Shown piece by piece: positions 1 through 64,000 of a stretch of DNA of 64,000 bases. Where the stretch lies: positions 744,001-808,000 of the forward strand of contig NC_015673.1 of NCBI RefSeq assembly GCF_000177535.2, written 5' to 3'. The stretch's first letter is position 1; each line of letters starts with the position of its first letter. The stretch comes from Corynebacterium resistens DSM 45100 (GTDB lineage: Bacteria > Actinomycetota > Actinomycetes > Mycobacteriales > Mycobacteriaceae). The position numbers and the translations under genes were made by a program. Under the pieces are notes generated by a model. That model was not told the origin of the DNA, searched no databases, and saw nothing but the letters and a program-made list of their open reading frames with translations.

Positions 1-724
1 CTAAGCGGGCGGTGCGGAGTTCTTGGTGGATTTCGCTGATAATAGCGCGCTTAGCTGATTCTGTCAGGCCATCGGCAACGAGTTGTGGAAGGTATAGCCG
101 GGCCAAATCGGCCGAATCGTGGTAATAATCCCGCAAAAAATTCACCTTCTGGAACGCGGAGCCGAGGGAATATGCGGCCATGTGCGCTTGTGTCTGTTCC
201 TCTTCGGAGAGCGGATTGCCATTGAGCTCCGCAGTTTTCATAAATACCGCGTTACACATCAAGCCGATAACGCCAGCGGAGCCATGGATATACTGCGCTG
301 CCGCTGCGGAGTCATAGGCTACGGGTTCCGGTTGCGTGGCGCTTTGCGCGTCCAAACGCATTGAATGGAAGAAATCGCGGATGTGTTGTTCATCGAGTTG
401 CGCCCAGCGTGCGGTATTAGCGAAGGCCTGTAATTGAGGGTTAGGGCTAAAGCCATCACTAATGGCGGTCAAGGTGGCACGTTCGTACTCATCCAAAACT
501 TCTAGAATCCGTGCAGCCGTTAGATTGGCGCCGGCAGCTGCGCCGTCCACTATCTCGTCAGCAACGCGAACCATGCCGTAGATGTTCTGAATATGTGTGC
601 GCACAGGCTCACTCAGCAGCCGACACGCAAGTGAAAAGCTCGAAGAATACGATCGGATGATGTCTCTGGCGACTACCTCAGCGACACGGGAATACTGCGA
701 GAACGCAGCTAGCGAAGATTTCAT
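1..724 (-). CDS. phytoene/squalene synthase family protein, 3' end cut by window edge
   Basis: The gene starts at the ATG whose first base is 724 and reads leftwards off the window with no stop, giving 241 codons. The protein begins MKSSLAAFSQYSRVAEVVAR and has the trans-isoprenyl diphosphate synthase (head-to-head) signature: an SSSF motif early on, a first aspartate-rich motif in VRVADEIVDG, and a second acidic motif in FLRDYYHDSADLARLYLP. Family members condense two prenyl diphosphates (usually geranylgeranyl or farnesyl diphosphate) to phytoene or squalene-type products. In corynebacteria such genes lie in carotenoid clusters, so the rest of a crt cluster may lie to the left. Product specificity (crtB or another) cannot be decided here. 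Family assignment is firm. Confidence 0.85.
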   Translation of the reverse strand, partial: MKSSLAAFSQYSRVAEVVARDIIRSYSSSFSLACRLLSEPVRTHIQNIYGMVRVADEIVDGAAAGANLTAARILEVLDEYERATLTAISDGFSPNPQLQAFANTARWAQLDEQHIRDFFHSMRLDAQSATQPEPVAYDSAAAAQYIHGSAGVIGLMCNAVFMKTAELNGNPLSEEEQTQAHMAAYSLGSAFQKVNFLRDYYHDSADLARLYLPQLVADGLTESAKRAIISEIHQELRTARL

Positions 725-835
725 GATGCCCCTACTGTAGCGCGAGTGTGTCTGAACTCATCTCTAGAATGGGGGCTGATCCCGCCATGAGTGGGAAGTA
801 GAAAACGGAATACGTCTTCCGAAGGAGGACCAAAG

Positions 836-1048
836 ATGAGACAGCAACTATTCAAGGTAGAAGGCATGAGCTGCGGTCACTGTGAAGCAGCAGTGCGCGA
901 GGAGGTTTCGAAGATCCCGGGAATCACGACCATCTCGGTGAGCGCGAAGGAAGGCTCTCTGCAAGTTGACGATGACGGGACCGTCGAGGCGAAGGACATT
1001 ATCGCGGCTGTTGACGAGGCGGGGTATGACGCCACGTTGGTGAATTAA
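836..1048 (+). CDS. copper chaperone, heavy-metal-associated (HMA) domain protein
   Basis: This 70-residue protein is a single HMA domain. It has the metal-binding GMSCGHC motif near residue 11 (CxxC) and the usual ferredoxin-like beta-alpha-beta-beta-alpha-beta pattern ending in DEAGYDATLV. CopZ-like proteins bind Cu(I) in the cytosol and pass it to P-type ATPases or regulators. The ATG at 836 was chosen because GAAGGAGG lies just upstream at ideal spacing; an in-frame start at 791 would add 15 residues absent from the family. It stands alone, facing the convergent flavin reductase gene. A copper transporter is not adjacent, although a CopD-like protein is encoded at 14 kb. Confidence 0.88.
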   Translation: MRQQLFKVEGMSCGHCEAAVREEVSKIPGITTISVSAKEGSLQVDDDGTVEAKDIIAAVDEAGYDATLVN

Positions 1049-1051
1049 CTG

Positions 1052-1077
1052 AAGCCCTTAGTCGGACTTCAGTTGTG
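1052..1077. terminator. possible bidirectional terminator between convergent genes
   Basis: ACTGAAG and CTTCAGT form a 7-bp inverted repeat spanning the short gap and the last codons of the flavin reductase gene. It has no clear T-tract, so termination is inferred from position only. Confidence 0.35.
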
Positions 1078-1588
1078 CACTGCTGAAGTAGCGCCGATCT
1101 TTGAAGATCAATGCGGGAATATCGTCTTCAGGGTGTGCCGGGTCTGGAGCTTTCAGCACATCCGTTACTTCGGCAGCGATGAGGGTGGATTCTCCCGCGC
1201 GAGCGGCATCGAGAATGTGCACTCGCAGCACCGCCCGCGCATCCGCGAGGAGTGGTTCCCCAGTCTCGGCAAGTTGCCATCCTTGGCTTTCGCTAAAGCG
1301 ATCCGCCGAGGATTGAGCGAAAGACCTGGCGATGGAGGATTGGGCGTCGGAAAGAAAGTGCACCAGTTGGCTACGCGAGCGTAAGATGCGTTCGGCCGAG
1401 CCCGTTCGTTTCATGAGGGAGAAGCTGATGGAGAGGGGATCGAGGCTCAGGGAGGCAACGCTCGAGACAGTGATGCCTGCCGGTTCGCCATCAACGGTTG
1501 CGGTGATTAATGCGACTCCTGCAGGATGACCTCGGAAGATGTCGCGGAACGCGGCTTGCTGGCACGACGTGGGTGTGGGGTCGGTCAT
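1058..1588 (-). CDS. flavin reductase family protein (FMN-binding split barrel)
   Basis: This is a 176-residue protein from the ATG at 1588 (MTDPTPTSCQQAAFRDIFRG). It shows the flavin_reduct domain pattern: FRGHPAGVALITATVDGEPAG, then TVSSVASLSLDPLSISFSL (the conserved PP/DP-L region that binds FMN), then ERILRSRSQLVHFLSDAQ. Members reduce FMN or FAD with NAD(P)H, often for a partner monooxygenase, or bind flavin for other reactions. No monooxygenase is adjacent, so the partner is unknown. The upstream in-frame start at 1651 adds 21 basic residues not typical of the family. The 3' end converges with the copper chaperone gene, 9 bases apart. Confidence 0.82.
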   Translation of the reverse strand: MTDPTPTSCQQAAFRDIFRGHPAGVALITATVDGEPAGITVSSVASLSLDPLSISFSLMKRTGSAERILRSRSQLVHFLSDAQSSIARSFAQSSADRFSESQGWQLAETGEPLLADARAVLRVHILDAARAGESTLIAAEVTDVLKAPDPAHPEDDIPALIFKDRRYFSSAQLKSD

Positions 1589-1702
1589 TGCGAGCAGAAT
1601 CCTCCGTACGAAAAGGTTGCGGAACGGTCGAAAGCAGTTCTTGCTTTTCACCTGACTACTGTAGTCTTCTGCTGTTCCGATGCCCCGCGGTGGCCCGGAA
1701 AC

Positions 1703-1748
1703 GTGAAAGCGTCCAGCCCTTGTGAGATCAAGGGCTGGACGCTTTCAC
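1703..1748. repeat. perfect 20-bp palindrome with 6-nt loop
   Basis: Two 20-base arms (1703-1722 and 1729-1748) are exactly complementary around the loop TGAGAT. The hairpin lies between the end of the surface-protein gene and the start of the flavin reductase gene, both on the minus strand. There is no T-tract on either side. It may be a second terminator, an RNA-stability hairpin or a protein site. Confidence 0.6.
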
Positions 1749-1792
1749 GAGGAAGCTCAATGGCAAGTTCGAGCTTCGAAGGGGAGACGCGG

Positions 1793-1823
1793 GTACTTTG
1801 CGATGTCACTCAAAGTACCCTGC
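1793..1823 (-). terminator. hairpin just downstream of the surface-protein gene
   Basis: GGGTACTTTG and CAAAGTACCC make a 10-bp stem beginning about 10 bases after the stop codon of the giant surface-protein gene (minus strand). The position fits a transcription terminator, although no strong U-tract follows. Confidence 0.6.
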
Positions 1824-1832
1824 TTTAAGCCC

Positions 1833-4800
1833 CTAATCTTCTTCGCGACGCCGACGCAAGAGCATCAGCGCCCCGCCTGCCAGCAATGCTGCGAGCGCAA
1901 TTCCCGCCGTGATGGCCAGACCAGATAGGCCAGTCATTGCCAATTGGCCGGAACGCGACGAGTTATTCGCGGAGCCATTGGCGTCAATTCCTTCGCGGCC
2001 ACCTTGGTTTCCTCCGCTGACCCCGTTTGTGATTGGGGATTGCGGGTTGGAACCCGTGCTTGGTTGGGCTGGTCGGGTGACATTGGCCCCGGAATCTCCA
2101 GGCGTTCCAGGCTTGCCTGGCTTGCCCGAACCGTTGGACTTGCCTGGCTGACTTGAGCCCTGCTTTCCGGGTTCGTTCGGCTTAGAAGTGCCTGGCTTGC
2201 CTGGCTTGCCTGGCTTGCCTGGCTGACTTGGGGTGGCCGAACCTGGCAGGGTGGTGCCGGGGCGTGGTCCCATGGGGGTGCTGCTGCCCAAAGCTCCACC
2301 AGCGATTGCGCCGATAATCCCAGCGATGATTCCCTTATCAAGCGGATCGATACTCGACCCATCTGGGTTGCCGGGTTGCTCTGGCGACGGTGTTTCGGTG
2401 CCCGGGGTGGTGGTACCTGGGGTGTCGGTGCCTGGCGTGGTTGTACCCGGTGCGGTGGTGCCCGGTGTGGTTGTGCCCGGTGTGGTTGTACCCGGTGCGG
2501 TGGTGCCTGGCGTGGTTGTACCCGGTGCGGTGGTGCCTGGCGTGGTTGTACCCGGTGCGGTGGTGCCTGGCGTGGTTGTGCCCGGCGCGGTGGTGCCTGG
2601 GGCGTCGGTACCTGGCGTGGTTGTACCCGGTGTGGTTGTGCCTGGGGCGTCGGTACCTGGCGTGGTTGTACCCGGTGCGGTGGTGCCCGGCGTGGTTGTG
2701 CCCGGCGCGTCGGTACCTGGCGTGGTTGTACCCGGTGCGGTGGTGCCTGGCGTGGTTGTGCCCGGCGCGTCGGTACCTGGCGTGGTTGTGCCCGGCGTGG
2801 AGGTCTCCGCTGGCTTGGAGGTAACAGTGATCTGGACGGTGTCGATGACCTTTCCTTCGGCATCCTTAACCGTCACGATGATGACAGAACCAGGGGTAGC
2901 ATTCTCGTCGACCGAAACCGTGATGGAACCATTCGGGTTTAGGGTGGCTGTGCCCGGGCCTTCGGTACTAATGGTGGTTCCTGGCTGAACGGGCCCACCG
3001 GTATTAGGAACAGTTACGGTTGCACCTGCTGCTGCACCACCGCCAGTCCAAATGGGGCTAACTCCGTTGAGCGGCGCGGGCGTCACGTTGATTTCCACCC
3101 AAGCAGTATGCGGATCAGCACCCGGTACTGTGGCGATCACTGGCACGCGAATGAGAGTACCCGGCTGTGCATCCTTTGGAACGGTTACGGTAACCGCACC
3201 ATCCGTACCGATCTTCATATCGGTTGGCGCGCCTGGTCCCGGGGTGAACGTGGTTCCCGCTGGCATATCAACAGTCTTGCCATTGTCAGTGAAGACTGGA
3301 GGCAAGGTCGTGATCTGTTTGCCAGGGCTCGCCTGAATAGAGCCGTAGACAGGTACCGCAGTAGAGGCAGACGGATCCTCAGGTGCGGCCGTGCTCTCGA
3401 CGACGAAAGGTACGTTGACAGTTTCCGTCGTGCCATCTGGGTAGGTCACAACCACCGGGATGTAGTAGGTACCAGGCTTCTTCCAGCTTGGGACCTCCAT
3501 ATGGATCTCACCGGTTTGCGGGTTGATGGACTTCGCCGAGAACGGATCCTGGTCCCCAAGTGCAAACGTCGTTCCAGCAGGGAACGGCGCACCGGACGCT
3601 TCCTTCGGTGCCGGAATATCGTGCACGTCGTTTGGTTTCACAGTTGTATCGGTGACGTAGACCGGCTGGTAGACATCAACGTCGTGTGTTGTGCTCGGCA
3701 CTGTCGGGTTACCGACGCTGACCGGAGCGTAGACGATATCCTCGGAACCATCTGGGTACTTCACAACGACAGGAACAACGTAGTTACCTGGAGGAACATC
3801 AGCCCCCGGCTGGATAGTGATGGATCCATCAGGATTCACCGTTGCCCATTCAGGTGCATTCTGCCCCTTCGTGAAGGTTGTGCCGCCACCAGGCACGGTA
3901 CGATTCTCCCAAACGGGCGCAGTTGTGACTGGTTCACCACCGGCATTCACCGTGGTTGTTGGGTAGGAGGCATGGTAACGGGTGTTGTCCGTTTGCACAC
4001 TCGGTGTGGTTGTTCCCGAGTTGGTTACTTCAATAGGAACAGAGATGTAGTCCTTCAAACCATCCGGGTAGGTCACGACCACAGGCATGTAGTACGTGCC
4101 CGGAGCCACACTCTCTGGTGGGTTCGCGATTACCGTCCCTTCTGGGGTGACTGTCGCCCATGATGGGTACGCGACACCTGGGGAGAAGGTGGTTGGTCCG
4201 GCCGGGGATTTATCGTTCTCCCATTTCGGAGACACGCTGAGTTCCTTGCCTGCTTCCACAGAGTTGTTGGTTGGGTAAACAGGCTGGTAGAGCTCTGGAT
4301 TGGTCTTTGATGGAACCGCAGGTGCTTCGACGATGACCGGCACGTTCACGATCTCAGTTGTCCCATCTGGGTAGGTCACCACGACAGGAACGATGTAGGT
4401 ACCAGCAGGTACGTTGTCCCCTGGCTTGACATCAATGGACCCATCAGGATTCACAGCCGCCCAAGATGGTGACGTGTCGCCCGCGGTGAACTTCACATCA
4501 CCATTGGGTTTGTTGTCGCCCCAATTAGGTGCGCTTACCGTAGCGGTTTCCCCAGCCTTCACTGTGGTCGGTGCGCCGTAGGTGGGCTGGTAAGTGCTTG
4601 CATCCACGACGACGGGAGGCACGGACGTTCCTGGAGCGGCAGAAACTACGACAGGAACTGTGACGACTTCCTGGGAACCGTCCGCATAGGTGACCTCTAC
4701 CGGAATTACGTAGGTACCGGCCGCCAGCTTTTCGTCGGCTGCAAAGGTGATGGAGCCATCTTGGTTAACAGTAACTCCTGCGGGAGCGCCGGTTGTGGCC

Positions 4801-7800
4801 GCGAAGCTTACGGGCTGGGTTGGCTTGAGGTCGTTCTCCCAAGAAGGAGCAGCGATGTCGACGGTTTTGCCGGCCTCAACCTTGGTGTCCTGCGTATACA
4901 CCGGAGTGTAAGTCTGTTGCTTGGAAGGAGCTGTCACTGCCACGGGAACGTTGATGCGCTCATTCGTTCCATCCGGATAGGTGACAACAACTGGAACCAA
5001 GTAATCGCCAGCGGGCACGTCCGCGCCAGGCTTGACTGTGATGGAACCATCAGGGTTCACAGTCATCCACGAAGGGGCACCGTCTGCTAATGCGAACTTC
5101 GCGCCGTCTGGAGCCTTACCATCTGCCCACTGAGGAGCTGGGATGTTAACCGGATCATTCGATCCAGCATGCGCCGTTGTATCGGTTGGGTACACCGGCT
5201 GATAGGACGATGACTGGGTTAATGCTGGAGGTGTTTGGACGCCCTCAACATGTACCGGAACGGTCACAACGTCACGTGAGCCATCTGGGTAAATAGCGCG
5301 AACGTGAAGAACCACATCCGAGGTTGTCACATCGGCCGGTGGGTTCAAGGAAATGGATCCGTCGGAGTTGACCTTCGCCCAGTCGGGGAGAAGTGCACCT
5401 TCGAATGTCGTGCCTGCCGGAAGCGGACTGTTGTTGGCATCCGTTGGGACGGGAACCACCGAGGAATCTCCGGCCTTTACAGCGTTGTCCTGCTGATACT
5501 TCGCGTCTACCGAGTTGGTAGTCGGATCAGTCGTCTGATCTGCCGGTTTAGCTGTCACCGAGAGCTTCATCGTCACTGTGTCAGTGGTGCCATCTGGATA
5601 GGTGACCTTCACGGTAACTGGGTAGTCGCCCGGCGTTACGTCCGCACCAGGTGCCAAAGATACGGTGCCATCGGAGTTGACGGTGACCCACGGGTAGCTG
5701 TCCCCGGTTTGTTCGAAGGTCGTGCCGGAAGGCATCGAAGTTTCGTCTGCGTTCAGGGGAGTAGGGATCGTGCGTTCGGCACCTTGCTGAATGCTGACAT
5801 CAGGATACGTCGGTGCATTCGCCTCGTTATCGGGAACCTCTGGATCCGGTGTTACGGAAGGCGCTGACACAGTCACTTTAACGTTGACTACTTCGGAAGT
5901 GCCATCGGTATATGTGACCTGAATCGGAACGGAGTATTCTCCCGGTGCTACATTTTCGTCAGCTTTCAGCTGGAGTGACCCGTCCTCATTGACGGTGACC
6001 CACGCAGGGGTATCTCCCGCAGCGGTAAACTTGGTGCCAGCCGGCATCGCGGCGCCATCCGTATTCAGAGGTGCAGGAACCTCATGTGGTACGCCTTGAA
6101 CAACTGATTCTGGCGTGTAGGTCGGCTGGTAGGCATCGACCAGCTTGCCTTCCGGAGCTGGCGGCGCGGGAACCTCGGCGACCTTGACAGCAGCGGTCAC
6201 AGTCTCGGACGTTCCATCAGGGTATGTGACAAGAACCTTGATCGTGGTATCGCCGGTTGGCGTGGAATCCGTTGGATTTACCGTGATCGTGCCATCTGGA
6301 TTGACCGTTGCCCACGCAGGTACATCGGCACCAGGGGCGAACTTGGTCCCTTCAGGCAATGGTTGACCGTTGTCGAGGGGTGCCGGCAAAGTTGCGGTAT
6401 CGCCCTGCAAGACAGTGCTGTCGGCATATACCGGATTGAAAGTTTGATCATTCGGTGCAGCCGGTGGCTGTGGTGCTGGGGTCACCTTAATTGTGGTGGT
6501 CACACGCTCGGTGGTGCCATCTGGATAGGTCACCACTACCGAAACCGGATAGTCACCGGGGGCGACATCCGTGCCGGGCTTAGCAGTCAGCGAACCGTCT
6601 TCACCGATCGTTACCCAGCCTGGAGCGGGGGCATCTAATGCGAACTTCGTGCCCGTCGGCAGGGCCAGACCAGTGGAGTCAACTGGTGCCGGAATATTCT
6701 GTTCAGCACCTTGTACGACGGAGTTGTCTTGGTATTTCGGGTCGTAAACCCTGTTCTGTGGAACGCTCGGCGCCGGCGGGGTTGGGCTGACCGTCACTGT
6801 GGCCGCAATGGACTCGGTAGAGCCATCTGGGTAAGTAACTGTGATTGGAACTGCGTAGTCACCAGGCTTCACGTTGGAACCTGGCTTGACAGTGAGAGAG
6901 CCGTCGGGATTGACCTGAATCCAATCAGGTACCTTCGCGCCGTCCGCGTTTCCGCCGGTGAACTTGGTACCTGCAGGTGGGGCAGTACCGTCAAAGTTCA
7001 ACGGGGAGGGAACTTCCGCGGTGGTGCCAGGGAGCACAGTGATGGGATCGTAGACAGGTTCGTTGGTCGTGGCTTGCCGCGCGGGCGCAGGTGCGGTCAC
7101 GTTGATAGTGGTCGTGATCGTTTCCTTGGAGCCATCTGGGTACGTCACAACGACCGGTACGGTGTACTCGCCTGCGGCTGTGCCCTTTGGCGGAGTGAAG
7201 TCCAGAGAACCGTCAGAGTTGACCTTTACCCAATCGGGTGCATCCGGACCTGCAGTGAAGGTGCTTCCTGTTGGAGGGAGGGAGCCATTGGAGTTCAATG
7301 GTGCAGGAACTGACGCCGCGCTGCCAGCGACCACAGTGGTCGGCTGGTAACTCGGATCATTCGTCTCCGCTAAAGGTGCAGCCTTAGGCGGAGCCTGCTT
7401 GACATCAACCACTACATCGATGAGGTCATTGGAACCATCTGGGTAAACCACGACGACCTGCATAGTCACGGGACCGGCTGGCACATCGGTACCAGGAGCT
7501 GCAGAGATGGATCCATCGGCATTGAGGGTTGCCCACGCAGGGAAATTCGGGCCCGGAACGAACTGGGATCCAGTGGGTACCGCCGAGCCGTCCTTGTTAA
7601 TAGGCAATGGGATCAGAATCTGAGCGCCTTGCACCACAGCAGTGTCTTGGTAGTCAGGCTCATTCGTAGCATTGAAGCGTTGAGCCGGGGCGATCGGAGG
7701 AGCGATCTTTAGTGAAACGTCATCAACGTGATTCTTGACCACGGTGCCATCGGGAAGCGTGATGTCGTATGTCAGTTTCACGTTATCGGCAGTTCCAGCA

Positions 7801-9836
7801 ACAGTGGGGGTTCCAGTGATAGTGCCCGTAGCCGGGTTGAAGCTCAAACCAGCTGGGAGGTTCTCAGCAGACTTGAGTGTGTACGTGGATCCTTCTGGAA
7901 GGCCAGTTGGTTCGACCTTCTGCACGTACGCATCGCCCACGACGCCATTGACCAGTGGCACATCAGTAATCGAAATCGGAACCGTGTTATTGAGCTTGAG
8001 TGTCTGTCCATCAGCGGTAGTAATGGTGGAAACGACCGCTACATCCCAGGTTCCCGCTGTGGTTGGCGTACCGGTGATCTTTCCGGTGGCAGGGTCCAAC
8101 GTCAGTCCGGGAGGCAGATTGGAAGCAGCGTAGTTGACCTTTGCGCCGGCCGGAATGGACTGGGCGATGGAACCCGAATAGGCGTCGCCCACAGAACCAA
8201 CAGGCGTGACTGCCTTAAACGGCAGGGCAATGAATGAGTCAGCTGCGAACTCTTGGCCCGCCTTATCCAACAAGCTGGCGGTGTACACCTGGCTCGTTGC
8301 CAGTTTTGGATCGACGGTGTAGGTGGATTTCGGGAGATTGCCGATACCGTCGGTGATGAGTTTCTCTTCTTTGACAACGTTGCCCTGTTCATCCCACCAC
8401 TTCACGGTGTAGGGAGTATTCGGGACCAACCCGGTCGCCGAAGTATATGCCGTATCGCCAGGACGGGCGGGATTGTTGGAGTTGTCATAGTTCACCACAT
8501 CGAACTTCGGTGTGCCCGGCCGCATCGGGAAGTTTACGTTCGAGTAGTTAAACAGCACGCCTGCGGCACCAACCGGACCAGTGGAATCGGTGAGATCCGT
8601 ATCCGTGATGTTTTGGAACATCGGAACCTGCATCGAAGCCATGGTGACGTTCTGAGTCGTTGCCGATGTGGGGAAGACATACATGTACTTGGCATTGATG
8701 TGCTTTGAACGTGCTTGCGACTGGTACCACGTGCCATCAGTCGGAGAATTGGCAACCTTGCCGTACAGACTCTTGTCGGCAGATATGCCGGCGTTGCTGT
8801 AGCTATTACCGTAAATGCCGTTGAACTGTAGTAAGTAGTTGCCGTTGGCATCGGTGAACCCGCGAACGGTTTCCGCGATGCCTGATTGACCGGTTTCCTT
8901 CTGGTAGTCAGACAGGATTTGCTGTTGGGCTGCTTGGAAGTCCTTCTGTGACGCCTTAGGGTTCTTCCCGAGCCACGCATCGAATCGGCGGGCGACCTCA
9001 TCGTTGACGTAGGAGCCGACAACCTCCACATTTGGGGCGGGCACATCGCCTAGTCCAGGGTTGTATTGAGGGTAGCCGGTAGCACCCCACGTGTGGGCTT
9101 GATCCCAGTAAATCGTTCCGCGAACCCAACCGCCATCATCCTGGATTTTCGAGGAAGAATCTGTTCGAGTCGCTGGTTCGCGCCACTGCCAGTCCGTAGG
9201 TAGCTCCTGAAGGGAGATCGACCAGTTGTAAACGTGGTTTGCTCCGCTGGCGAGGTTCCACGCGGCATTATCGCGTTTCGTGGAAGTGCCGATGGGGTAG
9301 GACTCGGTGTGAGAAATGGTGTACCCATTGGGCGCTACTGCCCAGACCCGCAGCTGCTCGCCAGGGATTGCCTCGAAAGTGTGCACCTTGCCCTTGGCAT
9401 CGGTCCACGGCTTCATGAGGATGGAATAACGACCATCCTGCCCAGCGAGGTTCTTGGACGTAGTGGTGTAAGTGGGGGAAACTGCACCATCTTTGTCAAC
9501 GAAGTAGGCCTTGATCGTGACACCGTTTTTGAATTCGTCACCCGAGTTATAGAAATTTTGCAGGCCGCCGCGATCTACAAAAATTTGTCCATTGACCGTG
9601 TACTGCCCTTGCCACGTGCCATCAGAGGCAATCTCATTAACGGCTGTGTTGCTGATCTGTGTGGAATGGGAATCGTGGGGTTCGAAAGATTGAACAACTA
9701 CCGTGCCGGAGGTAATCACGGCAACGATGGCGCCTGCGGCTAGCACGGCGCGCATCCGATCTTTGAATATGAACCTACGTACAGCCGGTGCAACGTGATT
9801 GCGATGGCGGAAGTGACGGGAACGAGTTGAGGGCAT
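1833..9836 (-). CDS. giant sortase-anchored surface protein with Rib/alpha-like (YPDG) repeats
   Basis: This 2667-residue protein is the largest in the window. A long basic N-terminus precedes a hydrophobic signal segment (about residues 30-50, AVLAAGAIVAVITSGTVVV). Residues about 60-560 form a non-repetitive, Trp/Tyr-rich region that probably carries any adhesive function. Two putative Ig-like (He_PIG) modules follow, with the PAGLSFNPATGTITGTP type motif. About 15 imperfect Rib/alpha-like repeats of roughly 95-105 residues come next, most ending VTYPDGTxExV (nt 3060-7700). Then come about 27 copies of PGTxx (nt 2390-2803), a PGKPGKPG stretch, and an LAMTG sorting motif (nt 1929-1943) followed by a membrane helix and RRRREED. 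Class A sortase should link it to peptidoglycan. The likely role is an adhesin or stalk; the ligand is unknown. RBS GAAAGGA precedes the ATG. Confidence 0.93.
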   Translation of the reverse strand: MPSTRSRHFRHRNHVAPAVRRFIFKDRMRAVLAAGAIVAVITSGTVVVQSFEPHDSHSTQISNTAVNEIASDGTWQGQYTVNGQIFVDRGGLQNFYNSGDEFKNGVTIKAYFVDKDGAVSPTYTTTSKNLAGQDGRYSILMKPWTDAKGKVHTFEAIPGEQLRVWAVAPNGYTISHTESYPIGTSTKRDNAAWNLASGANHVYNWSISLQELPTDWQWREPATRTDSSSKIQDDGGWVRGTIYWDQAHTWGATGYPQYNPGLGDVPAPNVEVVGSYVNDEVARRFDAWLGKNPKASQKDFQAAQQQILSDYQKETGQSGIAETVRGFTDANGNYLLQFNGIYGNSYSNAGISADKSLYGKVANSPTDGTWYQSQARSKHINAKYMYVFPTSATTQNVTMASMQVPMFQNITDTDLTDSTGPVGAAGVLFNYSNVNFPMRPGTPKFDVVNYDNSNNPARPGDTAYTSATGLVPNTPYTVKWWDEQGNVVKEEKLITDGIGNLPKSTYTVDPKLATSQVYTASLLDKAGQEFAADSFIALPFKAVTPVGSVGDAYSGSIAQSIPAGAKVNYAASNLPPGLTLDPATGKITGTPTTAGTWDVAVVSTITTADGQTLKLNNTVPISITDVPLVNGVVGDAYVQKVEPTGLPEGSTYTLKSAENLPAGLSFNPATGTITGTPTVAGTADNVKLTYDITLPDGTVVKNHVDDVSLKIAPPIAPAQRFNATNEPDYQDTAVVQGAQILIPLPINKDGSAVPTGSQFVPGPNFPAWATLNADGSISAAPGTDVPAGPVTMQVVVVYPDGSNDLIDVVVDVKQAPPKAAPLAETNDPSYQPTTVVAGSAASVPAPLNSNGSLPPTGSTFTAGPDAPDWVKVNSDGSLDFTPPKGTAAGEYTVPVVVTYPDGSKETITTTINVTAPAPARQATTNEPVYDPITVLPGTTAEVPSPLNFDGTAPPAGTKFTGGNADGAKVPDWIQVNPDGSLTVKPGSNVKPGDYAVPITVTYPDGSTESIAATVTVSPTPPAPSVPQNRVYDPKYQDNSVVQGAEQNIPAPVDSTGLALPTGTKFALDAPAPGWVTIGEDGSLTAKPGTDVAPGDYPVSVVVTYPDGTTERVTTTIKVTPAPQPPAAPNDQTFNPVYADSTVLQGDTATLPAPLDNGQPLPEGTKFAPGADVPAWATVNPDGTITVNPTDSTPTGDTTIKVLVTYPDGTSETVTAAVKVAEVPAPPAPEGKLVDAYQPTYTPESVVQGVPHEVPAPLNTDGAAMPAGTKFTAAGDTPAWVTVNEDGSLQLKADENVAPGEYSVPIQVTYTDGTSEVVNVKVTVSAPSVTPDPEVPDNEANAPTYPDVSIQQGAERTIPTPLNADETSMPSGTTFEQTGDSYPWVTVNSDGTVSLAPGADVTPGDYPVTVKVTYPDGTTDTVTMKLSVTAKPADQTTDPTTNSVDAKYQQDNAVKAGDSSVVPVPTDANNSPLPAGTTFEGALLPDWAKVNSDGSISLNPPADVTTSDVVLHVRAIYPDGSRDVVTVPVHVEGVQTPPALTQSSSYQPVYPTDTTAHAGSNDPVNIPAPQWADGKAPDGAKFALADGAPSWMTVNPDGSITVKPGADVPAGDYLVPVVVTYPDGTNERINVPVAVTAPSKQQTYTPVYTQDTKVEAGKTVDIAAPSWENDLKPTQPVSFAATTGAPAGVTVNQDGSITFAADEKLAAGTYVIPVEVTYADGSQEVVTVPVVVSAAPGTSVPPVVVDASTYQPTYGAPTTVKAGETATVSAPNWGDNKPNGDVKFTAGDTSPSWAAVNPDGSIDVKPGDNVPAGTYIVPVVVTYPDGTTEIVNVPVIVEAPAVPSKTNPELYQPVYPTNNSVEAGKELSVSPKWENDKSPAGPTTFSPGVAYPSWATVTPEGTVIANPPESVAPGTYYMPVVVTYPDGLKDYISVPIEVTNSGTTTPSVQTDNTRYHASYPTTTVNAGGEPVTTAPVWENRTVPGGGTTFTKGQNAPEWATVNPDGSITIQPGADVPPGNYVVPVVVKYPDGSEDIVYAPVSVGNPTVPSTTHDVDVYQPVYVTDTTVKPNDVHDIPAPKEASGAPFPAGTTFALGDQDPFSAKSINPQTGEIHMEVPSWKKPGTYYIPVVVTYPDGTTETVNVPFVVESTAAPEDPSASTAVPVYGSIQASPGKQITTLPPVFTDNGKTVDMPAGTTFTPGPGAPTDMKIGTDGAVTVTVPKDAQPGTLIRVPVIATVPGADPHTAWVEINVTPAPLNGVSPIWTGGGAAAGATVTVPNTGGPVQPGTTISTEGPGTATLNPNGSITVSVDENATPGSVIIVTVKDAEGKVIDTVQITVTSKPAETSTPGTTTPGTDAPGTTTPGTTAPGTTTPGTDAPGTTTPGTTAPGTTTPGTDAPGTTTPGTTTPGTDAPGTTAPGTTTPGTTAPGTTTPGTTAPGTTTPGTTAPGTTTPGTTTPGTTAPGTTTPGTDTPGTTTPGTETPSPEQPGNPDGSSIDPLDKGIIAGIIGAIAGGALGSSTPMGPRPGTTLPGSATPSQPGKPGKPGKPGTSKPNEPGKQGSSQPGKSNGSGKPGKPGTPGDSGANVTRPAQPSTGSNPQSPITNGVSGGNQGGREGIDANGSANNSSRSGQLAMTGLSGLAITAGIALAALLAGGALMLLRRRREED
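2390..2803 (-). repeat. 15-nt tandem repeats encoding the Pro-Gly-Thr stalk
   Basis: About 27 copies of a 15-base unit encode PGTTT, PGTTA or PGTDA pentapeptides in the wall-spanning stalk of the surface protein. The variants (TTT/TTA/TDA) alternate in blocks, suggesting past slippage or unequal recombination. All units are multiples of three, so copy-number change alters stalk length without a frameshift. Confidence 0.9.
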
Positions 9837-10122
9837 GAGGGTCCTTTCAGTGCAAAGGTAGATGTGATTGCCGTGTTAAATCTTCTGGGGTAATCAAGAA
9901 AGCTGAGGCACGGAATTCACCGTCTCTAGGGTTAGTGGGAACACTAAACAAGACGGGTCAAGTCTAGTTGGGATGATGAGTGGATACAACAGCGAAAATG
10001 AGGAAAATATATGACTCTATAGCTGTTTCAAAAGGATTCTAACAGCAGGCAATAAGGGTTAAGTGACAAAAGTGTGTCTGGGATCGGGGATTTTTAGGTT
10101 CTGACCTGTAGGGTAGCGTGAA

Positions 10123-10145
10123 ATATATGCTTTGGGAGCATATAT
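10123..10145. repeat. IS-conserved stem-loop (9-bp stem)
   Basis: ATATATGCT and AGCATATAT flank a 5-nt loop. The same hairpin occurs at the same place in both intact IS1249-like copies (28746-28770 and 44566-44590), between the end of the element and the transposase start. Its conservation in a diverged relic suggests a function, perhaps blocking translation of read-through transcripts. Confidence 0.7.
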
Positions 10146-10215
10146 CTGGCCTCAACACGGTAAATCCCCGGTGTGGCTGCCGGTCTGTGGTAGTAGGCGG
10201 TGGTGTGGCGGCTCA

Positions 10216-10350
10216 ATGCCAAAGAACCGACCACGCTGCTACTGCGGCGGTGATACCAAACGCAATGGAACAACCGGCAAAGGCACTACCCGATGGCGAT
10301 GTAAGGCCTGTGGAACCTCAGTCAATAAAAGTCGGCCAGATGTCACAGTA
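10216..10350 (+). pseudogene. transposase N-terminal fragment (zinc ribbon)
   Basis: The translation from the ATG at 10216 starts MPKNRPRCYCGGDTKRNGTT and matches the N-terminal zinc-ribbon of the intact IS1249-like transposases (CxC...CKxCG) with a few substitutions. Similarity stops near codon 45 (about 10350), after which the reading frame runs briefly into unrelated sequence and a stop. It cannot encode a working transposase. The fragment marks the left junction of the cargo. Confidence 0.8.
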
Positions 10351-10412
10351 GCAGACCACCAGCCCCGTTAGACCCCATGCGTAGCTATATCCCCACTATG
10401 CACAGTCCTTCA

Positions 10413-10477
10413 CTTGCACACTTTGCAAGCATTAGACTTGCATGTACAGCAAGTGTTACACTTGCCTTAGTTGCAAG
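10413..10477. promoter_or_regulatory. three tandem operator-like palindromes, CTTGC-N7-GCAAG
   Basis: Palindromes of the form CTTGC-N7-GCAAG lie at 10413-10429, 10437-10453 and 10461-10477. Their starts are exactly 24 bases apart, so each is also a 24-bp direct repeat. They sit 30 bases upstream of the start codon of the membrane-protein gene and would overlap its promoter. The simplest reading is a set of binding sites for the winged-helix regulator encoded second in the operon. This is inference from layout. Confidence 0.7.
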
Positions 10478-10506
10478 CCAGTGAAGTTGGCGTTAGGGGA
10501 AGAATA

Positions 10507-10911
10507 ATGAGCGACGACCTTAAGATCATTCACGACGTTCAAGAACGCACCACGTGGACGCAGAGCTGGTGGGCGGTGGCGATAGTGGCGCTTGGCGTCG
10601 GCGGCGGTCTCGCGCTAACCAAGCTGTCATGGTGGTACGGCCTCGCGGTTTTTGTACCGACGTTCGTTCTGGGCTATCTCCTCAAGGATAAGATTGCAAA
10701 CCCATTCGTGCGCCTCGATCCAAATATGGGTCCGAGCAACGATCGCGCAACCTGGTCACGAGTATTGCTACCCGGTGCAATGATCATGTCTACAGCACCG
10801 ACGCCGGATTCGTGGCCGTGGATGATTGTCTGCGGCGTCGTTGTCTCTACGGCGACGGCATGGATGTTGTATGAGAACCGCAACGCCGCCGTAAAGGGCG
10901 TCAATGTCTAA
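10507..10911 (+). CDS. small membrane protein of unknown function (cassette cargo gene 1)
   Basis: I do not recognise a named family. The 134-residue protein has a short cytosolic start (MSDDLKIIHDVQERTTWTQS) and four predicted membrane segments: about residues 21-39, 42-60, 82-95 and 102-121. A short charged tail follows. The ATG at 10507 follows the AGGGGAAGAATA purine stretch. The upstream in-frame start at 10471 would lie within the third operator palindrome. It overlaps the winged-helix gene by 8 bases, so the two are translationally coupled. Partners of this size next to PadR/MarR-like regulators are often membrane sensors or small transporter-like proteins, but nothing here fixes the role. 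The gene is enclosed by IS ends. Confidence 0.75.
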   Translation: MSDDLKIIHDVQERTTWTQSWWAVAIVALGVGGGLALTKLSWWYGLAVFVPTFVLGYLLKDKIANPFVRLDPNMGPSNDRATWSRVLLPGAMIMSTAPTPDSWPWMIVCGVVVSTATAWMLYENRNAAVKGVNV

Positions 10912-11233
10912 GGATCCTTCACCACGCCCAGCAAAGCTGGATCCGGTCATCCACCCCATCAATCGGCTTAAAATTTGTGCCACGCTGTTCCATTCAGGCG
11001 CAACCGGCGGCAGGCAGATGAAATTCGCCGTGCTTGCAGAGCTCACCGAGCTTCCTGCCGATACGCTTTCCAAGCAGTTGAAACATCTTGAGGACAGCGG
11101 CTATATCAGCCGCACCCGCGAATATGGCTCCACGCGCGCGAAAGACGCCGTCTGGGTCGCGTTGACCCAGACTGGAACAGAAGCCTATGCACAGCACGTT
11201 GCGGCGCTTAAAGCCATGACAGAGGGCTCATAG
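10904..11233 (+). CDS. winged-helix transcriptional regulator (cassette cargo gene 2)
   Basis: This 109-residue protein is a winged-helix DNA-binding domain of the MarR/ArsR-like kind. IHPINRLKICATLFHSG is followed by the helix-turn-helix FAVLAELTELPADTLSKQLK, then HLEDSGYISRTRE and the wing, ending in TQTGTEAYAQHVAALKAM. Proteins of this type bind palindromic operators as dimers. Its start overlaps the end of the membrane-protein gene by 8 bases. The three CTTGC-N7-GCAAG sites upstream of the operon are the obvious candidate targets, implying autoregulation (inference). The effector is unknown. Confidence 0.85.
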   Translation: MSKDPSPRPAKLDPVIHPINRLKICATLFHSGATGGRQMKFAVLAELTELPADTLSKQLKHLEDSGYISRTREYGSTRAKDAVWVALTQTGTEAYAQHVAALKAMTEGS

Positions 11234-11242
11234 ATTGCGCAG

Positions 11243-11361
11243 CTACTGCGTAATGTGCTGCCACAACTGCGGAAAGTCGAGGTAGCCGTCACTCCCCAGG
11301 AAGTGCCCACCGTTCTCAATGGTGGTGAGCGGAGCCGAGAAAACATCGGCAAGTGTGACGG
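11243..11361 (-). pseudogene. C-terminal fragment of an RBBP9/YdeN-type serine hydrolase
   Basis: On the minus strand, about 39 codons read AVTLADVFSAPLTTIENGGH, then FLGSDGYLDFPQLWQHITQ and a stop. The GGHFLGSDGY segment resembles the C-terminal catalytic-histidine region of RBBP9/YdeN alpha/beta hydrolases. The frame meets the transposase C-terminal fragment at about 11362, so the N-terminal body with the nucleophile is missing. It is probably debris of a gene once carried with, or disrupted by, the IS. Family assignment rests on a short motif. Confidence 0.55.
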
Positions 11362-11565
11362 CTGTATGTAAAAACAGAACTGCCCGACGATCCCGTAGAA
11401 ATCGCCAGACAGTCCAACTGGGGCCAGGATCAACTCGCCAAAGTACAAACCCTGACTCACAACGAGAACCAAGCCGACCACGAAACAGGACGACCAGCCC
11501 TCTACGACAACGCTATCGACACCAACTACGCCCATTCAATCGGCGTCCAAAAAGGCCAAATCTAG
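11362..11565 (+). pseudogene. transposase C-terminal fragment
   Basis: These codons read LYVKTELPDDPVEIARQSNW and on to a TAG at 11563. They align end to end with the last 67 residues of the intact IS1249-like transposases (YLKTELPGDPIEIARQSNWG), with scattered substitutions. No start is linked to it. It marks the right junction of the cargo, and the right terminal inverted repeat follows at about 11587-11610. Confidence 0.8.
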
Positions 11566-11701
11566 CCCAAGCGACACGCCGAGCCAGACACACTTTTTGA
11601 CCCTTAACCCGATTTCTAGAATCTTTAACGTACTCTTTAACGTACCCGGCGATTAAAGCAATGTACCCCGTAACCTGTTTATGCAGGTCACGGGGTATTT
11701 T

Positions 11702-11778
11702 TGGGGTGGCTGACGGGACTCGAACCCGCGACACCCAGGATCACAACCTGGTGCTCTACCAGCTGAACTACAGCCACC
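11702..11778 (-). tRNA. tRNA-His (anticodon GTG)
   Basis: The minus strand folds as a cloverleaf: acceptor GTGGCTG/CAGCCAC with an encoded extra 5' G opposite the discriminator C, a hallmark of tRNA-His. The anticodon loop is TTGTGAT and the T-arm is GCGGGTTCGAGTCCCGT. CCA is encoded. Confidence 0.96.
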
Positions 11779-11861
11779 ATCGCATGTTTGAAGTCGCTTT
11801 CAAACAGCGGATTTCATGTTAGACCACAACGCTGTATTTTCACAAAAAAGCTGTTGGGAGC

Positions 11862-12509
11862 CTAGATTGGGAACTTTCGTGTCGCATCTTCTGCCGCGGT
11901 CTTCACACTTTGACTCGATGGGCTTTCTACAGGAAACAAAGCAGCGCGGTAGTAAGCCAATTCGCGGATAGATTCCTTAATATCGGCTAGGGCGCGGTGG
12001 GCGAGTCCCTTGCTGGGTTGTCCGTTGTAGACCCGTGGGTACCAGCGACGGGCTAGCTCCTTGATGCTGGAGACATCGATCATGCGGTAGTGCAGGTACT
12101 CGTTCAGTTCTGGCATGTAACGCGCGATGAAGGTCCGATCTGTCGCGATCGAATTGCCAGCTAGTGGAGCTGTGCGCCCCAAGGGGACAAATTGCTTGAT
12201 GTACTCCACAACCTGTTGTTCAGCCTCAGCCAGGCTGAGGCTGGATTCCTTAATTTGATTAGTTAACCCAGAGTTGTTGTGCATCTTCGTAACGAAGTCA
12301 TCCATGCGCGAGAGTTCATCGTCCGTTGCGTGAATGACTAGGTCAATGCCTTCAGCAAGGGCGTTGAGGTTGGCATCAGTCACGATGACTGCGATCTCAA
12401 CGAGCACGTGCTGATCGGGGTCAAGACCCGTCATTTCGCAATCGACCCAAACGATTCGATCATTTTTGGCGATCTGGTTGGGGGTAGTGTGCTCGGATGT
12501 GCTGTTCAT
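11862..12509 (-). CDS. orn: oligoribonuclease
   Basis: This 215-residue DEDDh 3'-5' exonuclease degrades 2-5 nt RNA (and pGpG-type) fragments to mononucleotides, the last step of mRNA turnover. The Exo I motif is [11 protein letters not shown], Exo II is in [20 protein letters not shown], and Exo III is [33 protein letters not shown] is also typical. The ATG at 12509 (MNSTSEH) gives the family's usual length after a short disordered lead; the in-frame start at 12527 is less likely. It is followed on the same strand by tRNA-His and preceded by the SDR gene, with about 100 bases between. Confidence 0.95.
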
Positions 12510-12608
12510 TAGGGAGAGACTCCTCAAAATAGTTTTTGGAATAACGGCGCAGGGGGCGGAGGCTATAGAAGTCTCCAGGCCAGCGCGTTATGATTACCAG
12601 CCAGCGCG

Positions 12609-13454
12609 CTACTTCGCCTTTCGGGCTTTAGCAGCTTCCTCCTTACGTACCTCTTCAGCCATCTTTGCGTACAGTCTCGCCATCACAGGTGCTGAAAGCT
12701 TGCGGGGAACATACGTGGACAGCGTGTTCATAATCTTGGACAGTGGCCCTGGAACAACACGTAGCTTGTTCGCAGCCAGCGCATCGAGGGTCTCCACCGC
12801 ACAGTCCTCATAGGTTGTCCACACAAAATCAGGGGTTACGCGATCCACACCACTGCGCTTCTCTTCTTCCTTGCGAGCCTCCCGCACCGGTCCCGGAGCT
12901 AGCAACGTGCACTTCACGCCATGTTTTTTCAATTCGTAGTGCAGTGATTCAGTGTAGGTGTTGACCATTGCCTTGGTGCCTACGTAAGTGGCGTTTCCGG
13001 GAATGGCCATGTTGCCCGCTGCCGAGCCAACGTTGACGATGCCACCATCACGACGGCCGATCATGCCGGGGAGAATGGCTGCGGTCAGTTCGTATAGGGC
13101 AGTCGCATTGAGCTCAAACTGCGCGCGCTCATACCCATAATCGAGGTCCACAAAGTCCCCGAATGTAGCGATACCTGCGGAGTTGATAATGATGTGCACT
13201 GGAAGCGTGGACAATTCATCGATCAGTTCGGCGCGCGCGTGGGCGTCGGATAAATCTACAGAACGAATCCGCACATCGCGTTCCGGCAACTGATCTGCAA
13301 TCGCCTGCATCGGGGCGGTAGTGCGTGCAACGAGAAGCAAGTCGTGCCCACGACGGCCCAATTCCAAAGCTAAGGCCTCGCCGATGCCCGAAGAAGCACC
13401 CGTTACAACTGCGAAACTGCCGGGGCGAGGGGATGGGATGGAATCAGTGGTCAT
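12609..13454 (-). CDS. SDR family NAD(P)-dependent oxidoreductase
   Basis: This 281-residue classical short-chain dehydrogenase has the Rossmann glycine motif TGASSGIGEALALELGRRG near residue 18, the NSAG motif, the catalytic Ser in NVGSAAGN and YVGTK as the YxxxK catalytic pair. The C-terminus is rich in Ala/Lys (EEVRKEEAAKARKAK). Such proteins oxidise or reduce alcohols and carbonyls with NAD(P)(H); the substrate cannot be told. It lies upstream of orn on the same strand. The assignment to superfamily is firm and the function open. Confidence 0.9.
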   Translation of the reverse strand: MTTDSIPSPRPGSFAVVTGASSGIGEALALELGRRGHDLLLVARTTAPMQAIADQLPERDVRIRSVDLSDAHARAELIDELSTLPVHIIINSAGIATFGDFVDLDYGYERAQFELNATALYELTAAILPGMIGRRDGGIVNVGSAAGNMAIPGNATYVGTKAMVNTYTESLHYELKKHGVKCTLLAPGPVREARKEEEKRSGVDRVTPDFVWTTYEDCAVETLDALAANKLRVVPGPLSKIMNTLSTYVPRKLSAPVMARLYAKMAEEVRKEEAAKARKAK

Positions 13455-13752
13455 GGAAAGATACTCCTAAAATCGCAACTGGCAAACAAACTGCCAAATG
13501 ATTTCTGTTCTCTAAACACCAACTAGCGTACAGTCCGAGCTCACGAATGAACTGGCGGTGGTGTTTGCTGAAGCAGTGATGCGTTCTTTGCGTGCGCCGC
13601 TAGGGGGCTTCGCCTATGGGATGATGGCGGCGATTGTGGTGTGGCGCGAGGCGGCTGAATCCAAGGAAGAAAAAGCAGTCGATCGAGGGGCAATTGGCCC
13701 GCAAGAATTGGTGACTAGAAAGCGCCGGAAAATGGCTTTGAACTGCAAAAAC
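13455..13752. other. intergenic stretch without a convincing gene
   Basis: This 298-base gap precedes the tRNA-Arg gene. An open frame from 13558 on the plus strand encodes a short stretch with some hydrophobic character, but it has no clear ribosome binding site and runs into the tRNA. I therefore do not call it a gene. Promoters for the SDR gene should lie near its left end. Confidence 0.5.
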
Positions 13753-13829
13753 TGGTGCCCCCGGCAGGACTCGAACCCGCGACACAAGGGGTAGAAACCC
13801 TCTGCTCTAATCCGCTGAGCTACGGAGGC
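13753..13829 (-). tRNA. tRNA-Arg (anticodon TCT)
   Basis: The minus-strand cloverleaf has acceptor GCCTCCG/CGGGGGC (one T-G pair), D-arm GCTCAGCGGATTAGAGC, anticodon loop TTTCTAC and T-arm GCGGGTTCGAGTCCTGC. CCA is encoded. Confidence 0.95.
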
Positions 13830-14007
13830 TAGGCACGTTCGTCCCGTGTAGAACGAGGCAGAACGCTACATAGATTAACCCACGCAACCCTGCGATTGCC
13901 TAGGGAGGTGGGGCTAAGGCGTGGCTGCAATCGGCGTGGGTGCCCAGAGCTGTTACCCACGTCTCACGGAATCGGAATTCGTGCGTTGCGGCGGTAATGT
14001 CAAAGTC

Positions 14008-16221
14008 ATGTCTGTGACTGGGAAAGCGACTTCATCTGCAACCGCTAGCGCCGAGGCATCGTCGCCCCGTTCCGGCTCGCAGAATGATTCCGCAGCAAAG
14101 CGCTCCACCTCCACGAAACCCATGGGCTTCTACGTCGCCGCTGCCATTGTTGCCGGCATCGTGGGTGCCGCCATAGGCTATAGCTTCCTCGGGGAATCAC
14201 TTGCGATTCTGGGCATCCCAGATCCTGGAAAGCTCACCACCATTGGACTGCCTTTTGTGCGATCGACTGTGACCTTGGTGGCTTTCCTTGGCATCGGTTC
14301 CTTCATGATGGCCGCCTTCGGTGCGCCGCCGCGTAAGGACGGTTACCTTGACCTCGATGGGTTTAAAGCTTCCCGTACCGGTACGTGGGCCATGGTCGTC
14401 TGGGGGCTGGGGGCGCTGGCTCTGGTGCCCCTGTATTTGTCCGACGTATCTGGTCAGCCCCTTTCTGTAGCGCTTGACCCTACGTTCTGGAAGACCGCTC
14501 TATCTCAGGTCAGCGCTGCTCGCGTATGGCTGTGGGTCGCGGCGCTGGCACTGCTCGTGGCACTGTTTTCCGCCACCACTCGGAAGTGGATTTGGCAGCC
14601 AGTTTATTTCGCCATTTCCATTCTTTCCCTCATTCCGCTGGGGCTGGAGGGGCACTCTGCCAGCGGCGGTAATCACGATTACGGTGTGAACTCCCTGCTG
14701 TGGCACCTCGTTCTGACTGCACTGTGGGTCGGCGGACTCATGGCGCTGGTGGCCCACGCCAAGCGCCGTGGAGAGCACTTGGCCGTTATCGTGGAACGCT
14801 ACAGCTTCATCGCGCTTTGCGCGATCATCGGTATCGCGTTTTCAGGCGTGGTCAACGCGGCCATCCGCCTGAAGTTCTCTGAATGGCTGACCACGCAATA
14901 TGGCTTGGTCATCACCGCCAAGGCCGTTTTGACCATCGTGCTTGCCTTCTGCGGTTGGCTGCACCGTCGCAAAATCATTCCCACCCTGCAGGCTGCGGAA
15001 ACCAAAGGTGATCGCAAGGCCATAACTGACGCCCAACGTCGCCCCTTCATACGCCTAGCAGTAGTAGAAGTGCTGATCATGGCCGCGACCATTGGAGTGG
15101 CCGTATCCCTGTCCCGCATTCCACCGCCGATTGAACTGCAGCTGGACCTCACGCCACAGGACCTGTTGTTGGGCTTCCGTTTGGAGGAACCGCCGAGCAT
15201 CGCCAACTACTTCACGATGTTCCGCCTGGACTTGGTCTTTGGCGTGGGTGCAATGGTTCTGCAGTGGATCTATACGTGGGCATGGCTATCGCTGAAGAAG
15301 CGAGGCATCGAATGGCCCATTTCCCGCTTGGTGTGGTGGACCTTGGGTAACATCACGCTGTTTTGGGCAACGTGTTCCGGCCTTGGTATGTACTCCATGG
15401 CGATGTTCGCACCGCACATGTTGCAGCACATGATTCTTTCCATGGCAGTGCCCGTGTTCTGGGTGCTTGGTGGGCCCATGACTTTGCTGCTGCGCGCCCT
15501 GCCACCTGCGGGGCGCACCGGGGTTGCCGGTCCGCGTGAATGGTTGGTTGTTTTCATCAACAACCCGGTATCGCGCTTCCTCACTAACCCAATCGTGGCT
15601 GGCATTCAGTTCGTGATCGGCTTTTACTACCTATATCTATCCTCGCTGTTCAACGTCATTGGGGATAACCACGGTGGTCACCTGTTCATGATGATCCACT
15701 TCATCATCTCGGGTTACATCTTTTATTGGGTCATTATCGGTGTTGACGCCGCACCGCGACAGTTGAGCCCGTTTATCAAAATGCTCACGCTTTTTGCTGT
15801 GGTCGTTTTCCACGCGTGGTTTGGCATCGCATTGATGCAGATGGCGACACCGTTGAACCTAGAGTTTTATCAGCAGCTGGATTTCCCCTTCGATGTCGAT
15901 TTCGCTAAGGAACAGAACAAGGGTGGCGGTATCGCTTGGGCGCTCGGCGAGGTACCGCTACTGATTGTGACTGCGGCGCACGGTGTGCAGTGGATGCGTA
16001 CCGACCGCAAGGAGGCGGCTCGCCACGACCGTCGTGAAGAGCGTACCGGTGACGAGGAGCTTGAAGCTTATAATGCGATGCTCCAAGGCCTGGCCGATGG
16101 CCGTGGTGATTTCGGAAATGCTGAGTACTACGGTTCGGAATACAGCGACCAGGAAGTGCAAGGCGCGCTGCACACGAAGCGGCATCCCGCGAAGAAGCGC
16201 GGGCACGAGGATAAGAAATAG
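14008..16221 (+). CDS. CopD/CtaG fusion: copper-import and cytochrome c oxidase assembly membrane protein
   Basis: This polytopic membrane protein has about 737 residues. After a Ser/Ala-rich cytosolic head, the N-terminal half carries CopD-type helices with the HSASGGNHDYGVNSLLWHL and LHRRKIIP regions. The C-terminal half is a CtaG (caa3_CtaG) domain, recognisable from MFAPHMLQHMILSMAVPVFW, LGGPMTLLLRALPP and MIHFIISGYIFYWVIIGVD, with several membrane His/Met residues suited to copper. Fusions of this kind are common in actinobacteria and help deliver copper to cytochrome aa3 oxidase. An ATG at 14008 was preferred over the GTG at 13921, which adds 29 residues without family support. A strong terminator follows. 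Confidence 0.9.
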   Translation: MSVTGKATSSATASAEASSPRSGSQNDSAAKRSTSTKPMGFYVAAAIVAGIVGAAIGYSFLGESLAILGIPDPGKLTTIGLPFVRSTVTLVAFLGIGSFMMAAFGAPPRKDGYLDLDGFKASRTGTWAMVVWGLGALALVPLYLSDVSGQPLSVALDPTFWKTALSQVSAARVWLWVAALALLVALFSATTRKWIWQPVYFAISILSLIPLGLEGHSASGGNHDYGVNSLLWHLVLTALWVGGLMALVAHAKRRGEHLAVIVERYSFIALCAIIGIAFSGVVNAAIRLKFSEWLTTQYGLVITAKAVLTIVLAFCGWLHRRKIIPTLQAAETKGDRKAITDAQRRPFIRLAVVEVLIMAATIGVAVSLSRIPPPIELQLDLTPQDLLLGFRLEEPPSIANYFTMFRLDLVFGVGAMVLQWIYTWAWLSLKKRGIEWPISRLVWWTLGNITLFWATCSGLGMYSMAMFAPHMLQHMILSMAVPVFWVLGGPMTLLLRALPPAGRTGVAGPREWLVVFINNPVSRFLTNPIVAGIQFVIGFYYLYLSSLFNVIGDNHGGHLFMMIHFIISGYIFYWVIIGVDAAPRQLSPFIKMLTLFAVVVFHAWFGIALMQMATPLNLEFYQQLDFPFDVDFAKEQNKGGGIAWALGEVPLLIVTAAHGVQWMRTDRKEAARHDRREERTGDEELEAYNAMLQGLADGRGDFGNAEYYGSEYSDQEVQGALHTKRHPAKKRGHEDKK

Positions 16222-16236
16222 ATTGGTGCGCGGAAA

Positions 16237-16274
16237 ACCCGGAGGCGAAGAATCGCCTCCGGGTCAAGTCTTTT
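16237..16274 (+). terminator. Rho-independent terminator after the CopD/CtaG gene
   Basis: A perfect 12-bp stem (ACCCGGAGGCGA with TCGCCTCCGGGT) around the loop AGAA is followed within 5 bases by CTTTTT. Confidence 0.88.
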
Positions 16275-16417
16275 TCGAGGAGACTGTGGAGAACCTCGGG
16301 GAGGATGGGGTTGTGCACAGTTGGGCGTCGAATAAAAGTGGCGAAAGTCCGTGCAGGTGGAAAAGTCTGGGCCAAGCACTGGGGGAGAAGCCTTCGGTGG
16401 GGATGAAAGGTAAAAGC

Positions 16418-17014
16418 ATGTACAACATGGCGACTGTCCATCTGGCCGGGCGATTGACGCGGGAGCCGGAGTTGAAGTTTAGGAATACAGCGAATGGGCG
16501 CACTTTGGTGCTGCTCAATCTAGCGCTTAATCATCGTTACCAAGATGGCAAAGGGAAGTGGGCGGAAAGCGAACCTACGTTCGTGGAAGTCCAGTGCTGG
16601 GGCAAGCTTGCCAATAACGTGCTGGACTGCATGGGCAAGGGTATGTCAGTGCTGGTCATAGGCCGCTTAATTCAAAGCAGCTGGGAAGTTGAGCAGGATG
16701 GGGAGAAGGTAAAACGGTCGGTGCTGCGCGTGAAAGCCAGCCATGTTGGGCCGGACCTGAACTGGCAACGTGCGCGGGCTTTGAAAGACGAGGACTTCGG
16801 AGACTTTGAACCTAGAGGCAGTGGCGAGGCGGCGGTTGCCAATTCTGTTAGAGGAGCCAGCGGTGAAAACGTGAACGACAACGTTGGCGATGGCTTCACC
16901 GGGCAGGATCAGGGAAATAAAGAGCGCGAGCTGGTTGGGGCCGGAATAGGGCGTTCTGGTGGTATGAATTCGGCGGGGCGAGAGGGTGAAGGAAAAGATA
17001 AACCACCGTTCTAG
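16418..17014 (+). CDS. second single-stranded DNA-binding protein
   Basis: This 198-residue SSB has an OB fold: MATVHLAGRLTREPELKFRN, then WGKLANNVLDCMGKGMSVLV and GRLIQSSWEVEQDGEKVKR. The C-terminal half is Gly/Asn/Glu-rich and disordered. The extreme C-terminus is GKDKPPF, close to the acidic DDDIPF-type tip that SSBs use to recruit partners, but less acidic. The main replicative ssb of corynebacteria normally lies by rpsF/rplI, so this is probably a paralogue with a specialised role such as recombination or DNA uptake. The ATG at 16418 follows AAAGG; the longer open frame upstream is not coding. Confidence 0.85.
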   Translation: MYNMATVHLAGRLTREPELKFRNTANGRTLVLLNLALNHRYQDGKGKWAESEPTFVEVQCWGKLANNVLDCMGKGMSVLVIGRLIQSSWEVEQDGEKVKRSVLRVKASHVGPDLNWQRARALKDEDFGDFEPRGSGEAAVANSVRGASGENVNDNVGDGFTGQDQGNKERELVGAGIGRSGGMNSAGREGEGKDKPPF

Positions 17015-17189
17015 TGCTCAACCGGCACCCAACCATCGGGCGTGCGGGTTGCAAAGTGGGATGCACCCCTGTGACCACGTACACTGAGGGAGATGCGTGG
17101 TGGCCGTCGCGCGAATCTCGGCGGCTGCCACACCGATAGCTTCAGTTACGTGAAAAATCTATCCCGGAAAGGTCGGAGACGAGTTCACA

Positions 17190-18860
17190 GTGGGCGAGTT
17201 CATCTACACCATGAAAAACGTGCGCAAGGCGCACGGCGAAAAGGTCATTCTCGATAACGTGACCATGGCGTTCTACCCCGGCGCCAAAATCGGCGTAGTG
17301 GGGCCAAACGGCGCCGGTAAGTCCTCCATTTTGAAGATCATGGCCGGCATTGACCAGCCTTCCAATGGTGAGGCATTCCTCGATCCCGGTGCGACCGTCG
17401 GCATCCTATTGCAGGAGCCACCGCTGAATGAGGAAAAGACGGTTCGGGAGAACGTCGAAGAAGGCATGGGGGAGATCTTCCAAGTTCGACAGCGCTACGA
17501 AGAGATCGCCGAGGAGATGGCGACCAATTACACCGACGAGCTCATGGACGAGATGACCAAGCTTCAGGAGCAGATTGATGCGGCTGATGCTTGGGAGCTC
17601 GATTCTAAGATTGAGCAGGCGATGGAAGCTTTGCGCTGCCCGCCATCCGATGAGCCAGTGACGCACCTCTCTGGTGGTGAGCGACGTCGCGTGGCATTGG
17701 CGAAGCTGTTGCTGAGTGAACCTGATTTGCTGTTGCTCGATGAGCCCACTAACCACCTGGACGCTGAGTCCGTGCTGTGGTTGGAGCAGCACCTCGCCAA
17801 CTACAACGGTGCTGTTTTGGCCGTGACTCACGACCGCTACTTCTTGGATCACGTTGCCGAGTGGATCTGTGAGGTCGACCGCGGAAAGCTGTACCCCTAC
17901 GAGGGTAATTACTCCACCTACTTGGAGACCAAGGCTAAGCGTCTTGAGGTCGCAGGTAAGAAGGACCAGAAGTTGCAGAAGCGGCTGAAGGAAGAGCTCG
18001 CGTGGGTTCGTTCCGGCGCTAAGGCTCGTCAAGCCAAGAACAAGGCTCGTCTGCAGCGCTACGAAGAGATGGCCGCGGAGGCTGAGCAGTACAAGAAGCT
18101 GGACTTTGAAGAGATTCAGATTCCGACCCCGCCGCGCTTGGGTAATCAAGTAGTCGAGGTGAAGAACCTCGAGAAGGGCTTTGATGGTCGGGTACTCATC
18201 AAGGATCTCTCTTTCACGTTGCCCCGTAACGGCATTGTGGGTGTGATTGGTCCTAACGGTGTGGGTAAGACCACCTTGTTCAAGACCATCGTTGGTCTGG
18301 AAGAGCCAGATGCGGGTGAGGTTAAGATTGGCCAGACCGTGCAGCTGAGCTACGTTGACCAGAACCGCGCGAACATTGACCCGGAAAAGACCGTGTGGGA
18401 GGTCGTATCTGATGGTTTGGATTACATCCACGTTGGTCAGAACGAGATGCCTTCTCGCGCTTACCTGTCTGCTTTCGGGTTCAAGGGGCCAGACCAACAG
18501 AAGCCATCCAAGGTGCTTTCTGGCGGTGAACGCAATCGCTTGAACCTGGCGCTCACCCTGAAACAGGGTGGCAACCTGATCCTGCTCGATGAGCCTACAA
18601 ACGACCTCGACGTGGAAACTCTCTCCAGCTTGGAAAATGCGCTGCAGAAGTTCCCAGGTTGTGCTGTGGTCATTTCCCACGACCGCTGGTTCTTGGACCG
18701 TACTTGTACTCACATCTTGGCTTGGGAAGGCAATGTTGCCGAAGGTCAGTGGTACTGGTTCGAGGGTAACTTCGAGGATTACGAAAAGAACAAGGTTGAT
18801 CGTCTAGGCCCAGAGGCAGCACGCCCAGCGCGAGTCACGCACCGTAAGCTGACCCGCTAA
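17190..18860 (+). CDS. ettA: energy-dependent translational throttle protein EttA (ABC-F ATPase)
   Basis: This 556-residue soluble protein has two ABC domains and no membrane segment. Domain 1 has the Walker A GPNGAGKSS, the signature LSGGERRRVALAKLLL and the Walker B LLLLDEPTNHLD. Domain 2 has GPNGVGKTTLFK, LSGGERNRLNLALTL and LILLDEPTNDLD. Between them is the positively charged linker (KRLKEELAWVRSGAKARQAK) that contacts the ribosome P-site tRNA. EttA gates entry into elongation according to the ADP/ATP ratio. It starts with GTG at 17190 and ends RVTHRKLTR. It stands alone with its own terminator. Confidence 0.95.
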   Translation: MGEFIYTMKNVRKAHGEKVILDNVTMAFYPGAKIGVVGPNGAGKSSILKIMAGIDQPSNGEAFLDPGATVGILLQEPPLNEEKTVRENVEEGMGEIFQVRQRYEEIAEEMATNYTDELMDEMTKLQEQIDAADAWELDSKIEQAMEALRCPPSDEPVTHLSGGERRRVALAKLLLSEPDLLLLDEPTNHLDAESVLWLEQHLANYNGAVLAVTHDRYFLDHVAEWICEVDRGKLYPYEGNYSTYLETKAKRLEVAGKKDQKLQKRLKEELAWVRSGAKARQAKNKARLQRYEEMAAEAEQYKKLDFEEIQIPTPPRLGNQVVEVKNLEKGFDGRVLIKDLSFTLPRNGIVGVIGPNGVGKTTLFKTIVGLEEPDAGEVKIGQTVQLSYVDQNRANIDPEKTVWEVVSDGLDYIHVGQNEMPSRAYLSAFGFKGPDQQKPSKVLSGGERNRLNLALTLKQGGNLILLDEPTNDLDVETLSSLENALQKFPGCAVVISHDRWFLDRTCTHILAWEGNVAEGQWYWFEGNFEDYEKNKVDRLGPEAARPARVTHRKLTR

Positions 18861-18916
18861 TTCGCGACAAGCTGACCCGTTAGTCTTTAAGGCTGGCGTG
18901 TCAGCGGCGGCGCGGT

Positions 18917-18970
18917 CCCCCGCTTCTTCGCTTTGCAGCGAACATCTCCGGAAGTGGGGGATTTTTTATT
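18917..18970 (+). terminator. Rho-independent terminator after ettA
   Basis: The outer stem CCCCCGCTTC/GAAGTGGGGG encloses an inner hairpin (TTCGCT/AGCGAA) and is followed by ATTTTTTATT. The IS30-family element begins 24 bases further on. Confidence 0.9.
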
Positions 18971-18993
18971 TGGGAATCCTTGGCGGATTCTAG

Positions 18994-20689
18994 GGGTCGT
19001 TGCAACGATGATGGTTAGTTTGGTTTGATGCTACCGGTTTGTGTGAGGGCGTTGGTCATGACTTCGGCTGGGGTGCGCCAGTTGAGTGCTTTGCGTGGTT
19101 TGTGGTTGTGAATGTTGGCGATCATTTCTAGGTCCTCGGCGCTGTAGATGGACAGGTCGCTGTTTTTGGGAAGGTTTCTTCTGAGCCTGCCGTTGGTGTT
19201 TTCGTTGCTGCCGCGTTCCCATGGTGATCCTGGATGGCAGAAGTAGATGGGAATGTCAGTGGCCATGGTAAAAGCTTTATGACCAGCCATTTCGCTTCCT
19301 TGGTCCCAGGTAATTGATGACCAGATAGCTTTATCGATTCCTGTAACTGCCTTGTGCAGGGCTGTGAATACTTCTTTGCTGGTATGCCTTCCCGGTAAGT
19401 GGCCAAGGACAACAAATCGGCTGACGCGTTCTACTAGCGTGATTACCGCTGATTGGTTGTTTTTACCGAGGATGAGGTCGCCTTCCCAGTGGCCTGGCAA
19501 AATACGTTCACTTACCTCATCTGGCCGGTCGTCTATGAGGATCATGTCGTCGACGAAGCGTTGCTGGGCAGGTGTGCTGGAGCGGGTTTGGCGTTTCTTG
19601 CGTTTCTTTCTACCGGTCGGCAAGTCCAGGCCAAGGTCTTTGAGTCTTCCTTTGGCCTGCAGGTAAAAGGCGTCATAAATCGTTTCGTGACTAATGCGCA
19701 TGTCCTTATCAGTGGGGTAGTCGATGGGCAGGCGATTAGAAATCTCCTCAGGTGACCATTGTGCCCGCAATTGTGCGCATACATAGTCCCATAGTCTTTT
19801 GTTGGCTAGTAGTTTCGGTATTTTCGGCCGCAACCTCCGCGCACAGGCCTTTAACTGGGCTGTTTCTGCACGATACGGGCCTTCCGCACTGTGGTTTCTG
19901 CGTACTTCACGCTGAATTGACGATGCACTTCGCCCTAAACGGCGCCCAATCTCACGCAGTGGCACATCTTCGCGGAGAAGATCGGCGATGATGACGCGTT
20001 CTTCGAAGCAAATGTAGCGATTGCTGATGCGTTTATACGGATCTACCCCGCTAGGTAAGGCGGGAGGGGCAAGCCTTCCGGATTCGATGACATCATGGCG
20101 TTGGCGCAGCGCTTTCATAAGTCTGTTATACGTGCTGGCGTCTTCGCCGACGGGTATGAACTCTTCTCGTCGACCCTGGGATTTGGTGAGTCCTTTTTCG
20201 AAATCTAAACGCAGTCGACGATCAATTCCTACTGCCGTGCCAGCATCACCACCAGGCAGGCTCGCCAGCCGAAGGCGCAGGTATTCCACTCTTAACTGCG
20301 TCTGGCGGACTTTCCGAGCATACTGACTTAACCGGATATGGCACCCAGCTTCCGTAGCTACGGCATACGCAGCGGTAAGATGCATCCCACATCTTTTAGC
20401 AGCTTGGCGTACCGACAGTCCGCTTCGGACTAGCTCTACAAGCTGGACAGCCTGGCTGCCGCGGCGATCAACTCGTTTGGCTTTAAACACGACTGGCAAT
20501 CCAAAGGCATGGCAAAAATTCAAAGCATGCCCGTAATGACAACCAAGCTCACCAGCCGCCGAACGGACACTACGCCCACTGCCAACCAAGGCAACTAAGC
20601 CACGACGATCCGACTCAGACAACGAATGAAACGGGCCAACAACCCCAGACACAACAACACCCTCCTAAGGGAAAGTGTTGCAACGACCC
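18994..20689 (-). mobile_element. IS30-family insertion sequence
   Basis: The element is bounded by the inverted repeat GGGTCGTTGCAAC: left end at 18994, complement ending at 20689, about 1.70 kb. It carries one intact transposase gene on the minus strand. It lies directly past the ettA terminator, ahead of the thioesterase gene. I could not identify a clear short target duplication. Confidence 0.9.
19015..20652 (-). CDS. IS30-family transposase
   Basis: This 545-residue transposase appears intact. The N-terminal part has two helix-turn-helix regions, including an SVRQAAKRCGMHLTAAYAVA segment and the IS30-type RYICFEERVIIADLLREDV region with REIGRRLGRSASSIQREVRR. The C-terminal part is a DDE (rve) domain: the first Asp in GHWEGDLILGKNN, the second in ITWDQGSEMAGH, and the Glu in HPGSPWERGSNENTNG. 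It is longer than many IS30 transposases because of the extra N-terminal HTH. It inserts and excises the element that carries it. Confidence 0.93.
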   Translation of the reverse strand: MSGVVGPFHSLSESDRRGLVALVGSGRSVRSAAGELGCHYGHALNFCHAFGLPVVFKAKRVDRRGSQAVQLVELVRSGLSVRQAAKRCGMHLTAAYAVATEAGCHIRLSQYARKVRQTQLRVEYLRLRLASLPGGDAGTAVGIDRRLRLDFEKGLTKSQGRREEFIPVGEDASTYNRLMKALRQRHDVIESGRLAPPALPSGVDPYKRISNRYICFEERVIIADLLREDVPLREIGRRLGRSASSIQREVRRNHSAEGPYRAETAQLKACARRLRPKIPKLLANKRLWDYVCAQLRAQWSPEEISNRLPIDYPTDKDMRISHETIYDAFYLQAKGRLKDLGLDLPTGRKKRKKRQTRSSTPAQQRFVDDMILIDDRPDEVSERILPGHWEGDLILGKNNQSAVITLVERVSRFVVLGHLPGRHTSKEVFTALHKAVTGIDKAIWSSITWDQGSEMAGHKAFTMATDIPIYFCHPGSPWERGSNENTNGRLRRNLPKNSDLSIYSAEDLEMIANIHNHKPRKALNWRTPAEVMTNALTQTGSIKPN

Positions 20690-20828
20690 TCTGAACTCAA
20701 GCTTGCTGGGTTTCTGGCAACCGGTGTGTAACTTCTTTACCATCAGTCACGATTGCTACAGTGTATGTTTCATGTGGAAACCGTTTGTGATGAAAAACAA
20801 ACTAGCAATCGAAGGGGATTGGCAAGCG

Positions 20829-21350
20829 ATGCCTTTTATTCTGAACAAGCAGACTGATACTCGTTGGCATACCTGCCACCGTGAGTTGCGGTGGACCGAT
20901 TTCGATCAATACCAACACGTGAACAACGCAAAGTATCTCGAATTCGCCCAAGATGCCCGCATGGTTTTCCTCAAGGACGTTTTGCTGGAAATGGATATTG
21001 CTGTGCCACCATTCTTTGTGCGGCACACGACAATTGATTACCCACGCCCGCTATCTCCGGGGGAGTCGGAAGTGGCGGTGAGTTCGTTTTTCACTAGTTT
21101 GGGCACCCGGTCTTGTGTGATGCGCCAGCAGGTGAAGGATTCGATTGGTCGAGTTGCGTGCACGATCGATACCGTAATGGTTGGAATCGATGTCATGACT
21201 GGCAAGTCCCGCGAGTGGTCGGAACAAGATTTGAAGAACATGGGGATGTTCCTCATCCCGATCAACGATGATGAGTCAGATGCTGAGGAGCGTTCGGACC
21301 GTGAACGAAACCGCAACCGTCAGGTCGAAAAGGCAAATAATCCCTCCTAG
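20829..21350 (+). CDS. acyl-CoA thioesterase (4HBT hotdog fold)
   Basis: This protein has about 173 residues and a hotdog thioesterase domain of the YbgC/FadM kind. HRELRWTDFDQYQHVNNAKY carries the conserved Asp and HVNN active-site region, and YLEFAQDARMVFLKDVL follows. It hydrolyses acyl-CoA thioesters, probably of fatty or hydroxy acids. The C-terminal tail is acidic then basic and disordered (DDESDAEERSDRERNRNR). The start is uncertain: ATG 20829 has GAAGGGG upstream, while ATG 20790 in the same frame is possible. The IS30 element lies 140 bases upstream and may have separated the gene from its original promoter. Confidence 0.87.
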   Translation: MPFILNKQTDTRWHTCHRELRWTDFDQYQHVNNAKYLEFAQDARMVFLKDVLLEMDIAVPPFFVRHTTIDYPRPLSPGESEVAVSSFFTSLGTRSCVMRQQVKDSIGRVACTIDTVMVGIDVMTGKSREWSEQDLKNMGMFLIPINDDESDAEERSDRERNRNRQVEKANNPS

Positions 21351-21399
21351 GGAATAGGACTGTCGCGGTAGCTTCGCCACGGGTGCTTATAGTGGGGGC

Positions 21400-22137
21400 A
21401 TGAGCATTCGTCTTGTCGTTCCTGATCTGAGCCACGCTGACGTAGCTAAGCAGTGGCGTTCATCCACCCGTCGTATCAGCCAGGTTGTGGAACGCATCAA
21501 GGCTATGGATCCAGACGCGCTGGCGCGTCTTCGTCAAGTAGGCGAGGGGGCGGTTGATATTTTCTTCTCGACGCCCACCGGCACAATCTACTTGCAGCGC
21601 ATTCCTGGCACACTGGGGCAGACCGGCGAGGGGGTAGTGAAAGCAAATTCCCTCAGCGAGGCCCTCAGCGCTGTGGAAGCAACGGTGGATGTGCTGGACC
21701 TTGGGGAATCAGTTGATCTGTTGTGGCGGGGAGTATTACCGCCAGCAGCTGGCTACGTGATGATCGATACACCACCGGGGTCGGTCATTCGCCAGCTCTA
21801 CAGGGACATGGCTTCAGAAAGCCGGGAGCATTCTGGCCCCGCAGGAATCGCCCGGTCGCTGCTGGACCAGGAAGTCATGCAAGTCTCTCAGAACCGAACC
21901 GGGGAAGATCCCACGGAAGCCGGCTCGGGCTCCTCGGCTTCCGCGCAAAGTGTGGCTATCACCGGTCGCATGATCGCCACAATGGGCGCATTGGGATTGG
22001 CGCCAGAACCTACGAGCCCCGCTATGCAGAAATATGATTTCGTCCGCGTAAGTGCTCAAGGCTCGTGGATTCGCGTTGATGGGTTAGGTGGCAGTTTATT
22101 TACGCCACGTCCGGGCGGACTCGCTCGGGTGCCTTAG
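21400..22137 (+). CDS. conserved hypothetical protein
   Basis: I recognise no named domain in this 245-residue protein, which begins MSIRLVVPDLSHADVAKQWR. It is soluble, with a mixed alpha/beta pattern and a Ser/Gly-rich linker (TEAGSGSSASAQ) about two thirds along. The segment VDLLWRGVLPPAAGYVMIDT and the end YDFVRVSAQGSWIRVDGLGG recall actinobacterial conserved proteins of unknown function that sit between the thioesterase and globin genes. It is 49 bases after the thioesterase gene on the same strand and may be co-transcribed with it. No catalytic motif is visible. Confidence 0.75.
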   Translation: MSIRLVVPDLSHADVAKQWRSSTRRISQVVERIKAMDPDALARLRQVGEGAVDIFFSTPTGTIYLQRIPGTLGQTGEGVVKANSLSEALSAVEATVDVLDLGESVDLLWRGVLPPAAGYVMIDTPPGSVIRQLYRDMASESREHSGPAGIARSLLDQEVMQVSQNRTGEDPTEAGSGSSASAQSVAITGRMIATMGALGLAPEPTSPAMQKYDFVRVSAQGSWIRVDGLGGSLFTPRPGGLARVP

Positions 22138-22249
22138 CCCAAGGCCATGAATAGGGGAACTTGGTGGTCTTGCGCCGCTGCCGCCAAAGTAGCGGTCGGG
22201 CGTGGGGGCGCCTTATCGGAAGACCGTGCCACTCACGTGCGAATTGGTT

Positions 22250-22651
22250 TTACAAGCCAGGGTGTTGTGTCGGTGCATTCACCAACATGTGAGCTACTCG
22301 CTCCATGTGGTCCCACATGGCCGCACGATGCTTGTCGGGAAGGGTTTCTTCGTCGATGGTTGCCATCGCATTCCCCATCAACTCCAGCCAACGATCCCGC
22401 GCAGCCTCATCGATGTGGAACTGCGCGTGGCGCATCCGCAAACGCGGATGCCCCCGGCGCATATTGAACTCCTCTGGCCCACCCCAGTACTGCGCGAGGA
22501 ACCAGCGCAAGCGATCCTCGGCCCCCTCCAAGTCATCAGCGGGGTACATCGGCCCGAGGATGTCGTCAGTGGGCACCTGCTTATAGAACTCGTGAACCAC
22601 CCGGCGGAAAGTCTCCTCGCCGCCAACTGCCTCGTAGAAACTAGTGCTCAC
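22250..22651 (-). CDS. glbO: group II truncated haemoglobin (trHbO)
   Basis: This 133-residue 2-on-2 globin has the group II pattern. SFYEAVGGEETFRRVVHEFY begins the fold, ILGPMYPADDLEGAEDRLRW follows, and FLAQYWGGPEEFNMRRGHPR carries the YWGGP and proximal HPRLRMRHAQF motifs. The likely roles are O2 or NO chemistry or redox protection near the membrane, as for mycobacterial GlbO. GTG 22651 was chosen because GAGGAAAGG precedes it at a proper distance, whereas the TTG at 22657 abuts that site. It lies downstream of pepN on the same strand, about 90 bases away. Confidence 0.93.
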   Translation of the reverse strand: MSTSFYEAVGGEETFRRVVHEFYKQVPTDDILGPMYPADDLEGAEDRLRWFLAQYWGGPEEFNMRRGHPRLRMRHAQFHIDEAARDRWLELMGNAMATIDEETLPDKHRAAMWDHMERVAHMLVNAPTQHPGL

Positions 22652-22750
22652 TGCCAACCTTTCCTCCGTGCTCGTGCCAGCTTGCTTTCACTTCGACGCC
22701 CCTCGCCCCCATCGGGTCGTATACCTAAAAGGGGAAGGGGAGACATCCGG

Positions 22751-25438
22751 CTAGGACTTGTCGTAAGCGACCGCCGTCTTGCGGCGAGCCACGACATCGC
22801 GTCCCTCGCGCAGAGGGCGGCGCAGTCCAACCGGGGTGCTGTCCTTATCAATCATATCGGCAATAGCGGAATCGGTTTCTTCACTGGAATCCCACGTGGG
22901 GTAGATGCCCTCAAGTGTGCGCAGTGCCATTTCTGGGGACAGCGAGTTCCACAACTTCGGGGCAACGTCCGCGTACTTCACACCGTAGCCATCCAAAAGG
23001 TCGCGTTGACCGACGTGGTAGAAACCTGCCATCAAGTGACGAAGTTCCAAGTTGGAATGCTCCGGCCCGTGGACGGTGATCTCTTCCCACACTTTTTCCT
23101 TGGTAGCAGCTGTGGGGATCACAGATCGCGCCTGTAGTGCCTTCATTGCACCCGTGCTGGAGGTATCGTTCTTCTGCTCTGCGCTAATGCGAGCGGTGAG
23201 CTGATCCTCGGATTCCCCAGTAATGCGTGCGGCACCCGTCAGCGCGATGATGAATACCCAACGCAGGTCTTGGTCTACATCGAGCCCATCAATTTCAGTT
23301 GGCAAATTGGACTCGCCCAATAGCGCACGCAGAACTTCTGCGGACTCGTTCGACTGCAGACATCCTGCGAAAGCGCGAGCAAAGGCTAGCTGAGCTGCTC
23401 CTGAAGTAGACCGTATGCCCTCAAGGTATGCATCGCGCAACTGTGCCCACCCCGTGGCTTCCGCCCATGCGGGATCAGCATATGCATCGACAGCAGCGCG
23501 CCCTTGTGCCAACACCTGTTCCAGCACGGCGAGCTCGGTCTCCGCTACACATCCGCGGGCAACTAGGTTCACAAAGTCGCGCGCTTTCATCTGAGCATTG
23601 CGTAGCATTTGCCATGCAGAAGACCACACGAGAGACCGCGCCATGGGGTCGGCAATCTGATCGATGTTCTCCGTCGCGGTAGCCAAGGACTTCTCGTCCA
23701 GAGACATAAAGGCGTACGTCAGATCATCGTCATTGACCAGCACCAGGTCACCGGCGTCTACCCCAACCAACTCACTGATCTCGGTCTTTTGGCCCTCGAT
23801 ATCCAGCTCTGCACGATGAGTACGAACGAGCTTGCCACTATCGAATGCATACACGCCAACGGCAATGCGGTGGGTACGGGTTTCACCAGCCCCCGGCTCG
23901 GCACCCGTTTGGGTGACGGCAAAGCTGCTGTACTTGCCGTTTAGTACTTCGAACTCCGGGGCGAGGGTATTAATGCCCGTGGTCTTCAGCCATTGATCCG
24001 CCCATCCGGACAGGTCGCGCCCGCTAGCTTTCTCTAAAGCGCCCAGCAAGTCGTCAAAAGTGGCATTGGCCCACGCGTGCGCAGCGAAATGGGAGCGCAG
24101 CCCCGAAAGGAATGAATCGAGCCCCACGTACGCAGCCAGCTGTTTGAGCACGCTAGCCCCCTTTGCGTAGGTGATGCCGTCGAAGTTGGCGTCGACCGTC
24201 ACAATGTCCGAAGCATCGGAAAATACCGGGTGAGTTGAAGATAGCTGGTCTTGCCCATATGCCCACGCTTTCTCCTTATTGGCAAAGGTGACCCATGCAG
24301 TTTTGAATTTGGTGGCACCTGCTTGGCTCATCGCAGCAGACCACGTTGCAAAGGATTCATTGAGCCATAGATCGTCCCACCACTGCATGGTTACGAGGTC
24401 ACCGAACCACATGTGAGCCATCTCATGCAGAATCGTGTCCGCACGTCGCTCGTACTCGTAGTGAGATGCTGCACTGCGGAAGATGTACTCATCGCGGAAG
24501 GTCACCGCACCAGCATTTTCCATCGCTCCCATGTTGTATTCCGGACAGAAAATCTGGTCATACTTGTAGAACGGGTAACCCACGCCGAAGTGCTTTGAAT
24601 ACCAATCAAAGCCCTGCTTAGTAATCTCCAGCAGCTCGTCCGCATCCATGTACTGAGATAAGGAACGACGGCAGTAAAGCCCCAGCGGGACCGTGATCTC
24701 TCCAGAGGTTTGCAGGGGGCCGCGCTTCGCAGCTTCTGCAATTGCCTCCGCCGACATCTCAGCGTGCTCGGTGATTGTGCCAGTCCACTCGTCCCTTACC
24801 TCATACCATGGGCCAACGCACAGGGCGACCAAGTAGGTAGATAGCGGGTAGTCAACCGTCGCCGTGTGTACGCGGCGACCCTCTTCACCTTTGACGCCAC
24901 TGTCATCGACATTGACCGTGCTGTTAGTCACTACCGTCCAGTTAGCCGGCGTTGCCACGGAAATATCGTAAGTCGCTTTGATATCAGGCTGATCGAAGCA
25001 TGCGAAGACACGCTTGGCATCTGCGGTTTCGAATTGGGTGTACATGTACACCTCGTCATCGGCAGGATCGCGGAAACGGTGCAGTCCCTCGCCAGTGGAG
25101 GAGTACACCGCATCAGCCTCCACCACGAGGGTGTGGGGGCCCTCCGTGAGATCACGAAGTTGGATTCCCTGTTCTTCGTCGTAGGAGCCATCTTTGGTGG
25201 GCACCGCGGCGTCGGTAATATCCACCCCATCGAGCTCCACCTTGGACACGGCGGCGGCCCGCAGGTCCACAAAGGTAGAGCCGGCGCCCGAAGTAAAGGT
25301 GATAGTGGTCTTGGATGGGAAGGTTTTCTGGGCGCTGTTCGCGCCTTGAGTGAGATCGACATCGAAGCGGTAGCTGACGTTTGAGATGAGTTCAGCGCGC
25401 GCGGCTGCTTCAGTACGGGTCAGGTTTGTAGAAGTCAT
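22751..25438 (-). CDS. pepN: aminopeptidase N (M1 family)
   Basis: This 895-residue zinc metallopeptidase removes N-terminal residues from peptides in the cytosol, downstream of Clp proteolysis. The substrate-recognition motif is NMGAMENAG. The zinc site is HEMAHMWFGDLVTMQWW, with the third ligand in DDLWLNESFA, and the catalytic Tyr lies in the GITYAKGASVLKQL region. The C-terminal ERAP1-like helical domain is complete. The ATG at 25438 (MTSTNLTRTEAAARAELISN) follows AAGGTGG. It is transcribed away from the divergent DsbA-like gene, so the 135-base gap holds two promoters. Confidence 0.95.
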   Translation of the reverse strand: MTSTNLTRTEAAARAELISNVSYRFDVDLTQGANSAQKTFPSKTTITFTSGAGSTFVDLRAAAVSKVELDGVDITDAAVPTKDGSYDEEQGIQLRDLTEGPHTLVVEADAVYSSTGEGLHRFRDPADDEVYMYTQFETADAKRVFACFDQPDIKATYDISVATPANWTVVTNSTVNVDDSGVKGEEGRRVHTATVDYPLSTYLVALCVGPWYEVRDEWTGTITEHAEMSAEAIAEAAKRGPLQTSGEITVPLGLYCRRSLSQYMDADELLEITKQGFDWYSKHFGVGYPFYKYDQIFCPEYNMGAMENAGAVTFRDEYIFRSAASHYEYERRADTILHEMAHMWFGDLVTMQWWDDLWLNESFATWSAAMSQAGATKFKTAWVTFANKEKAWAYGQDQLSSTHPVFSDASDIVTVDANFDGITYAKGASVLKQLAAYVGLDSFLSGLRSHFAAHAWANATFDDLLGALEKASGRDLSGWADQWLKTTGINTLAPEFEVLNGKYSSFAVTQTGAEPGAGETRTHRIAVGVYAFDSGKLVRTHRAELDIEGQKTEISELVGVDAGDLVLVNDDDLTYAFMSLDEKSLATATENIDQIADPMARSLVWSSAWQMLRNAQMKARDFVNLVARGCVAETELAVLEQVLAQGRAAVDAYADPAWAEATGWAQLRDAYLEGIRSTSGAAQLAFARAFAGCLQSNESAEVLRALLGESNLPTEIDGLDVDQDLRWVFIIALTGAARITGESEDQLTARISAEQKNDTSSTGAMKALQARSVIPTAATKEKVWEEITVHGPEHSNLELRHLMAGFYHVGQRDLLDGYGVKYADVAPKLWNSLSPEMALRTLEGIYPTWDSSEETDSAIADMIDKDSTPVGLRRPLREGRDVVARRKTAVAYDKS

Positions 25439-25573
25439 GCGAACCACCTTAGTAACTGCCTCCGACAGCGGTAAGGAAAGTGCCGTTTGCCGGCTTCAAA
25501 AACGCCACGGGTGGCCACTGCAGCAGAAGCGACCGGACGGACAAGGGTATCAAGGATGGTTACAGTGGGGAGT

Positions 25574-26212
25574 ATGAGTGATAACAAAGTAACGATGTTC
25601 TTCGATGCGACCTGCCCATTTGCGTGGGTCACCAGTCGCTGGTTGATCGAGGTTGAAAAGGTGCGCGACATTACGATCGAGTGGGCACCCATGAGCTTGG
25701 GGGTGCTCAATGACGGCCGTGAGGGGCTCGACGAAGGTTATAAAAACCGCATGTTGTTCACGTGGGCACCAGCTCGCGTTGCTGCCGCCGTCCACACCGA
25801 AGCGCCGGAAAAACTAGGCGCGTTCTATACCGCCTTGGGTAATCGAATCCACAATGAAAAGCGGGCAAGCTACGAGGATCTGCATGCGAATGACGAGCTG
25901 ATCAAGGATGCCTTGGGGGAGGCGGGCGCACCAGTCGAGCTGTTCGAGGCAGCTTATAAGGGGCTTGATGAGGATGGTTCCTATGAGCAACAGTTGCGCG
26001 ACTCCCACCAGCGCGCCATTGATCTGGTTGGAAACGATGTCGGGACTCCGGTTGTGCAGTTGGGGGACAAGGCCTTTTTCGGCCCGGTGCTCACCCGCGT
26101 GCCCAAGGGAGAGGAAGCAGGGGAGCTGTTCGATGCGGCGATGGTCTTGGGTGGCTACCCGCATTTCTTCGAACTGAAGCGTTCGCGCACGGAGGATCCC
26201 ATCGCTGAATAG
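25574..26212 (+). CDS. DsbA-family oxidoreductase, mycothiol-dependent nitroreductase-like (Rv2466c type)
   Basis: This 212-residue thioredoxin-fold protein has the DsbA/FrnE topology. MFFDATCPFAWVTSRWLIEV is the active-site region, and VGTPVVQLGDKAFFGPVLTR holds the cis-Pro. Relatives such as mycobacterial Rv2466c act with mycothiol/mycoredoxin and activate nitro drugs. The usual CPWC centre is here CPFA, so the second cysteine is absent and only a monothiol mechanism is possible. The ATG at 25574 follows GGGGAG; the open frame extends to 25487, but that part overlaps the promoter region. rpiB follows 31 bases later and is probably co-transcribed. Confidence 0.87.
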   Translation: MSDNKVTMFFDATCPFAWVTSRWLIEVEKVRDITIEWAPMSLGVLNDGREGLDEGYKNRMLFTWAPARVAAAVHTEAPEKLGAFYTALGNRIHNEKRASYEDLHANDELIKDALGEAGAPVELFEAAYKGLDEDGSYEQQLRDSHQRAIDLVGNDVGTPVVQLGDKAFFGPVLTRVPKGEEAGELFDAAMVLGGYPHFFELKRSRTEDPIAE

Positions 26213-26243
26213 TTCTATTGAAGGAAAGAGCTAGACTGGCATC

Positions 26244-26723
26244 ATGCGTATTTATCTAGGTGCGGACCATGCAGGGTTCGAAATGAAGAATGTCATCAAG
26301 GCTCATCTCTCGGAGAAGGGTTTCGAGGTCGTGGACTGTGGCGCTCATACCTACGATGCCGACGACGATTACCCAGCTTTTTGTATCGACGCCGCCAAGA
26401 AGGTCGTCGCTGACGAAGGTTCTTTGGGGATCGTGCTGGGTGGCTCCGGTAATGGTGAGCAGATCGCGGCTAACAAGGTGCCGGGCGCGCGCTGCGCACT
26501 AGCGTGGTCCGTCGAAACAGCCAAGCTGGCTCGCGAGCATAACAACGCGCAGCTCATCGGTTTGGGTGGGCGTATGCACTCCGAAGAGGAAGCGCTTGCC
26601 ATTGTGGATGCTTTCGTGACTCAGCCATGGAGTGAGGCGGAGCGCCACCAGCGCCGTATCGATATCCTCGCTGAATACGAGCGCACTGGTGAGGCGCCGG
26701 CGGTTCCAGGCCAAGAAAGCTAA
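26244..26723 (+). CDS. rpiB: ribose-5-phosphate isomerase B
   Basis: This 159-residue RpiB/LacAB-type isomerase interconverts ribose-5-phosphate and ribulose-5-phosphate in the pentose phosphate pathway. MRIYLGADHAGFEMKN opens the fold, VDCGAHTYDADDDYPAF follows, and the GGSGNGEQIAANKVPGARCA loop has the Glu used as catalytic base in actinobacterial enzymes in place of the Cys of E. coli RpiB. ARE-HNNAQLIGLGGR is also typical. The RBS GAAGGAAAG precedes the ATG. It is the second gene of a likely two-gene operon with the DsbA-like gene. Confidence 0.95.
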   Translation: MRIYLGADHAGFEMKNVIKAHLSEKGFEVVDCGAHTYDADDDYPAFCIDAAKKVVADEGSLGIVLGGSGNGEQIAANKVPGARCALAWSVETAKLAREHNNAQLIGLGGRMHSEEEALAIVDAFVTQPWSEAERHQRRIDILAEYERTGEAPAVPGQES

Positions 26724-26782
26724 CTAAGTTAGTGGTGTGGTGGGATAGGGAATGGTGGAGACGGGGAGTGGAACGTTAAGAA

Positions 26783-26998
26783 TCACTTTTCGCGCTGCGC
26801 GACACGCTTATCCTGCCAGTCGCGGATATCGTCGGAAAGCCAGAGAGTAAGACCTTGGTATTTAGCAACGGGCTTAGGGGCACGGCCGCGGCCCGCGTAG
26901 CTAGTGAAGGTTCCCCGTGCAGTGCCAGTAAACTCCGCACATTGGGAAGCTGTCCATAACTGCGCTCCCGTGTCCTTATCTATGATGATCGGTTGCAT
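26783..26998 (-). CDS. small helix-turn-helix (excisionase/MerR-like) protein
   Basis: This 71-residue protein starts MQPIIIDKDTGAQLWTASQC. Its centre, ASQCAEFTGTARGTFTSYAG followed by RGRAPKPVA, looks like the winged helix-turn-helix of excisionase-like or AlpA-like proteins, which recognise a short DNA site. It stands alone between rpiB and tRNA-Gly. No integrase or phage gene is near, so it is either a relic of an integrated element or a standalone DNA-binding protein. The ATG at 26998 is preferred to 27007; neither has a strong RBS. Confidence 0.7.
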   Translation of the reverse strand: MQPIIIDKDTGAQLWTASQCAEFTGTARGTFTSYAGRGRAPKPVAKYQGLTLWLSDDIRDWQDKRVAQREK

Positions 26999-27262
26999 AA
27001 TAAGCATACTAGCGTCCAGTTTTGTGAGGTGGGGCGTTGGTATGGCTAGTTGGGGGGACGCAGGTTAGCTACCATGCGGGATAAAAGGCTTGCCTATGGT
27101 CTGATCCGGGGTACAGTGGAAGTGCTGATAAATGAGTGTGTGCCTGCAAATTTGATTAGTTCTTGCATCGATGTGTAAGCTTTATCCCCAGTGGTTACGT
27201 CACTTCGTTGCACATTATCGCCGGGCCGGTTGTAGTTGGCGCGACGTGAAGTTACTGCTTAT

Positions 27263-27337
27263 GGGAACGTCGTATAGTGGCTAATACCTCAGCCTTCCAA
27301 GCTGAAGACGCGGGTTCGATTCCCGTCGTTCCCTCCA
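27263..27337 (+). tRNA. tRNA-Gly (anticodon TCC)
   Basis: The acceptor GGGAACG pairs with CGTTCCC, the anticodon arm is TCAGC-CTTCCAA-GCTGA, and the T-arm is GCGGGTTCGATTCCCGT. CCA is encoded. Confidence 0.96.
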
Positions 27338-27388
27338 TTCTCACGAGTCGCGACTTGTTCAACTGGTGGGTCGCGAAATGGTTGACAG

Positions 27389-27427
27389 ACCGGCATTTCA
27401 GTTTTTGTTCTGAGGTGCCGGTTTTTG
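27389..27427 (+). terminator. Rho-independent terminator after tRNA-Gly
   Basis: ACCGGCA/TGCCGGT with an inner TTTCAG/CTGAGG pairing is followed by TTTTTG. IS1249-like copy 1 begins 26 bases beyond. Confidence 0.85.
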
Positions 27428-27497
27428 CTTACTCGGGTGCAGGCTATTTTTGGGGTTAAGCGACAAAATGTGTGTCTGCTATCGGCGTGTCGCGGGG

Positions 27498-28676
27498 TTA
27501 GATGTGGCCTTTTTGGATGCCGATTGAGTGTGTGTACTCGGTATCGATACCGTTGTCGTAGAGGGCTGGTTGTCCTGTTTCATAGTCGGCTTGGTTCTCG
27601 TTTCGGGTCAGGGTTGTAACTTTGGCGAGTTGGTTCTGGCCCCAGTTGGACTGTCTGGCGATTTCTATTGGATCGCCAGGCAGTTCCGTTTTCAGATACA
27701 GCCACCAATCCAGCATTTTGCGTTGGTGCTCACCGCGTCTGCCGCGATGAGTTCTTGCAAGGAGCTTCAGCTGGGCGTTGATGCCGCCTTCAAGACTGTT
27801 GGTGGTGGATTTGATCCGGTGCGGCTCGAGCACACCTTTCGGGGGCTTGAGGTAGACAAACAGCAGGTCATTGCGCCACAGGTGGTTGAGACTGTTGTAG
27901 GCCTTGCGCACGTTGACATGGGTCCACACGAGTGTGTCTTTTGCTGTTTTCGGGTCTTTGACCTGTGTCTTTTCGTTGAGCCAATCCTTGTAGAGCGTGT
28001 GAAACTCTTGCAGTTGTGCACCCCATTGTGCAGCCTCGTCCAGGGTGGTGATGCGGGTGAGTTTCAGCGCGAGTCGGTAGATGGTGCGGCCAGCATCAGT
28101 GCGTGGTCGTGAGGTGGTGTAGCGGCGTACTCTGCGTTGGGCGTGCACGAGGCAGCGTTGGATTTTGGTGTTTGGCCAGCACGTTTTAATTGCGCTTGTG
28201 GCTCCTCGGCCACCGTCGATCACAGCGATCAACGGTGCTTCGATGCGCTCGAGCAGGCGCTTGTAGTCGTGTGTGGTTTCTTGTTTGCACCAGTGCCAGG
28301 CGATGACGTGGTCGAGCGTTGCCGCCACGATCAGACAGCCACCTGCGGTGTAGGTGCCGTCGATGAAGATCTGGTCGTAGACCCTGCCTGTATGGCCGAT
28401 GGTCGGGTCAGGCACGTCAACCAGCCAAAAGGCATCGAATTTGCGCTGCAGCGTACGTGTCGAGCAGCTCATGTTGCCGGCGATCGCCGCAAGACTGGTC
28501 CCGGCGGTCAGGTGCTGGATGAACGCACGAAATAGGGCTGCGTTGGTGATATCGCTGCGCTGCTTGGTCAGTGAAGCACCGCAGATTTTGCACCGCCACC
28601 GGGTCGTCCCGTTGCTGGTGGTGCCGTTTCGTTTCATATCGCCGCCACAATGGCAGCGTGGTCGGTTCTTTGGCAT
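27498..28676 (-). CDS. IS1249-like transposase, copy 1
   Basis: This 392-residue transposase starts at the ATG at 28676 (MPKNRPRCHCGGDMKRNGTT). An in-frame TTG at 28778 would add 34 residues read through the conserved hairpin and is less likely. The N-terminal zinc ribbon is CxC-x14-18-CKICG, followed by a helix-turn-helix (GTSLAAIAGNMSCSTRTLQR). The catalytic part has a mutator-like DDE core: Asp in YDQIFIDGTYTAGG, Asp in APLIAVIDGGRGATSA, and Glu probably in TTNSLEGGINAQLK. It cuts and joins the terminal repeats of the element. It is intact and so potentially active. Confidence 0.92.
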   Translation of the reverse strand: MPKNRPRCHCGGDMKRNGTTSNGTTRWRCKICGASLTKQRSDITNAALFRAFIQHLTAGTSLAAIAGNMSCSTRTLQRKFDAFWLVDVPDPTIGHTGRVYDQIFIDGTYTAGGCLIVAATLDHVIAWHWCKQETTHDYKRLLERIEAPLIAVIDGGRGATSAIKTCWPNTKIQRCLVHAQRRVRRYTTSRPRTDAGRTIYRLALKLTRITTLDEAAQWGAQLQEFHTLYKDWLNEKTQVKDPKTAKDTLVWTHVNVRKAYNSLNHLWRNDLLFVYLKPPKGVLEPHRIKSTTNSLEGGINAQLKLLARTHRGRRGEHQRKMLDWWLYLKTELPGDPIEIARQSNWGQNQLAKVTTLTRNENQADYETGQPALYDNGIDTEYTHSIGIQKGHI

Positions 28677-28745
28677 TGGGCAACCGAACCACCGCTCCGT
28701 AGCACACCATGGCAGCCACACCGGGGATTTTCGCAAGAGAGGGCC

Positions 28746-28770
28746 AATATATGCTTTTGGAGCATATATT
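28746..28770. repeat. conserved stem-loop in IS copy 1
   Basis: AATATATGCT and AGCATATATT form a perfect 10-bp stem with a TTTGG loop, 70 bases upstream of the transposase ATG. The relic at 10123 and copy 2 carry the same hairpin. Confidence 0.8.
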
Positions 28771-28845
28771 TTCCGCAAACGCGGAGTTCAGAGCATGAAA
28801 ATCAACGATTCCGGACACACATTTTGTCGCTTAACCCTATTTTTG

Positions 28846-29186
28846 GGCTAACTGTAACGATGAGAGCTATGCCTTGGGATGAAATGCATATCGCGAGAGC
28901 TGCTGTAGCTGGCCTCGCCCTCGTGGTTTTTCACGGATGACCTCTTTCGAAGCTGTGAGTGGGTAGGTGGTAATCGAAGTGCCTTCGCGCTGGCGCCGCC
29001 GGAGTTCGTTGTTTCAAGTTCTGGGGGAACGTCGCCACGCGTTGATTAGCGGGGATAGTGGATGCTGTAGGGGTACCTGTGAAATGCTGCTTCCACCTGC
29101 CGTTTTGTGTTTCCTTGTGGCTGCACGTAAAGTAATCCACGCAATAGCGCAGGCGCCACCTTGGGTTGTGCCCGTGTTTTGTGGAT
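28846..29186. other. intergenic region without recognised genes
   Basis: Between IS copy 1 and tRNA-Pro, about 340 bases contain only short open frames with no ribosome binding site or recognisable motif. The right end should hold the promoter for tRNA-Pro. I see no repeat or RNA fold worth naming. Confidence 0.5.
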
Positions 29187-29260
29187 CGGGATATGGCGCA
29201 GTTTGGTAGCGCACTCGCTTTGGGAGCGAGGGGTCGTGGGTTCAAATCCCGCTATCCCGA
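29187..29260 (+). tRNA. tRNA-Pro (anticodon TGG)
   Basis: The acceptor CGGGATA pairs with TATCCCG, the anticodon arm is CTCGC-TTTGGGA-GCGAG, and the T-arm is GTGGGTTCAAATCCCGC. CCA is not encoded. Confidence 0.96.
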
Positions 29261-29273
29261 CAGAATGAAATTG

Positions 29274-29308
29274 AAAACCCTCGGGCCTTGTAGGTTCGAG
29301 GGTTTTCT
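29274..29308 (+). terminator. Rho-independent terminator after tRNA-Pro
   Basis: AAAACCCTCG and CGAGGGTTTT form a 10-bp stem followed by CTTT. Confidence 0.85.
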
Positions 29309-29531
29309 TTGTCTCTGGATGCCACGCCCATTTTTTGCTGTGTATGGCGTGGGACGGCATGAAATCGTGGCAACCTAGAATAAATCGACCCCGACGAAGG
29401 CGAGGGGGCGTCAGCATATAAAATTGATCATCGACCGAAAAGATGCGGGAGCGACCGCGCCATACAAACGGCGTATCGTGGCAAACGACCGCATCCGCGA
29501 AACCCAATTATCGACACAGGAGAGTGCATTC

Positions 29532-31109
29532 GTGAAGAGCTCTGTAGAGAAGCTGAGCGCCACCCGCACCAAGATCACCGTCGAGGTACCCTTCGAGGAG
29601 CTCAAGCCGGAGTTCGACAAGGCGTATGCCTCCTTGGCTCAGCAAGTCAACATGCCAGGATTCCGCAAGGGCAAGGCCCCAGCGAAACTGCTGGAGGCTC
29701 GTTTGGGTCGTGGCGTAGTGCTGGATCAGGTTATCAACGAGATGCTGCCAAGCCGCTACAGCCAAGCAGTTGAAGAGCATGAGCTGAAGGTGCTCAGCCA
29801 GCCAGACATCGACATCACCGAGCTGGAGGATGGCAAGCACGTTAAGTTCACCGCTGAGGTAGACGTTAGACCAGAAATCGACGTACCTGACTTCTCCAAG
29901 ATCTCCGTTGAGGTGGACGCCATCAAGGCCGACGAGAAGGCCGTCGACGAAGAACTGAAGAACTTGCAGGCACGCTTTGGCACCCTGAAGCCAGTAGAGC
30001 GTGCGGTGAAGAAGGGTGACTTCGTATCCATCGACCTGTCCGCCACCATTGACGGCGAGACCGTTGACGAGGCCACCACCGAAGGCCTTTCTCACGAGGT
30101 TGGCAATGACTCCCTGATTGAGGGCCTCGATGACACGCTGGTTGGCATGAAGGAAGGTGAAGAGAACACCTTCACCTCCAAGCTAGTCGCCGGTGAGCAC
30201 GCTGACGAAGAGGCTGAGGTTACCGTCAAGGTCGTATCCGTTAAGGAACGCGAGCTGCCGGAGCTGGACGATGACTTTGCTCAGCTGGCATCCGAGTTCG
30301 ACACTTTGGACGAGCTTCGTGACTCCCTGAAGTCTCAGGTGGAAGCCCAGCTGAAGAACACCCAGGCTGGCCAGATCCGCGACAAGGTTTTGGAAGCTGC
30401 GCTGGAGCAGGTTGAGGTTCCACTGCCAGAGTCCGTTGTCAAGGAGCAGGTTGACGGACAGATCCAGCAGATCATCGGCCAGTTCGGTGGCGATGAGAAG
30501 GTCTTCGAGTCCATGCTGGCAGCCCAGGATATGACCCGTGAGAAGTTCGAAGAGGATGCGCGTAAGTCTGCTGAGGATTCCGTGCGTACCCAGCTGTTCC
30601 TCGATGCGTTGGCTGACGTTGAGCAGCCCAACGTTTCCCAGGAAGAGCTGATGGATCACATCGCCTTCACCGCCAACCAATACGGCATGGACCCAAACCA
30701 ATTCATCATGCAGCTGCAGCAGGCCAACCAGCTGGGTAGCCTCTTCGCAGATGTCCGCCGTGGTAAGGCTTTGGCACTGAATATTGCCAAGACCTCTGTA
30801 AAGGATTCCGACGGAAGCGCCGTCGACCCAAAGCAGTTCTTCGGTGAGGAGGAGTCCGAAGCTACGGAGGCTGACGATACCAAGGCGAAGGCTAAGGAAG
30901 ACAAGCCTGCCAAGAAGACGACTAAGAAGTCTACTGCGAAGAAGTCCACCAAGAAATCTGCTGACAAGAGCGCTGACGACAAGGACGACAAGCCAGCAAA
31001 GAAGTCTACTGCGAAGAAGACCACCAAGAAATCTGCTGACAAGAGCGCCGTCGACAAGGACGACAAGCCAGCAAAGAAGTCCGCTGCCAAGAAGGCAGAA
31101 GAAGAGTAG
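29532..31109 (+). CDS. tig: trigger factor with lysine-rich C-terminal tail
   Basis: This 525-residue ribosome-bound chaperone and peptidyl-prolyl isomerase has three usual domains. The N-terminal ribosome-binding domain includes the signature GFRKGKAP. The FKBP-type PPIase follows ([20 protein letters not shown]), then the helical C-domain. Beyond about residue 450 is a low-complexity tail of roughly 75 residues built from [12 protein letters not shown] and KAKAKEDK units, containing two 25-residue repeats. Corynebacterial Tig is usually about 450 residues, so the tail is an extension. It starts with GTG at 29532 ([15 protein letters not shown]). clpP1P2 follow after a terminator, as elsewhere in the genus. 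Confidence 0.95.
30948..31097 (+). repeat. 75-nt tandem duplication in the tig tail
   Basis: Two nearly identical 75-base units (starting 30948 and 31023) encode the 25-residue repeats [20 protein letters not shown]... and [20 protein letters not shown].... The unit length is a multiple of three, so expansion or loss keeps frame. Confidence 0.85.
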
Positions 31110-31139
31110 TCAACTGCGCAGAAACTTCGTTAAGGATTG

Positions 31140-31175
31140 CCCACCGGCCTTGATCCCAAGGCTGGTGGTTTTTCC
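31140..31175 (+). terminator. Rho-independent terminator after tig
   Basis: CCACCGGCCTTG and CAAGGCTGGTGG form a 12-base near-perfect stem (one T-G pair) with loop ATCC, followed by TTTTT. Confidence 0.92.
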
Positions 31176-31301
31176 TTATCTAGGCCTAGCCAGCCTCTTT
31201 TTAGCCCCAGCCGGCTTTTTCTCTAGCCTCGGCCTGCTTCTCCCTAGCCCCAGCCGGCTTCTCCCTCTTAGTCTCGACGCCGAGATCCTCCCGGAATCGT
31301 G

Positions 31302-31315
31302 CGCTGATAGCGAAC
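31302..31315. promoter_or_regulatory. ClgR-type operator upstream of clpP1
   Basis: CGCTGATAGCGAAC matches the core of the actinobacterial ClgR consensus as I recall it (CGCYNANRGCGWWS), but not the extra bases on its left. It lies 84 bases before clpP1. ClgR activates clpP1P2 and clpC in C. glutamicum, so the site is plausible. The assignment is from consensus match only. Confidence 0.55.
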
Positions 31316-31398
31316 AAGCGCCTTGCGTGGCACACGATGTCCACGAGCGTGACTAGGCTGGGGCGCACAAAGAAAAAACCCTTGCTATAAGGAGCACA

Positions 31399-31995
31399 AT
31401 GAGTACTCAATCCAGCCCTCGGGCGGCTAACGGCATGGAGGCCCCGAACATGAATGATCATGTCTTCGAGCGCCTGCTGCGTGAGCGCATTATCTTCCTC
31501 GGCAGCCAGGTCGATGACGAGATCGCCAACAAACTCTGTGCCCAGATCCTGTTGCTGGCCGCGGAGGATCCGAACAAGGACATCTCCCTGTACATCAACT
31601 CCCCAGGCGGTTCCGTGACCGCTGGCATGGCTATCTATGACACGATGCGATACGCGCCCTGCGACATTGCCACCTACGGCATGGGCTTAGCTGCATCCAT
31701 GGGGCAGTTTCTGCTATCCGCCGGCACCAAGGGCAAGCGCTATGCGCTGCCACACGCTCGCATCATGATGCACCAGCCATCGGCTGGTGTTGGCGGAACC
31801 GCGGCTGATATCGCCATCCAAGCCGAGCAGTTCGCTTACACCAAGCGGGAAATGGCAGAACTCATTGCGGAGTTCACCGGCCAGACGGTGGAGCAGATCA
31901 CGAAGGACTCTGACCGTGACCGTTGGTTCACTGCAGAGCAAGCCAAGGAATACGGCTTCGTCGACCACGTCATTACCTCTGCGAAGGAGAAGTAA
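31399..31995 (+). CDS. clpP1: ATP-dependent Clp protease proteolytic subunit 1
   Basis: This 198-residue ClpP-type serine peptidase has its nucleophile in [15 protein letters not shown], the His in [11 protein letters not shown] and the Asp further on ([10 protein letters not shown]). [20 protein letters not shown] is also diagnostic. It forms mixed rings with ClpP2 and is loaded with substrates by ClpX or ClpC1. The start at 31399 follows AAGGAGC. clpP2 begins 5 bases after the stop, so both subunits are translated from one message. Confidence 0.96.
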
Positions 31996-32000
31996 AAGTC

Positions 32001-32621
32001 ATGCAGATGCCAGAAATGCGATACATCCTTCCGTCTTTCGTAGAGCACTCGAGCTACGGAGCGAAGGAATCCAACCCATACAACAAGCTGTTTGAAGAGC
32101 GCATCATCTTCCTAGGTACTCAGGTTGACGATGCCTCCGCTAACGACATCATGGCGCAGCTTCTGGTGTTGGAAGGGCTCGACCCAGACCGTGACATCAC
32201 GATGTACATCAACTCTCCAGGTGGTTCATTCACCAGCTTGATGGCGATTTACGACACGATGCAGTATGTCCGTCCCGACGTGCAAACTGTGTGCTTGGGC
32301 CAGGCTGCCTCCGCTGCTGCTGTTCTGTTGGCCGCCGGCACCCCCGGCAAGCGTGCAGCCCTGCCAAACGCTCGTGTGCTGATTCACCAGCCAGCCACCG
32401 GCGGTGTGCAGGGGCAGGTTTCTGACTTGGAGATTCAGGCCAAGGAGATCGAGCGTATGCGTACCTTGATGGAAACCACCCTGGCACGCCACACTGGACG
32501 TTCTGCCGAGCAGATCCGTATTGATACGGATCGCGATAAGATCCTGACTGCTGAAGAGGCGAAGGAATACGGCATCATCGACCAAGTCTTTGAGTACCGG
32601 AAGCTATCCGCACAAGACTAG
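32001..32621 (+). CDS. clpP2: ATP-dependent Clp protease proteolytic subunit 2
   Basis: This 206-residue ClpP has its nucleophile in [17 protein letters not shown], the His in [12 protein letters not shown] and the Asp in [15 protein letters not shown]. It forms the second heptameric ring of the actinobacterial ClpP1P2 protease. The ATG at 32001 follows GAAGGAGAAG across the end of clpP1; a second ATG at 32007 is possible. It is the second gene of the clpP1P2 operon. A strong hairpin without a T-tract (32644-32679) separates it from clpX. Confidence 0.95.
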
Positions 32622-32642
32622 TTTTTAGCGGAAATCGAAAAA

Positions 32643-32679
32643 GTGCGGGGCTTGCAGCCGGATGGCTGCGGGCCCCGCA
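32643..32679 (+). terminator. GC-rich hairpin after clpP2, no T-tract
   Basis: TGCGGGGCTTGCAGCC and GGCTGCGGGCCCCGCA form a near-perfect stem around GGAT. Lack of a T-run makes intrinsic termination uncertain. It may attenuate or stabilise the clpP1P2 message. Confidence 0.5.
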
Positions 32680-32889
32680 TGGCGTCGATATAGAAAAACG
32701 GCAATACGTGTAGGTCGAGCCGTCCCCTAAGCCGTGTCGAGACCGTGTTATCCGCGGCGAAGGGTAAAGTGGGGAGCCTGAAGGCCGTAGGTGTTGCCAC
32801 GGTGTGAGCCGTAACGATGGTGCTGTGGGGACAGTGCCGGGATTTTTGCAACACCACCAATGATTAGTAGAAAGCTGGACTGGAAACTC

Positions 32890-34164
32890 ATGCCAGAAAG
32901 CGCAGACCTTTTGAAATGCTCGTTTTGCGGGAAGAGCCAAAAGCAGGTTCGCAAACTCATCGCAGGGCCTGGGGTTTATATCTGTGATGAGTGCATTGAG
33001 CTGTGCAACGAGATCATCGAAGAGGAGATGATTGCGGATCCCAGCGGAGAAGGAAGTGACCAACTTCCGAAACCGTCCGAGATCGCGAAGTTCCTCGATA
33101 CATACGTGATCGGGCAGGATGAAGCCAAGCGGACACTGGCTGTGGCGGTGTACAACCACTACAAGCGAATCAAGGTGGAAGAAGCGAATGCCGGCGCCCG
33201 TCGCAGCGATGATGAGGTGGAGCTGAGTAAGTCCAATATCTTGATGCTCGGTCCAACTGGTTCCGGTAAGACCTATCTAGCCCAGTCGCTGGCGCGCAAA
33301 CTAGATGTGCCGTTTGCGATTGCAGATGCAACGAGCCTGACCGAAGCTGGCTATGTTGGCGAGGATGTTGAAAATATCCTGTTGAAGCTGCTCCAAGCTG
33401 CCGACTTTGATGTGGCGAAGGCACAGCGGGGCATTATCTATGTCGATGAGGTCGACAAGATTTCTAGGAAGTCGGAGAATCCCTCCATCACGCGAGATGT
33501 TTCCGGCGAAGGCGTGCAGCAAGCACTACTGAAGATCCTGGAGGGCACCGTCGCCAGTGTGCCACCTCAGGGTGGGCGCAAGCACCCCAACCAGGAATTC
33601 ATCCAGTTTGATACGAAGAACGTGTTGTTCATCGTCGCGGGAGCCTTTGCGGGATTGGAAAAGGTTATTTCCGAACGTCGAGGCAAGAAGGGCCTGGGCT
33701 TCGGAGCCGAGATCAGCGGTAAGAAGGACGAAGAGCCAAACCCATTCCAGTTCGTGGAACCGGAGGATCTGGTTAAGTTCGGTTTGATTCCGGAGCTCAT
33801 CGGGCGCTTGCCGGTAGTGACTCATGTTGGTCACCTGGATGAGGACGCGCTGGTGCGCGTTCTCACCGAACCCAAGAATTCCCTCGTTCGGCAATACCAG
33901 CGCTTGTTTGAAATGGATGGGGTGCGGCTCAGCTTCACTGATGAGGCACTGCAGGAGATCGCACAGCAAGCCCTTGCGCGTGAAACTGGTGCGCGCGGAT
34001 TGCGCTCCATCATGGAGTCCATCCTGCTGCCCATCATGTTCGCGATCCCGGAAGACGAGAAGACTGGGGAAGTGGTTATTACTGGCGAGTGTGCAGCTGG
34101 AAAGGCTGAACCCACACTGCTCAGCCACGAAGAGGTCGCAAAGCGGGAACAGAAATCCGCTTAG
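32890..34164 (+). CDS. clpX: ATP-dependent Clp protease ATP-binding subunit ClpX
   Basis: This 424-residue AAA+ unfoldase feeds ClpP1P2. The N-terminal zinc-binding domain is [20 protein letters not shown] followed by [14 protein letters not shown] (four Cys). The Walker A motif is [12 protein letters not shown] and the Walker B is [10 protein letters not shown]. Sensor and pore regions include the [20 protein letters not shown] segment, and the end has [17 protein letters not shown]. The ATG at 32890 ([10 protein letters not shown]) fits the family; the open frame reaches 32860. It lies 268 bases after clpP2 and has room for its own promoter. Confidence 0.96.
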
Positions 34165-34184
34165 CGGTCAGGCGGAAATTTCGC

Positions 34185-34973
34185 CTAGTGAGAACCCTCC
34201 CATGGGTGATGCTCTGAGTCGTAGAGCGTAGCTGCCACAGAACCCGGTAATCCTTCCGAACTTGAGTGAGATTGGGAGGAATGTGTGTACGAAGACCCCT
34301 GTGTTGTGGGCATGGTCGAAGTGAGAAACGCCAATACAGCATCCTCGGTCAACTTCGTCATCCCGGCCACATTGGTGGGATCCGAGGCGTTCATTCCGTA
34401 GAGGGCGTGGAATGCTGGCCCGTGGCTAACGGGGAAAGAACATAGCGACACGAGGATGACGTACAAATCTTCCGCGGAAATCCCGTAGCGGAAAGCGCCG
34501 ATATCGTGTCCGCGCATCAATACGCGATCCAATTGCAGGATGACCGGCGAAGCCTCTAAAGCAAAGTCCGGAACCGCTGCGGACCTTCGTCGCGCAATAT
34601 TGTCTGCCACAATGAACGCCACCTCGGCGGGGTGCTGCTGAAAACGCCGATAGGTGGTGCTCGCAAGATGCCGAACCGCCTGAACCGGAGTTAGCGTGTA
34701 CAGCTCTTCATCCATCACTGCGTCGTGGTTTTCATCAGTTTCCGGCCAGATTTGGGCATGGGCGAAGCGTAGGCACTCCCCGTAGAGCTCCCGATAGTTG
34801 TTCAGAGGTCGCTGGCCAGCGGGTACGCCTGAAAGGCTCTCAAGCTTGGCTTTTTCTTGTTCGCCCAAGGGGTCTTGACGCCCAGTCAGCATTGGCAAAG
34901 CCACTTTCAAGAGCCGAGAATACTGCTCGCTTCGTAGCCCGTATTGAGCAGCGGATTGGGGGAGATGCGCCAT
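34185..34973 (-). CDS. hypothetical protein with TetR-like C-terminal domain but no visible HTH
   Basis: This 262-residue protein ends divergently to mdh and convergently to clpX, 20 bases from the clpX stop. Residues about 155-195 (RGHDIGAFRYGISAEDLYVI, then LVSLCSFPVSHG) closely resemble the ligand-binding C-domain of TetR-family regulators. The first 50 residues (MAHLPQSAAQYGLRSEQYSR...) do not show the TetR helix-turn-helix. It is either a degenerate regulator or a regulator-derived ligand sensor. The C-terminal 40 residues are Ser/His-rich and disordered. I assign no function. Confidence 0.6.
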   Translation of the reverse strand: MAHLPQSAAQYGLRSEQYSRLLKVALPMLTGRQDPLGEQEKAKLESLSGVPAGQRPLNNYRELYGECLRFAHAQIWPETDENHDAVMDEELYTLTPVQAVRHLASTTYRRFQQHPAEVAFIVADNIARRRSAAVPDFALEASPVILQLDRVLMRGHDIGAFRYGISAEDLYVILVSLCSFPVSHGPAFHALYGMNASDPTNVAGMTKLTEDAVLAFLTSTMPTTQGSSYTHSSQSHSSSEGLPGSVAATLYDSEHHPWEGSH

Positions 34974-35029
34974 GTTCTACATCCTACCCAGACGAAAACG
35001 GTCATCCACGGCTAACCTCGGCAGGGTAA

Positions 35030-36142
<1,113 letters not shown>

Positions 36143-36270
36143 CCCCGGCTTTCGCGTGGAAACGGGTCTTCCGAACCAGACCTTCCTGATCAGTTTAGGG
36201 CGGCCTGCTCCCCAAAAAGTTTTGGGTAGAAATGCGGTTTTCGATTCCGCTGGTGCCGTCCCGTGTAACC

Positions 36271-37425
36271 ATGGGAATCATGACTGATTCTGGCACGGCA
36301 CCACAAACTCAAACCACACAATCAGCGGATACCCCTGCGGTTCCACTTCATACGCAAGCGCCCCAAGCGCAGCAACTGCCACAGTACGACCTGTTCACTC
36401 GCGTGATGGGGGTGGGAAGCCGGGTGCTGACATCGTTGCCGGCACCACTATTGAAGCTGGCCGGTGGGCGGAAGAATAAAGACGGCAACATTTTGGATGC
36501 TGATGTAGCGGCAACACTTCGCGCGCTAAGCCTTATCCACGGTAAGCAGTACTGGGATGTCTCCATAGCTGAGGCACGTCAAATGATTGACGACGAAGCA
36601 TTCATGGGCGGCGGAAAACCTCCGACAGTGGGGAGTGTCACCGAGCACTACGTGCGGGGCGTAAAAGTACGCCACTATCGACCCAGTGGAGCCGAGTCAC
36701 CTGAACGTGCGCTGCCCACCGTCGTGTACTTCCACGGTGGTGGGTGGACCCTAGGGTCACTAGATTCGCACGATTCCACCTGCCGCTGGTTGTGCAACCG
36801 TGCAGAGGTCGCAGTAATTTCCGTTGACTACCGCTTGGCGCCCGAGCACCCATTTCCGGCTGGATTCGACGATGCCCATGCGGTGACGGATGCAGCGTTG
36901 ACGGACGGGGAAATCGCTGGTGTGGATGCACAACGCGTGGCGGTGGCAGGTGATTCTGCAGGCGGTAACCTCGCGACGGCGGTTTGCCTGCGGCGTCGGC
37001 ATGAAAAGAAACCCCAGCCCGCACTACAGGTACTGATTGTGCCGGTAACAAGCCTGGCGAAGCCTCGAACGCAGAGCTATCACGAGTTCAGCCAAGGGCT
37101 GTTCCTGACTGCCGATCAGATGGATTGGTACGAAAAGCAATACGTACAGCGGGCCGACGATGTCCACAGCCCGTATGTATCTCCGCTTATGGCAGATGAT
37201 GTTTCGGGCCTGGCCCCGGCGTATATCGCGGTGGCGGGTTTCGATCCCTTGCGTGACGAGGGGGAGCTCTATGCCAAAAAGCTGGGTGAGCAAGGAGTTG
37301 CCGTTACACTTCGACGCCACGCGGGCCTCGTACACCCCTTCGCAAATTCGACGGGCATCTGGGCGAACGCGCGACGTGCCATGGACGAAGTCGTGGGCGC
37401 CGTTCGCCTAGCTTTGCGGGTATAG
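36271..37425 (+). CDS. alpha/beta hydrolase, HSL-type esterase/lipase
   Basis: This protein of about 384 residues belongs to the hormone-sensitive-lipase class. The oxyanion motif is YFHGGGWTLGSLDSHD, the nucleophile is in VAVAGDSAGGNLATAV, the acid is in AVAGFDPLRDEGELY, and the His is in RRHAGLVHPFAN. It hydrolyses short- to medium-chain esters; the natural substrate is unknown. The open frame begins at 36232, but ATGs at 36271 or 36280 are better starts because the earlier residues look non-coding. No clear RBS decides between them, and a leaderless message is possible. Confidence 0.88.
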   Translation: MGIMTDSGTAPQTQTTQSADTPAVPLHTQAPQAQQLPQYDLFTRVMGVGSRVLTSLPAPLLKLAGGRKNKDGNILDADVAATLRALSLIHGKQYWDVSIAEARQMIDDEAFMGGGKPPTVGSVTEHYVRGVKVRHYRPSGAESPERALPTVVYFHGGGWTLGSLDSHDSTCRWLCNRAEVAVISVDYRLAPEHPFPAGFDDAHAVTDAALTDGEIAGVDAQRVAVAGDSAGGNLATAVCLRRRHEKKPQPALQVLIVPVTSLAKPRTQSYHEFSQGLFLTADQMDWYEKQYVQRADDVHSPYVSPLMADDVSGLAPAYIAVAGFDPLRDEGELYAKKLGEQGVAVTLRRHAGLVHPFANSTGIWANARRAMDEVVGAVRLALRV

Positions 37426-37613
37426 CAGCCCTGGCGGACGGGGCCGGAAACCGAGCCCTGCCGGGTACAGAGATCAGAGACCCGCCGAGTGCAGAGGTAC
37501 GGGAAGGTACCGGTTAACTTGGGTGCTTCCTAGTCCACGTTTCCCGGAAGCTATCGCATGGTTAGCCGACGAGCTGATGGGGATGTTTCAGTGGTCTACT
37601 ACACTGGTTCACC

Positions 37614-40445
37614 GTGAGTGAAAACAGTAATAATCGCGCGTCCGAAGCCACAGCACAGCGTGGCAACATTGGCCCAGATCGTTCCGGTTCTTTGCCGAAA
37701 GCTTGGGAGCCGTCAATCGTAGAGAAGACCCTCTACAACGGCTGGGTTGAGGCCGGTTATTTCAAGGCGGATACCAGCAGTGATAAGCCCCCTTTTAGCA
37801 TCGTGCTGCCACCACCGAACGTCACCGGTCAGCTGCACATGGGCCATGCCCTCGATCACACATTGATGGATGCCATGGCTCGCCGCAAGCGCATGCAGGG
37901 ATATGAGGTGCTGTGGCTGCCCGGTTCTGATCACGCGGGCATCGCCACGCAGACCAAGGTGGAAGCCAAGCTCAAGGAAACAGAAGGTAAGGATCGTTTT
38001 GACTACGGTCGCGAAGAGTTTATTGAGCGTGTGTGGAAGTGGAAGCACCAATACGGTGACGTTATTACCAACCAAATGCGCGCGGTGGGTGATTCCGTAG
38101 ATTGGTCACGCGAGCGCTTCACCCTAGATGATGGGCTGTCCCGCGCGGTTCAGACCATCTTCAAGGAGCTTTACGATAAGGGCTTGATTTACCGCGCGAA
38201 CCGGATGGTGAACTGGTCGCCAGTACTGCAGACGGCCATTTCAGATATCGAAGTTGTGTACTCCGATGATGAGGGTGAACTCGTAAGCATCCGCTATGGC
38301 TCCCTCAATGATGATGAACCCCATGTGGTGATTGCTACCACTCGCGTGGAGACGATGCTGGGTGACGTTGCCGTTGCAGTCCACCCAGATGATGAGCGTT
38401 ATGCCGATATGGTCGGCTCCAGCTTGCCCCACCCGTTCTTGCCTGACCGCCAGATGGTCATCGTCGCAGATGACTACGTGGACCCTGAGTTCGGTACGGG
38501 TGCGGTAAAAATTACCCCAGCACACGACCCGAACGACTTTGCTTTGGGGCAACGTCACGACTTGCCCATGCCAATCATCATGGATGAGACCGGCCATATT
38601 GCGAATACCGGTACTCAATTCGACGGCATGGAGCGTTATGAGGCGCGGGAGAAGATCCGTCTCGCTCTTGAGGAGCAAGGGCGCATTGTTGACCGCAAGT
38701 TCCCTTACGTGCACTCCGTGGGGCACTCGGAGCGCAGTCATGAGGCGATCGAGCCGCGGTTGTCCCTGCAGTGGTGGGTCAAGGTTGACGAGTTGGCGAA
38801 AATGGCAGGCGACGCGGTACGCAGTGGCGATACCGTCATCCACCCGAAGTCCCAAGAGCCGCGTTGGTTCGATTGGGTCGATGACATGCATGATTGGTGC
38901 ATTAGTCGTCAGCTGTGGTGGGGCCACCGCATCCCAATTTGGTACGGACCTGACGGCGAGATCGTGTGCTGCGGACCAGACGATGAGCCGCCAACAGGCG
39001 AAGGCTGGAAGCAGGACGAGGACGTTCTAGATACTTGGTTCAGCTCCGCACTGTGGCCATTCTCGACGATGGGTTGGCCGGACCGCACGCCTGAACTGGA
39101 AAAGTTCTACCCAACCTCTGTGCTGGTCACTGGCTATGACATTTTGTTCTTCTGGGTCGCTCGCATGATGATGTTCGCGACCTTCGCCGACAGCCTTGAG
39201 AACTCTGTCCTCAGTGACACCAACGGTGGCGAAGGCCATGCCCGTCGCACTGACGGCGCTACCGCTAACACCGATCGGGGTAATCGCCCGCAGATTCCTT
39301 TCAAGGATGTATTCCTTCACGGCTTGGTTCGCGATGAAAAAGGCCGAAAAATGTCCAAGTCGCTGGGCAACGGTATTGACCCAATGGATTGGGTGCGCGA
39401 CTATGGCGCGGACGCTTTGCGTTTCACTTTGGCCCGCGGAGCCAACCCAGGTTCCGACTTGCCAGTAGGTGAGGATTCGGCCCAGTCGTCGCGAAACTTC
39501 GCTACCAAGCTGTTTAACGCCACAAAGTTCGCGTTGATGAATGGTGCCCAGGTAGGGGACCTGCCGGCTCGGGAAGAATTGACGGACGCTGATCGGTGGA
39601 TCCTCGACCGGCTGGAGCAGGTTCGTGCCCTTGTCGACGATGCCTTGGATCGCTATGAGTTCTCCCTGGCGAACGAAAATCTCTACAAGTTTGCGTGGGG
39701 TGAATTGTGTGACTGGTACCTAGAGATTGCTAAGGTCCAGATTCCACGTGATTGGGATGCTGCCAGCGACGAGGAAGTGCAGCGCGGAGTCAACACTCAG
39801 CTAGTTTTGGGGCGCGTGTTGGATACCGTTTTGCGGTTGCTGCACCCCGCAATGCCTTTCGTGACCGAGACACTGTGGAAGAGCCTGACCAATGGCGTGG
39901 AGGGATACCCAGTTTCGTTGGTGATCGCCGAATGGCCAGGCCAGGATCTCACCAACGGTGGGGCGGAGATTGACGAAACCGCAGCACGCCGAATCGAGGA
40001 CATGGAAAAGCTGGTGACAGAGCTGCGCCGTTTCCGCTCCGATCAGAGCGTCAAACCAACCCAAAAGGTACCGGCCAAGCTGGACTTTGCGGCAGCAGAC
40101 CTCACTCAGCTAGAGCAAGCAACCCGTTCTTTGGTGCGCCTCGAGCAGCCCGCAGAGGATTTCTCGGCTACAGCTTCCATTGAGGTGCGTTTGTCACAAG
40201 CGACGATCACTGTGGAACTGGATACTTCAGATACGGTGGATGTTGCCGCAGAACGCAAGCGCTTGGAAAAGGATCTTGCTGCAGCTCAAAAGGAACTTGA
40301 TAACGCAGCAAAGAAGCTGAGCAACGAGTCCTTCTTGGCAAAGGCGCCAGAGAAGGTGGTTGAGGGAATTCGCGAACGCCAACGCGTTGCCCAGGCTGAC
40401 TTCGATCGCATCACCGCGCGACTAGAGGGGCTGCCACAGGTATGA
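37614..40445 (+). CDS. valS: valine-tRNA ligase
   Basis: This 943-residue class I synthetase charges tRNA-Val. The HIGH motif is [20 protein letters not shown] and the KMSKS motif is [17 protein letters not shown]. The editing CP1 domain lies between. A C-terminal coiled coil is seen ([20 protein letters not shown]). It starts with GTG. About 40 residues between residues 530 and 565 ([20 protein letters not shown]) look like a lineage insertion near the catalytic core. It overlaps folC by 4 bases (ATGA), so the two are translationally coupled. The 188-base leader shows no T-box that I can recognise. Confidence 0.95.
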
Positions 40446-42085
40446 CGGATCCGAAAAACAACGGCTCCGAAGACGAATTCGAGTCGATTGACGACCTGAA
40501 TTTGGGCGAGGTAAGCCTCGGTGAATCGGGCCTCACCCTGCCTATTGATACGACAGGGCAGGGGTTGCTCAGCAATGGCTTGGGTGCGGGCGAGGCAGGT
40601 GCGTCAGCGAGCTCCGCCGACATTGATGGCACGGGCGGGCCACTCCGCGATGCCGATGGTGAGCAAGTAGTGCCGCCACGCCCCATCACAACTCAGGACA
40701 TGGCGGAACTCGCGGAGGTCGAGGCCGAGTTGGATCAACGCTGGCCCGAAACGAAAATCGACCCCACGCTGGAGCGCGTGCAACTGCTGATGGATCTGCT
40801 AGGCAATCCCGAGCGAGCGTTCCCCGTCATTCATGTGGCTGGCACCAACGGGAAAACCTCCACAGTGCGAATGATTGAATCCCTTATGCGGGCATTCCAT
40901 CGGCGCACGGGTAGGACAACTAGCCCACATTTGCAGATTGTTACCGAACGTATCGCGATCGATGGCGAACCTATCCATCCGCAGGATTACGTCGCAGCGT
41001 GGCGGGAGATCAAACCCTACGTGGAAATGGTTGACGCAAAGAGTGCGGAAAAGGGCGGCCCGCAGATGAGCAAGTTCGAGGTGCTCGTGGCCATGGCCTA
41101 TGCCAGTTTCGCCGATGCACCCGTGGACGTAGCAGTAGTGGAAACCGGCATGGGTGGGCGATGGGATGCCACTAACGTGGTCAATGCCGACGTTGCGGTG
41201 ATCACTCCCATCGGTCTGGACCATACCGACTATCTCGGTGACACCATCGAAGAGATCGCTGGGGAGAAAGCCGGCATCATTAAATCCCGCTGGGATGCGG
41301 ACGATCTGCTCACGCCGCCGGACAATGTTACGGTGATTGCTGAACAAGATCCGGACGCTATGCGCGTGGTCCTTGCAGAAGCGGTTGACAAGGATTCCGC
41401 CGTCGCACGCGCAGGCGTGGAGTTTGGAGTCCTTGATGCTCAGATCGCCGTCGGTGGTCAGCAGGTAACTCTCAAGGGGCTGGGTGGCACCTATGAGGAC
41501 ATCTTCCTGCCCCTTTCTGGCGAGCACCAGGCCCGCAACGCAGCGGTCGCATTGGCAGCGGCGGAAGCGTTTTTCGGGGCAGGTAGTGGCCGCCAACTAG
41601 ACATTGAAGCGGTTCGCGAGGGTTTTGCGAAGGTTACCTCGCCGGGCAGGCTGGAACGAGTGCGTTCTGCCCCTAGCGTCTTCATCGACGCTTCGCATAA
41701 CCCCCATGGGGCAGAGGCTTTGGCCGCCGCAGTGGCGCGGGACTTTTCTTTCCGACGCCTCGTCGGTGTCGTCGGCGTTCTCGGCGATAAAGACGCCCGT
41801 GGCATCCTCGCTGCTCTAGAGCCTATCTTCGACGAGGTTGTCATCACACGTACACAATCCCCACGTGCGCTGGATGAGGAAACGTTGGCCGAATACGCCC
41901 GTGATGCATTCGGCGAGGAACGCGTGCATGTTACTACCAACTTGCCAGGTGCAGTGGAGCTGGCGATCGAACTGGCTGAAGACGATGGCGATGAAGGAAT
42001 GGTCAGTGGCGCCGGGGTCCTGATCACGGGATCGGTTGTGACTGCTGGTGAGGCACGCACCCTGTTTGGCAGACAACCGAGCTAA
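40442..42085 (+). CDS. folC: bifunctional folylpolyglutamate synthase/dihydrofolate synthase
   Basis: This 547-residue Mur-ligase-family protein adds glutamate to dihydropteroate and to folates. The ATP-binding loop is [38 protein letters not shown] and [13 protein letters not shown] are family motifs, and [18 protein letters not shown] is in the C-terminal domain. The first about 85 residues are an acidic, Gly/Ser-rich extension ([17 protein letters not shown]...) absent from most homologues. The start codon is shared with the valS stop (ATGA). Confidence 0.94.
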
Positions 42086-42182
42086 GCCTGAAGGCGCCTG
42101 GATCCGGATCTCTGGGCCCATGGCTACGGGGTTTTTCGCTCCTGCTCTCACCAGCAGGTAGCGTTAGCTCCGGAGCTGCCCG

Positions 42183-42290
42183 GTGACAGGGGAGCGCATG
42201 GCGTCGAGCCAAATAGGGCCGCAACCGGGAAACTCGTCGTCTACGGCAGTAAGTGACGGGTGATCGCGTGGCGTCGAAGTTAAATAAGCC
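42183..42290. repeat. two imperfect 38-bp direct repeats upstream of the DUF4233 gene
   Basis: Copies at 42183-42220 and 42253-42290 share GTGAC.GG.GA.CGC.TGGCGTCGA followed by an AAATA tract. Their spacing is 70 bases. A related GCATGGCGTCGA core occurs at 32677 after clpP2. The meaning is unknown; they may be binding sites or an old duplication. Confidence 0.5.
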
Positions 42291-42317
42291 AAGCAAGTAG
42301 AAAACCAAGGAGCAATA

Positions 42318-42782
42318 GTGGCTAAAAACCGTGCCCAAGATGTGCAAGTCGGGCCTTTTGGGCCAGGCCACGAGCCCGCAACGGACCCGTTAAAGGGGTT
42401 GCGCGGTGTGATGGCAGGCACCCATATTTTGGAAGCTATCGTCATTCTTCTTGGCCTTACCGTGGTGACGCGCATTCATGATGGGGATCATGCAACGGTT
42501 TTCAACATTGTTTATGTCACTGCGCTTGGCGTGGCGATGATCATTGCTGCATTCTTGCAGAAAGCCAAGTTCGCTGATGCGCTAAATATTGGGCTTCAAG
42601 TATTAGCGATCGCCGGGTTCATCGTGCACCCGTCTATTGGTGCAATGGGGCTGCTTTTCGCAGCCGTGTGGTGGTACATCTACCACCTGAAGAAGAACTT
42701 GCTGGAACGTATGAGGCGTGGCCTGCTGCCGTCCCAACACGTGGGGCCGGACGGCAAGTTTGATTCCGTGAAGCCTGAGTAA
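42318..42782 (+). CDS. DUF4233 family membrane protein
   Basis: This 154-residue protein has four membrane segments. After PFGPGHEPATDPLKGLRGVM it reads GTHILEAIVILLGLTVVTRI, then two middle helices (NIVYVTALGVAMIIAAFLQ; ALNIGLQVLAIAGFIV), and IGAMGLLFAAVWWYIYHLKK. DUF4233 proteins typically sit between folC and ndk in actinobacteria, exactly as here. Their role is unknown. The RBS AAGGAGCAATA is good. It is likely co-transcribed with folC, despite 232 bases between them, and with ndk 35 bases downstream. Confidence 0.87.
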   Translation: MAKNRAQDVQVGPFGPGHEPATDPLKGLRGVMAGTHILEAIVILLGLTVVTRIHDGDHATVFNIVYVTALGVAMIIAAFLQKAKFADALNIGLQVLAIAGFIVHPSIGAMGLLFAAVWWYIYHLKKNLLERMRRGLLPSQHVGPDGKFDSVKPE

Positions 42783-42817
42783 GCAGCGCTGGGTTCAGCA
42801 CGGTAGACTAGGGCACC

Positions 42818-43228
42818 ATGACTGAACGTACTTTGATTCTGATTAAGCCAGACGGCGTAAAGAACGGCCACGTGGGCGAAATCATTGCCCGCATTGAGCG
42901 CAAGGGTCTTAAGCTGGCCGCTATGGATCTGCGTGTGGCTGACCGCGAAACCGCAGAGAAGCACTACGCTGAGCACTCCGATAAGCCTTTCTTCGGCGAG
43001 CTGGTGGACTTCATCACCTCCGCTCCACTGGTTGCAGGCATCGTTGAGGGCGAGCGTGCAATCGAGGCTTGGCGCCAGCTGGCTGGTGGCACCGACCCAG
43101 TTTCCAAGGCCACCCCAGGCACCATCCGTGGTGACTTCGCGCTGACCGTTGGCGAAAACGTCGTGCACGGCTCCGACTCTCCAGAGTCCGCAGAGCGCGA
43201 GATCGGCATCTGGTTCCCTAACCTGTAA
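42818..43228 (+). CDS. ndk: nucleoside diphosphate kinase
   Basis: This 136-residue NDPK transfers the gamma-phosphate of ATP to NDPs. [20 protein letters not shown] begins the fold. The phosphohistidine lies in [19 protein letters not shown], and the Kpn-loop region is present in [10 protein letters not shown]. It is the last gene of the folC-DUF4233-ndk group. Its terminator is split by IS copy 2: left arm at 43250-43261 and right arm at 44663-44674. Confidence 0.96.
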
Positions 43229-43249
43229 ATAGCGCAACTGCAAAGAGTG

Positions 43250-43261
43250 ACCCGCTACTCC
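43250..43261 (+). terminator. left arm of the ndk terminator, separated from its right arm by IS copy 2
   Basis: ACCCGCTACTCC is the exact complement of GGAGTAGCGGGT at 44663-44674, which is followed by TTTTC. Removing the IS and one target copy restores a 12-bp stem with an 8-base loop and T-tract. Confidence 0.9.
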
Positions 43262-43317
43262 CACGATCTGGAGGGTTAAGCGACAAAATGTGTGTCTGCT
43301 ATCGGCGTGTCGCGGGG

Positions 43318-44496
43318 TTAGATGTGGCCTTTTTGGATGCCGATTGAGTGTGTGTACTCGGTATCGATACCGTTGTCGTAGAGGGCTGGTTGTCCTGTTT
43401 CATAGTCGGCTTGGTTCTCGTTTCGGGTCAGGGTTGTAACTTTGGCGAGTTGGTTCTGGCCCCAGTTGGACTGTCTGGCGATTTCTATTGGATCGCCAGG
43501 CAGTTCCGTTTTCAGATACAGCCACCAATCCAGCATTTTGCGTTGGTGCTCACCGCGTCTGCCGCGATGAGTTCTTGCAAGGAGCTTCAGCTGGGCGTTG
43601 ATGCCGCCTTCAAGACTGTTGGTGGTGGATTTGATCCGGTGCGGCTCGAGCACACCTTTCGGGGGCTTGAGGTAGACAAACAGCAGGTCATTGCGCCACA
43701 GGTGGTTGAGACTGTTGTAGGCCTTGCGCACGTTGACATGGGTCCACACGAGTGTGTCTTTTGCTGTTTTCGGGTCTTTGACCTGTGTCTTTTCGTTGAG
43801 CCAATCCTTGTAGAGCGTGTGAAACTCTTGCAGTTGTGCACCCCATTGTGCAGCCTCGTCCAGGGTGGTGATGCGGGTGAGTTTCAGCGCGAGTCGGTAG
43901 ATGGTGCGGCCAGCATCAGTGCGTGGTCGTGAGGTGGTGTAGCGGCGTACTCTGCGTTGGGCGTGCACGAGGCAGCGTTGGATTTTGGTGTTTGGCCAGC
44001 ACGTTTTAATTGCGCTTGTGGCTCCTCGGCCACCGTCGATCACAGCGATCAACGGTGCTTCGATGCGCTCGAGCAGGCGCTTGTAGTCGTGTGTGGTTTC
44101 TTGTTTGCACCAGTGCCAGGCGATGACGTGGTCGAGCGTTGCCGCCACGATCAGACAGCCACCTGCGGTGTAGGTGCCGTCGATGAAGATCTGGTCGTAG
44201 ACCCTGCCTGTATGGCCGATGGTCGGGTCAGGCACGTCAACCAGCCAAAAGGCATCGAATTTGCGCTGCAGCGTACGTGTCGAGCAGCTCATGTTGCCGG
44301 CGATCGCCGCAAGACTGGTCCCGGCGGTCAGGTGCTGGATGAACGCACGAAATAGGGCTGCGTTGGTGATATCGCTGCGCTGCTTGGTCAGTGAAGCACC
44401 GCAGATTTTGCACCGCCACCGGGTCGTCCCGTTGCTGGTGGTGCCGTTTCGTTTCATATCGCCGCCACAATGGCAGCGTGGTCGGTTCTTTGGCAT
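43318..44496 (-). CDS. IS1249-like transposase, copy 2
   Basis: The predicted 392-residue protein is identical to that of copy 1: zinc ribbon from MPKNRPRCHCGGDMKRNGTT, helix-turn-helix, and the catalytic Asp residues in FIDGTYTAGG and AVIDGGRGA. It reads opposite to ndk, so read-through from ndk would produce antisense to this gene, since its terminator is split. The ATG at 44496 is preferred over the TTG at 44598, as for copy 1. Confidence 0.92.
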   Translation of the reverse strand: MPKNRPRCHCGGDMKRNGTTSNGTTRWRCKICGASLTKQRSDITNAALFRAFIQHLTAGTSLAAIAGNMSCSTRTLQRKFDAFWLVDVPDPTIGHTGRVYDQIFIDGTYTAGGCLIVAATLDHVIAWHWCKQETTHDYKRLLERIEAPLIAVIDGGRGATSAIKTCWPNTKIQRCLVHAQRRVRRYTTSRPRTDAGRTIYRLALKLTRITTLDEAAQWGAQLQEFHTLYKDWLNEKTQVKDPKTAKDTLVWTHVNVRKAYNSLNHLWRNDLLFVYLKPPKGVLEPHRIKSTTNSLEGGINAQLKLLARTHRGRRGEHQRKMLDWWLYLKTELPGDPIEIARQSNWGQNQLAKVTTLTRNENQADYETGQPALYDNGIDTEYTHSIGIQKGHI

Positions 44497-44565
44497 TGGG
44501 CAACCGAACCACCGCTCCGTAGCACACCATGGCAGCCACACCGGGGATTTTCGCAAGAGAGGGCC

Positions 44566-44590
44566 AATATATGCTTTTGGAGCATATATT
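44566..44590. repeat. conserved stem-loop in IS copy 2
   Basis: This is the same AATATATGCT/AGCATATATT hairpin as in copy 1, upstream of the transposase start. Confidence 0.8.
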
Positions 44591-44662
44591 TTCCGCAAAC
44601 GCGGAGTTCAGAGCATGAAAATCAACGATTCCGGACACACATTTTGTCGCTTAACCCGATCT

Positions 44663-44677
44663 GGAGTAGCGGGTTTT
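44663..44677 (+). terminator. right arm and T-tract of the split ndk terminator
   Basis: GGAGTAGCGGGT followed by TTTT is the partner of 43250-43261. Alone it cannot form the original hairpin. Confidence 0.85.
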
Positions 44678-44925
44678 CGCTGTCTGTGGTGGCCCTACTT
44701 AGATTGAATTAGCGTCTAAGTGGCGGTGAGGCTAAAGGAAACGAGGGCGAAGGGGTGGCTTCGGTTTGTGTCGCTTACGGGGTAAGGTAGGCAAGAATTG
44801 TTGAAAACTGTGCGGTGGTTCCTTTCATGTCCTATGCTTGATTCGGGTGGGGCGCCGAAAAATGGAGGTGGTGTGATCCTCCAGACGCCCTGCTCATTCA
44901 GAGTAATTTGCTATTTTGAAGAGAT

Positions 44926-45444
44926 GTGCAACGTGCGAAAAAAACCGTAGCGACTGTTGGGTTGTTTCTGCTTTGTTCAACACCGGCGTGGGCGCAGGCT
45001 GAACACGTGTCCGGTGGCCAAGCTGCAGAACTGAACAGTAATTCAACAAAACTCCAGGGCCATGCTTTCGTTTTTCAGGGTCCTGACGGAACCCGAACGA
45101 TTGACACCCAAGGCTCTCGTATCATCCCTAACTTGCTCCCAAGTGATCAGGTACATGTCGAAGGCAATGTCATCAACATTGTGAACGGGCAGGGGCGCTT
45201 GGTGGGAAGCAGCAAAGCCGATCTACCTGAGGGTCTGAAACTAAGATTGATCGATGGATTTGTCATTGCCACTGATGCGGATGGTATCAGTGCTCGGTGC
45301 ATCGCCAATAAATGGGTTGGCCTCGGTTTGAATGTCGTCGGAGACGCACTTGTTTGTGCCCCTTTCGGTGCAGCAACGGGTGGGGCTGGCGGTTTCGCAT
45401 GTGGTGCTGCAGTGGGTGCCGGTATCACTGCAGCGAGCTGCTAG
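44926..45444 (+). CDS. secreted precursor with Gly/Ala-rich four-Cys C-terminus, bacteriocin-like
   Basis: This 172-residue protein has a signal peptide (MQRAKKTVATVGLFLLCSTP, then AWAQA, a typical A-x-A cut). Residues about 40-118 form a soluble, beta-rich region (VFQGPDGTRTIDTQGSRII, then VHVEGNVINIVNGQGRLVGS). The last about 54 residues change character: ARCIANKWVGLGLNVVGDA, then LVCAPFGAATGGAGGFACGA and AVGAGITAASC. They are hydrophobic and glycine-zipper-like, with four Cys including the final residue. Exported hydrophobic peptides cut from such precursors are common bacteriocins (class II-like, SdpC-like or halocin-like). No named family is recognised. The GTG start has a weak upstream purine stretch. 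A small membrane-protein gene follows at once, as expected for immunity. Confidence 0.7.
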   Translation: MQRAKKTVATVGLFLLCSTPAWAQAEHVSGGQAAELNSNSTKLQGHAFVFQGPDGTRTIDTQGSRIIPNLLPSDQVHVEGNVINIVNGQGRLVGSSKADLPEGLKLRLIDGFVIATDADGISARCIANKWVGLGLNVVGDALVCAPFGAATGGAGGFACGAAVGAGITAASC

Positions 45445-45477
45445 TAACTATCAAGAAGGAATGTGTGCTTTTTGACT

Positions 45478-45783
45478 ATGACAACCCCAATCAAAACTCC
45501 ACTCGGGTTAGTGATGCCCGCCGTTGCCTACGCAGCTGTGGTGGCAGCTGCTATCACGGCAGGTACTGCTCTAGTTACAATTCAGATGGCATATCCCGTT
45601 TGGATATGGCCAATTTTCTTCCTCGTCATGTGGATGGCTACAGCTGGGTTCACCCGTGCTACCGCTAAGCCAGCTGCTGGCAGTAAAGCATGGCAGGTAA
45701 ATAATGTCCGGGCTCTGGGCTTTGCAATTCTAGGGGCGGTTCTGCTCGGTGCAGCTCTGACAGCTGCTTTCATCTTCGTTTAA
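45478..45783 (+). CDS. small membrane protein, candidate immunity partner
   Basis: This 101-residue protein has three or four membrane segments: about residues 10-30 (LVMPAVAYAAVVAAAITAGT), 34-57 (QMAYPVWIWPIFFLVMWMAT) and 80-101 (LGFAILGAVLLGAALTAAFI). It starts 33 bases after the secreted-precursor gene, so the two form an operon. SD AAGAAGGA (45453-45460) fits a start at TTG 45472 or ATG 45478; the GTG at 45463 is too close. Small multi-pass proteins directly downstream of hydrophobic bacteriocin genes are usually immunity proteins. That is inference, as no homologous immunity family is recognised. Confidence 0.65.
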   Translation: MTTPIKTPLGLVMPAVAYAAVVAAAITAGTALVTIQMAYPVWIWPIFFLVMWMATAGFTRATAKPAAGSKAWQVNNVRALGFAILGAVLLGAALTAAFIFV

Positions 45784-45850
45784 GGTAGTTCTTCGACGGC
45801 TTAATTTTCGTGGCCTGTCGGGTGCCTGTTCGACACAGCAGGTAGAGGCG

Positions 45851-46618
45851 CTACAGTTTCGCCATCACAGGCAGCCCCATGCTTTTCTTGAAATCCTCAC
45901 GCCCCTTTTCGGTCAGCGTCACCCAATTCACTCGGCCATCGTGGGACCGGAGTTCGCGGATGAGCACAGCCTCATTATTGGCAACCAAAGCGTTGAGTGC
46001 ATCCTTCGTCGCCGTTTCATTCATGCCGTATTCACCGACTGCTTCGGCCACAACATCGGTGCGCAACTGGTAACCACCGGGCACGATCTGATTGGCGTAC
46101 AGGAACGCGCGCATCCACTCCGCATCGCTGCGTAGACGAAGTGCACCGTCTTCTGGAATTTTGTCCACGACCTCATAGTGCACGGGGCGCCATGCCTGGG
46201 TGCGAATAGAAAACCACGTCACAATCATGGCAAGGCCGGCAAAAATGGCGGCGAAACCCCAGCTAGCGAAAAAGCTGGACAGATTCAAAGGAATGATGAT
46301 GAGCAAAAGCACCAATAGGGCGCGCCCTTCTTCCTTCCAACTCCACGGCGTACGGGCCAGCTCTGCATCGGTTTTCATCGGCGAGTAATCGTTACCGCGT
46401 CGCCCGGGCTTCCGAAGTAAAAACCACCACACCAATCCCAATGCCACAGCGAGCCCCAACAATGCCAATGTCGGCAAAGTTCCCTTCTGCGGCGCCGCTG
46501 CGACAAAAACCGCAAGGCCGGTGATTAGTGTCACTAATGCCACCGTGCCGGGGCCGGGACGAGTCTTAGACGCAAGGCTTACTAGAGCTTTCTTATCCAG
46601 AGCAGCGGGGGAATTCAT
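45851..46618 (-). CDS. membrane protein with C-terminal winged-helix-like domain
   Basis: This 255-residue protein starts MNSPAALDKKALVSLASKTR. Four membrane segments fall in two pairs (about residues 25-43 and 50-68; 99-116 and 121-139). The cytosolic C-terminus from residue 165 has a winged-helix-like pattern: LRTDVVAEAVGEYGMNETAT, then KDALNALVANNEAVLIREL and WVTLTEKGREDFKKSMG. It could be a membrane-bound regulator. No partner gene is obvious: it is convergent with the bacteriocin-like pair and divergent from rne. The family is not recognised beyond this. Confidence 0.7.
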   Translation of the reverse strand: MNSPAALDKKALVSLASKTRPGPGTVALVTLITGLAVFVAAAPQKGTLPTLALLGLAVALGLVWWFLLRKPGRRGNDYSPMKTDAELARTPWSWKEEGRALLVLLLIIIPLNLSSFFASWGFAAIFAGLAMIVTWFSIRTQAWRPVHYEVVDKIPEDGALRLRSDAEWMRAFLYANQIVPGGYQLRTDVVAEAVGEYGMNETATKDALNALVANNEAVLIRELRSHDGRVNWVTLTEKGREDFKKSMGLPVMAKL

Positions 46619-46782
46619 GTTCGCCATCGTAACAACTGCGGGCCCGCCTCATCGGCCTCGCCAACGTGATTGGTGAAGATGTATGACACAATAGATTGCA
46701 GGCCAGCACCGTCCACAACGATGATGCGACGGGGAATAAGCCGGCCGCGCAAACTTTATTACACAGCTTTACAAGGAGAATC

Positions 46783-49700
46783 GTGGCGAGTATCAGCCAG
46801 GAACTGGCAGCTAGTGCTGCCCAAATTAATACCGAGGAGTGGGGGCCTAAGGTTCGAATTCACCAGCTCGCTAAGCAGCTGGGTCTACGCGCCTCGGAAT
46901 TGCTTCCGCATATCGAATCCACTGGTATAGAGGGCAAGAAGGTTCAATCCTCCCTCACTAAGCAGGAAGCCACCGATGTTGTCAGGGCTTTGTCTTCGGG
47001 GGACGACGCCACATCGGGTTCGGCAACGCCATCTGCGGGGGAGGGGGCGTCGGATAAGAAAGGCAGCGTAGAGAACCCGGAGCAGAAAGCGAAGGCCCCG
47101 GCGAAGAAGCGGGCGCCCAAGCGCAGGGGGAAGAAGGCCGCGGAAGCGCAGCCGGAGCATTCCCAGGAGGTGCAGCCGGAAAATACTGAGGAAGTGCAGC
47201 CAGAGAAGGCCGAAGAATCCAAGAACGAAGAGCCTGCCAAGAAGGCCGAAGAATCCAAGAACGAAGAGCCTGCCAAGAAGGCCGAAGAAGCTAGAGCTGA
47301 AAAGCCCGCCAAGAAGACCGAGAAGACCGCCACAAAGAAGACTGCAAGGAAGTCGGCTAAGAAGGCGGAGACCGCGGCGAAGAACAAGGCTGCGGACGAG
47401 CCTGCGAAGAAGTCCGGCAAGAAGGCTGAAGCCAAATCGGAGCTGCAGGCTACAGGGGATCACGCTGAAACCAAACCTGAGCCGGCTGAGCATGCCGTAA
47501 CCGAAGCGATTGCTCCTCATTCCAGCAAAGTTGCGGCAGAGGAGGAAGACCAAACCGCGACCCGGCGCCGTCGTCGGGTGCGCCGGGTGGTGCGCCGTGT
47601 CGTTGGTCGTCCCGCGGGAGTTGCGACGGGCCAGACGGGTAAGGACAGCCAGGAGCAAGCAGAGACTGGGGGAGAAAAGCCCACCAAGGCCAACACCAAG
47701 GCCAAGGGCAAGAGCAAGAGTGAGGGCAAGGACAAAACTCAGCCGAAGGCAGACCAGCCTAAGCGCAAGGATGCTCAGGTAGAGCAGCCCGAGAAGCCGG
47801 CTGAGGAGTTGCACCCTGCAGAACGTCACGCATCCGATGTGGTGGATCAACCGGTGCGCCTTAAGGGGTCGACTCGTTTGGCATCGCAACGGCAATGGCG
47901 CCGTGAAAATCGCGAACGCAATCACACGATCAGCCGTTCGGCCTTTTTGGCCCGTCGCGAATCCGTTGAGCGCAAGATGGTGGTGCGCGATTCGCACCGT
48001 TCCGATCACCAGGGACTCACCACCCAAGTGGGTGTGGTGGAAGACGGGATGCTGGTAGAGCACTTCGTCACCAGCGAAACCCAACAGTCCATGGTCGGCA
48101 ATATCTACTTAGGTCGAGTGCAAAACGTGCTGTCCAGTATGGAAGCCGCTTTTGTCGATATCGGCACGGGGCGCAATGCCGTGCTCTATGCCGGAGAGAT
48201 GAACTGGCACTCGCCACATCTGCATTCCAAGAATCGCCGCATTGACCAGGCGCTGCGCGCGGGGGACCAGATCCTCGTGCAGGTCATCAAGGACCCCGTG
48301 GGGCACAAGGGTGCGCGGCTGAGCAACCGGGTGAGCTTCGCTGGTCGCTACTTGGTGTACTTCCCGGAAGGTACTACCGCCGGAATCTCCCGGAAGCTGC
48401 CAGAACCAGAGCGCAAGCGCTTGAAGGAAATTCTGGCGAACGTCATTCCTGGGGATGGCGGTGCCATCATCCGCACTGCTGCTGAAAATGTTCCTGAGGA
48501 GCAGATCGGTGAGGACGTCGCGCGTCTGCACTCGCTGTGGGAAAAAGTCAGCAAGGAAGAAAATAAGGCGCGCAGCCGGAAGGGCGCTAAACCCATCACG
48601 CTCTACGAAGAGCCAAACATGCTGGTCAAGGTTGTACGTGACATCTTCAATGAGGACTTTAAGGAACTCATCGTCGATGGTGCCAAGTCCTGGCAAGTGG
48701 TTCGCGACTACGTCGCACGCATGGCCCCAGACCTCCAGGATCGTTTGACGAAGTGGAACCCCAATAAGCATGAGGGCGAGGACGTTTTCGCGGCCATGCA
48801 CTTGGATGAACAGCTCACCAAAGCGCTATCGCGGAAGGTGTGGCTGCCTTCTGGTGGTTACCTGATCATTGACCCCACCGAGGCAATGACCGTCATCGAT
48901 GTCAATACGGGATCCTTCGTTGGCGCTGGTGGCAACCTCGAAGAGACCGTCACCCAGAATAATCTGGAAGCGGCCGAAGAAATCGTCCGTCAGATGCGCC
49001 TACGTGACTTGGGCGGCATGATTGTCGTGGACTTCATCGACATGGTTCTCGAGGAAAACCGGGACCTCGTTTTGCGGCGGTTGACCGAGTACCTTGGCCG
49101 TGACCGCACCCGACACAAGGTCAGTGAAGTTACTTCCTTGGGCTTGGTGCAGATGACCCGTAAGCGCCTGGGCACCGGCTTGCTGGAGACATTCTCCACC
49201 GTGTGTGCCGAGTGTGAGGGACGCGGTGTGATCATTCACTCCGATCCCGTGGAACAGGACTTCGATGAGGCACCGCGCCGAGATCACGGTGGCCGCAAGG
49301 ATCGTCAGCAAGCGCGCCGGGAACGGGCGACCCGCGAGAATATCCGCAAGGGCGCTGCTGAATCCACTGGTGACAATGCCGAGCACGACGATTCTGGCCA
49401 TGGCGGATCCTCACATCGTGGTAAGCGGCGCGCACCAGGCGGAGCTCACGGTGGGCACCGCGATAATGAAGCTGGTTCCGCGCGCTCCGAGCGGCGCAGG
49501 ACTGCTGCCCATCACGAGTCGGACCGGGCCGGATCTGCTCGTCGTCAACATGACAGCTCCGACCAGCAGTCACATGGTCAGGATTCCCCAGAGAACACAA
49601 AGACCACGGCGACCCGCCGGGTGCGCCGCCGGCGGGTGGTGCGCAGTATCAGCGAACCTCGCCATCAGTCGGAAAACCAGTCCGCTGACGAGGTGTTGAC

Positions 49701-50415
49701 TCACCGTCGTAATGAAAACCGCAAGGCACACTCCGACGACCGCACGCAGCGACGTCGGGGCCGCCAGCACGATCGCAATTCCGCGTCCATAGACGACATC
49801 GCCGCTTCGGCACTGCGCACCGCCAAGGCTGAGGATCCGGATGAGCCATCGGGTGCTGACTACATGCCAAACGATGGCTACGATCAGACTGCTGCACACA
49901 ACCAGCCCGATGAGCGCAACCAAGCTAGCGATGACAACCAAGGCCGTGGTCGGGTGGATACCCTGTCCGATAACGGTGGTCGGGAGGATACACAACCCGA
50001 CAAGAGGGCAGCACGTTCCCGAAGCTCCTCGCGTCGTCGCCGGATGCGCAGGGTGGTGCGTGCTCGTGCCATGCAGGCTGGTGATTCTGGAAACGATGAT
50101 GCTGGTCAGGGGCGTCGAAACGAAAAGCAGACCTATGAACAGGCCAAGGCTGAGTTCGATGCCTCGCCGCGGCGCAAGCGGCAGACCAGGGGCAACTCCC
50201 GCTCGGACGTGCCACCACGTCCGGAAGAGTTCGAGCAATCGGGGAAGGGTGCAGGCCAAGACCGAGGTAGCGACAAGCCAGCAGGTTCCACCCGCAGTAC
50301 TCGCCAGGTGCGGCAAACCCGTCAGGTGAAGCGGACGAATACAGCAATCAGCGGCACCGTATCCGGTGGGCGCGGCACCCGGCGTGTTCGTCGCGTAGTG
50401 CGGAAAACCACCTAA
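46783..50415 (+). CDS. rne: ribonuclease E/G family endoribonuclease
   Basis: This protein of about 1210 residues is the central endoribonuclease of mRNA and rRNA processing. An IF2-N-like region comes first (KVRIHQLAKQLGLRASELLP). A low-complexity region rich in Lys/Glu/Ala follows, with two tandem AEESKNEEPAKK units. The catalytic core has the S1 domain (GNIYLGRVQNVLSSMEAAFV), the DNase-I-like domain (DLGGMIVVDFIDMVLEENRD) and the Zn-link CAECEGRG. A long disordered C-terminus is rich in Arg. The Arg block T/S-RR-x-RR-x-RR occurs four times (before the core and three times after), probably binding RNA. The GTG at 46783 follows ACAAGGAGAATC. An upstream in-frame start at 46696 is less likely. 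Confidence 0.94.
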   Translation: MASISQELAASAAQINTEEWGPKVRIHQLAKQLGLRASELLPHIESTGIEGKKVQSSLTKQEATDVVRALSSGDDATSGSATPSAGEGASDKKGSVENPEQKAKAPAKKRAPKRRGKKAAEAQPEHSQEVQPENTEEVQPEKAEESKNEEPAKKAEESKNEEPAKKAEEARAEKPAKKTEKTATKKTARKSAKKAETAAKNKAADEPAKKSGKKAEAKSELQATGDHAETKPEPAEHAVTEAIAPHSSKVAAEEEDQTATRRRRRVRRVVRRVVGRPAGVATGQTGKDSQEQAETGGEKPTKANTKAKGKSKSEGKDKTQPKADQPKRKDAQVEQPEKPAEELHPAERHASDVVDQPVRLKGSTRLASQRQWRRENRERNHTISRSAFLARRESVERKMVVRDSHRSDHQGLTTQVGVVEDGMLVEHFVTSETQQSMVGNIYLGRVQNVLSSMEAAFVDIGTGRNAVLYAGEMNWHSPHLHSKNRRIDQALRAGDQILVQVIKDPVGHKGARLSNRVSFAGRYLVYFPEGTTAGISRKLPEPERKRLKEILANVIPGDGGAIIRTAAENVPEEQIGEDVARLHSLWEKVSKEENKARSRKGAKPITLYEEPNMLVKVVRDIFNEDFKELIVDGAKSWQVVRDYVARMAPDLQDRLTKWNPNKHEGEDVFAAMHLDEQLTKALSRKVWLPSGGYLIIDPTEAMTVIDVNTGSFVGAGGNLEETVTQNNLEAAEEIVRQMRLRDLGGMIVVDFIDMVLEENRDLVLRRLTEYLGRDRTRHKVSEVTSLGLVQMTRKRLGTGLLETFSTVCAECEGRGVIIHSDPVEQDFDEAPRRDHGGRKDRQQARRERATRENIRKGAAESTGDNAEHDDSGHGGSSHRGKRRAPGGAHGGHRDNEAGSARSERRRTAAHHESDRAGSARRQHDSSDQQSHGQDSPENTKTTATRRVRRRRVVRSISEPRHQSENQSADEVLTHRRNENRKAHSDDRTQRRRGRQHDRNSASIDDIAASALRTAKAEDPDEPSGADYMPNDGYDQTAAHNQPDERNQASDDNQGRGRVDTLSDNGGREDTQPDKRAARSRSSSRRRRMRRVVRARAMQAGDSGNDDAGQGRRNEKQTYEQAKAEFDASPRRKRQTRGNSRSDVPPRPEEFEQSGKGAGQDRGSDKPAGSTRSTRQVRQTRQVKRTNTAISGTVSGGRGTRRVRRVVRKTT
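47209..47280 (+). repeat. 36-nt tandem duplication in rne
   Basis: Two exact 36-base units (47209-47244 and 47245-47280) encode AEESKNEEPAKK twice in the low-complexity N-terminal region. Confidence 0.85.
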
Positions 50416-50424
50416 TTTGCCCAC

Positions 50425-50459
50425 GGGGATCCTCCACTGCCTGCGCGAGGAGGATCCCC
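50425..50459 (+). terminator. hairpin after rne
   Basis: GGGGATCCTCC and GGAGGATCCCC form a perfect 11-bp stem 10 bases after the rne stop. No T-tract follows, so termination is likely but not certain. Confidence 0.6.
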
Positions 50460-50781
50460 AAGGTCGGCCAGTAGACCGCAAAGTGTTTTCGGGCGAGGCT
50501 CGTTGGTGAGCTTGTTGGGGCGCATGTGAAACCACATTTAGGTGATTTTGTTTCCGGCCTTTTTAGGGGTAGTCTTGAGCAGTCGCTGTTCAATTGTGAG
50601 GTGACTCGTGCAGTCATGCGCAAGTCTGCCCAGCTAGCAGCCCTGTTTGAAATCGGGGTTGACCAATTGAACGCAGTGAAAGCAATAAGTCCAGTCAGGG
50701 TGCTTCTGCTCGTGCCATTGTCGTTAGGTGCGACCGCGGGGGCTGCCTGAACCGAGTAGAGAAATAAAGGGGTAGCCCTAC
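50460..50781. other. leader region of the rplU-rpmA operon
   Basis: There is no gene in this stretch. A frame from 50526 is open for 74 codons, but it lacks an RBS and resembles non-coding sequence. TTGACC (50660-50665) with AATAAG about 19 bases later is a possible promoter. AAATAAAGGGG just before 50782 is the rplU ribosome binding site. I recognise no known ribosomal-protein leader motif. Confidence 0.45.
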
Positions 50782-51084
50782 ATGTACGCGATCGTCAAGA
50801 CCGGCGGAAAGCAGTACAAGGTTGCCGAAGGTGACCTCGTCAAGGTCGAGAAGATCGAGGGTGAGCCAGGTTCTTCCGTGGCTCTCACCCCGGTTCTCGT
50901 CGTCGACGGCGCAAACGTCACCACCGGTGACAAGCTCGCTTCCGCAAGCGTCAACGCAGAAATCGTAGAGCACGTCCGTGGCAAGAAGATCCGCGGCATG
51001 CACTACCGCAACAAGACCGGATACAAGCGCCGCTTCGGCCACCGTCAGGCCCTCACGGTCCTGAAGGTCACCGGTATCAAGTAA
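50782..51084 (+). CDS. rplU: 50S ribosomal protein L21
   Basis: This 100-residue L21 starts [40 protein letters not shown] followed by [13 protein letters not shown] is the conserved rRNA-binding end. It is the first gene of the rplU-rpmA pair, with rpmA 40 bases downstream and GGAGGGAG between. Confidence 0.97.
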
Positions 51085-51124
51085 ACTACCGAGACACTGA
51101 TCTTCCTTAAGGAGGGAGAGACCA

Positions 51125-51391
51125 ATGGCACACAAGAAGGGTGCATCCAGCTCTAACAACGGTCGTGATTCCGAGTCCAAGCGTCTCGGTGTGAAGCGAT
51201 TCGGTGGTCAGCAGGTTAAGGCCGGCGAGATCCTGATCCGTCAGCGTGGAACCTCTTTCCACCCAGGTGAGAACGTTGGCCGTGGCGGCGACGACACACT
51301 GTTCGCCCTCAAGGCTGGTGCTGTTAAGTTCTCCACCAAGCGCAACCGTCGCATGGTGAACATCGTTGAGAACGAGACCGTCGAGGCCTAA
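51125..51391 (+). CDS. rpmA: 50S ribosomal protein L27
   Basis: This 88-residue L27 starts [20 protein letters not shown]; this N-terminal tail reaches the peptidyl transferase centre. [20 protein letters not shown] and [20 protein letters not shown] are family signatures. The N-terminus is mature-like, with no cleavable Firmicutes leader. It is the second gene of the rplU-rpmA operon, ended by a strong terminator. Confidence 0.97.
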
Positions 51392-51462
51392 CTTTTCCTC
51401 CACGGTTTAGGCAGTTTCCGGGTTGCGCTGATACCTAGCGCTCCGAACGCCTCACCATTTAG

Positions 51463-51546
51463 GCCCCGCGACCGCTGCCCGTTTGTCCTCACGCCCATTA
51501 TTGTGGGTGGCTGAGGAAGGCGGACACTGTCGCGGGGCTTTTCTCT
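51463..51546 (+). terminator. branched Rho-independent terminator between rpmA and obgE
   Basis: The outer stem GCCCCGCGAC/GTCGCGGGGC encloses a second hairpin (TCCTCA...TGAGGA) and is followed by TTTTCTC. Confidence 0.88.
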
Positions 51547-51626
51547 TTTATTTACCGACGCCACCATGTGCGGCACGGCAACGCCAACAACCGGGCGAAA
51601 CATTTTTAACCGAAAGGACCACCTCA

Positions 51627-53138
51627 ATGGCACAATTCGTCGATCGCGTGGTACTCCACCTGCAAGCAGGAGATGGCGGCCACGGCTGCAACTCCGTGCG
51701 GCGCGAGAAATTCCTTCCACTCGGTGGTCCTGACGGCGGTAACGGTGGCCATGGTGGCGACATCATCTTGGAAGTCTCCGACCAAGTCCACACCTTGCTG
51801 GATTTCCACTTCCGCCCGCATATCAAGGCCACGCGTGGCAACAACGGAGCCGGTGATAACCGGCATGGAGCCCGTGGCGACGACCTCATTTTGCCGGTAC
51901 CGGAAGGAACCGTAGTCATCGATCAAGATGGCGAGGTACTGGCTGACCTGATGGGCAAGGGCACACAGATGATCGTGGCCAACGGTGGTCACGGAGGTCT
52001 GGGCAATGCCGCATTAGCCTCCAAGTCCCGCAAGGCCCCGGGCTTCGCGCTCCTTGGCGAGCCTGGTGAGATCAAGGACATCACCCTCGAACTGAAGTCT
52101 ATGGCCGATGTGGGGCTTGTGGGGTTCCCCTCTGCTGGCAAGAGCTCCTTGATTTCCGTTATGTCCGCCGCAAGGCCGAAGATCGGTGACTACCCATTCA
52201 CAACCCTCGCTCCTAACTTGGGCGTGGTCAACGTTGGACATGAAGCCTTCACCATTGCCGATGTGCCAGGTCTTATCCCTGGAGCCAGCCAGGGCAAGGG
52301 GTTGGGGCTTGATTTCCTACGGCATATTGAGCGCACCGCGGTGCTTGCGCACGTGGTTGATGCTGCCAGCCTGGAATCGGAACGTAATCCCGTCGACGAT
52401 ATCCGTGCGTTGGAAAAGGAGCTCGCCACCTATCAGGAAGAGTTGAAAACGGACTCTGGCCTAGGCGATCTCCGTGAGCGCCCGCGTGTCATCATTTTGA
52501 ACAAGATGGATGTTCCTGATGCTGGAGAGATGGCCGATCTGCAAGAAGATGAACTAAAGGCCTTCGGGTGGCCTATCTTCCGCATCTCCACTGTCGCCCG
52601 CACGGGCTTGAAGGAACTGACGTACGCACTCGCGGAAATCGTAGAGAAACACCGCGCCGAACACCCCGTGACCCCGCGCGAAGCCAAGGTGATCACGCCT
52701 AAGGGCGTCAAGTCGAAGAGGGGTGGTCGATTCGCTGAGTTTGAAGTGACCAAGGATCCTGAGAACCCAGGTGGGTTCCTCGTCACCGGCGAAAAGGTGG
52801 AACGGTGGATTCTGCAGACTGATTTTGAAAATGACGAAGCAGTTGGCTTCCTTGCTGACCGGCTTGCCAAGGCTGGCGTGGAAGACGAATTATGGAAGAT
52901 CGGTGCTGTCGAAGGTGATGAAGTCACCATTGGTGAGATCACTTTTGAATGGGATCCAACAACTGCGGCTGGTGTGGATGTGATGCGAAGTGGACGCGGT
53001 ACCGATATGCGCCTGGAGCAGACGACACGCACCGGCGCCGACGAGCGTAAACGTGCTTCTCAAGCCCGTCGTGGCCTCATCGATGAATACGATTTTGGCG
53101 ATGGGGAAGAAGCTGATCGCGAGCGTTGGCAGGGTTAG
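51627..53138 (+). CDS. obgE: GTPase Obg/CgtA
   Basis: This 503-residue ribosome-assembly GTPase has three domains. The Gly-rich Obg fold starts [20 protein letters not shown] and contains [14 protein letters not shown]. The G domain has G1 [14 protein letters not shown]3 [10 protein letters not shown] and G4 NKMD. The OCT domain and a charged tail follow. It acts in 50S maturation and in (p)ppGpp-linked growth control. The ATG at 51627 follows CGAAAGGACC; the open frame extends into the terminator, so the earlier start is rejected. Confidence 0.95.
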
Positions 53139-53155
53139 GGACCATCTGGCGAAAC

Positions 53156-53181
53156 AGCTAACTTTATATCAGAAGTTAGCT
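53156..53181. repeat. 9-bp inverted repeat before proB
   Basis: AGCTAACTT (53156-53164) and AAGTTAGCT (53173-53181) are exact complements around TATATCAG. It lies between the obgE stop and the probable proB -10 box, so it may be an obgE terminator lacking a T-tract or an operator for proB. Confidence 0.6.
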
Positions 53182-53198
53182 ATACCAATGTTTTCTGG

Positions 53199-53208
53199 CT
53201 GGCATAAT
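53199..53208 (+). promoter_or_regulatory. probable proB -10 promoter element
   Basis: TGGCATAAT carries an extended -10 (TG at its left, then CATAAT at 53203-53208). Transcription would start about 7 bases on, near the ATG at 53216, implying a leaderless or very short-leader message. No -35 box is clear. Confidence 0.4.
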
Positions 53209-53215
53209 GAGGTGT

Positions 53216-54520
53216 ATGCCGAATCACAACCAAGACGTTGAAGATCGAAACGACCTGCCTGATGGCAGGGGCGAACCCGTTCCCGCCTATGGTTCTCGGC
53301 CAGTGCATACCCCGGGGCCGGTGATCCCGGCCACCACCGTGGAATTTCCCGATTCCGAGGCCGATCCCGATGATCCTGCAATGGGCCACGAATCAGATGT
53401 CCGCCAGGACGTTGCCCATGCACGTCGGCTGGTGGTGAAGATCGGTTCTTCATCATTGACTGACGAAGATGGCAGAGTCAATCCAGATCGCATCGACGTT
53501 ATCGCTGATGCCTTGGAAGCCCGAATGGATCGCGGTACTGATGTCATCGTCGTTTCCTCTGGCGCGGTGGCTTGCGGGATGGGGCCACTCGAGCTCTCCC
53601 AGCGCCCTACCGACTTAGCCACTAAGCAGGCTGCAGCTGCCGTGGGGCAAGTCCTGCTAGCCCAGGAGTGGGCACGCTCTTTCGCGCGCTACGGCCGTAC
53701 CATCGGGCAGGTCTTGCTGACTGCCTCTGACGCCGCCGAGCGTGACCGCGCACGCAATGCCCAGCGCACCATCGATCGTTTGCGGCAGCTAAAAACCGTT
53801 CCGATCGTCAATGAAAACGATACGGTCGCTACTTCCGAAATGCGCTTCGGGGATAACGACCGCCTAGCTGCGCTCGTCAGCCACCTTGCATTTGCGGATG
53901 CGCTCGTGCTGTTGAGCGATGTCGACGGTCTGTACGACCGCAACCCCGCTGAACCGGATGCCAACTTCATTCCCGAGGTTCGCTCTGGCAAGGACTTGCG
54001 TGGTGTCATTGCAGGTGACGGGGGCCGGCTGGGAACCGGCGGTATGGCTGCGAAAGTTTCGGCCGCTCGCCTAGCCTCTCGTGCCGGCGTGCCGGTGCTG
54101 CTGACCTCCACGGAAAACATTGGTGCAGCACTCGACGATGCCCAGGTTGGAACGTGTTTCTGGCCGGATGAAGACCGTCTCAGCGCATGGAAATTCTGGG
54201 TCCTTTACGCCGCGGATTCCCGCGGACGATTGCACTTGGATGCCGGTGCAGTTGAAGCTGTGACAGAGAATCATAAATCGTTGCTGGCTGTGGGAATCAC
54301 ACTCGTTGAGGGTGATTTCAGCCAAGGCGACATTGTAGACATTGTTGACCCAGATGGAGTGCTCGTTGGTCGCGGTGAAGTGGCATACGATTCTGTGATG
54401 CTCGATGGCATGATCGGACGCCCAACAAGGGATATGCCAGAGTTTGCTCGGCGACCTGTGGTGCACGCTGATTACATGTCCACCTATTCAAACCGTGCGG
54501 AGCTAAACAAGCCCAGCTAG
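53216..54520 (+). CDS. proB: glutamate 5-kinase
   Basis: This 434-residue protein makes the first step of proline synthesis, phosphorylating glutamate. The amino-acid kinase fold starts at about residue 67 ([20 protein letters not shown]). [18 protein letters not shown] and [18 protein letters not shown] are catalytic regions. A PUA domain makes up the C-terminal part. The 65-residue acidic, Pro-rich head ([20 protein letters not shown]) is not part of the enzyme fold and is unusual. proA follows after 21 bases. An in-frame ATG at 53207 is possible. Confidence 0.94.
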
Positions 54521-54541
54521 AAATCGCTACCGTTGAAGAGT

Positions 54542-55834
54542 ATGACTGTGAACACAACTAACCTGACCCCTGAACGTCAAGCGGAGCGTGACGAGGTTTA
54601 CGCCAAAGCGCGCAAAGCGAAAGAAGTTAGCCAACAGGTTCTACTAAGTACGCTGCAGAAAAATGAGTTGTTGGAGAAAGCAGCGCAAGCCCTCGAGGAC
54701 AATAGCGCAGATATTTTGCGGGCCAATGAAGAGGACCTCGCTGCCGGGAAGGAACGCGGGCTTTCCGATAGCTTGCTAGATCGCTTGAAGTTGGATGAGG
54801 AGCGTATCAATGGCATTGCTAATGGATTACGGCTCGTAGTTGGACTTAGCGATCCGGTAGGGGAGATCGTTCGTGGGCATACTCGCCCAAACGGTCTGCG
54901 ACTTAAGCAGGTTCGTGTTCCCCTAGGCGTGATGGGGATGGTTTATGAAGCCCGCCCGAATGTCACGGTCGATGCTTTTGGACTAGCGGTGAAGTCCGGC
55001 AATGTTCCACTGCTGCGTGGCTCCAAGTCGGCACGTCACACCAATGAAAAATTGGTAGAGATTCTGCAGACGGTGGCTGAAGATTACGGGCTGCCGCGCG
55101 AGATTGTGCAACTTTTGCCTTGTGATACCCACGATTCTGTGCAGGACCTCATCACTGCCCGTGGTCTCGTAGATCTGGTAATTCCTCGGGGTGGCGCGGG
55201 CCTCATCAATGCCGTGGTGACGGGTGCGACAGTTCCCACTATCGAGACGGGGACGGGCAATTGCCACTTCTACATTGACAAGTCGGCCGACGTGGAAACA
55301 GCTATTGATCTGGTTAGCAATGGAAAGACACGTCGCTGTTCCGTATGCAATGCCACCGAAGTGTTGCTTCTCGACTCGAACTTGCCGGATGATGATAAAA
55401 AGCGCGTGCTCAAAGCCTTGCAGGATCAGGGTGTCACCCTACATGGCAATAAGGCAGAATTGGATTCTCTGGCTACGGACGTCGTGGAGGCCACGGACGA
55501 AGATTGGACAGACGAATACCTGTCCTTTGATATTGCTGTAGCTCTTGTGGACGGGGTAGAAGAGGCCGTTAAGCACATCGCCCAATACTCCACGGGGCAC
55601 ACAGAAGGGATCGCAGCCTCGGATTACAGCGTGACCAGTTATTTTGAAACCTTTGTGGATTCTGCAGCTGTCTCCATCAACACCTCCACCGCATGGACCG
55701 ATGGCGAAATGTTTGGATTCGGTGCGGAGATCGGAATTTCCACCCAGAAATTGCACGCACGTGGCCCGATGGGTCTGCCAGAACTCACCTCAACCAAGTG
55801 GGTAGTTTCTGGTGATGGCCAAACCCGCCCGTAG
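54542..55834 (+). CDS. proA: glutamate-5-semialdehyde dehydrogenase (gamma-glutamyl phosphate reductase)
   Basis: This 430-residue ALDH-like enzyme reduces gamma-glutamyl phosphate, the second step of proline synthesis. VRVPLGVMGMVYEARPNVTV begins the NADP-binding part, and DLVIPRGGAGLINAV follows. GKTRRCSVCNATEVLLLD carries the catalytic Cys. FGFGAEIGISTQKLHARGPM is near the end. The ATG at 54542 gives the usual N-terminus. It is co-transcribed with proB. Confidence 0.96.
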   Translation: MTVNTTNLTPERQAERDEVYAKARKAKEVSQQVLLSTLQKNELLEKAAQALEDNSADILRANEEDLAAGKERGLSDSLLDRLKLDEERINGIANGLRLVVGLSDPVGEIVRGHTRPNGLRLKQVRVPLGVMGMVYEARPNVTVDAFGLAVKSGNVPLLRGSKSARHTNEKLVEILQTVAEDYGLPREIVQLLPCDTHDSVQDLITARGLVDLVIPRGGAGLINAVVTGATVPTIETGTGNCHFYIDKSADVETAIDLVSNGKTRRCSVCNATEVLLLDSNLPDDDKKRVLKALQDQGVTLHGNKAELDSLATDVVEATDEDWTDEYLSFDIAVALVDGVEEAVKHIAQYSTGHTEGIAASDYSVTSYFETFVDSAAVSINTSTAWTDGEMFGFGAEIGISTQKLHARGPMGLPELTSTKWVVSGDGQTRP

Positions 55835-55866
55835 GAGAGTATCCAAGTGATGTTTCCGCTGGTGGG

Positions 55867-56772
55867 CTAAATAACCGCCACGCCAGCGGCGATCAGCGCC
55901 ATTACCAGTGGAACTTCCCACAGCCCCACTTTCTTGGGACTCCAAGAAGTGGGGTTCAGCCGTGCTTGGGCGGGAATCGCCATGCTCCGCCACCACGCAC
56001 CCGCCATCACAGTAATTAGCAGAAGCGCGCCCGCCAGATTCTGCCCGTCTCCGATGTAAGCGGCCAGTGTCGCAAGAGCCGTCAACAGCAATGCCACCAG
56101 GTGATATTTGCGAGACAGGCTCTCAAAAGGCGCATTGCCTTTCTCGCGGATCATCGTCTTCACGTAGAAGATGGTGCCCACGTAATACAGCGCCGTGGCT
56201 AACCACAGCACCCAAATTTCTGCCGGCACGTTGAAGAAAAACCACGGCAGGGGTGGAAACTCGCCCGTGCTGACCATAACCAAAAGCATCATCGAACTTG
56301 CCAGTGTGGTGGCAATGCCCGAGGAGAGGGAGCGCGGTCGGCGTCGAAAAATTTCCGCCACAGCCACCGCAACCAAGGGAGTAAAGGCCAAGGCCCACCA
56401 CGCCAGCCCAGGGTAAAACACCAGCGCCACCACACCCGCAAGTGCAGCACAGATTCCGTAGGCGATCATGGGCTTGGCGTATTCCGCTTTACGGCTGGCC
56501 GCCCGCGCCTTGGACCACAGTCCAAAAGCGAAGAAACTGAAATAGCCCACAATCCATGCCACCGCGATAGCGGGGATGGCCGAACGGTGTTCGATTTCGG
56601 AAGGACCTTCGTAGACCAAGGCGATCACGGTGCCCACCAGCAGCGGAGCTATCAACATCGCCCACGCGCCGTGCTGGTTGGGAACCCATGGGTTGATTCC
56701 ACGTGGGCGACGGGAGGGCGGGCGCTGGCGAGAATTAGGGTTTGCGGGCCCGGCTAGGTGCTGCGAGGACAT
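55867..56772 (-). CDS. YwiC-like family membrane protein
   Basis: This 301-residue integral membrane protein has about eight or nine helices. The YwiC-like signature is close to the start: NPWVPNQHGAWAMLIAPLLV. Loops carry basic residues (GLWSKARAASRKAEYAKPMI; RRRPRSLSSG). The molecular role of the family is unknown. The gene is convergent with proA and divergent from nadD. The ATG at 56772 begins MSSQHLAGPANPNSRQRPPS; a longer in-frame start at 56802 is less likely. Confidence 0.88.
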   Translation of the reverse strand: MSSQHLAGPANPNSRQRPPSRRPRGINPWVPNQHGAWAMLIAPLLVGTVIALVYEGPSEIEHRSAIPAIAVAWIVGYFSFFAFGLWSKARAASRKAEYAKPMIAYGICAALAGVVALVFYPGLAWWALAFTPLVAVAVAEIFRRRPRSLSSGIATTLASSMMLLVMVSTGEFPPLPWFFFNVPAEIWVLWLATALYYVGTIFYVKTMIREKGNAPFESLSRKYHLVALLLTALATLAAYIGDGQNLAGALLLITVMAGAWWRSMAIPAQARLNPTSWSPKKVGLWEVPLVMALIAAGVAVI

Positions 56773-56889
56773 AGTGAGGTTATTGTAAACCCGTAACTGC
56801 AATGAGAGTTATCCGTGTACGGCGGAGCTGATGACTTTCCCTGTGACGCCTCATTGCTAGGTATCCCGAAACGAGGAGTTTGAATCCAC

Positions 56890-57570
56890 GTGGCATCCAA
56901 CGAGCCGGCGCAGATCGCGGAACCCAGGCAGGCGGAATCCCAACGGCACACCCAAGCAAGTCCCCGCCGCGTGGGCATCATGGGCGGTACTTTCGATCCC
57001 ATTCACAATGGCCACCTTGTGGCCGGGTCCGAAGTGGCGGATATGTTCAATCTGGACGTGGTGGTTTACGTGCCCACTGGCCAGCCGTGGCAAAAGAAGG
57101 GCAAGAATGTTTCCGCAGCGGAAGACCGCTACCTCATGACGGTAATTGCGACGGCATCTAATCCGAGTTTCGAAGTCTCCCGTGTGGATATCGAGCGGGA
57201 AGGTGATACGTTTACTATCGATACGCTCACCGATATGCGGCAGATTTATCCAGACGCGGAACTGTTTTTTATTACAGGTGCCGATGCACTCAATAAGATC
57301 GTGACGTGGCGGGATTGGGAAGCGATGTTCGAGCTGGCACATTTTGTTGGTGTGACTCGGCCGGGGTATTCACTTTCTTTTTCTGACGCCGAAACCTCCC
57401 CGCTCAAACAGGAACTGGATGCTGGAAGGCTGCGCTTGGTGGAGATTCCTGCGATGGCCATTAGCTCGACGGATGTCCGTGAGCGCTCCGCCTCGGGCCG
57501 TCCAGTGTGGTACTTGGTGCCCGATGGCGTGGTGCAATACATCGCTAAGCACCGCATGTATGTGCGCTAA
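56890..57570 (+). CDS. nadD: nicotinate-nucleotide adenylyltransferase
   Basis: This 226-residue nucleotidyltransferase forms NaAD from NaMN and ATP in NAD synthesis. The GxFxPxHxGH signature is [40 protein letters not shown] is typical and the [20 protein letters not shown] motif ends the fold. The GTG at 56890 begins a 30-residue Gln/Pro-rich head. rsfS follows 36 bases later, the classic actinobacterial pair. Confidence 0.95.
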
Positions 57571-57606
57571 CATAGCTAAAAAAGAGATTTTCGAAAGGCT
57601 GACCGT

Positions 57607-58077
57607 TTGACTGCCCACGCAGATTCAATTGCATTGGCGGGCTTGGCTGCCCGCGCCGCTGCTGACAAGCTGGCGGAGGATATTTTGGTTATCGATGTTT
57701 CCGAACGTCTTGCGATTACCGATTGCTTCGTTATCGCGTCCGGTGATAATGAGCGCCAAGTTAACGCGATCATCGATGAGGTTGAAGATCAGCTGAACGA
57801 TGAAGGTGTGAAGCCCACCCGCCGCGAAGGTAGGGGAGAGGGCCGCTGGGTCCTGCTGGATTACGGCGATATTGTGGTGCACGTTCAGCGTAAAGACGAG
57901 CGTGAATTTTACGCACTCGATCGCTTGTGGCGCGATGCGCCACAGATCGAGGTCGAGGGCGTGGAACAGATCGACCGTGGTCCAGCATGGGACTCCCAGG
58001 AAATGGATGAGCGGGATGCAGTCAGTGTTGAGGAGCTCCCTCTGGCTGGCCCCACGCCGGATGCGGACGAACTCTAA
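57607..58077 (+). CDS. rsfS: ribosome silencing factor RsfS
   Basis: This 156-residue RsfS/YbeB-family protein binds L14 on the 50S subunit and blocks subunit joining when nutrients are low. LAEDILVIDVSERLAITDCF and FVIASGDNERQVNAIIDEVE are hallmarks. GRGEGRWVLLDYGDIVVHVQ and REFYALDRLWRDAP are the highly conserved core. The TTG start at 57607 follows GAAAGG. The stop overlaps the next gene's start by one base (TAATG). Confidence 0.95.
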   Translation: MTAHADSIALAGLAARAAADKLAEDILVIDVSERLAITDCFVIASGDNERQVNAIIDEVEDQLNDEGVKPTRREGRGEGRWVLLDYGDIVVHVQRKDEREFYALDRLWRDAPQIEVEGVEQIDRGPAWDSQEMDERDAVSVEELPLAGPTPDADEL

Positions 58078-58889
58078 TGACCGCTGCCCGCGTGGCTGAT
58101 CGCCGCCTGGTGCTTATCCGGCATGGCGAAACTGAATACAACGCGACTGGTCGCATGCAGGGACAGCTCGATACTGAATTGAGTGCCGTGGGGCGTGATC
58201 AAGCGCGCGTAGCCGCTGAGGTGCTGGCCGGTTGGAACGTGTCACGCGTCATCGCAAGCGATTTGAGCCGTGCGGAGGAAACCGCCCGGATTCTTGCGCA
58301 ACCTTGGGGGATTGAGGTCGAAACTGATCGGCGCCTGCGGGAAACGGATCTCGGGGCGTGGCAGGGGGCGTCGCACAGAGAGGTTGACGCAGCCTACCCG
58401 GGCCAACGGGCGTATTGGAAGCACGACCCAGAGTGGGCACCACCGCAGGGAGAAACCCGCATGCAGGTGGCGGAACGGGCTTTCGCGGTAGTGGATGAAG
58501 TTATGCGTGGCGATGACTTCGACCGCGGTGTGGTTGTGATGGTCGCTCACGGTGGAACGATTGGTGCGTTGACAGCACGATTGTTGGAATTGCCGGCAAG
58601 CCATTCCCTAGTCTTCTCCGGGCTGGGCAACGTGTGTTGGTCACAGCTGCTTGCCCGGCCGCAATTCGTCCGTAACCAAGGCGATTCCAGCGCACCGGCG
58701 ATCGATGGTTCCACCGTGCCCTTGGTTCCAAGCAGCGATGAGCAGTGGTGGAAGACCCCGAAGTGGCAGCTAGAGGGCTGGAATGTGCACGCGAATGCTG
58801 CCGCCCCCGCCGGGGCGCCAAGCCCGGATGAGGGAGGGGATGCGAACAGCAGCAACAGCAGCAGTCAAGATCTTGGTGGAGGTGCATAG
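58077..58889 (+). CDS. histidine phosphatase (phosphoglycerate mutase-like) family protein
   Basis: This 270-residue protein has the RHG motif LVLIRHGETEYNATGRMQGQ and the second His in VVVMVAHGGTIGAL. The LSAVGRDQARVAAEVLAG and ASDLSRAEETARIL segments are typical of the branch that includes glucosyl-3-phosphoglycerate phosphatase (GpgP) and related actinobacterial phosphatases. Its position after nadD-rsfS is conserved. The substrate is not proven. The C-terminal 50 residues (NAAAPAGAPSPDEGGDANSS...) are disordered. It ends two bases before the degV gene. Confidence 0.9.
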   Translation: MTAARVADRRLVLIRHGETEYNATGRMQGQLDTELSAVGRDQARVAAEVLAGWNVSRVIASDLSRAEETARILAQPWGIEVETDRRLRETDLGAWQGASHREVDAAYPGQRAYWKHDPEWAPPQGETRMQVAERAFAVVDEVMRGDDFDRGVVVMVAHGGTIGALTARLLELPASHSLVFSGLGNVCWSQLLARPQFVRNQGDSSAPAIDGSTVPLVPSSDEQWWKTPKWQLEGWNVHANAAAPAGAPSPDEGGDANSSNSSSQDLGGGA

Positions 58890-58891
58890 CG

Positions 58892-60091
58892 ATGGCGGTT
58901 CAAGTTGTCACTGATTCCACTAGTTGTCTGCCTGCTGAACTGGCTGCCGCTGCGGGCGTGACTGTCGTGCCGATCCATGCGGACGGCAAAGGGGTGGAGC
59001 GGACTACCGCTGGGCTGAGCGCTATGGAGTTGACGGCGCAATATGCACGTCTGCTCGAACGCAGTGGCGACGAAGGCGTGGTGGCGCTACATATCGCTAA
59101 AGGTCTGAGTGCAACGTGGAGCAACGGAACCACCGCTGCTGGTGTTGTTGGCGATGCTGTGCGAGTCATTGATACAGAATCGGCGGGAATGGTCATTGGC
59201 TATGCCGCCCTGGCAGCCGGAGAATGTGCACAGCAAGGTGGAACGGTCGATGAAGTAGAAGCCGCAGCGCGCGAGACCCTCGAATCTGCACGTCTGTGGC
59301 TGTACGTCCACCGCATTGATGCACTTCGCAAGGGCGGACGGCTTTCGACTGCCCGCAGTCTGTTCACTTCGGCCTTGGCTTTTAAACCCATTTTTGAAAT
59401 ATCCGGTGGCAAGCTGACGTTAGCTGCCCGTTCTCGCACGCAGTCCAAGGCTATGGATCGCTTGCTTGCGTTGGTGGTGGAGCAAGTGAAAAACGCTACC
59501 GTGGAGATTTCTCCAGAGGATGACCCGGCGGCCGCGCCCACGCCTTCGATGCGTGTGGCCGTGCACTATGCCGAGGATCCGGAGGTTGCCGCAGAATTAT
59601 TGGCTCGGATTCAAGTAGCTGTGCAGGAGCTTGGGGAGACTGAAGCCGAAGCAGCTGAAGGTGCCTCTACTTTTGGTTCGACGCCACGTCAGCCCAAGGA
59701 AGGTAAGCCTGGGCGGCGCGGGGGCGTCGAGGTAGAAGATTCGGTAAAACCTGCGGTAAGGGAAGTGGTTAACGAAGTAGCGAGGTCCGCGACCACGTTC
59801 CTAGAGCGTGTGGTGGCCAGCCGTGCGGTGCAGAAGTTTACGGCGGTGGCAGAAGCTGAACATGCTGATTCGGAGGCCAGCGATTCGACTGCCGAGAATG
59901 CAGGAACGCAGTCTTCTGCCGAGAATTCGGGACCGCAGCCTTCTGCCGAGGAAGAGCCTGTTCAGGAGCCACGCGCGCACGTCGTTCCGAAGGTGGATTT
60001 GCACCTGGTGCCGATGGGCGAGGCTGTGCAGACTCATACTGGTGAGGGCGCTGTGGCGGTTTCCACGGTGCGATTACCTCCTAGAAAATAG
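58892..60091 (+). CDS. DegV family fatty-acid-binding protein with internal disordered insertion
   Basis: This 399-residue DegV-family protein binds fatty acids (FakB-like). The N-terminal motif is VVTDSTSCLPAELAAAAGVT followed by VVPIHADGKG. YVHRIDALRKGGRLSTARSL is the conserved central motif. The typical C-terminal DegV segment, LVPMGEAVQTHTGEGAVAV, comes only near the end. About 110 residues between them (nt 59640-59985) are low complexity, with two related AENAGTQSS/AENSGPQPS units. The usual length is about 280. It follows the phosphatase gene by two bases, so they are co-transcribed. Confidence 0.9.
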   Translation: MAVQVVTDSTSCLPAELAAAAGVTVVPIHADGKGVERTTAGLSAMELTAQYARLLERSGDEGVVALHIAKGLSATWSNGTTAAGVVGDAVRVIDTESAGMVIGYAALAAGECAQQGGTVDEVEAAARETLESARLWLYVHRIDALRKGGRLSTARSLFTSALAFKPIFEISGGKLTLAARSRTQSKAMDRLLALVVEQVKNATVEISPEDDPAAAPTPSMRVAVHYAEDPEVAAELLARIQVAVQELGETEAEAAEGASTFGSTPRQPKEGKPGRRGGVEVEDSVKPAVREVVNEVARSATTFLERVVASRAVQKFTAVAEAEHADSEASDSTAENAGTQSSAENSGPQPSAEEEPVQEPRAHVVPKVDLHLVPMGEAVQTHTGEGAVAVSTVRLPPRK

Positions 60092-60168
60092 TTGGTGGTT
60101 TGTTGAGCACCGGTAATCGTTGGGGTGCGGGTTGGGGTGCTGACTTGTGGACTTCCGCGATGTAGCGA

Positions 60169-60195
60169 GTATCCACAGCGGTGAAGTTTTCCACA
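60169..60195. promoter_or_regulatory. two DnaA-box-like sequences upstream of comEA
   Basis: GTATCCACA (60169-60177) and TTTTCCACA (60187-60195) each differ from TTATCCACA at one base and are 18 bases apart. A weaker inverse match (TGTGGACTT) lies at 60146. They are in the gap before comEA. Function is not shown. Confidence 0.4.
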
Positions 60196-60271
60196 AGCAA
60201 CTGGGGGTTTGTTGTGGTGGCGCAAGGCAGGCCGGTTCATGGAATGGGCTGAGTCTGCTTAACTTCACTCC

Positions 60272-61261
60272 ATGCGAAAGATGGGGGAAGGAAAAACAGC
60301 AACAGATTCCAGACATCGTGAAATGCTGCAGAAGCGGGTGGCGGAGCTAACTCAACCCATTGCTGAACATGAGATCGCAGAGTTGGATCTCGATACCCGG
60401 CAGGGGTTGACGCGCCGTACGGGGAGCATCGTCCTGATGGCTATCGTGCTGCTCGTTGCTGTGGTGGGGGCGGTGCTGGGTATTCGGTTGTTGTTCAGTG
60501 GGGATAGTCCCCAAGGCAACGCCGGTGGTGAGGCGAAACCCCATGCCCTGAGCGTGCCCACCGATGGCGATGGGGCCAATTCGGAAAGTGATTCCGGGGC
60601 GCCACACGATAAGGCGGTGGTGGATGGCGCTGGTAGTGATGGCGCCCAGGCACAGGGAAAAGCAGCGGGAGCCGCTAATGAACCCCAAGGAGGTTCGGAA
60701 CGAAATCCACCCGGAAATGGGATCATCGTGGTGAGTGTGCAGGGCATGGTCGCACATCCGGGGTTGCTGCGGGTGAAAAGTGGCTTGCGCGTGGGCGATG
60801 TGATTGAGCTGGCGGGGCCAACACATCCTCGGGCCCGACTGCATAACCTCAACCTTGCTCAGCAGGTAGCTGATGGTATGCAGATTGTGGTTGACCCTAA
60901 AGGCTCCACATTGGTGTTGGCAGTTACTCCTCACAGTGCTGACCCCTCATTAACTGACGCCCCCGGGTCACCCAGCCGGGCACAGCCAGGGGCGGAAGGC
61001 GCCAGTGGGCGAAGCAGTGCCGGGGGATCGCAGGCAGGTACTGGAACGTCAGCGGGGGAGAAAGCTACTGGCAAGGTCAATATCAACACCGCAGATCAAT
61101 CATCGTTGGAGACCCTCAGTGGTGTGGGGCCAGCCACAGCAAAGGCGATTATCGAGTGGCGACAGGCCAATGGGAAGTTCCGTTCAGTTGAGCAGTTGAT
61201 GGAAGTTCGCGGGATAGGGCCAGCCAAATTCGCGGCGATGAAAGATTCAGTGACGGTATGA
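60272..61261 (+). CDS. comEA: ComEA family DNA-binding protein
   Basis: This 329-residue protein has one N-terminal membrane helix (SIVLMAIVLLVAVVGAVLGI, about residues 52-72), so most of it is outside the membrane. A Ser/Gly/Ala-rich linker is followed by an SLBB-like domain (IIVVSVQGMVAHPGLLRVKS). A helix-hairpin-helix comes at the end (KVNINTADQSSLETLSGVGP, then ATAKAIIEWRQANGKF and VRGIGPAKF). It binds incoming double-stranded DNA. comEC overlaps by 4 bases (ATGA), so the two are coupled. Natural competence in corynebacteria is not established by this alone. The start codon is uncertain, with no strong RBS. Confidence 0.92.
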   Translation: MRKMGEGKTATDSRHREMLQKRVAELTQPIAEHEIAELDLDTRQGLTRRTGSIVLMAIVLLVAVVGAVLGIRLLFSGDSPQGNAGGEAKPHALSVPTDGDGANSESDSGAPHDKAVVDGAGSDGAQAQGKAAGAANEPQGGSERNPPGNGIIVVSVQGMVAHPGLLRVKSGLRVGDVIELAGPTHPRARLHNLNLAQQVADGMQIVVDPKGSTLVLAVTPHSADPSLTDAPGSPSRAQPGAEGASGRSSAGGSQAGTGTSAGEKATGKVNINTADQSSLETLSGVGPATAKAIIEWRQANGKFRSVEQLMEVRGIGPAKFAAMKDSVTV

Positions 61262-63375
61262 TCCTCGAACCAGCTGTCGCTGCCGCCCGTGACCCTCGCT
61301 CACCAGAAGCGATTAGGCAAAAACGTGGACTGGATCTGCGCCTTGTGCCGGTCGCAGCTGCCGTGTGGGGTGCTGTGGCGTGGACGGTAATGGCGCGATC
61401 GTGGACCCCAGTTGTTGGATGCGCAGTAACTGCAGCGTTTGCCGCCACGACATTGGTGATGGTTAACAAGCGCTGGCGGTTGTCGGGTGATCGAACGCCA
61501 CGGCAACTGATGCGCCGCCACATAATTGGGTTTATCGGTTGGCAAATGCTTGTGTGGGCGATTGCTGCGGGGGTAGTTGCTGGAATAACGGCTGGGCGGA
61601 TGGAGGTCATCAATGATCACCCGTGGATGGCTGCACGGGGGATAACACATTTTCGGGGTGATGTGACTATTGCGGGGTTGCCGAAGCAACTCGATAAGGG
61701 CCGGATCCAGGTGCCGGTGGACGTGCCTAGTTTGGGAACTCTGCCACTGTTCATGGACAGCGATGAGCTTCCCTGTCCGGAGGAAAGTGACGCAGAGCGC
61801 AGTGCGGGAACAGAGCGCAGTGCGGGAACAGAGCGCAGTGCGGGTGCAGAGCGTAGTGCGGGAACGGCACACAGTACGGGGACGAAACGCCATACAGGAA
61901 ACGTGAAAAAGCCACCGCTGAGCACCGTGTTGGTACCGGGACAGAGATTTAACATTTCAGCTACTGTTCGGCCTAGCCGAAATCCGGGAATGATTCCGCT
62001 GACGTTGTCTGCACAGCGCGAATTGCGAGAAGTGCCTGGCGGACAGCCACGGGGGATGTGGGCGTTTGCGCAACGTCTGCGCTTGAGCTTGCTTAATAAT
62101 GTGGCCTGGCTACCGGATGAAGCGGCGATGCTCGTGCCGGGGATGGTGATGGGGGATGTAAGCATGCAACCTCCCAACGTGCGTCAACAGTTCGTGGATA
62201 CTGGGTTGAGCCATTTGAGTGCTGTCTCAGGATCGAACATCGCTATCTTGGCCAGCGCTGTCATGATTATCTCTACCGCTTGTGGGGCGCGCCGCAGAAC
62301 AACGAGTTTGGTAACTGCTGCTTCACTTTGTGGATTTGTGGTGGTTGTTGGGCCAGAACCAAGTGTTTTGAGAGCAACGGTGATGGGACTCATCGGAGTC
62401 ACCGCGGTAGCGACAGCTCGGTGGAAAGACGTCGTGGTAGCAACGTGCATCAGCATAATTGTGTTGTTGACAGTCGATCCGGATCTGGCAGTGAATTACG
62501 GTTTCGCACTTTCGGTTGCGGCGACCGAAGGCATTGCCGTCTTAGCGCCACGATGGTCGGCCGGGGTGCTGCGGTGGTGGGCACGGAGGACACAGTCACA
62601 TTTTCACCGCGCGCCAATGCAATGGGAAGCACAACTGGTACGCATGGTCATGGTGGCGGTGGCTGCTGATGCGGTAACCATCCCCTTAATCGCCCATATG
62701 ACGGGGAAGATCCCAGTGGTAACCATTGCGGCGAATCTACTGGTGCTGTGGGCCGTGCCGATAATCACCACAGTAGGGATGGCGCTTAGCGTTGTCGGAG
62801 CCGTGGCTGCCGGATTGGGGTGGGGACTAGGGGCAACCCAGTGGGTCAGTATTGTGCTGCTCGCACCAGCGGAGTGGGTGGCGCTAGTAGCGAAGAAGTT
62901 AGCGGGCAGCCCCAAAATCGTAGTGCCGGAATCCTGGGCGGGGGCGGCGCTTACGTGCACAGTAGTGGGCATCGCGGTGTGGAGTGTGAGAAATGCTAGC
63001 CGGGCAGAAACTCGCTGGGCATGCCCGCTAATGCTCATGTGCCTGGTGATATGCGGACGGGTTGGCATCGTGGGCGTCGAAATACCAGAAAAACATTGGG
63101 TGCCGCCGCGGAAAGTTACGATCGGGTCCGGAGATGTAGCAGTGGTGAAAGACGAGGCCATGGCGGTGGGGCAGTTTGGAGTGAGCGGTGCTTCGTCTGG
63201 GCGAGTCATTGTCGATGGCCATGGGGCGGCTAATAGAGCCACTCCCAGGGATTCACCGGCTGCAATCGTCGTGGAAGAGTGCGGCAAACCCGTGGAGCGT
63301 CCAACGTTTACTGCCAGTGGAATTCCTGTCTACTACCCATGCCGTAACGGCACGGAGGTTAAACAGGGACGATGA
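61258..63375 (+). CDS. comEC: ComEC/Rec2-related DNA-uptake channel protein
   Basis: This 705-residue membrane protein has about ten helices. The Competence domain is recognised by TGLSHLSAVSGSNIAILASA followed by VVVGPEPSVLRATVMGLIGV, and by DPDLAVNYGFALSVAATEGI. No metallo-beta-lactamase domain follows, so it is the short actinobacterial form. An extracytoplasmic loop near residue 180 contains SAGTER repeats encoded by 18-base units. It forms the inner-membrane channel for single-stranded DNA import in competent bacteria; activity here is unknown. holA follows 34 bases downstream. Confidence 0.92.
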   Translation: MILEPAVAAARDPRSPEAIRQKRGLDLRLVPVAAAVWGAVAWTVMARSWTPVVGCAVTAAFAATTLVMVNKRWRLSGDRTPRQLMRRHIIGFIGWQMLVWAIAAGVVAGITAGRMEVINDHPWMAARGITHFRGDVTIAGLPKQLDKGRIQVPVDVPSLGTLPLFMDSDELPCPEESDAERSAGTERSAGTERSAGAERSAGTAHSTGTKRHTGNVKKPPLSTVLVPGQRFNISATVRPSRNPGMIPLTLSAQRELREVPGGQPRGMWAFAQRLRLSLLNNVAWLPDEAAMLVPGMVMGDVSMQPPNVRQQFVDTGLSHLSAVSGSNIAILASAVMIISTACGARRRTTSLVTAASLCGFVVVVGPEPSVLRATVMGLIGVTAVATARWKDVVVATCISIIVLLTVDPDLAVNYGFALSVAATEGIAVLAPRWSAGVLRWWARRTQSHFHRAPMQWEAQLVRMVMVAVAADAVTIPLIAHMTGKIPVVTIAANLLVLWAVPIITTVGMALSVVGAVAAGLGWGLGATQWVSIVLLAPAEWVALVAKKLAGSPKIVVPESWAGAALTCTVVGIAVWSVRNASRAETRWACPLMLMCLVICGRVGIVGVEIPEKHWVPPRKVTIGSGDVAVVKDEAMAVGQFGVSGASSGRVIVDGHGAANRATPRDSPAAIVVEECGKPVERPTFTASGIPVYYPCRNGTEVKQGR
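61795..61884 (+). repeat. 18-nt tandem repeats in comEC
   Basis: Four near-identical units of GAGCGCAGTGCGGGAACA, at 61795, 61813, 61831 and 61849, plus one degenerate copy encode ERSAGT hexapeptides. The unit keeps frame, so slippage changes loop length only. Confidence 0.85.
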
Positions 63376-63409
63376 AAGTGCGGCAGGCAAGCGTGGCACA
63401 ATGGCCATC

Positions 63410-64000
63410 ATGAACAAGCCCCAGCCACCCGCCCCCGTGAACCTCATCGTTGGTGAAGATGAGTTTCTTGCGGAGCGCCGTCGCAAGGAAATCGCGCTGC
63501 ACGCGCGCCGGGCGAGTGGAAATGCGGACTTGCCGGTGGAAATGCATAGGGCCTCCGAGCTCAGCGAACCTGAACTGTTGGAGCTGTTGAGCCCTAGCCT
63601 GTTTGCTGAAGATCGCATTATCTACATCAGTGAGGTTGAAGATAAAGGCAAGGACGTCGTTGAACTCATTGAGGGCGCGATCCGCCAACCCGCGCCGGGC
63701 ATCGTGTTGATCGTGTGGCACAAAGGCAAAGGGCGAAACAAAAAGCTTGTGCAGTCGTGGCCGAAGCTGGGGGCTGTAGTGCACGAGGCTGCGCCGCTGA
63801 AAGGTCGCGCTATTTTAAGCTTTATCGATAGCGAGTTTCGCAACCACGGCGTGAGGGTTTCCGGTGACGTGACGAATGCATTGCACGATGCAGTGGGTTC
63901 CGACCTGCGCGAACTTGCTAGTGCAGTGAGCCAACTTGTGGCAGATACCGACGGGCAGGTTACCGCTGATACCGTGCATACTTATTACGTCGGCCGCGCG
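63410..64000 (+). CDS. holA: DNA polymerase III delta subunit, 3' end cut by window edge
   Basis: The first 197 codons of HolA are present and the frame runs off the window. MNKPQPPAPVNLIVGEDEFL begins the AAA+-like clamp-loader fold (the delta subunit lacks a functional Walker A). LLELLSPSLFAEDRIIYISE and VLIVWHKGKGRNKKLVQSWP are typical. It opens the beta clamp during loading. The position after comEA-comEC is the conserved bacterial arrangement. An ATG at 63401 in the same frame is an alternative start. Confidence 0.92.
   Translation, partial: MNKPQPPAPVNLIVGEDEFLAERRRKEIALHARRASGNADLPVEMHRASELSEPELLELLSPSLFAEDRIIYISEVEDKGKDVVELIEGAIRQPAPGIVLIVWHKGKGRNKKLVQSWPKLGAVVHEAAPLKGRAILSFIDSEFRNHGVRVSGDVTNALHDAVGSDLRELASAVSQLVADTDGQVTADTVHTYYVGRA

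Follow-up and report, generated by a model that had tools for sequence, protein, structure and literature searches.

A probable mobile insertion cassette with IS1249-type ends and a regulatory operon as cargo in Corynebacterium

The unit at positions 10056–11610 of the window—the whole 64,000-nucleotide stretch of the Corynebacterium resistens DSM 45100 genome analysed here—contains no transposase gene, and consists of an IS1249-type left end, a captured segment of 1002 bp and an IS1249-type right end. We are confident in classing this unit as a mobile insertion cassette (MIC) that belongs to the IS1249 group (IS256 family), would be mobilised in trans and would carry an autorepressed operon. 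Each structural feature of a MIC that can be tested was observed: terminal inverted repeats of a known IS group, the IS-typical 8-bp target duplication, and occurrence at several sites, one of which is also seen unoccupied. Some hosts yielded no helper transposase. The original prediction had proposed this architecture, and it is supported by the IS ends, the missing transposase, the several sites with their 8-bp duplications and the unoccupied site.

The left end (10056–10351, plus strand, about 296 bp) holds the start of the lost transposase gene, and the right end (11354–11610, plus strand, about 257 bp) holds its end. In the genome of the window (hereafter G000; a single contig of 2,601,311 bases, in which the whole unit is present once), unit positions 1–249 and 1305–1555 align collinearly and in the correct order with the IS1249-type copies, at 74–79% and 86–89% identity, with best E values of 6e-52 (left) and 2e-89 (right). 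This bears out the prediction that both terminal repeats and both ends of the transposase gene survive in the correct order and orientation. The nearest copies are five outside the window (78–79% left, 88–89% right), while the two within it reach 74% and 86%, and the end fragments have thus diverged from the intact window copies, as predicted. The left end is 85–86% identical to the IS left ends of genomes G015 and G195, and 95.9–97.2% identical to those of the seven other cassettes that keep it. The right end (unit 1305–1555) is 88.8% identical to IS-B, 85.7% identical to IS-A, and 92–97% identical to those of the seven other cassettes in which it is complete or almost complete. The 27-bp terminal repeats of the cassettes are close to those of intact IS1249. 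In the window they lie at 10056–10082 (plus strand) and 11584–11610 (minus strand), and match without gaps at 16 of 27 positions, against 23–24 in the other six cassettes with both ends. The left repeat of the window copy, which is one base shorter than those of the other cassettes, has probably decayed.

Between these ends, two intact open reading frames on the plus strand, overlapping by 8 bp, encode a small membrane protein of 134 amino acids (10507–10911) and a MarR/HTH_34-type winged-helix regulator of 109 amino acids (10904–11233). The open reading frames and a family search of the interior revealed no transposase in the unit, where only the end fragments of the transposase gene remain; the passenger genes are unrelated to transposition. 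The predicted replacement of the transposase middle by two intact cargo genes therefore stands, but the captured DNA holds more than these two genes. It also includes the 3′ part of a gene for a serine hydrolase (PF06821; 11231–11353, minus strand), which is severed at the right capture junction and has longer homologues at the donor-type loci described below. The structure also rules out a transporter IS (tIS), since the unit holds no intact transposase, and a composite transposon of the Tn5432 type, since each side has only one partial IS end.

The regulator was assigned by PF13601 (E 1.6e-10), and its predicted model is a winged helix (pLDDT 85.7) with MarR-family matches in the PDB, only eight of them at E 0.001 or better; no solved structure matched it by sequence. 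The model of the membrane protein is poor (pLDDT 48), and no family reached the cut-off for it in Pfam, NCBIfam or PADLOC. Defence-system models gave only weak winged-helix matches to the cargo. Both cargo genes are open in all ten cassettes that we found, and their dN/dS values among these cassettes, about 0.20 for the membrane protein and about 0.28 for the regulator, are rough because the cargo is recombinant. The genes seem to be constrained, kept by purifying selection. Upstream of the operon lie three dyads of the form ACTTGC-N7-GCAAGY (10412–10478, plus strand), which start at 10412, 10436 and 10460, a spacing of 24 bp. In the whole window the dyad occurs four times, versus a mean of 2.7 in shuffled sequences, which is not above chance; three of the four lie within these 67 bases, and similar dyads precede the donor-type copies of the operon. 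The three dyads are the probable operators of the regulator, which likely represses its own operon. A sigma-70 promoter scan found no promoter. Our best guess is that the cargo serves an envelope or small-molecule response.

Where did the cargo come from? The captured segment (10352–11353, plus strand) is 89.6% identical to genome G150 over unit positions 297–1298. Seven genomes carry the operon beside a convergent serine hydrolase gene: G150, G155 (HMSC078H07), G115 (C. minutissimum ATCC 23348), G116, G073 (C. aurimucosum DE0410), G159 (HMSC036D02) and G015. These donor-type loci share a conserved gene row, with families c3, c8, c4, c5 and c6 in all seven, and none of the seven has a match to the IS ends. 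The hydrolase has about 190 amino acids in five of the genomes, while the gene call in G015 covers only 109; the G150 hydrolase is 79% identical over 189 residues (tblastn). Only the last part of this gene is left in the window and in genome G171. The other donor-type alignments have 73–78% identity and are shorter at the left side, and the right boundary, unit 1298 (window 11353), is found in G150 and in six of the seven G150-type loci. On the IS side, homology to three IS relatives stops at about unit 292 and returns at about 1302, which locates the capture junctions to within a few bases. At the left junction (10347–10352), where IS homology stops at about 10347 and donor homology begins at 10352, the two share GTAGC(A). 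The left junction is identical in all ten cassettes and the right junction in all nine that reach it, the cassette of G033 being cut short, and these identical junctions point to derivation of the cassettes from one capture event. In a tree of the captured DNA, the cassettes do not form a group apart from the donor-type copy of G150 (2 changes), a result probably due to recombination in the cargo.

A survey of 242 Corynebacterium genomes, in which the two best candidates per genome were scored, found strong matches to the captured segment in 19: ten with IS ends, and nine without them, two of the nine being partial. The unit, whole or truncated, is thus present in ten of the 242 genomes: G000, G171 (Corynebacterium sp. 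Marseille-P3884), G161 (NML140438), G219, G001, G064 (a C. glucuronolyticum MAG), G107, G188 (MSK297), G102 (C. macginleyi) and G033. Both ends are kept in seven, namely G000, G171, G219, G001, G107, G188 and G102. The G033 cassette has nothing beyond unit 1182, that of G161 lacks the first 123 and the last 17 bases, and that of G064 retains only unit 214–1331. Among the two best candidates per genome, no second cassette copy was seen within one genome. In an all-versus-all comparison of flanks of up to 3 kb, the copies in the window, G107, G188 and G102 share one common site, with tRNA-His and orn in the right flank; the flanks of the other six resemble neither this site nor each other, save for one 38-base match. 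The ten copies therefore occupy seven loci. The pattern named beforehand as refuting mobility, with the cargo at one conserved locus and IS fragments in this strain only, was not seen; a conserved locus without IS ends does exist, but in genomes separate from the cassette carriers. Outside the genus, a search of 397 genomes of the order, evenly drawn, gave a cargo match at E 1e-8 in G000 itself only, and the ten loci found in a genome contig database are all from Corynebacterium.

Six of the seven complete cassettes, at four sites, are flanked by 8-bp duplications, five of them matching at 8 of 8 positions and one at 7 of 8. The duplications are TTTGGGCG/TTTGGGCG in G171, ACCTTTAA/ACCTTTAA in G001, ATGACTAG/ATGACTAG at the one site of G107, G188 and G102, and TGAAAATT/TGAAAATC (7/8) in G219, and they directly abut the terminal repeats at all four sites. 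When the right 8-mer was slid by 1–399 bases as a control, none of the six copies matched at more than 6 of 8 positions. The original prediction had named exactly this, the unit at different sites with 8-bp duplications, as the proof of mobility. Moreover, the joined flanks of the G219 cassette match genome G043 continuously across the junction (92% over 491 columns, the match reaching 91 bases to the left of the target), and the unoccupied target in G043 reads TGAAAGTC. A paralogous repeat in G219 itself, L121, is likewise unoccupied, its match extending 22 bases leftward of the target and containing TGAAAATC once; a second, L123, was rejected as an unoccupied site, as its match stops 2 bases to the left of the target. 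No unoccupied site for the insertions of G001, G171 and tRNA-His (G107) was found in 41, 41 and 61 genomes, respectively. The matches in these searches were mainly tRNA genes.

The exception among the complete cassettes is the window copy. Its flanking octamers, GGCAATAA on the left and GATTTCTA on the right, match at 2 of 8 positions, in agreement with the prediction that no target duplication is visible here, while both intact IS copies of the window have perfect 8-bp duplications. The tRNA-His gene (11702–11777, minus strand), at the site that also bears a cassette in G107, G188 and G102, points its 3′ end toward the right end of the cassette, about 92 bp away. The tRNA side is kept except for 13 bases, the duplication being among those lost, and the left flank is different. 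The window copy looks old and is probably immobile.

Which transposase could act on these ends? The window contains two intact IS1249-family elements of 1385 bp as possible helpers: one at 27453–28837 (minus strand; target duplication TATTTTTG), 116 bp behind tRNA-Gly, and one at 43273–44657 (minus strand; target duplication GATCTGGA), inside a terminator-like hairpin. Their transposase belongs to the IS1249 family (NF033544, E 1.9e-159). Open IS1249-type transposases of 402–426 amino acids are present in G000, G033, G107 and G188. The stop counted in the second transposase type is located before the long open frame. A close intact IS1249 transposase is absent from G171, G219, G001 and G102, where the best matches have 62%, 47%, 64% (partial) and 43% identity, so the helper of these cassettes would be gone or distant. 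G064 and G161 hold only pieces of an IS1249 transposase.

Incoming cassettes might have replaced resident IS1249 copies by homologous recombination through the common ends, in which case the duplications would be those of the older IS. The IS ends are 250–300 bp long, and the cargo alleles do recombine: the cassettes of G219 and G001 do not differ in their ends but show 44 differences from each other, 33 of which fall in unit 751–900, a distribution by which the cargo alleles are mosaic. The right end of G171 is also unlike those of the other cassettes, its last 100 bases differing from the window copy at 14 places and its right repeat resembling that of IS-A, and exchange between the cassette and other IS copies may occur. 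However, recombination requires a prior IS at each of the four sites, and the one unoccupied site so far, that of G219, is without IS1249. At all compared positions the G219 and G001 cassettes agree in both ends, yet these ends are only 74–91% identical to two reference IS types and 85–86% to the nearest left ends found, and both genomes are among those without a close intact IS1249 transposase. We therefore consider replacement by recombination improbable, and favour transposition of the unit as a MIC.

The cassette has moved horizontally between species. The captured segment of the window is 98.9, 98.4, 94.7, 94.2, 92.1, 92.0, 91.5, 90.9 and 88.6% identical to those of the nine other cassettes, the last value taking in the unrelated tail of G033, which has 95.0% identity over unit 1–1182. 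The trigger factor proteins of the same nine genomes are only 56–61% identical, far below the captured DNA. A plasmid origin was rejected, as the cargo DNA and the membrane protein had no match in 72,556 plasmid records; the whole unit matched nine of these records, through IS pieces alone, with at most 32% covered. A phage origin was rejected likewise, with no match in 50,697 phage records and none confirmed in viral contigs.

The cassettes also share an insertion preference with IS1249. At three of the four duplication-bearing sites, the right end of the cassette lies 78–106 bp behind a tRNA gene (Pro, Tyr or His). Among 37 full-length IS1249-type copies, 27 of which have a duplication matching at 7 or 8 of 8 positions, 14 lie 45–116 bp behind a tRNA gene, 12 of the 14 with the right end toward the tRNA; in none of the 37 is the nearest tRNA ahead of the copy at a comparable distance. 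As a yardstick, the four tRNA genes in 64 kb place less than 1% of window positions within 120 bp behind one (4 × 120/64,000). The 37 copies, a sample confined to the IS1249 type, come from 40 regions—18 of G000, two of G033 and the 20 best-scoring matches of eight other genomes, hence not a random sample—after three regions without a full-length match and one at a contig end were dropped, one region having two copies. The proximity to tRNA genes common to the cassettes and IS1249 supports mobilisation in trans. Terminator hairpins were considered as a target rule and discarded: 4 of 19 IS sites and none of the four cassette sites have a stronger fold than 95% of random window sites. A literature search, covering its sources in excerpt, found no paper on IS1249 insertion behind tRNA genes, and the text of PMC8304765 does not mention “tRNA”.

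Could integrative islands at tRNA genes merely carry the cassette along, without any transposition by the cassette itself? Three of the four sites are beside tRNA genes, and G188 and G102 share 99.7% identity over 3 kb on the island side of the tRNA-His site, against about 74% on the orn side. The G107 cassette has a relaxase gene some 650 bases away, and at tRNA-His the cassette seems to have travelled within an integrative island. An island, however, accounts only for the tRNA-His group. The 8-bp duplications abut the terminal repeats at all four sites, the flanks of different sites have nothing in common beyond the one 38-base match, no tRNA was detected in a 14-kb stretch around the G219 site, and plain IS1249-type copies have the same tRNA preference. 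That the cassette is a passenger only is thus very unlikely. Equally hard to uphold is bracketing by decay, in which the operon would be native here and an IS1249 copy would have broken around it without mobility as a unit: the window copy taken alone, with its diverged ends and lack of a duplication, fits it, as does a second IS1249-ended unit in G106 (L199; a toxin-antitoxin-like pair), for which no duplication was seen by eye and the whole unit was not found again, but the same junctions and unit recur at seven loci in ten genomes, with duplications at four unrelated sites and one unoccupied site.

MIC231/IS231 cassettes of Bacillus cereus are reportedly treated by Chen (1999) and De Palmenaer (2004). 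The excerpts of PMC3913671 describe a MIC as a pair of inverted repeats that has no transposase gene close by and is usually flanked by a target duplication, and they recount that the IS231A transposase mobilises MIC231 of B. cereus in trans; for the Corynebacterium cassette, such mobilisation is proposed. As in our cassette, IS ends enclose a passenger gene that replaces the transposase in MIC231/IS231 (excerpts of PMC3913671 and PMC2266710). The ends of MIC231 are described there as IS231 (IS4-family), with a peptidase or fosfomycin-resistance passenger, whereas our cassette has IS1249 (IS256-family) ends, resides in Corynebacterium, carries an operon of a regulator and a membrane protein, and has an identifiable donor-type locus. 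The mic-qnrD of Proteeae plasmids, according to the same excerpts of PMC3913671, resembles the cassette in its size of about 1.5 kb, inverted repeats, cargo, lack of transposase and target duplication; it has 24-bp repeats, a 2-bp duplication and resistance cargo and resides on small plasmids, while the cassette has ends of a known IS group, an 8-bp duplication and a chromosomal location. Tn5432, an IS1249 composite transposon with erm(X), shows this IS group moving foreign DNA in Corynebacterium (PMC8304765, in excerpt). Its cargo is flanked by two complete IS1249 copies (PMC8304765, in excerpt), in contrast to the one pair of ends of the cassette, which forms a single unit and lacks a transposase. 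A MITE-like deletion copy of an IS1249 relative (G015:C1:12131-12593; 463 bp) shares the IS1249-type ends and the internal deletion, but has no cargo. We found no literature that joins mobile insertion cassettes with Corynebacterium in a search outside whose scope most subscription papers lay, and the excerpts found that name both mobile insertion cassette and IS256 describe no IS256-family MIC.

We propose the following course of events. An IS1249-like element lost the middle of its transposase gene, with 1002 bp of Corynebacterium chromosome taking its place: the operon of the membrane protein and the MarR-type regulator with its putative operators, and the severed end of the convergent hydrolase gene. 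An IS1249-family transposase from elsewhere in the cell would then act on both ends, and the unit would insert with duplication of 8 bp of target, frequently a short distance behind a tRNA gene. The unit has passed from one species to another, at the tRNA-His site apparently as part of an integrative island. We extend this only tentatively, at somewhat under an even chance, to a wider reading: that IS1249-family transposases steer insertions into a narrow zone behind tRNA genes, and that the operon exploits this zone in trans as a genus-wide cassette kept by selection, with its cargo alleles reshuffled through recombination and its ends near-constant.

For one MIC in one genus, the donor-type chromosome, the capture junctions, the landing sites with their duplications and an unoccupied site are all visible, and the cargo is a regulatory operon instead of a resistance gene. 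Since the IS1249 group carries erm(X) in Tn5432, how this IS group picks up and places DNA matters. If it is confirmed, the tRNA-proximal preference would give IS1249-type elements a simple landing rule that can be tested; and if the steering reading is true, the zone behind tRNA genes would be a safe site in every bacterium.

Of the 37 full-length IS1249-type copies, a set drawn non-randomly from 40 regions of ten genomes, 14 stand behind a tRNA gene, at a distance of 45-116 bp (L240, L241, L244, L247, L249, L250, L251, L253, L254, L255, L259, L273, L274 and L276; L244 is the window copy at 27453-28837). The right end is turned to the tRNA in 12 of these 14 copies. Another window copy, at 43273-44657, lies within a hairpin: its joined flanks form a terminator-like structure.

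At tRNA-His beside orn, the G107, G188 and G102 genomes (L064, L065 and L066, respectively) carry an island, with the cassette at the island end. The G107 island contains a relaxase, and those of G188 and G102 contain what by eye is an IS3-like element. At that place in the window, a very large, repeat-rich surface-protein-like gene (1833-9836, minus strand; 2667 aa), whose product has a LAMTG sorting-type tail by eye, directly adjoins the left side of the cassette. The cargo pair has a distant paralogue in G033 (L077, G033:C1:1970510-1971100), which adjoins the orn neighbourhood and carries a stop in its membrane-protein part.

A second IS1249-ended unit without a transposase, in G106 (L199:1192-2870), encloses a pair resembling RelBE-like toxin-antitoxin genes by eye. 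It has no target duplication, and a search for it elsewhere found no further whole unit. Internally deleted, MITE-like IS1249 relatives occur in G015 (L193:2132-2594, 463 bp) and G221 (L198:2001-2559, about 560 bp).

Finally, in the cassette pairs G219/G001 (L061/L062) and G188/G102 (L065/L066), the two members share IS ends at 99-100% identity, while the differences between their cargo alleles fall in discrete tracts, at about unit positions 700-900. This combination argues for recombination within the cargo.
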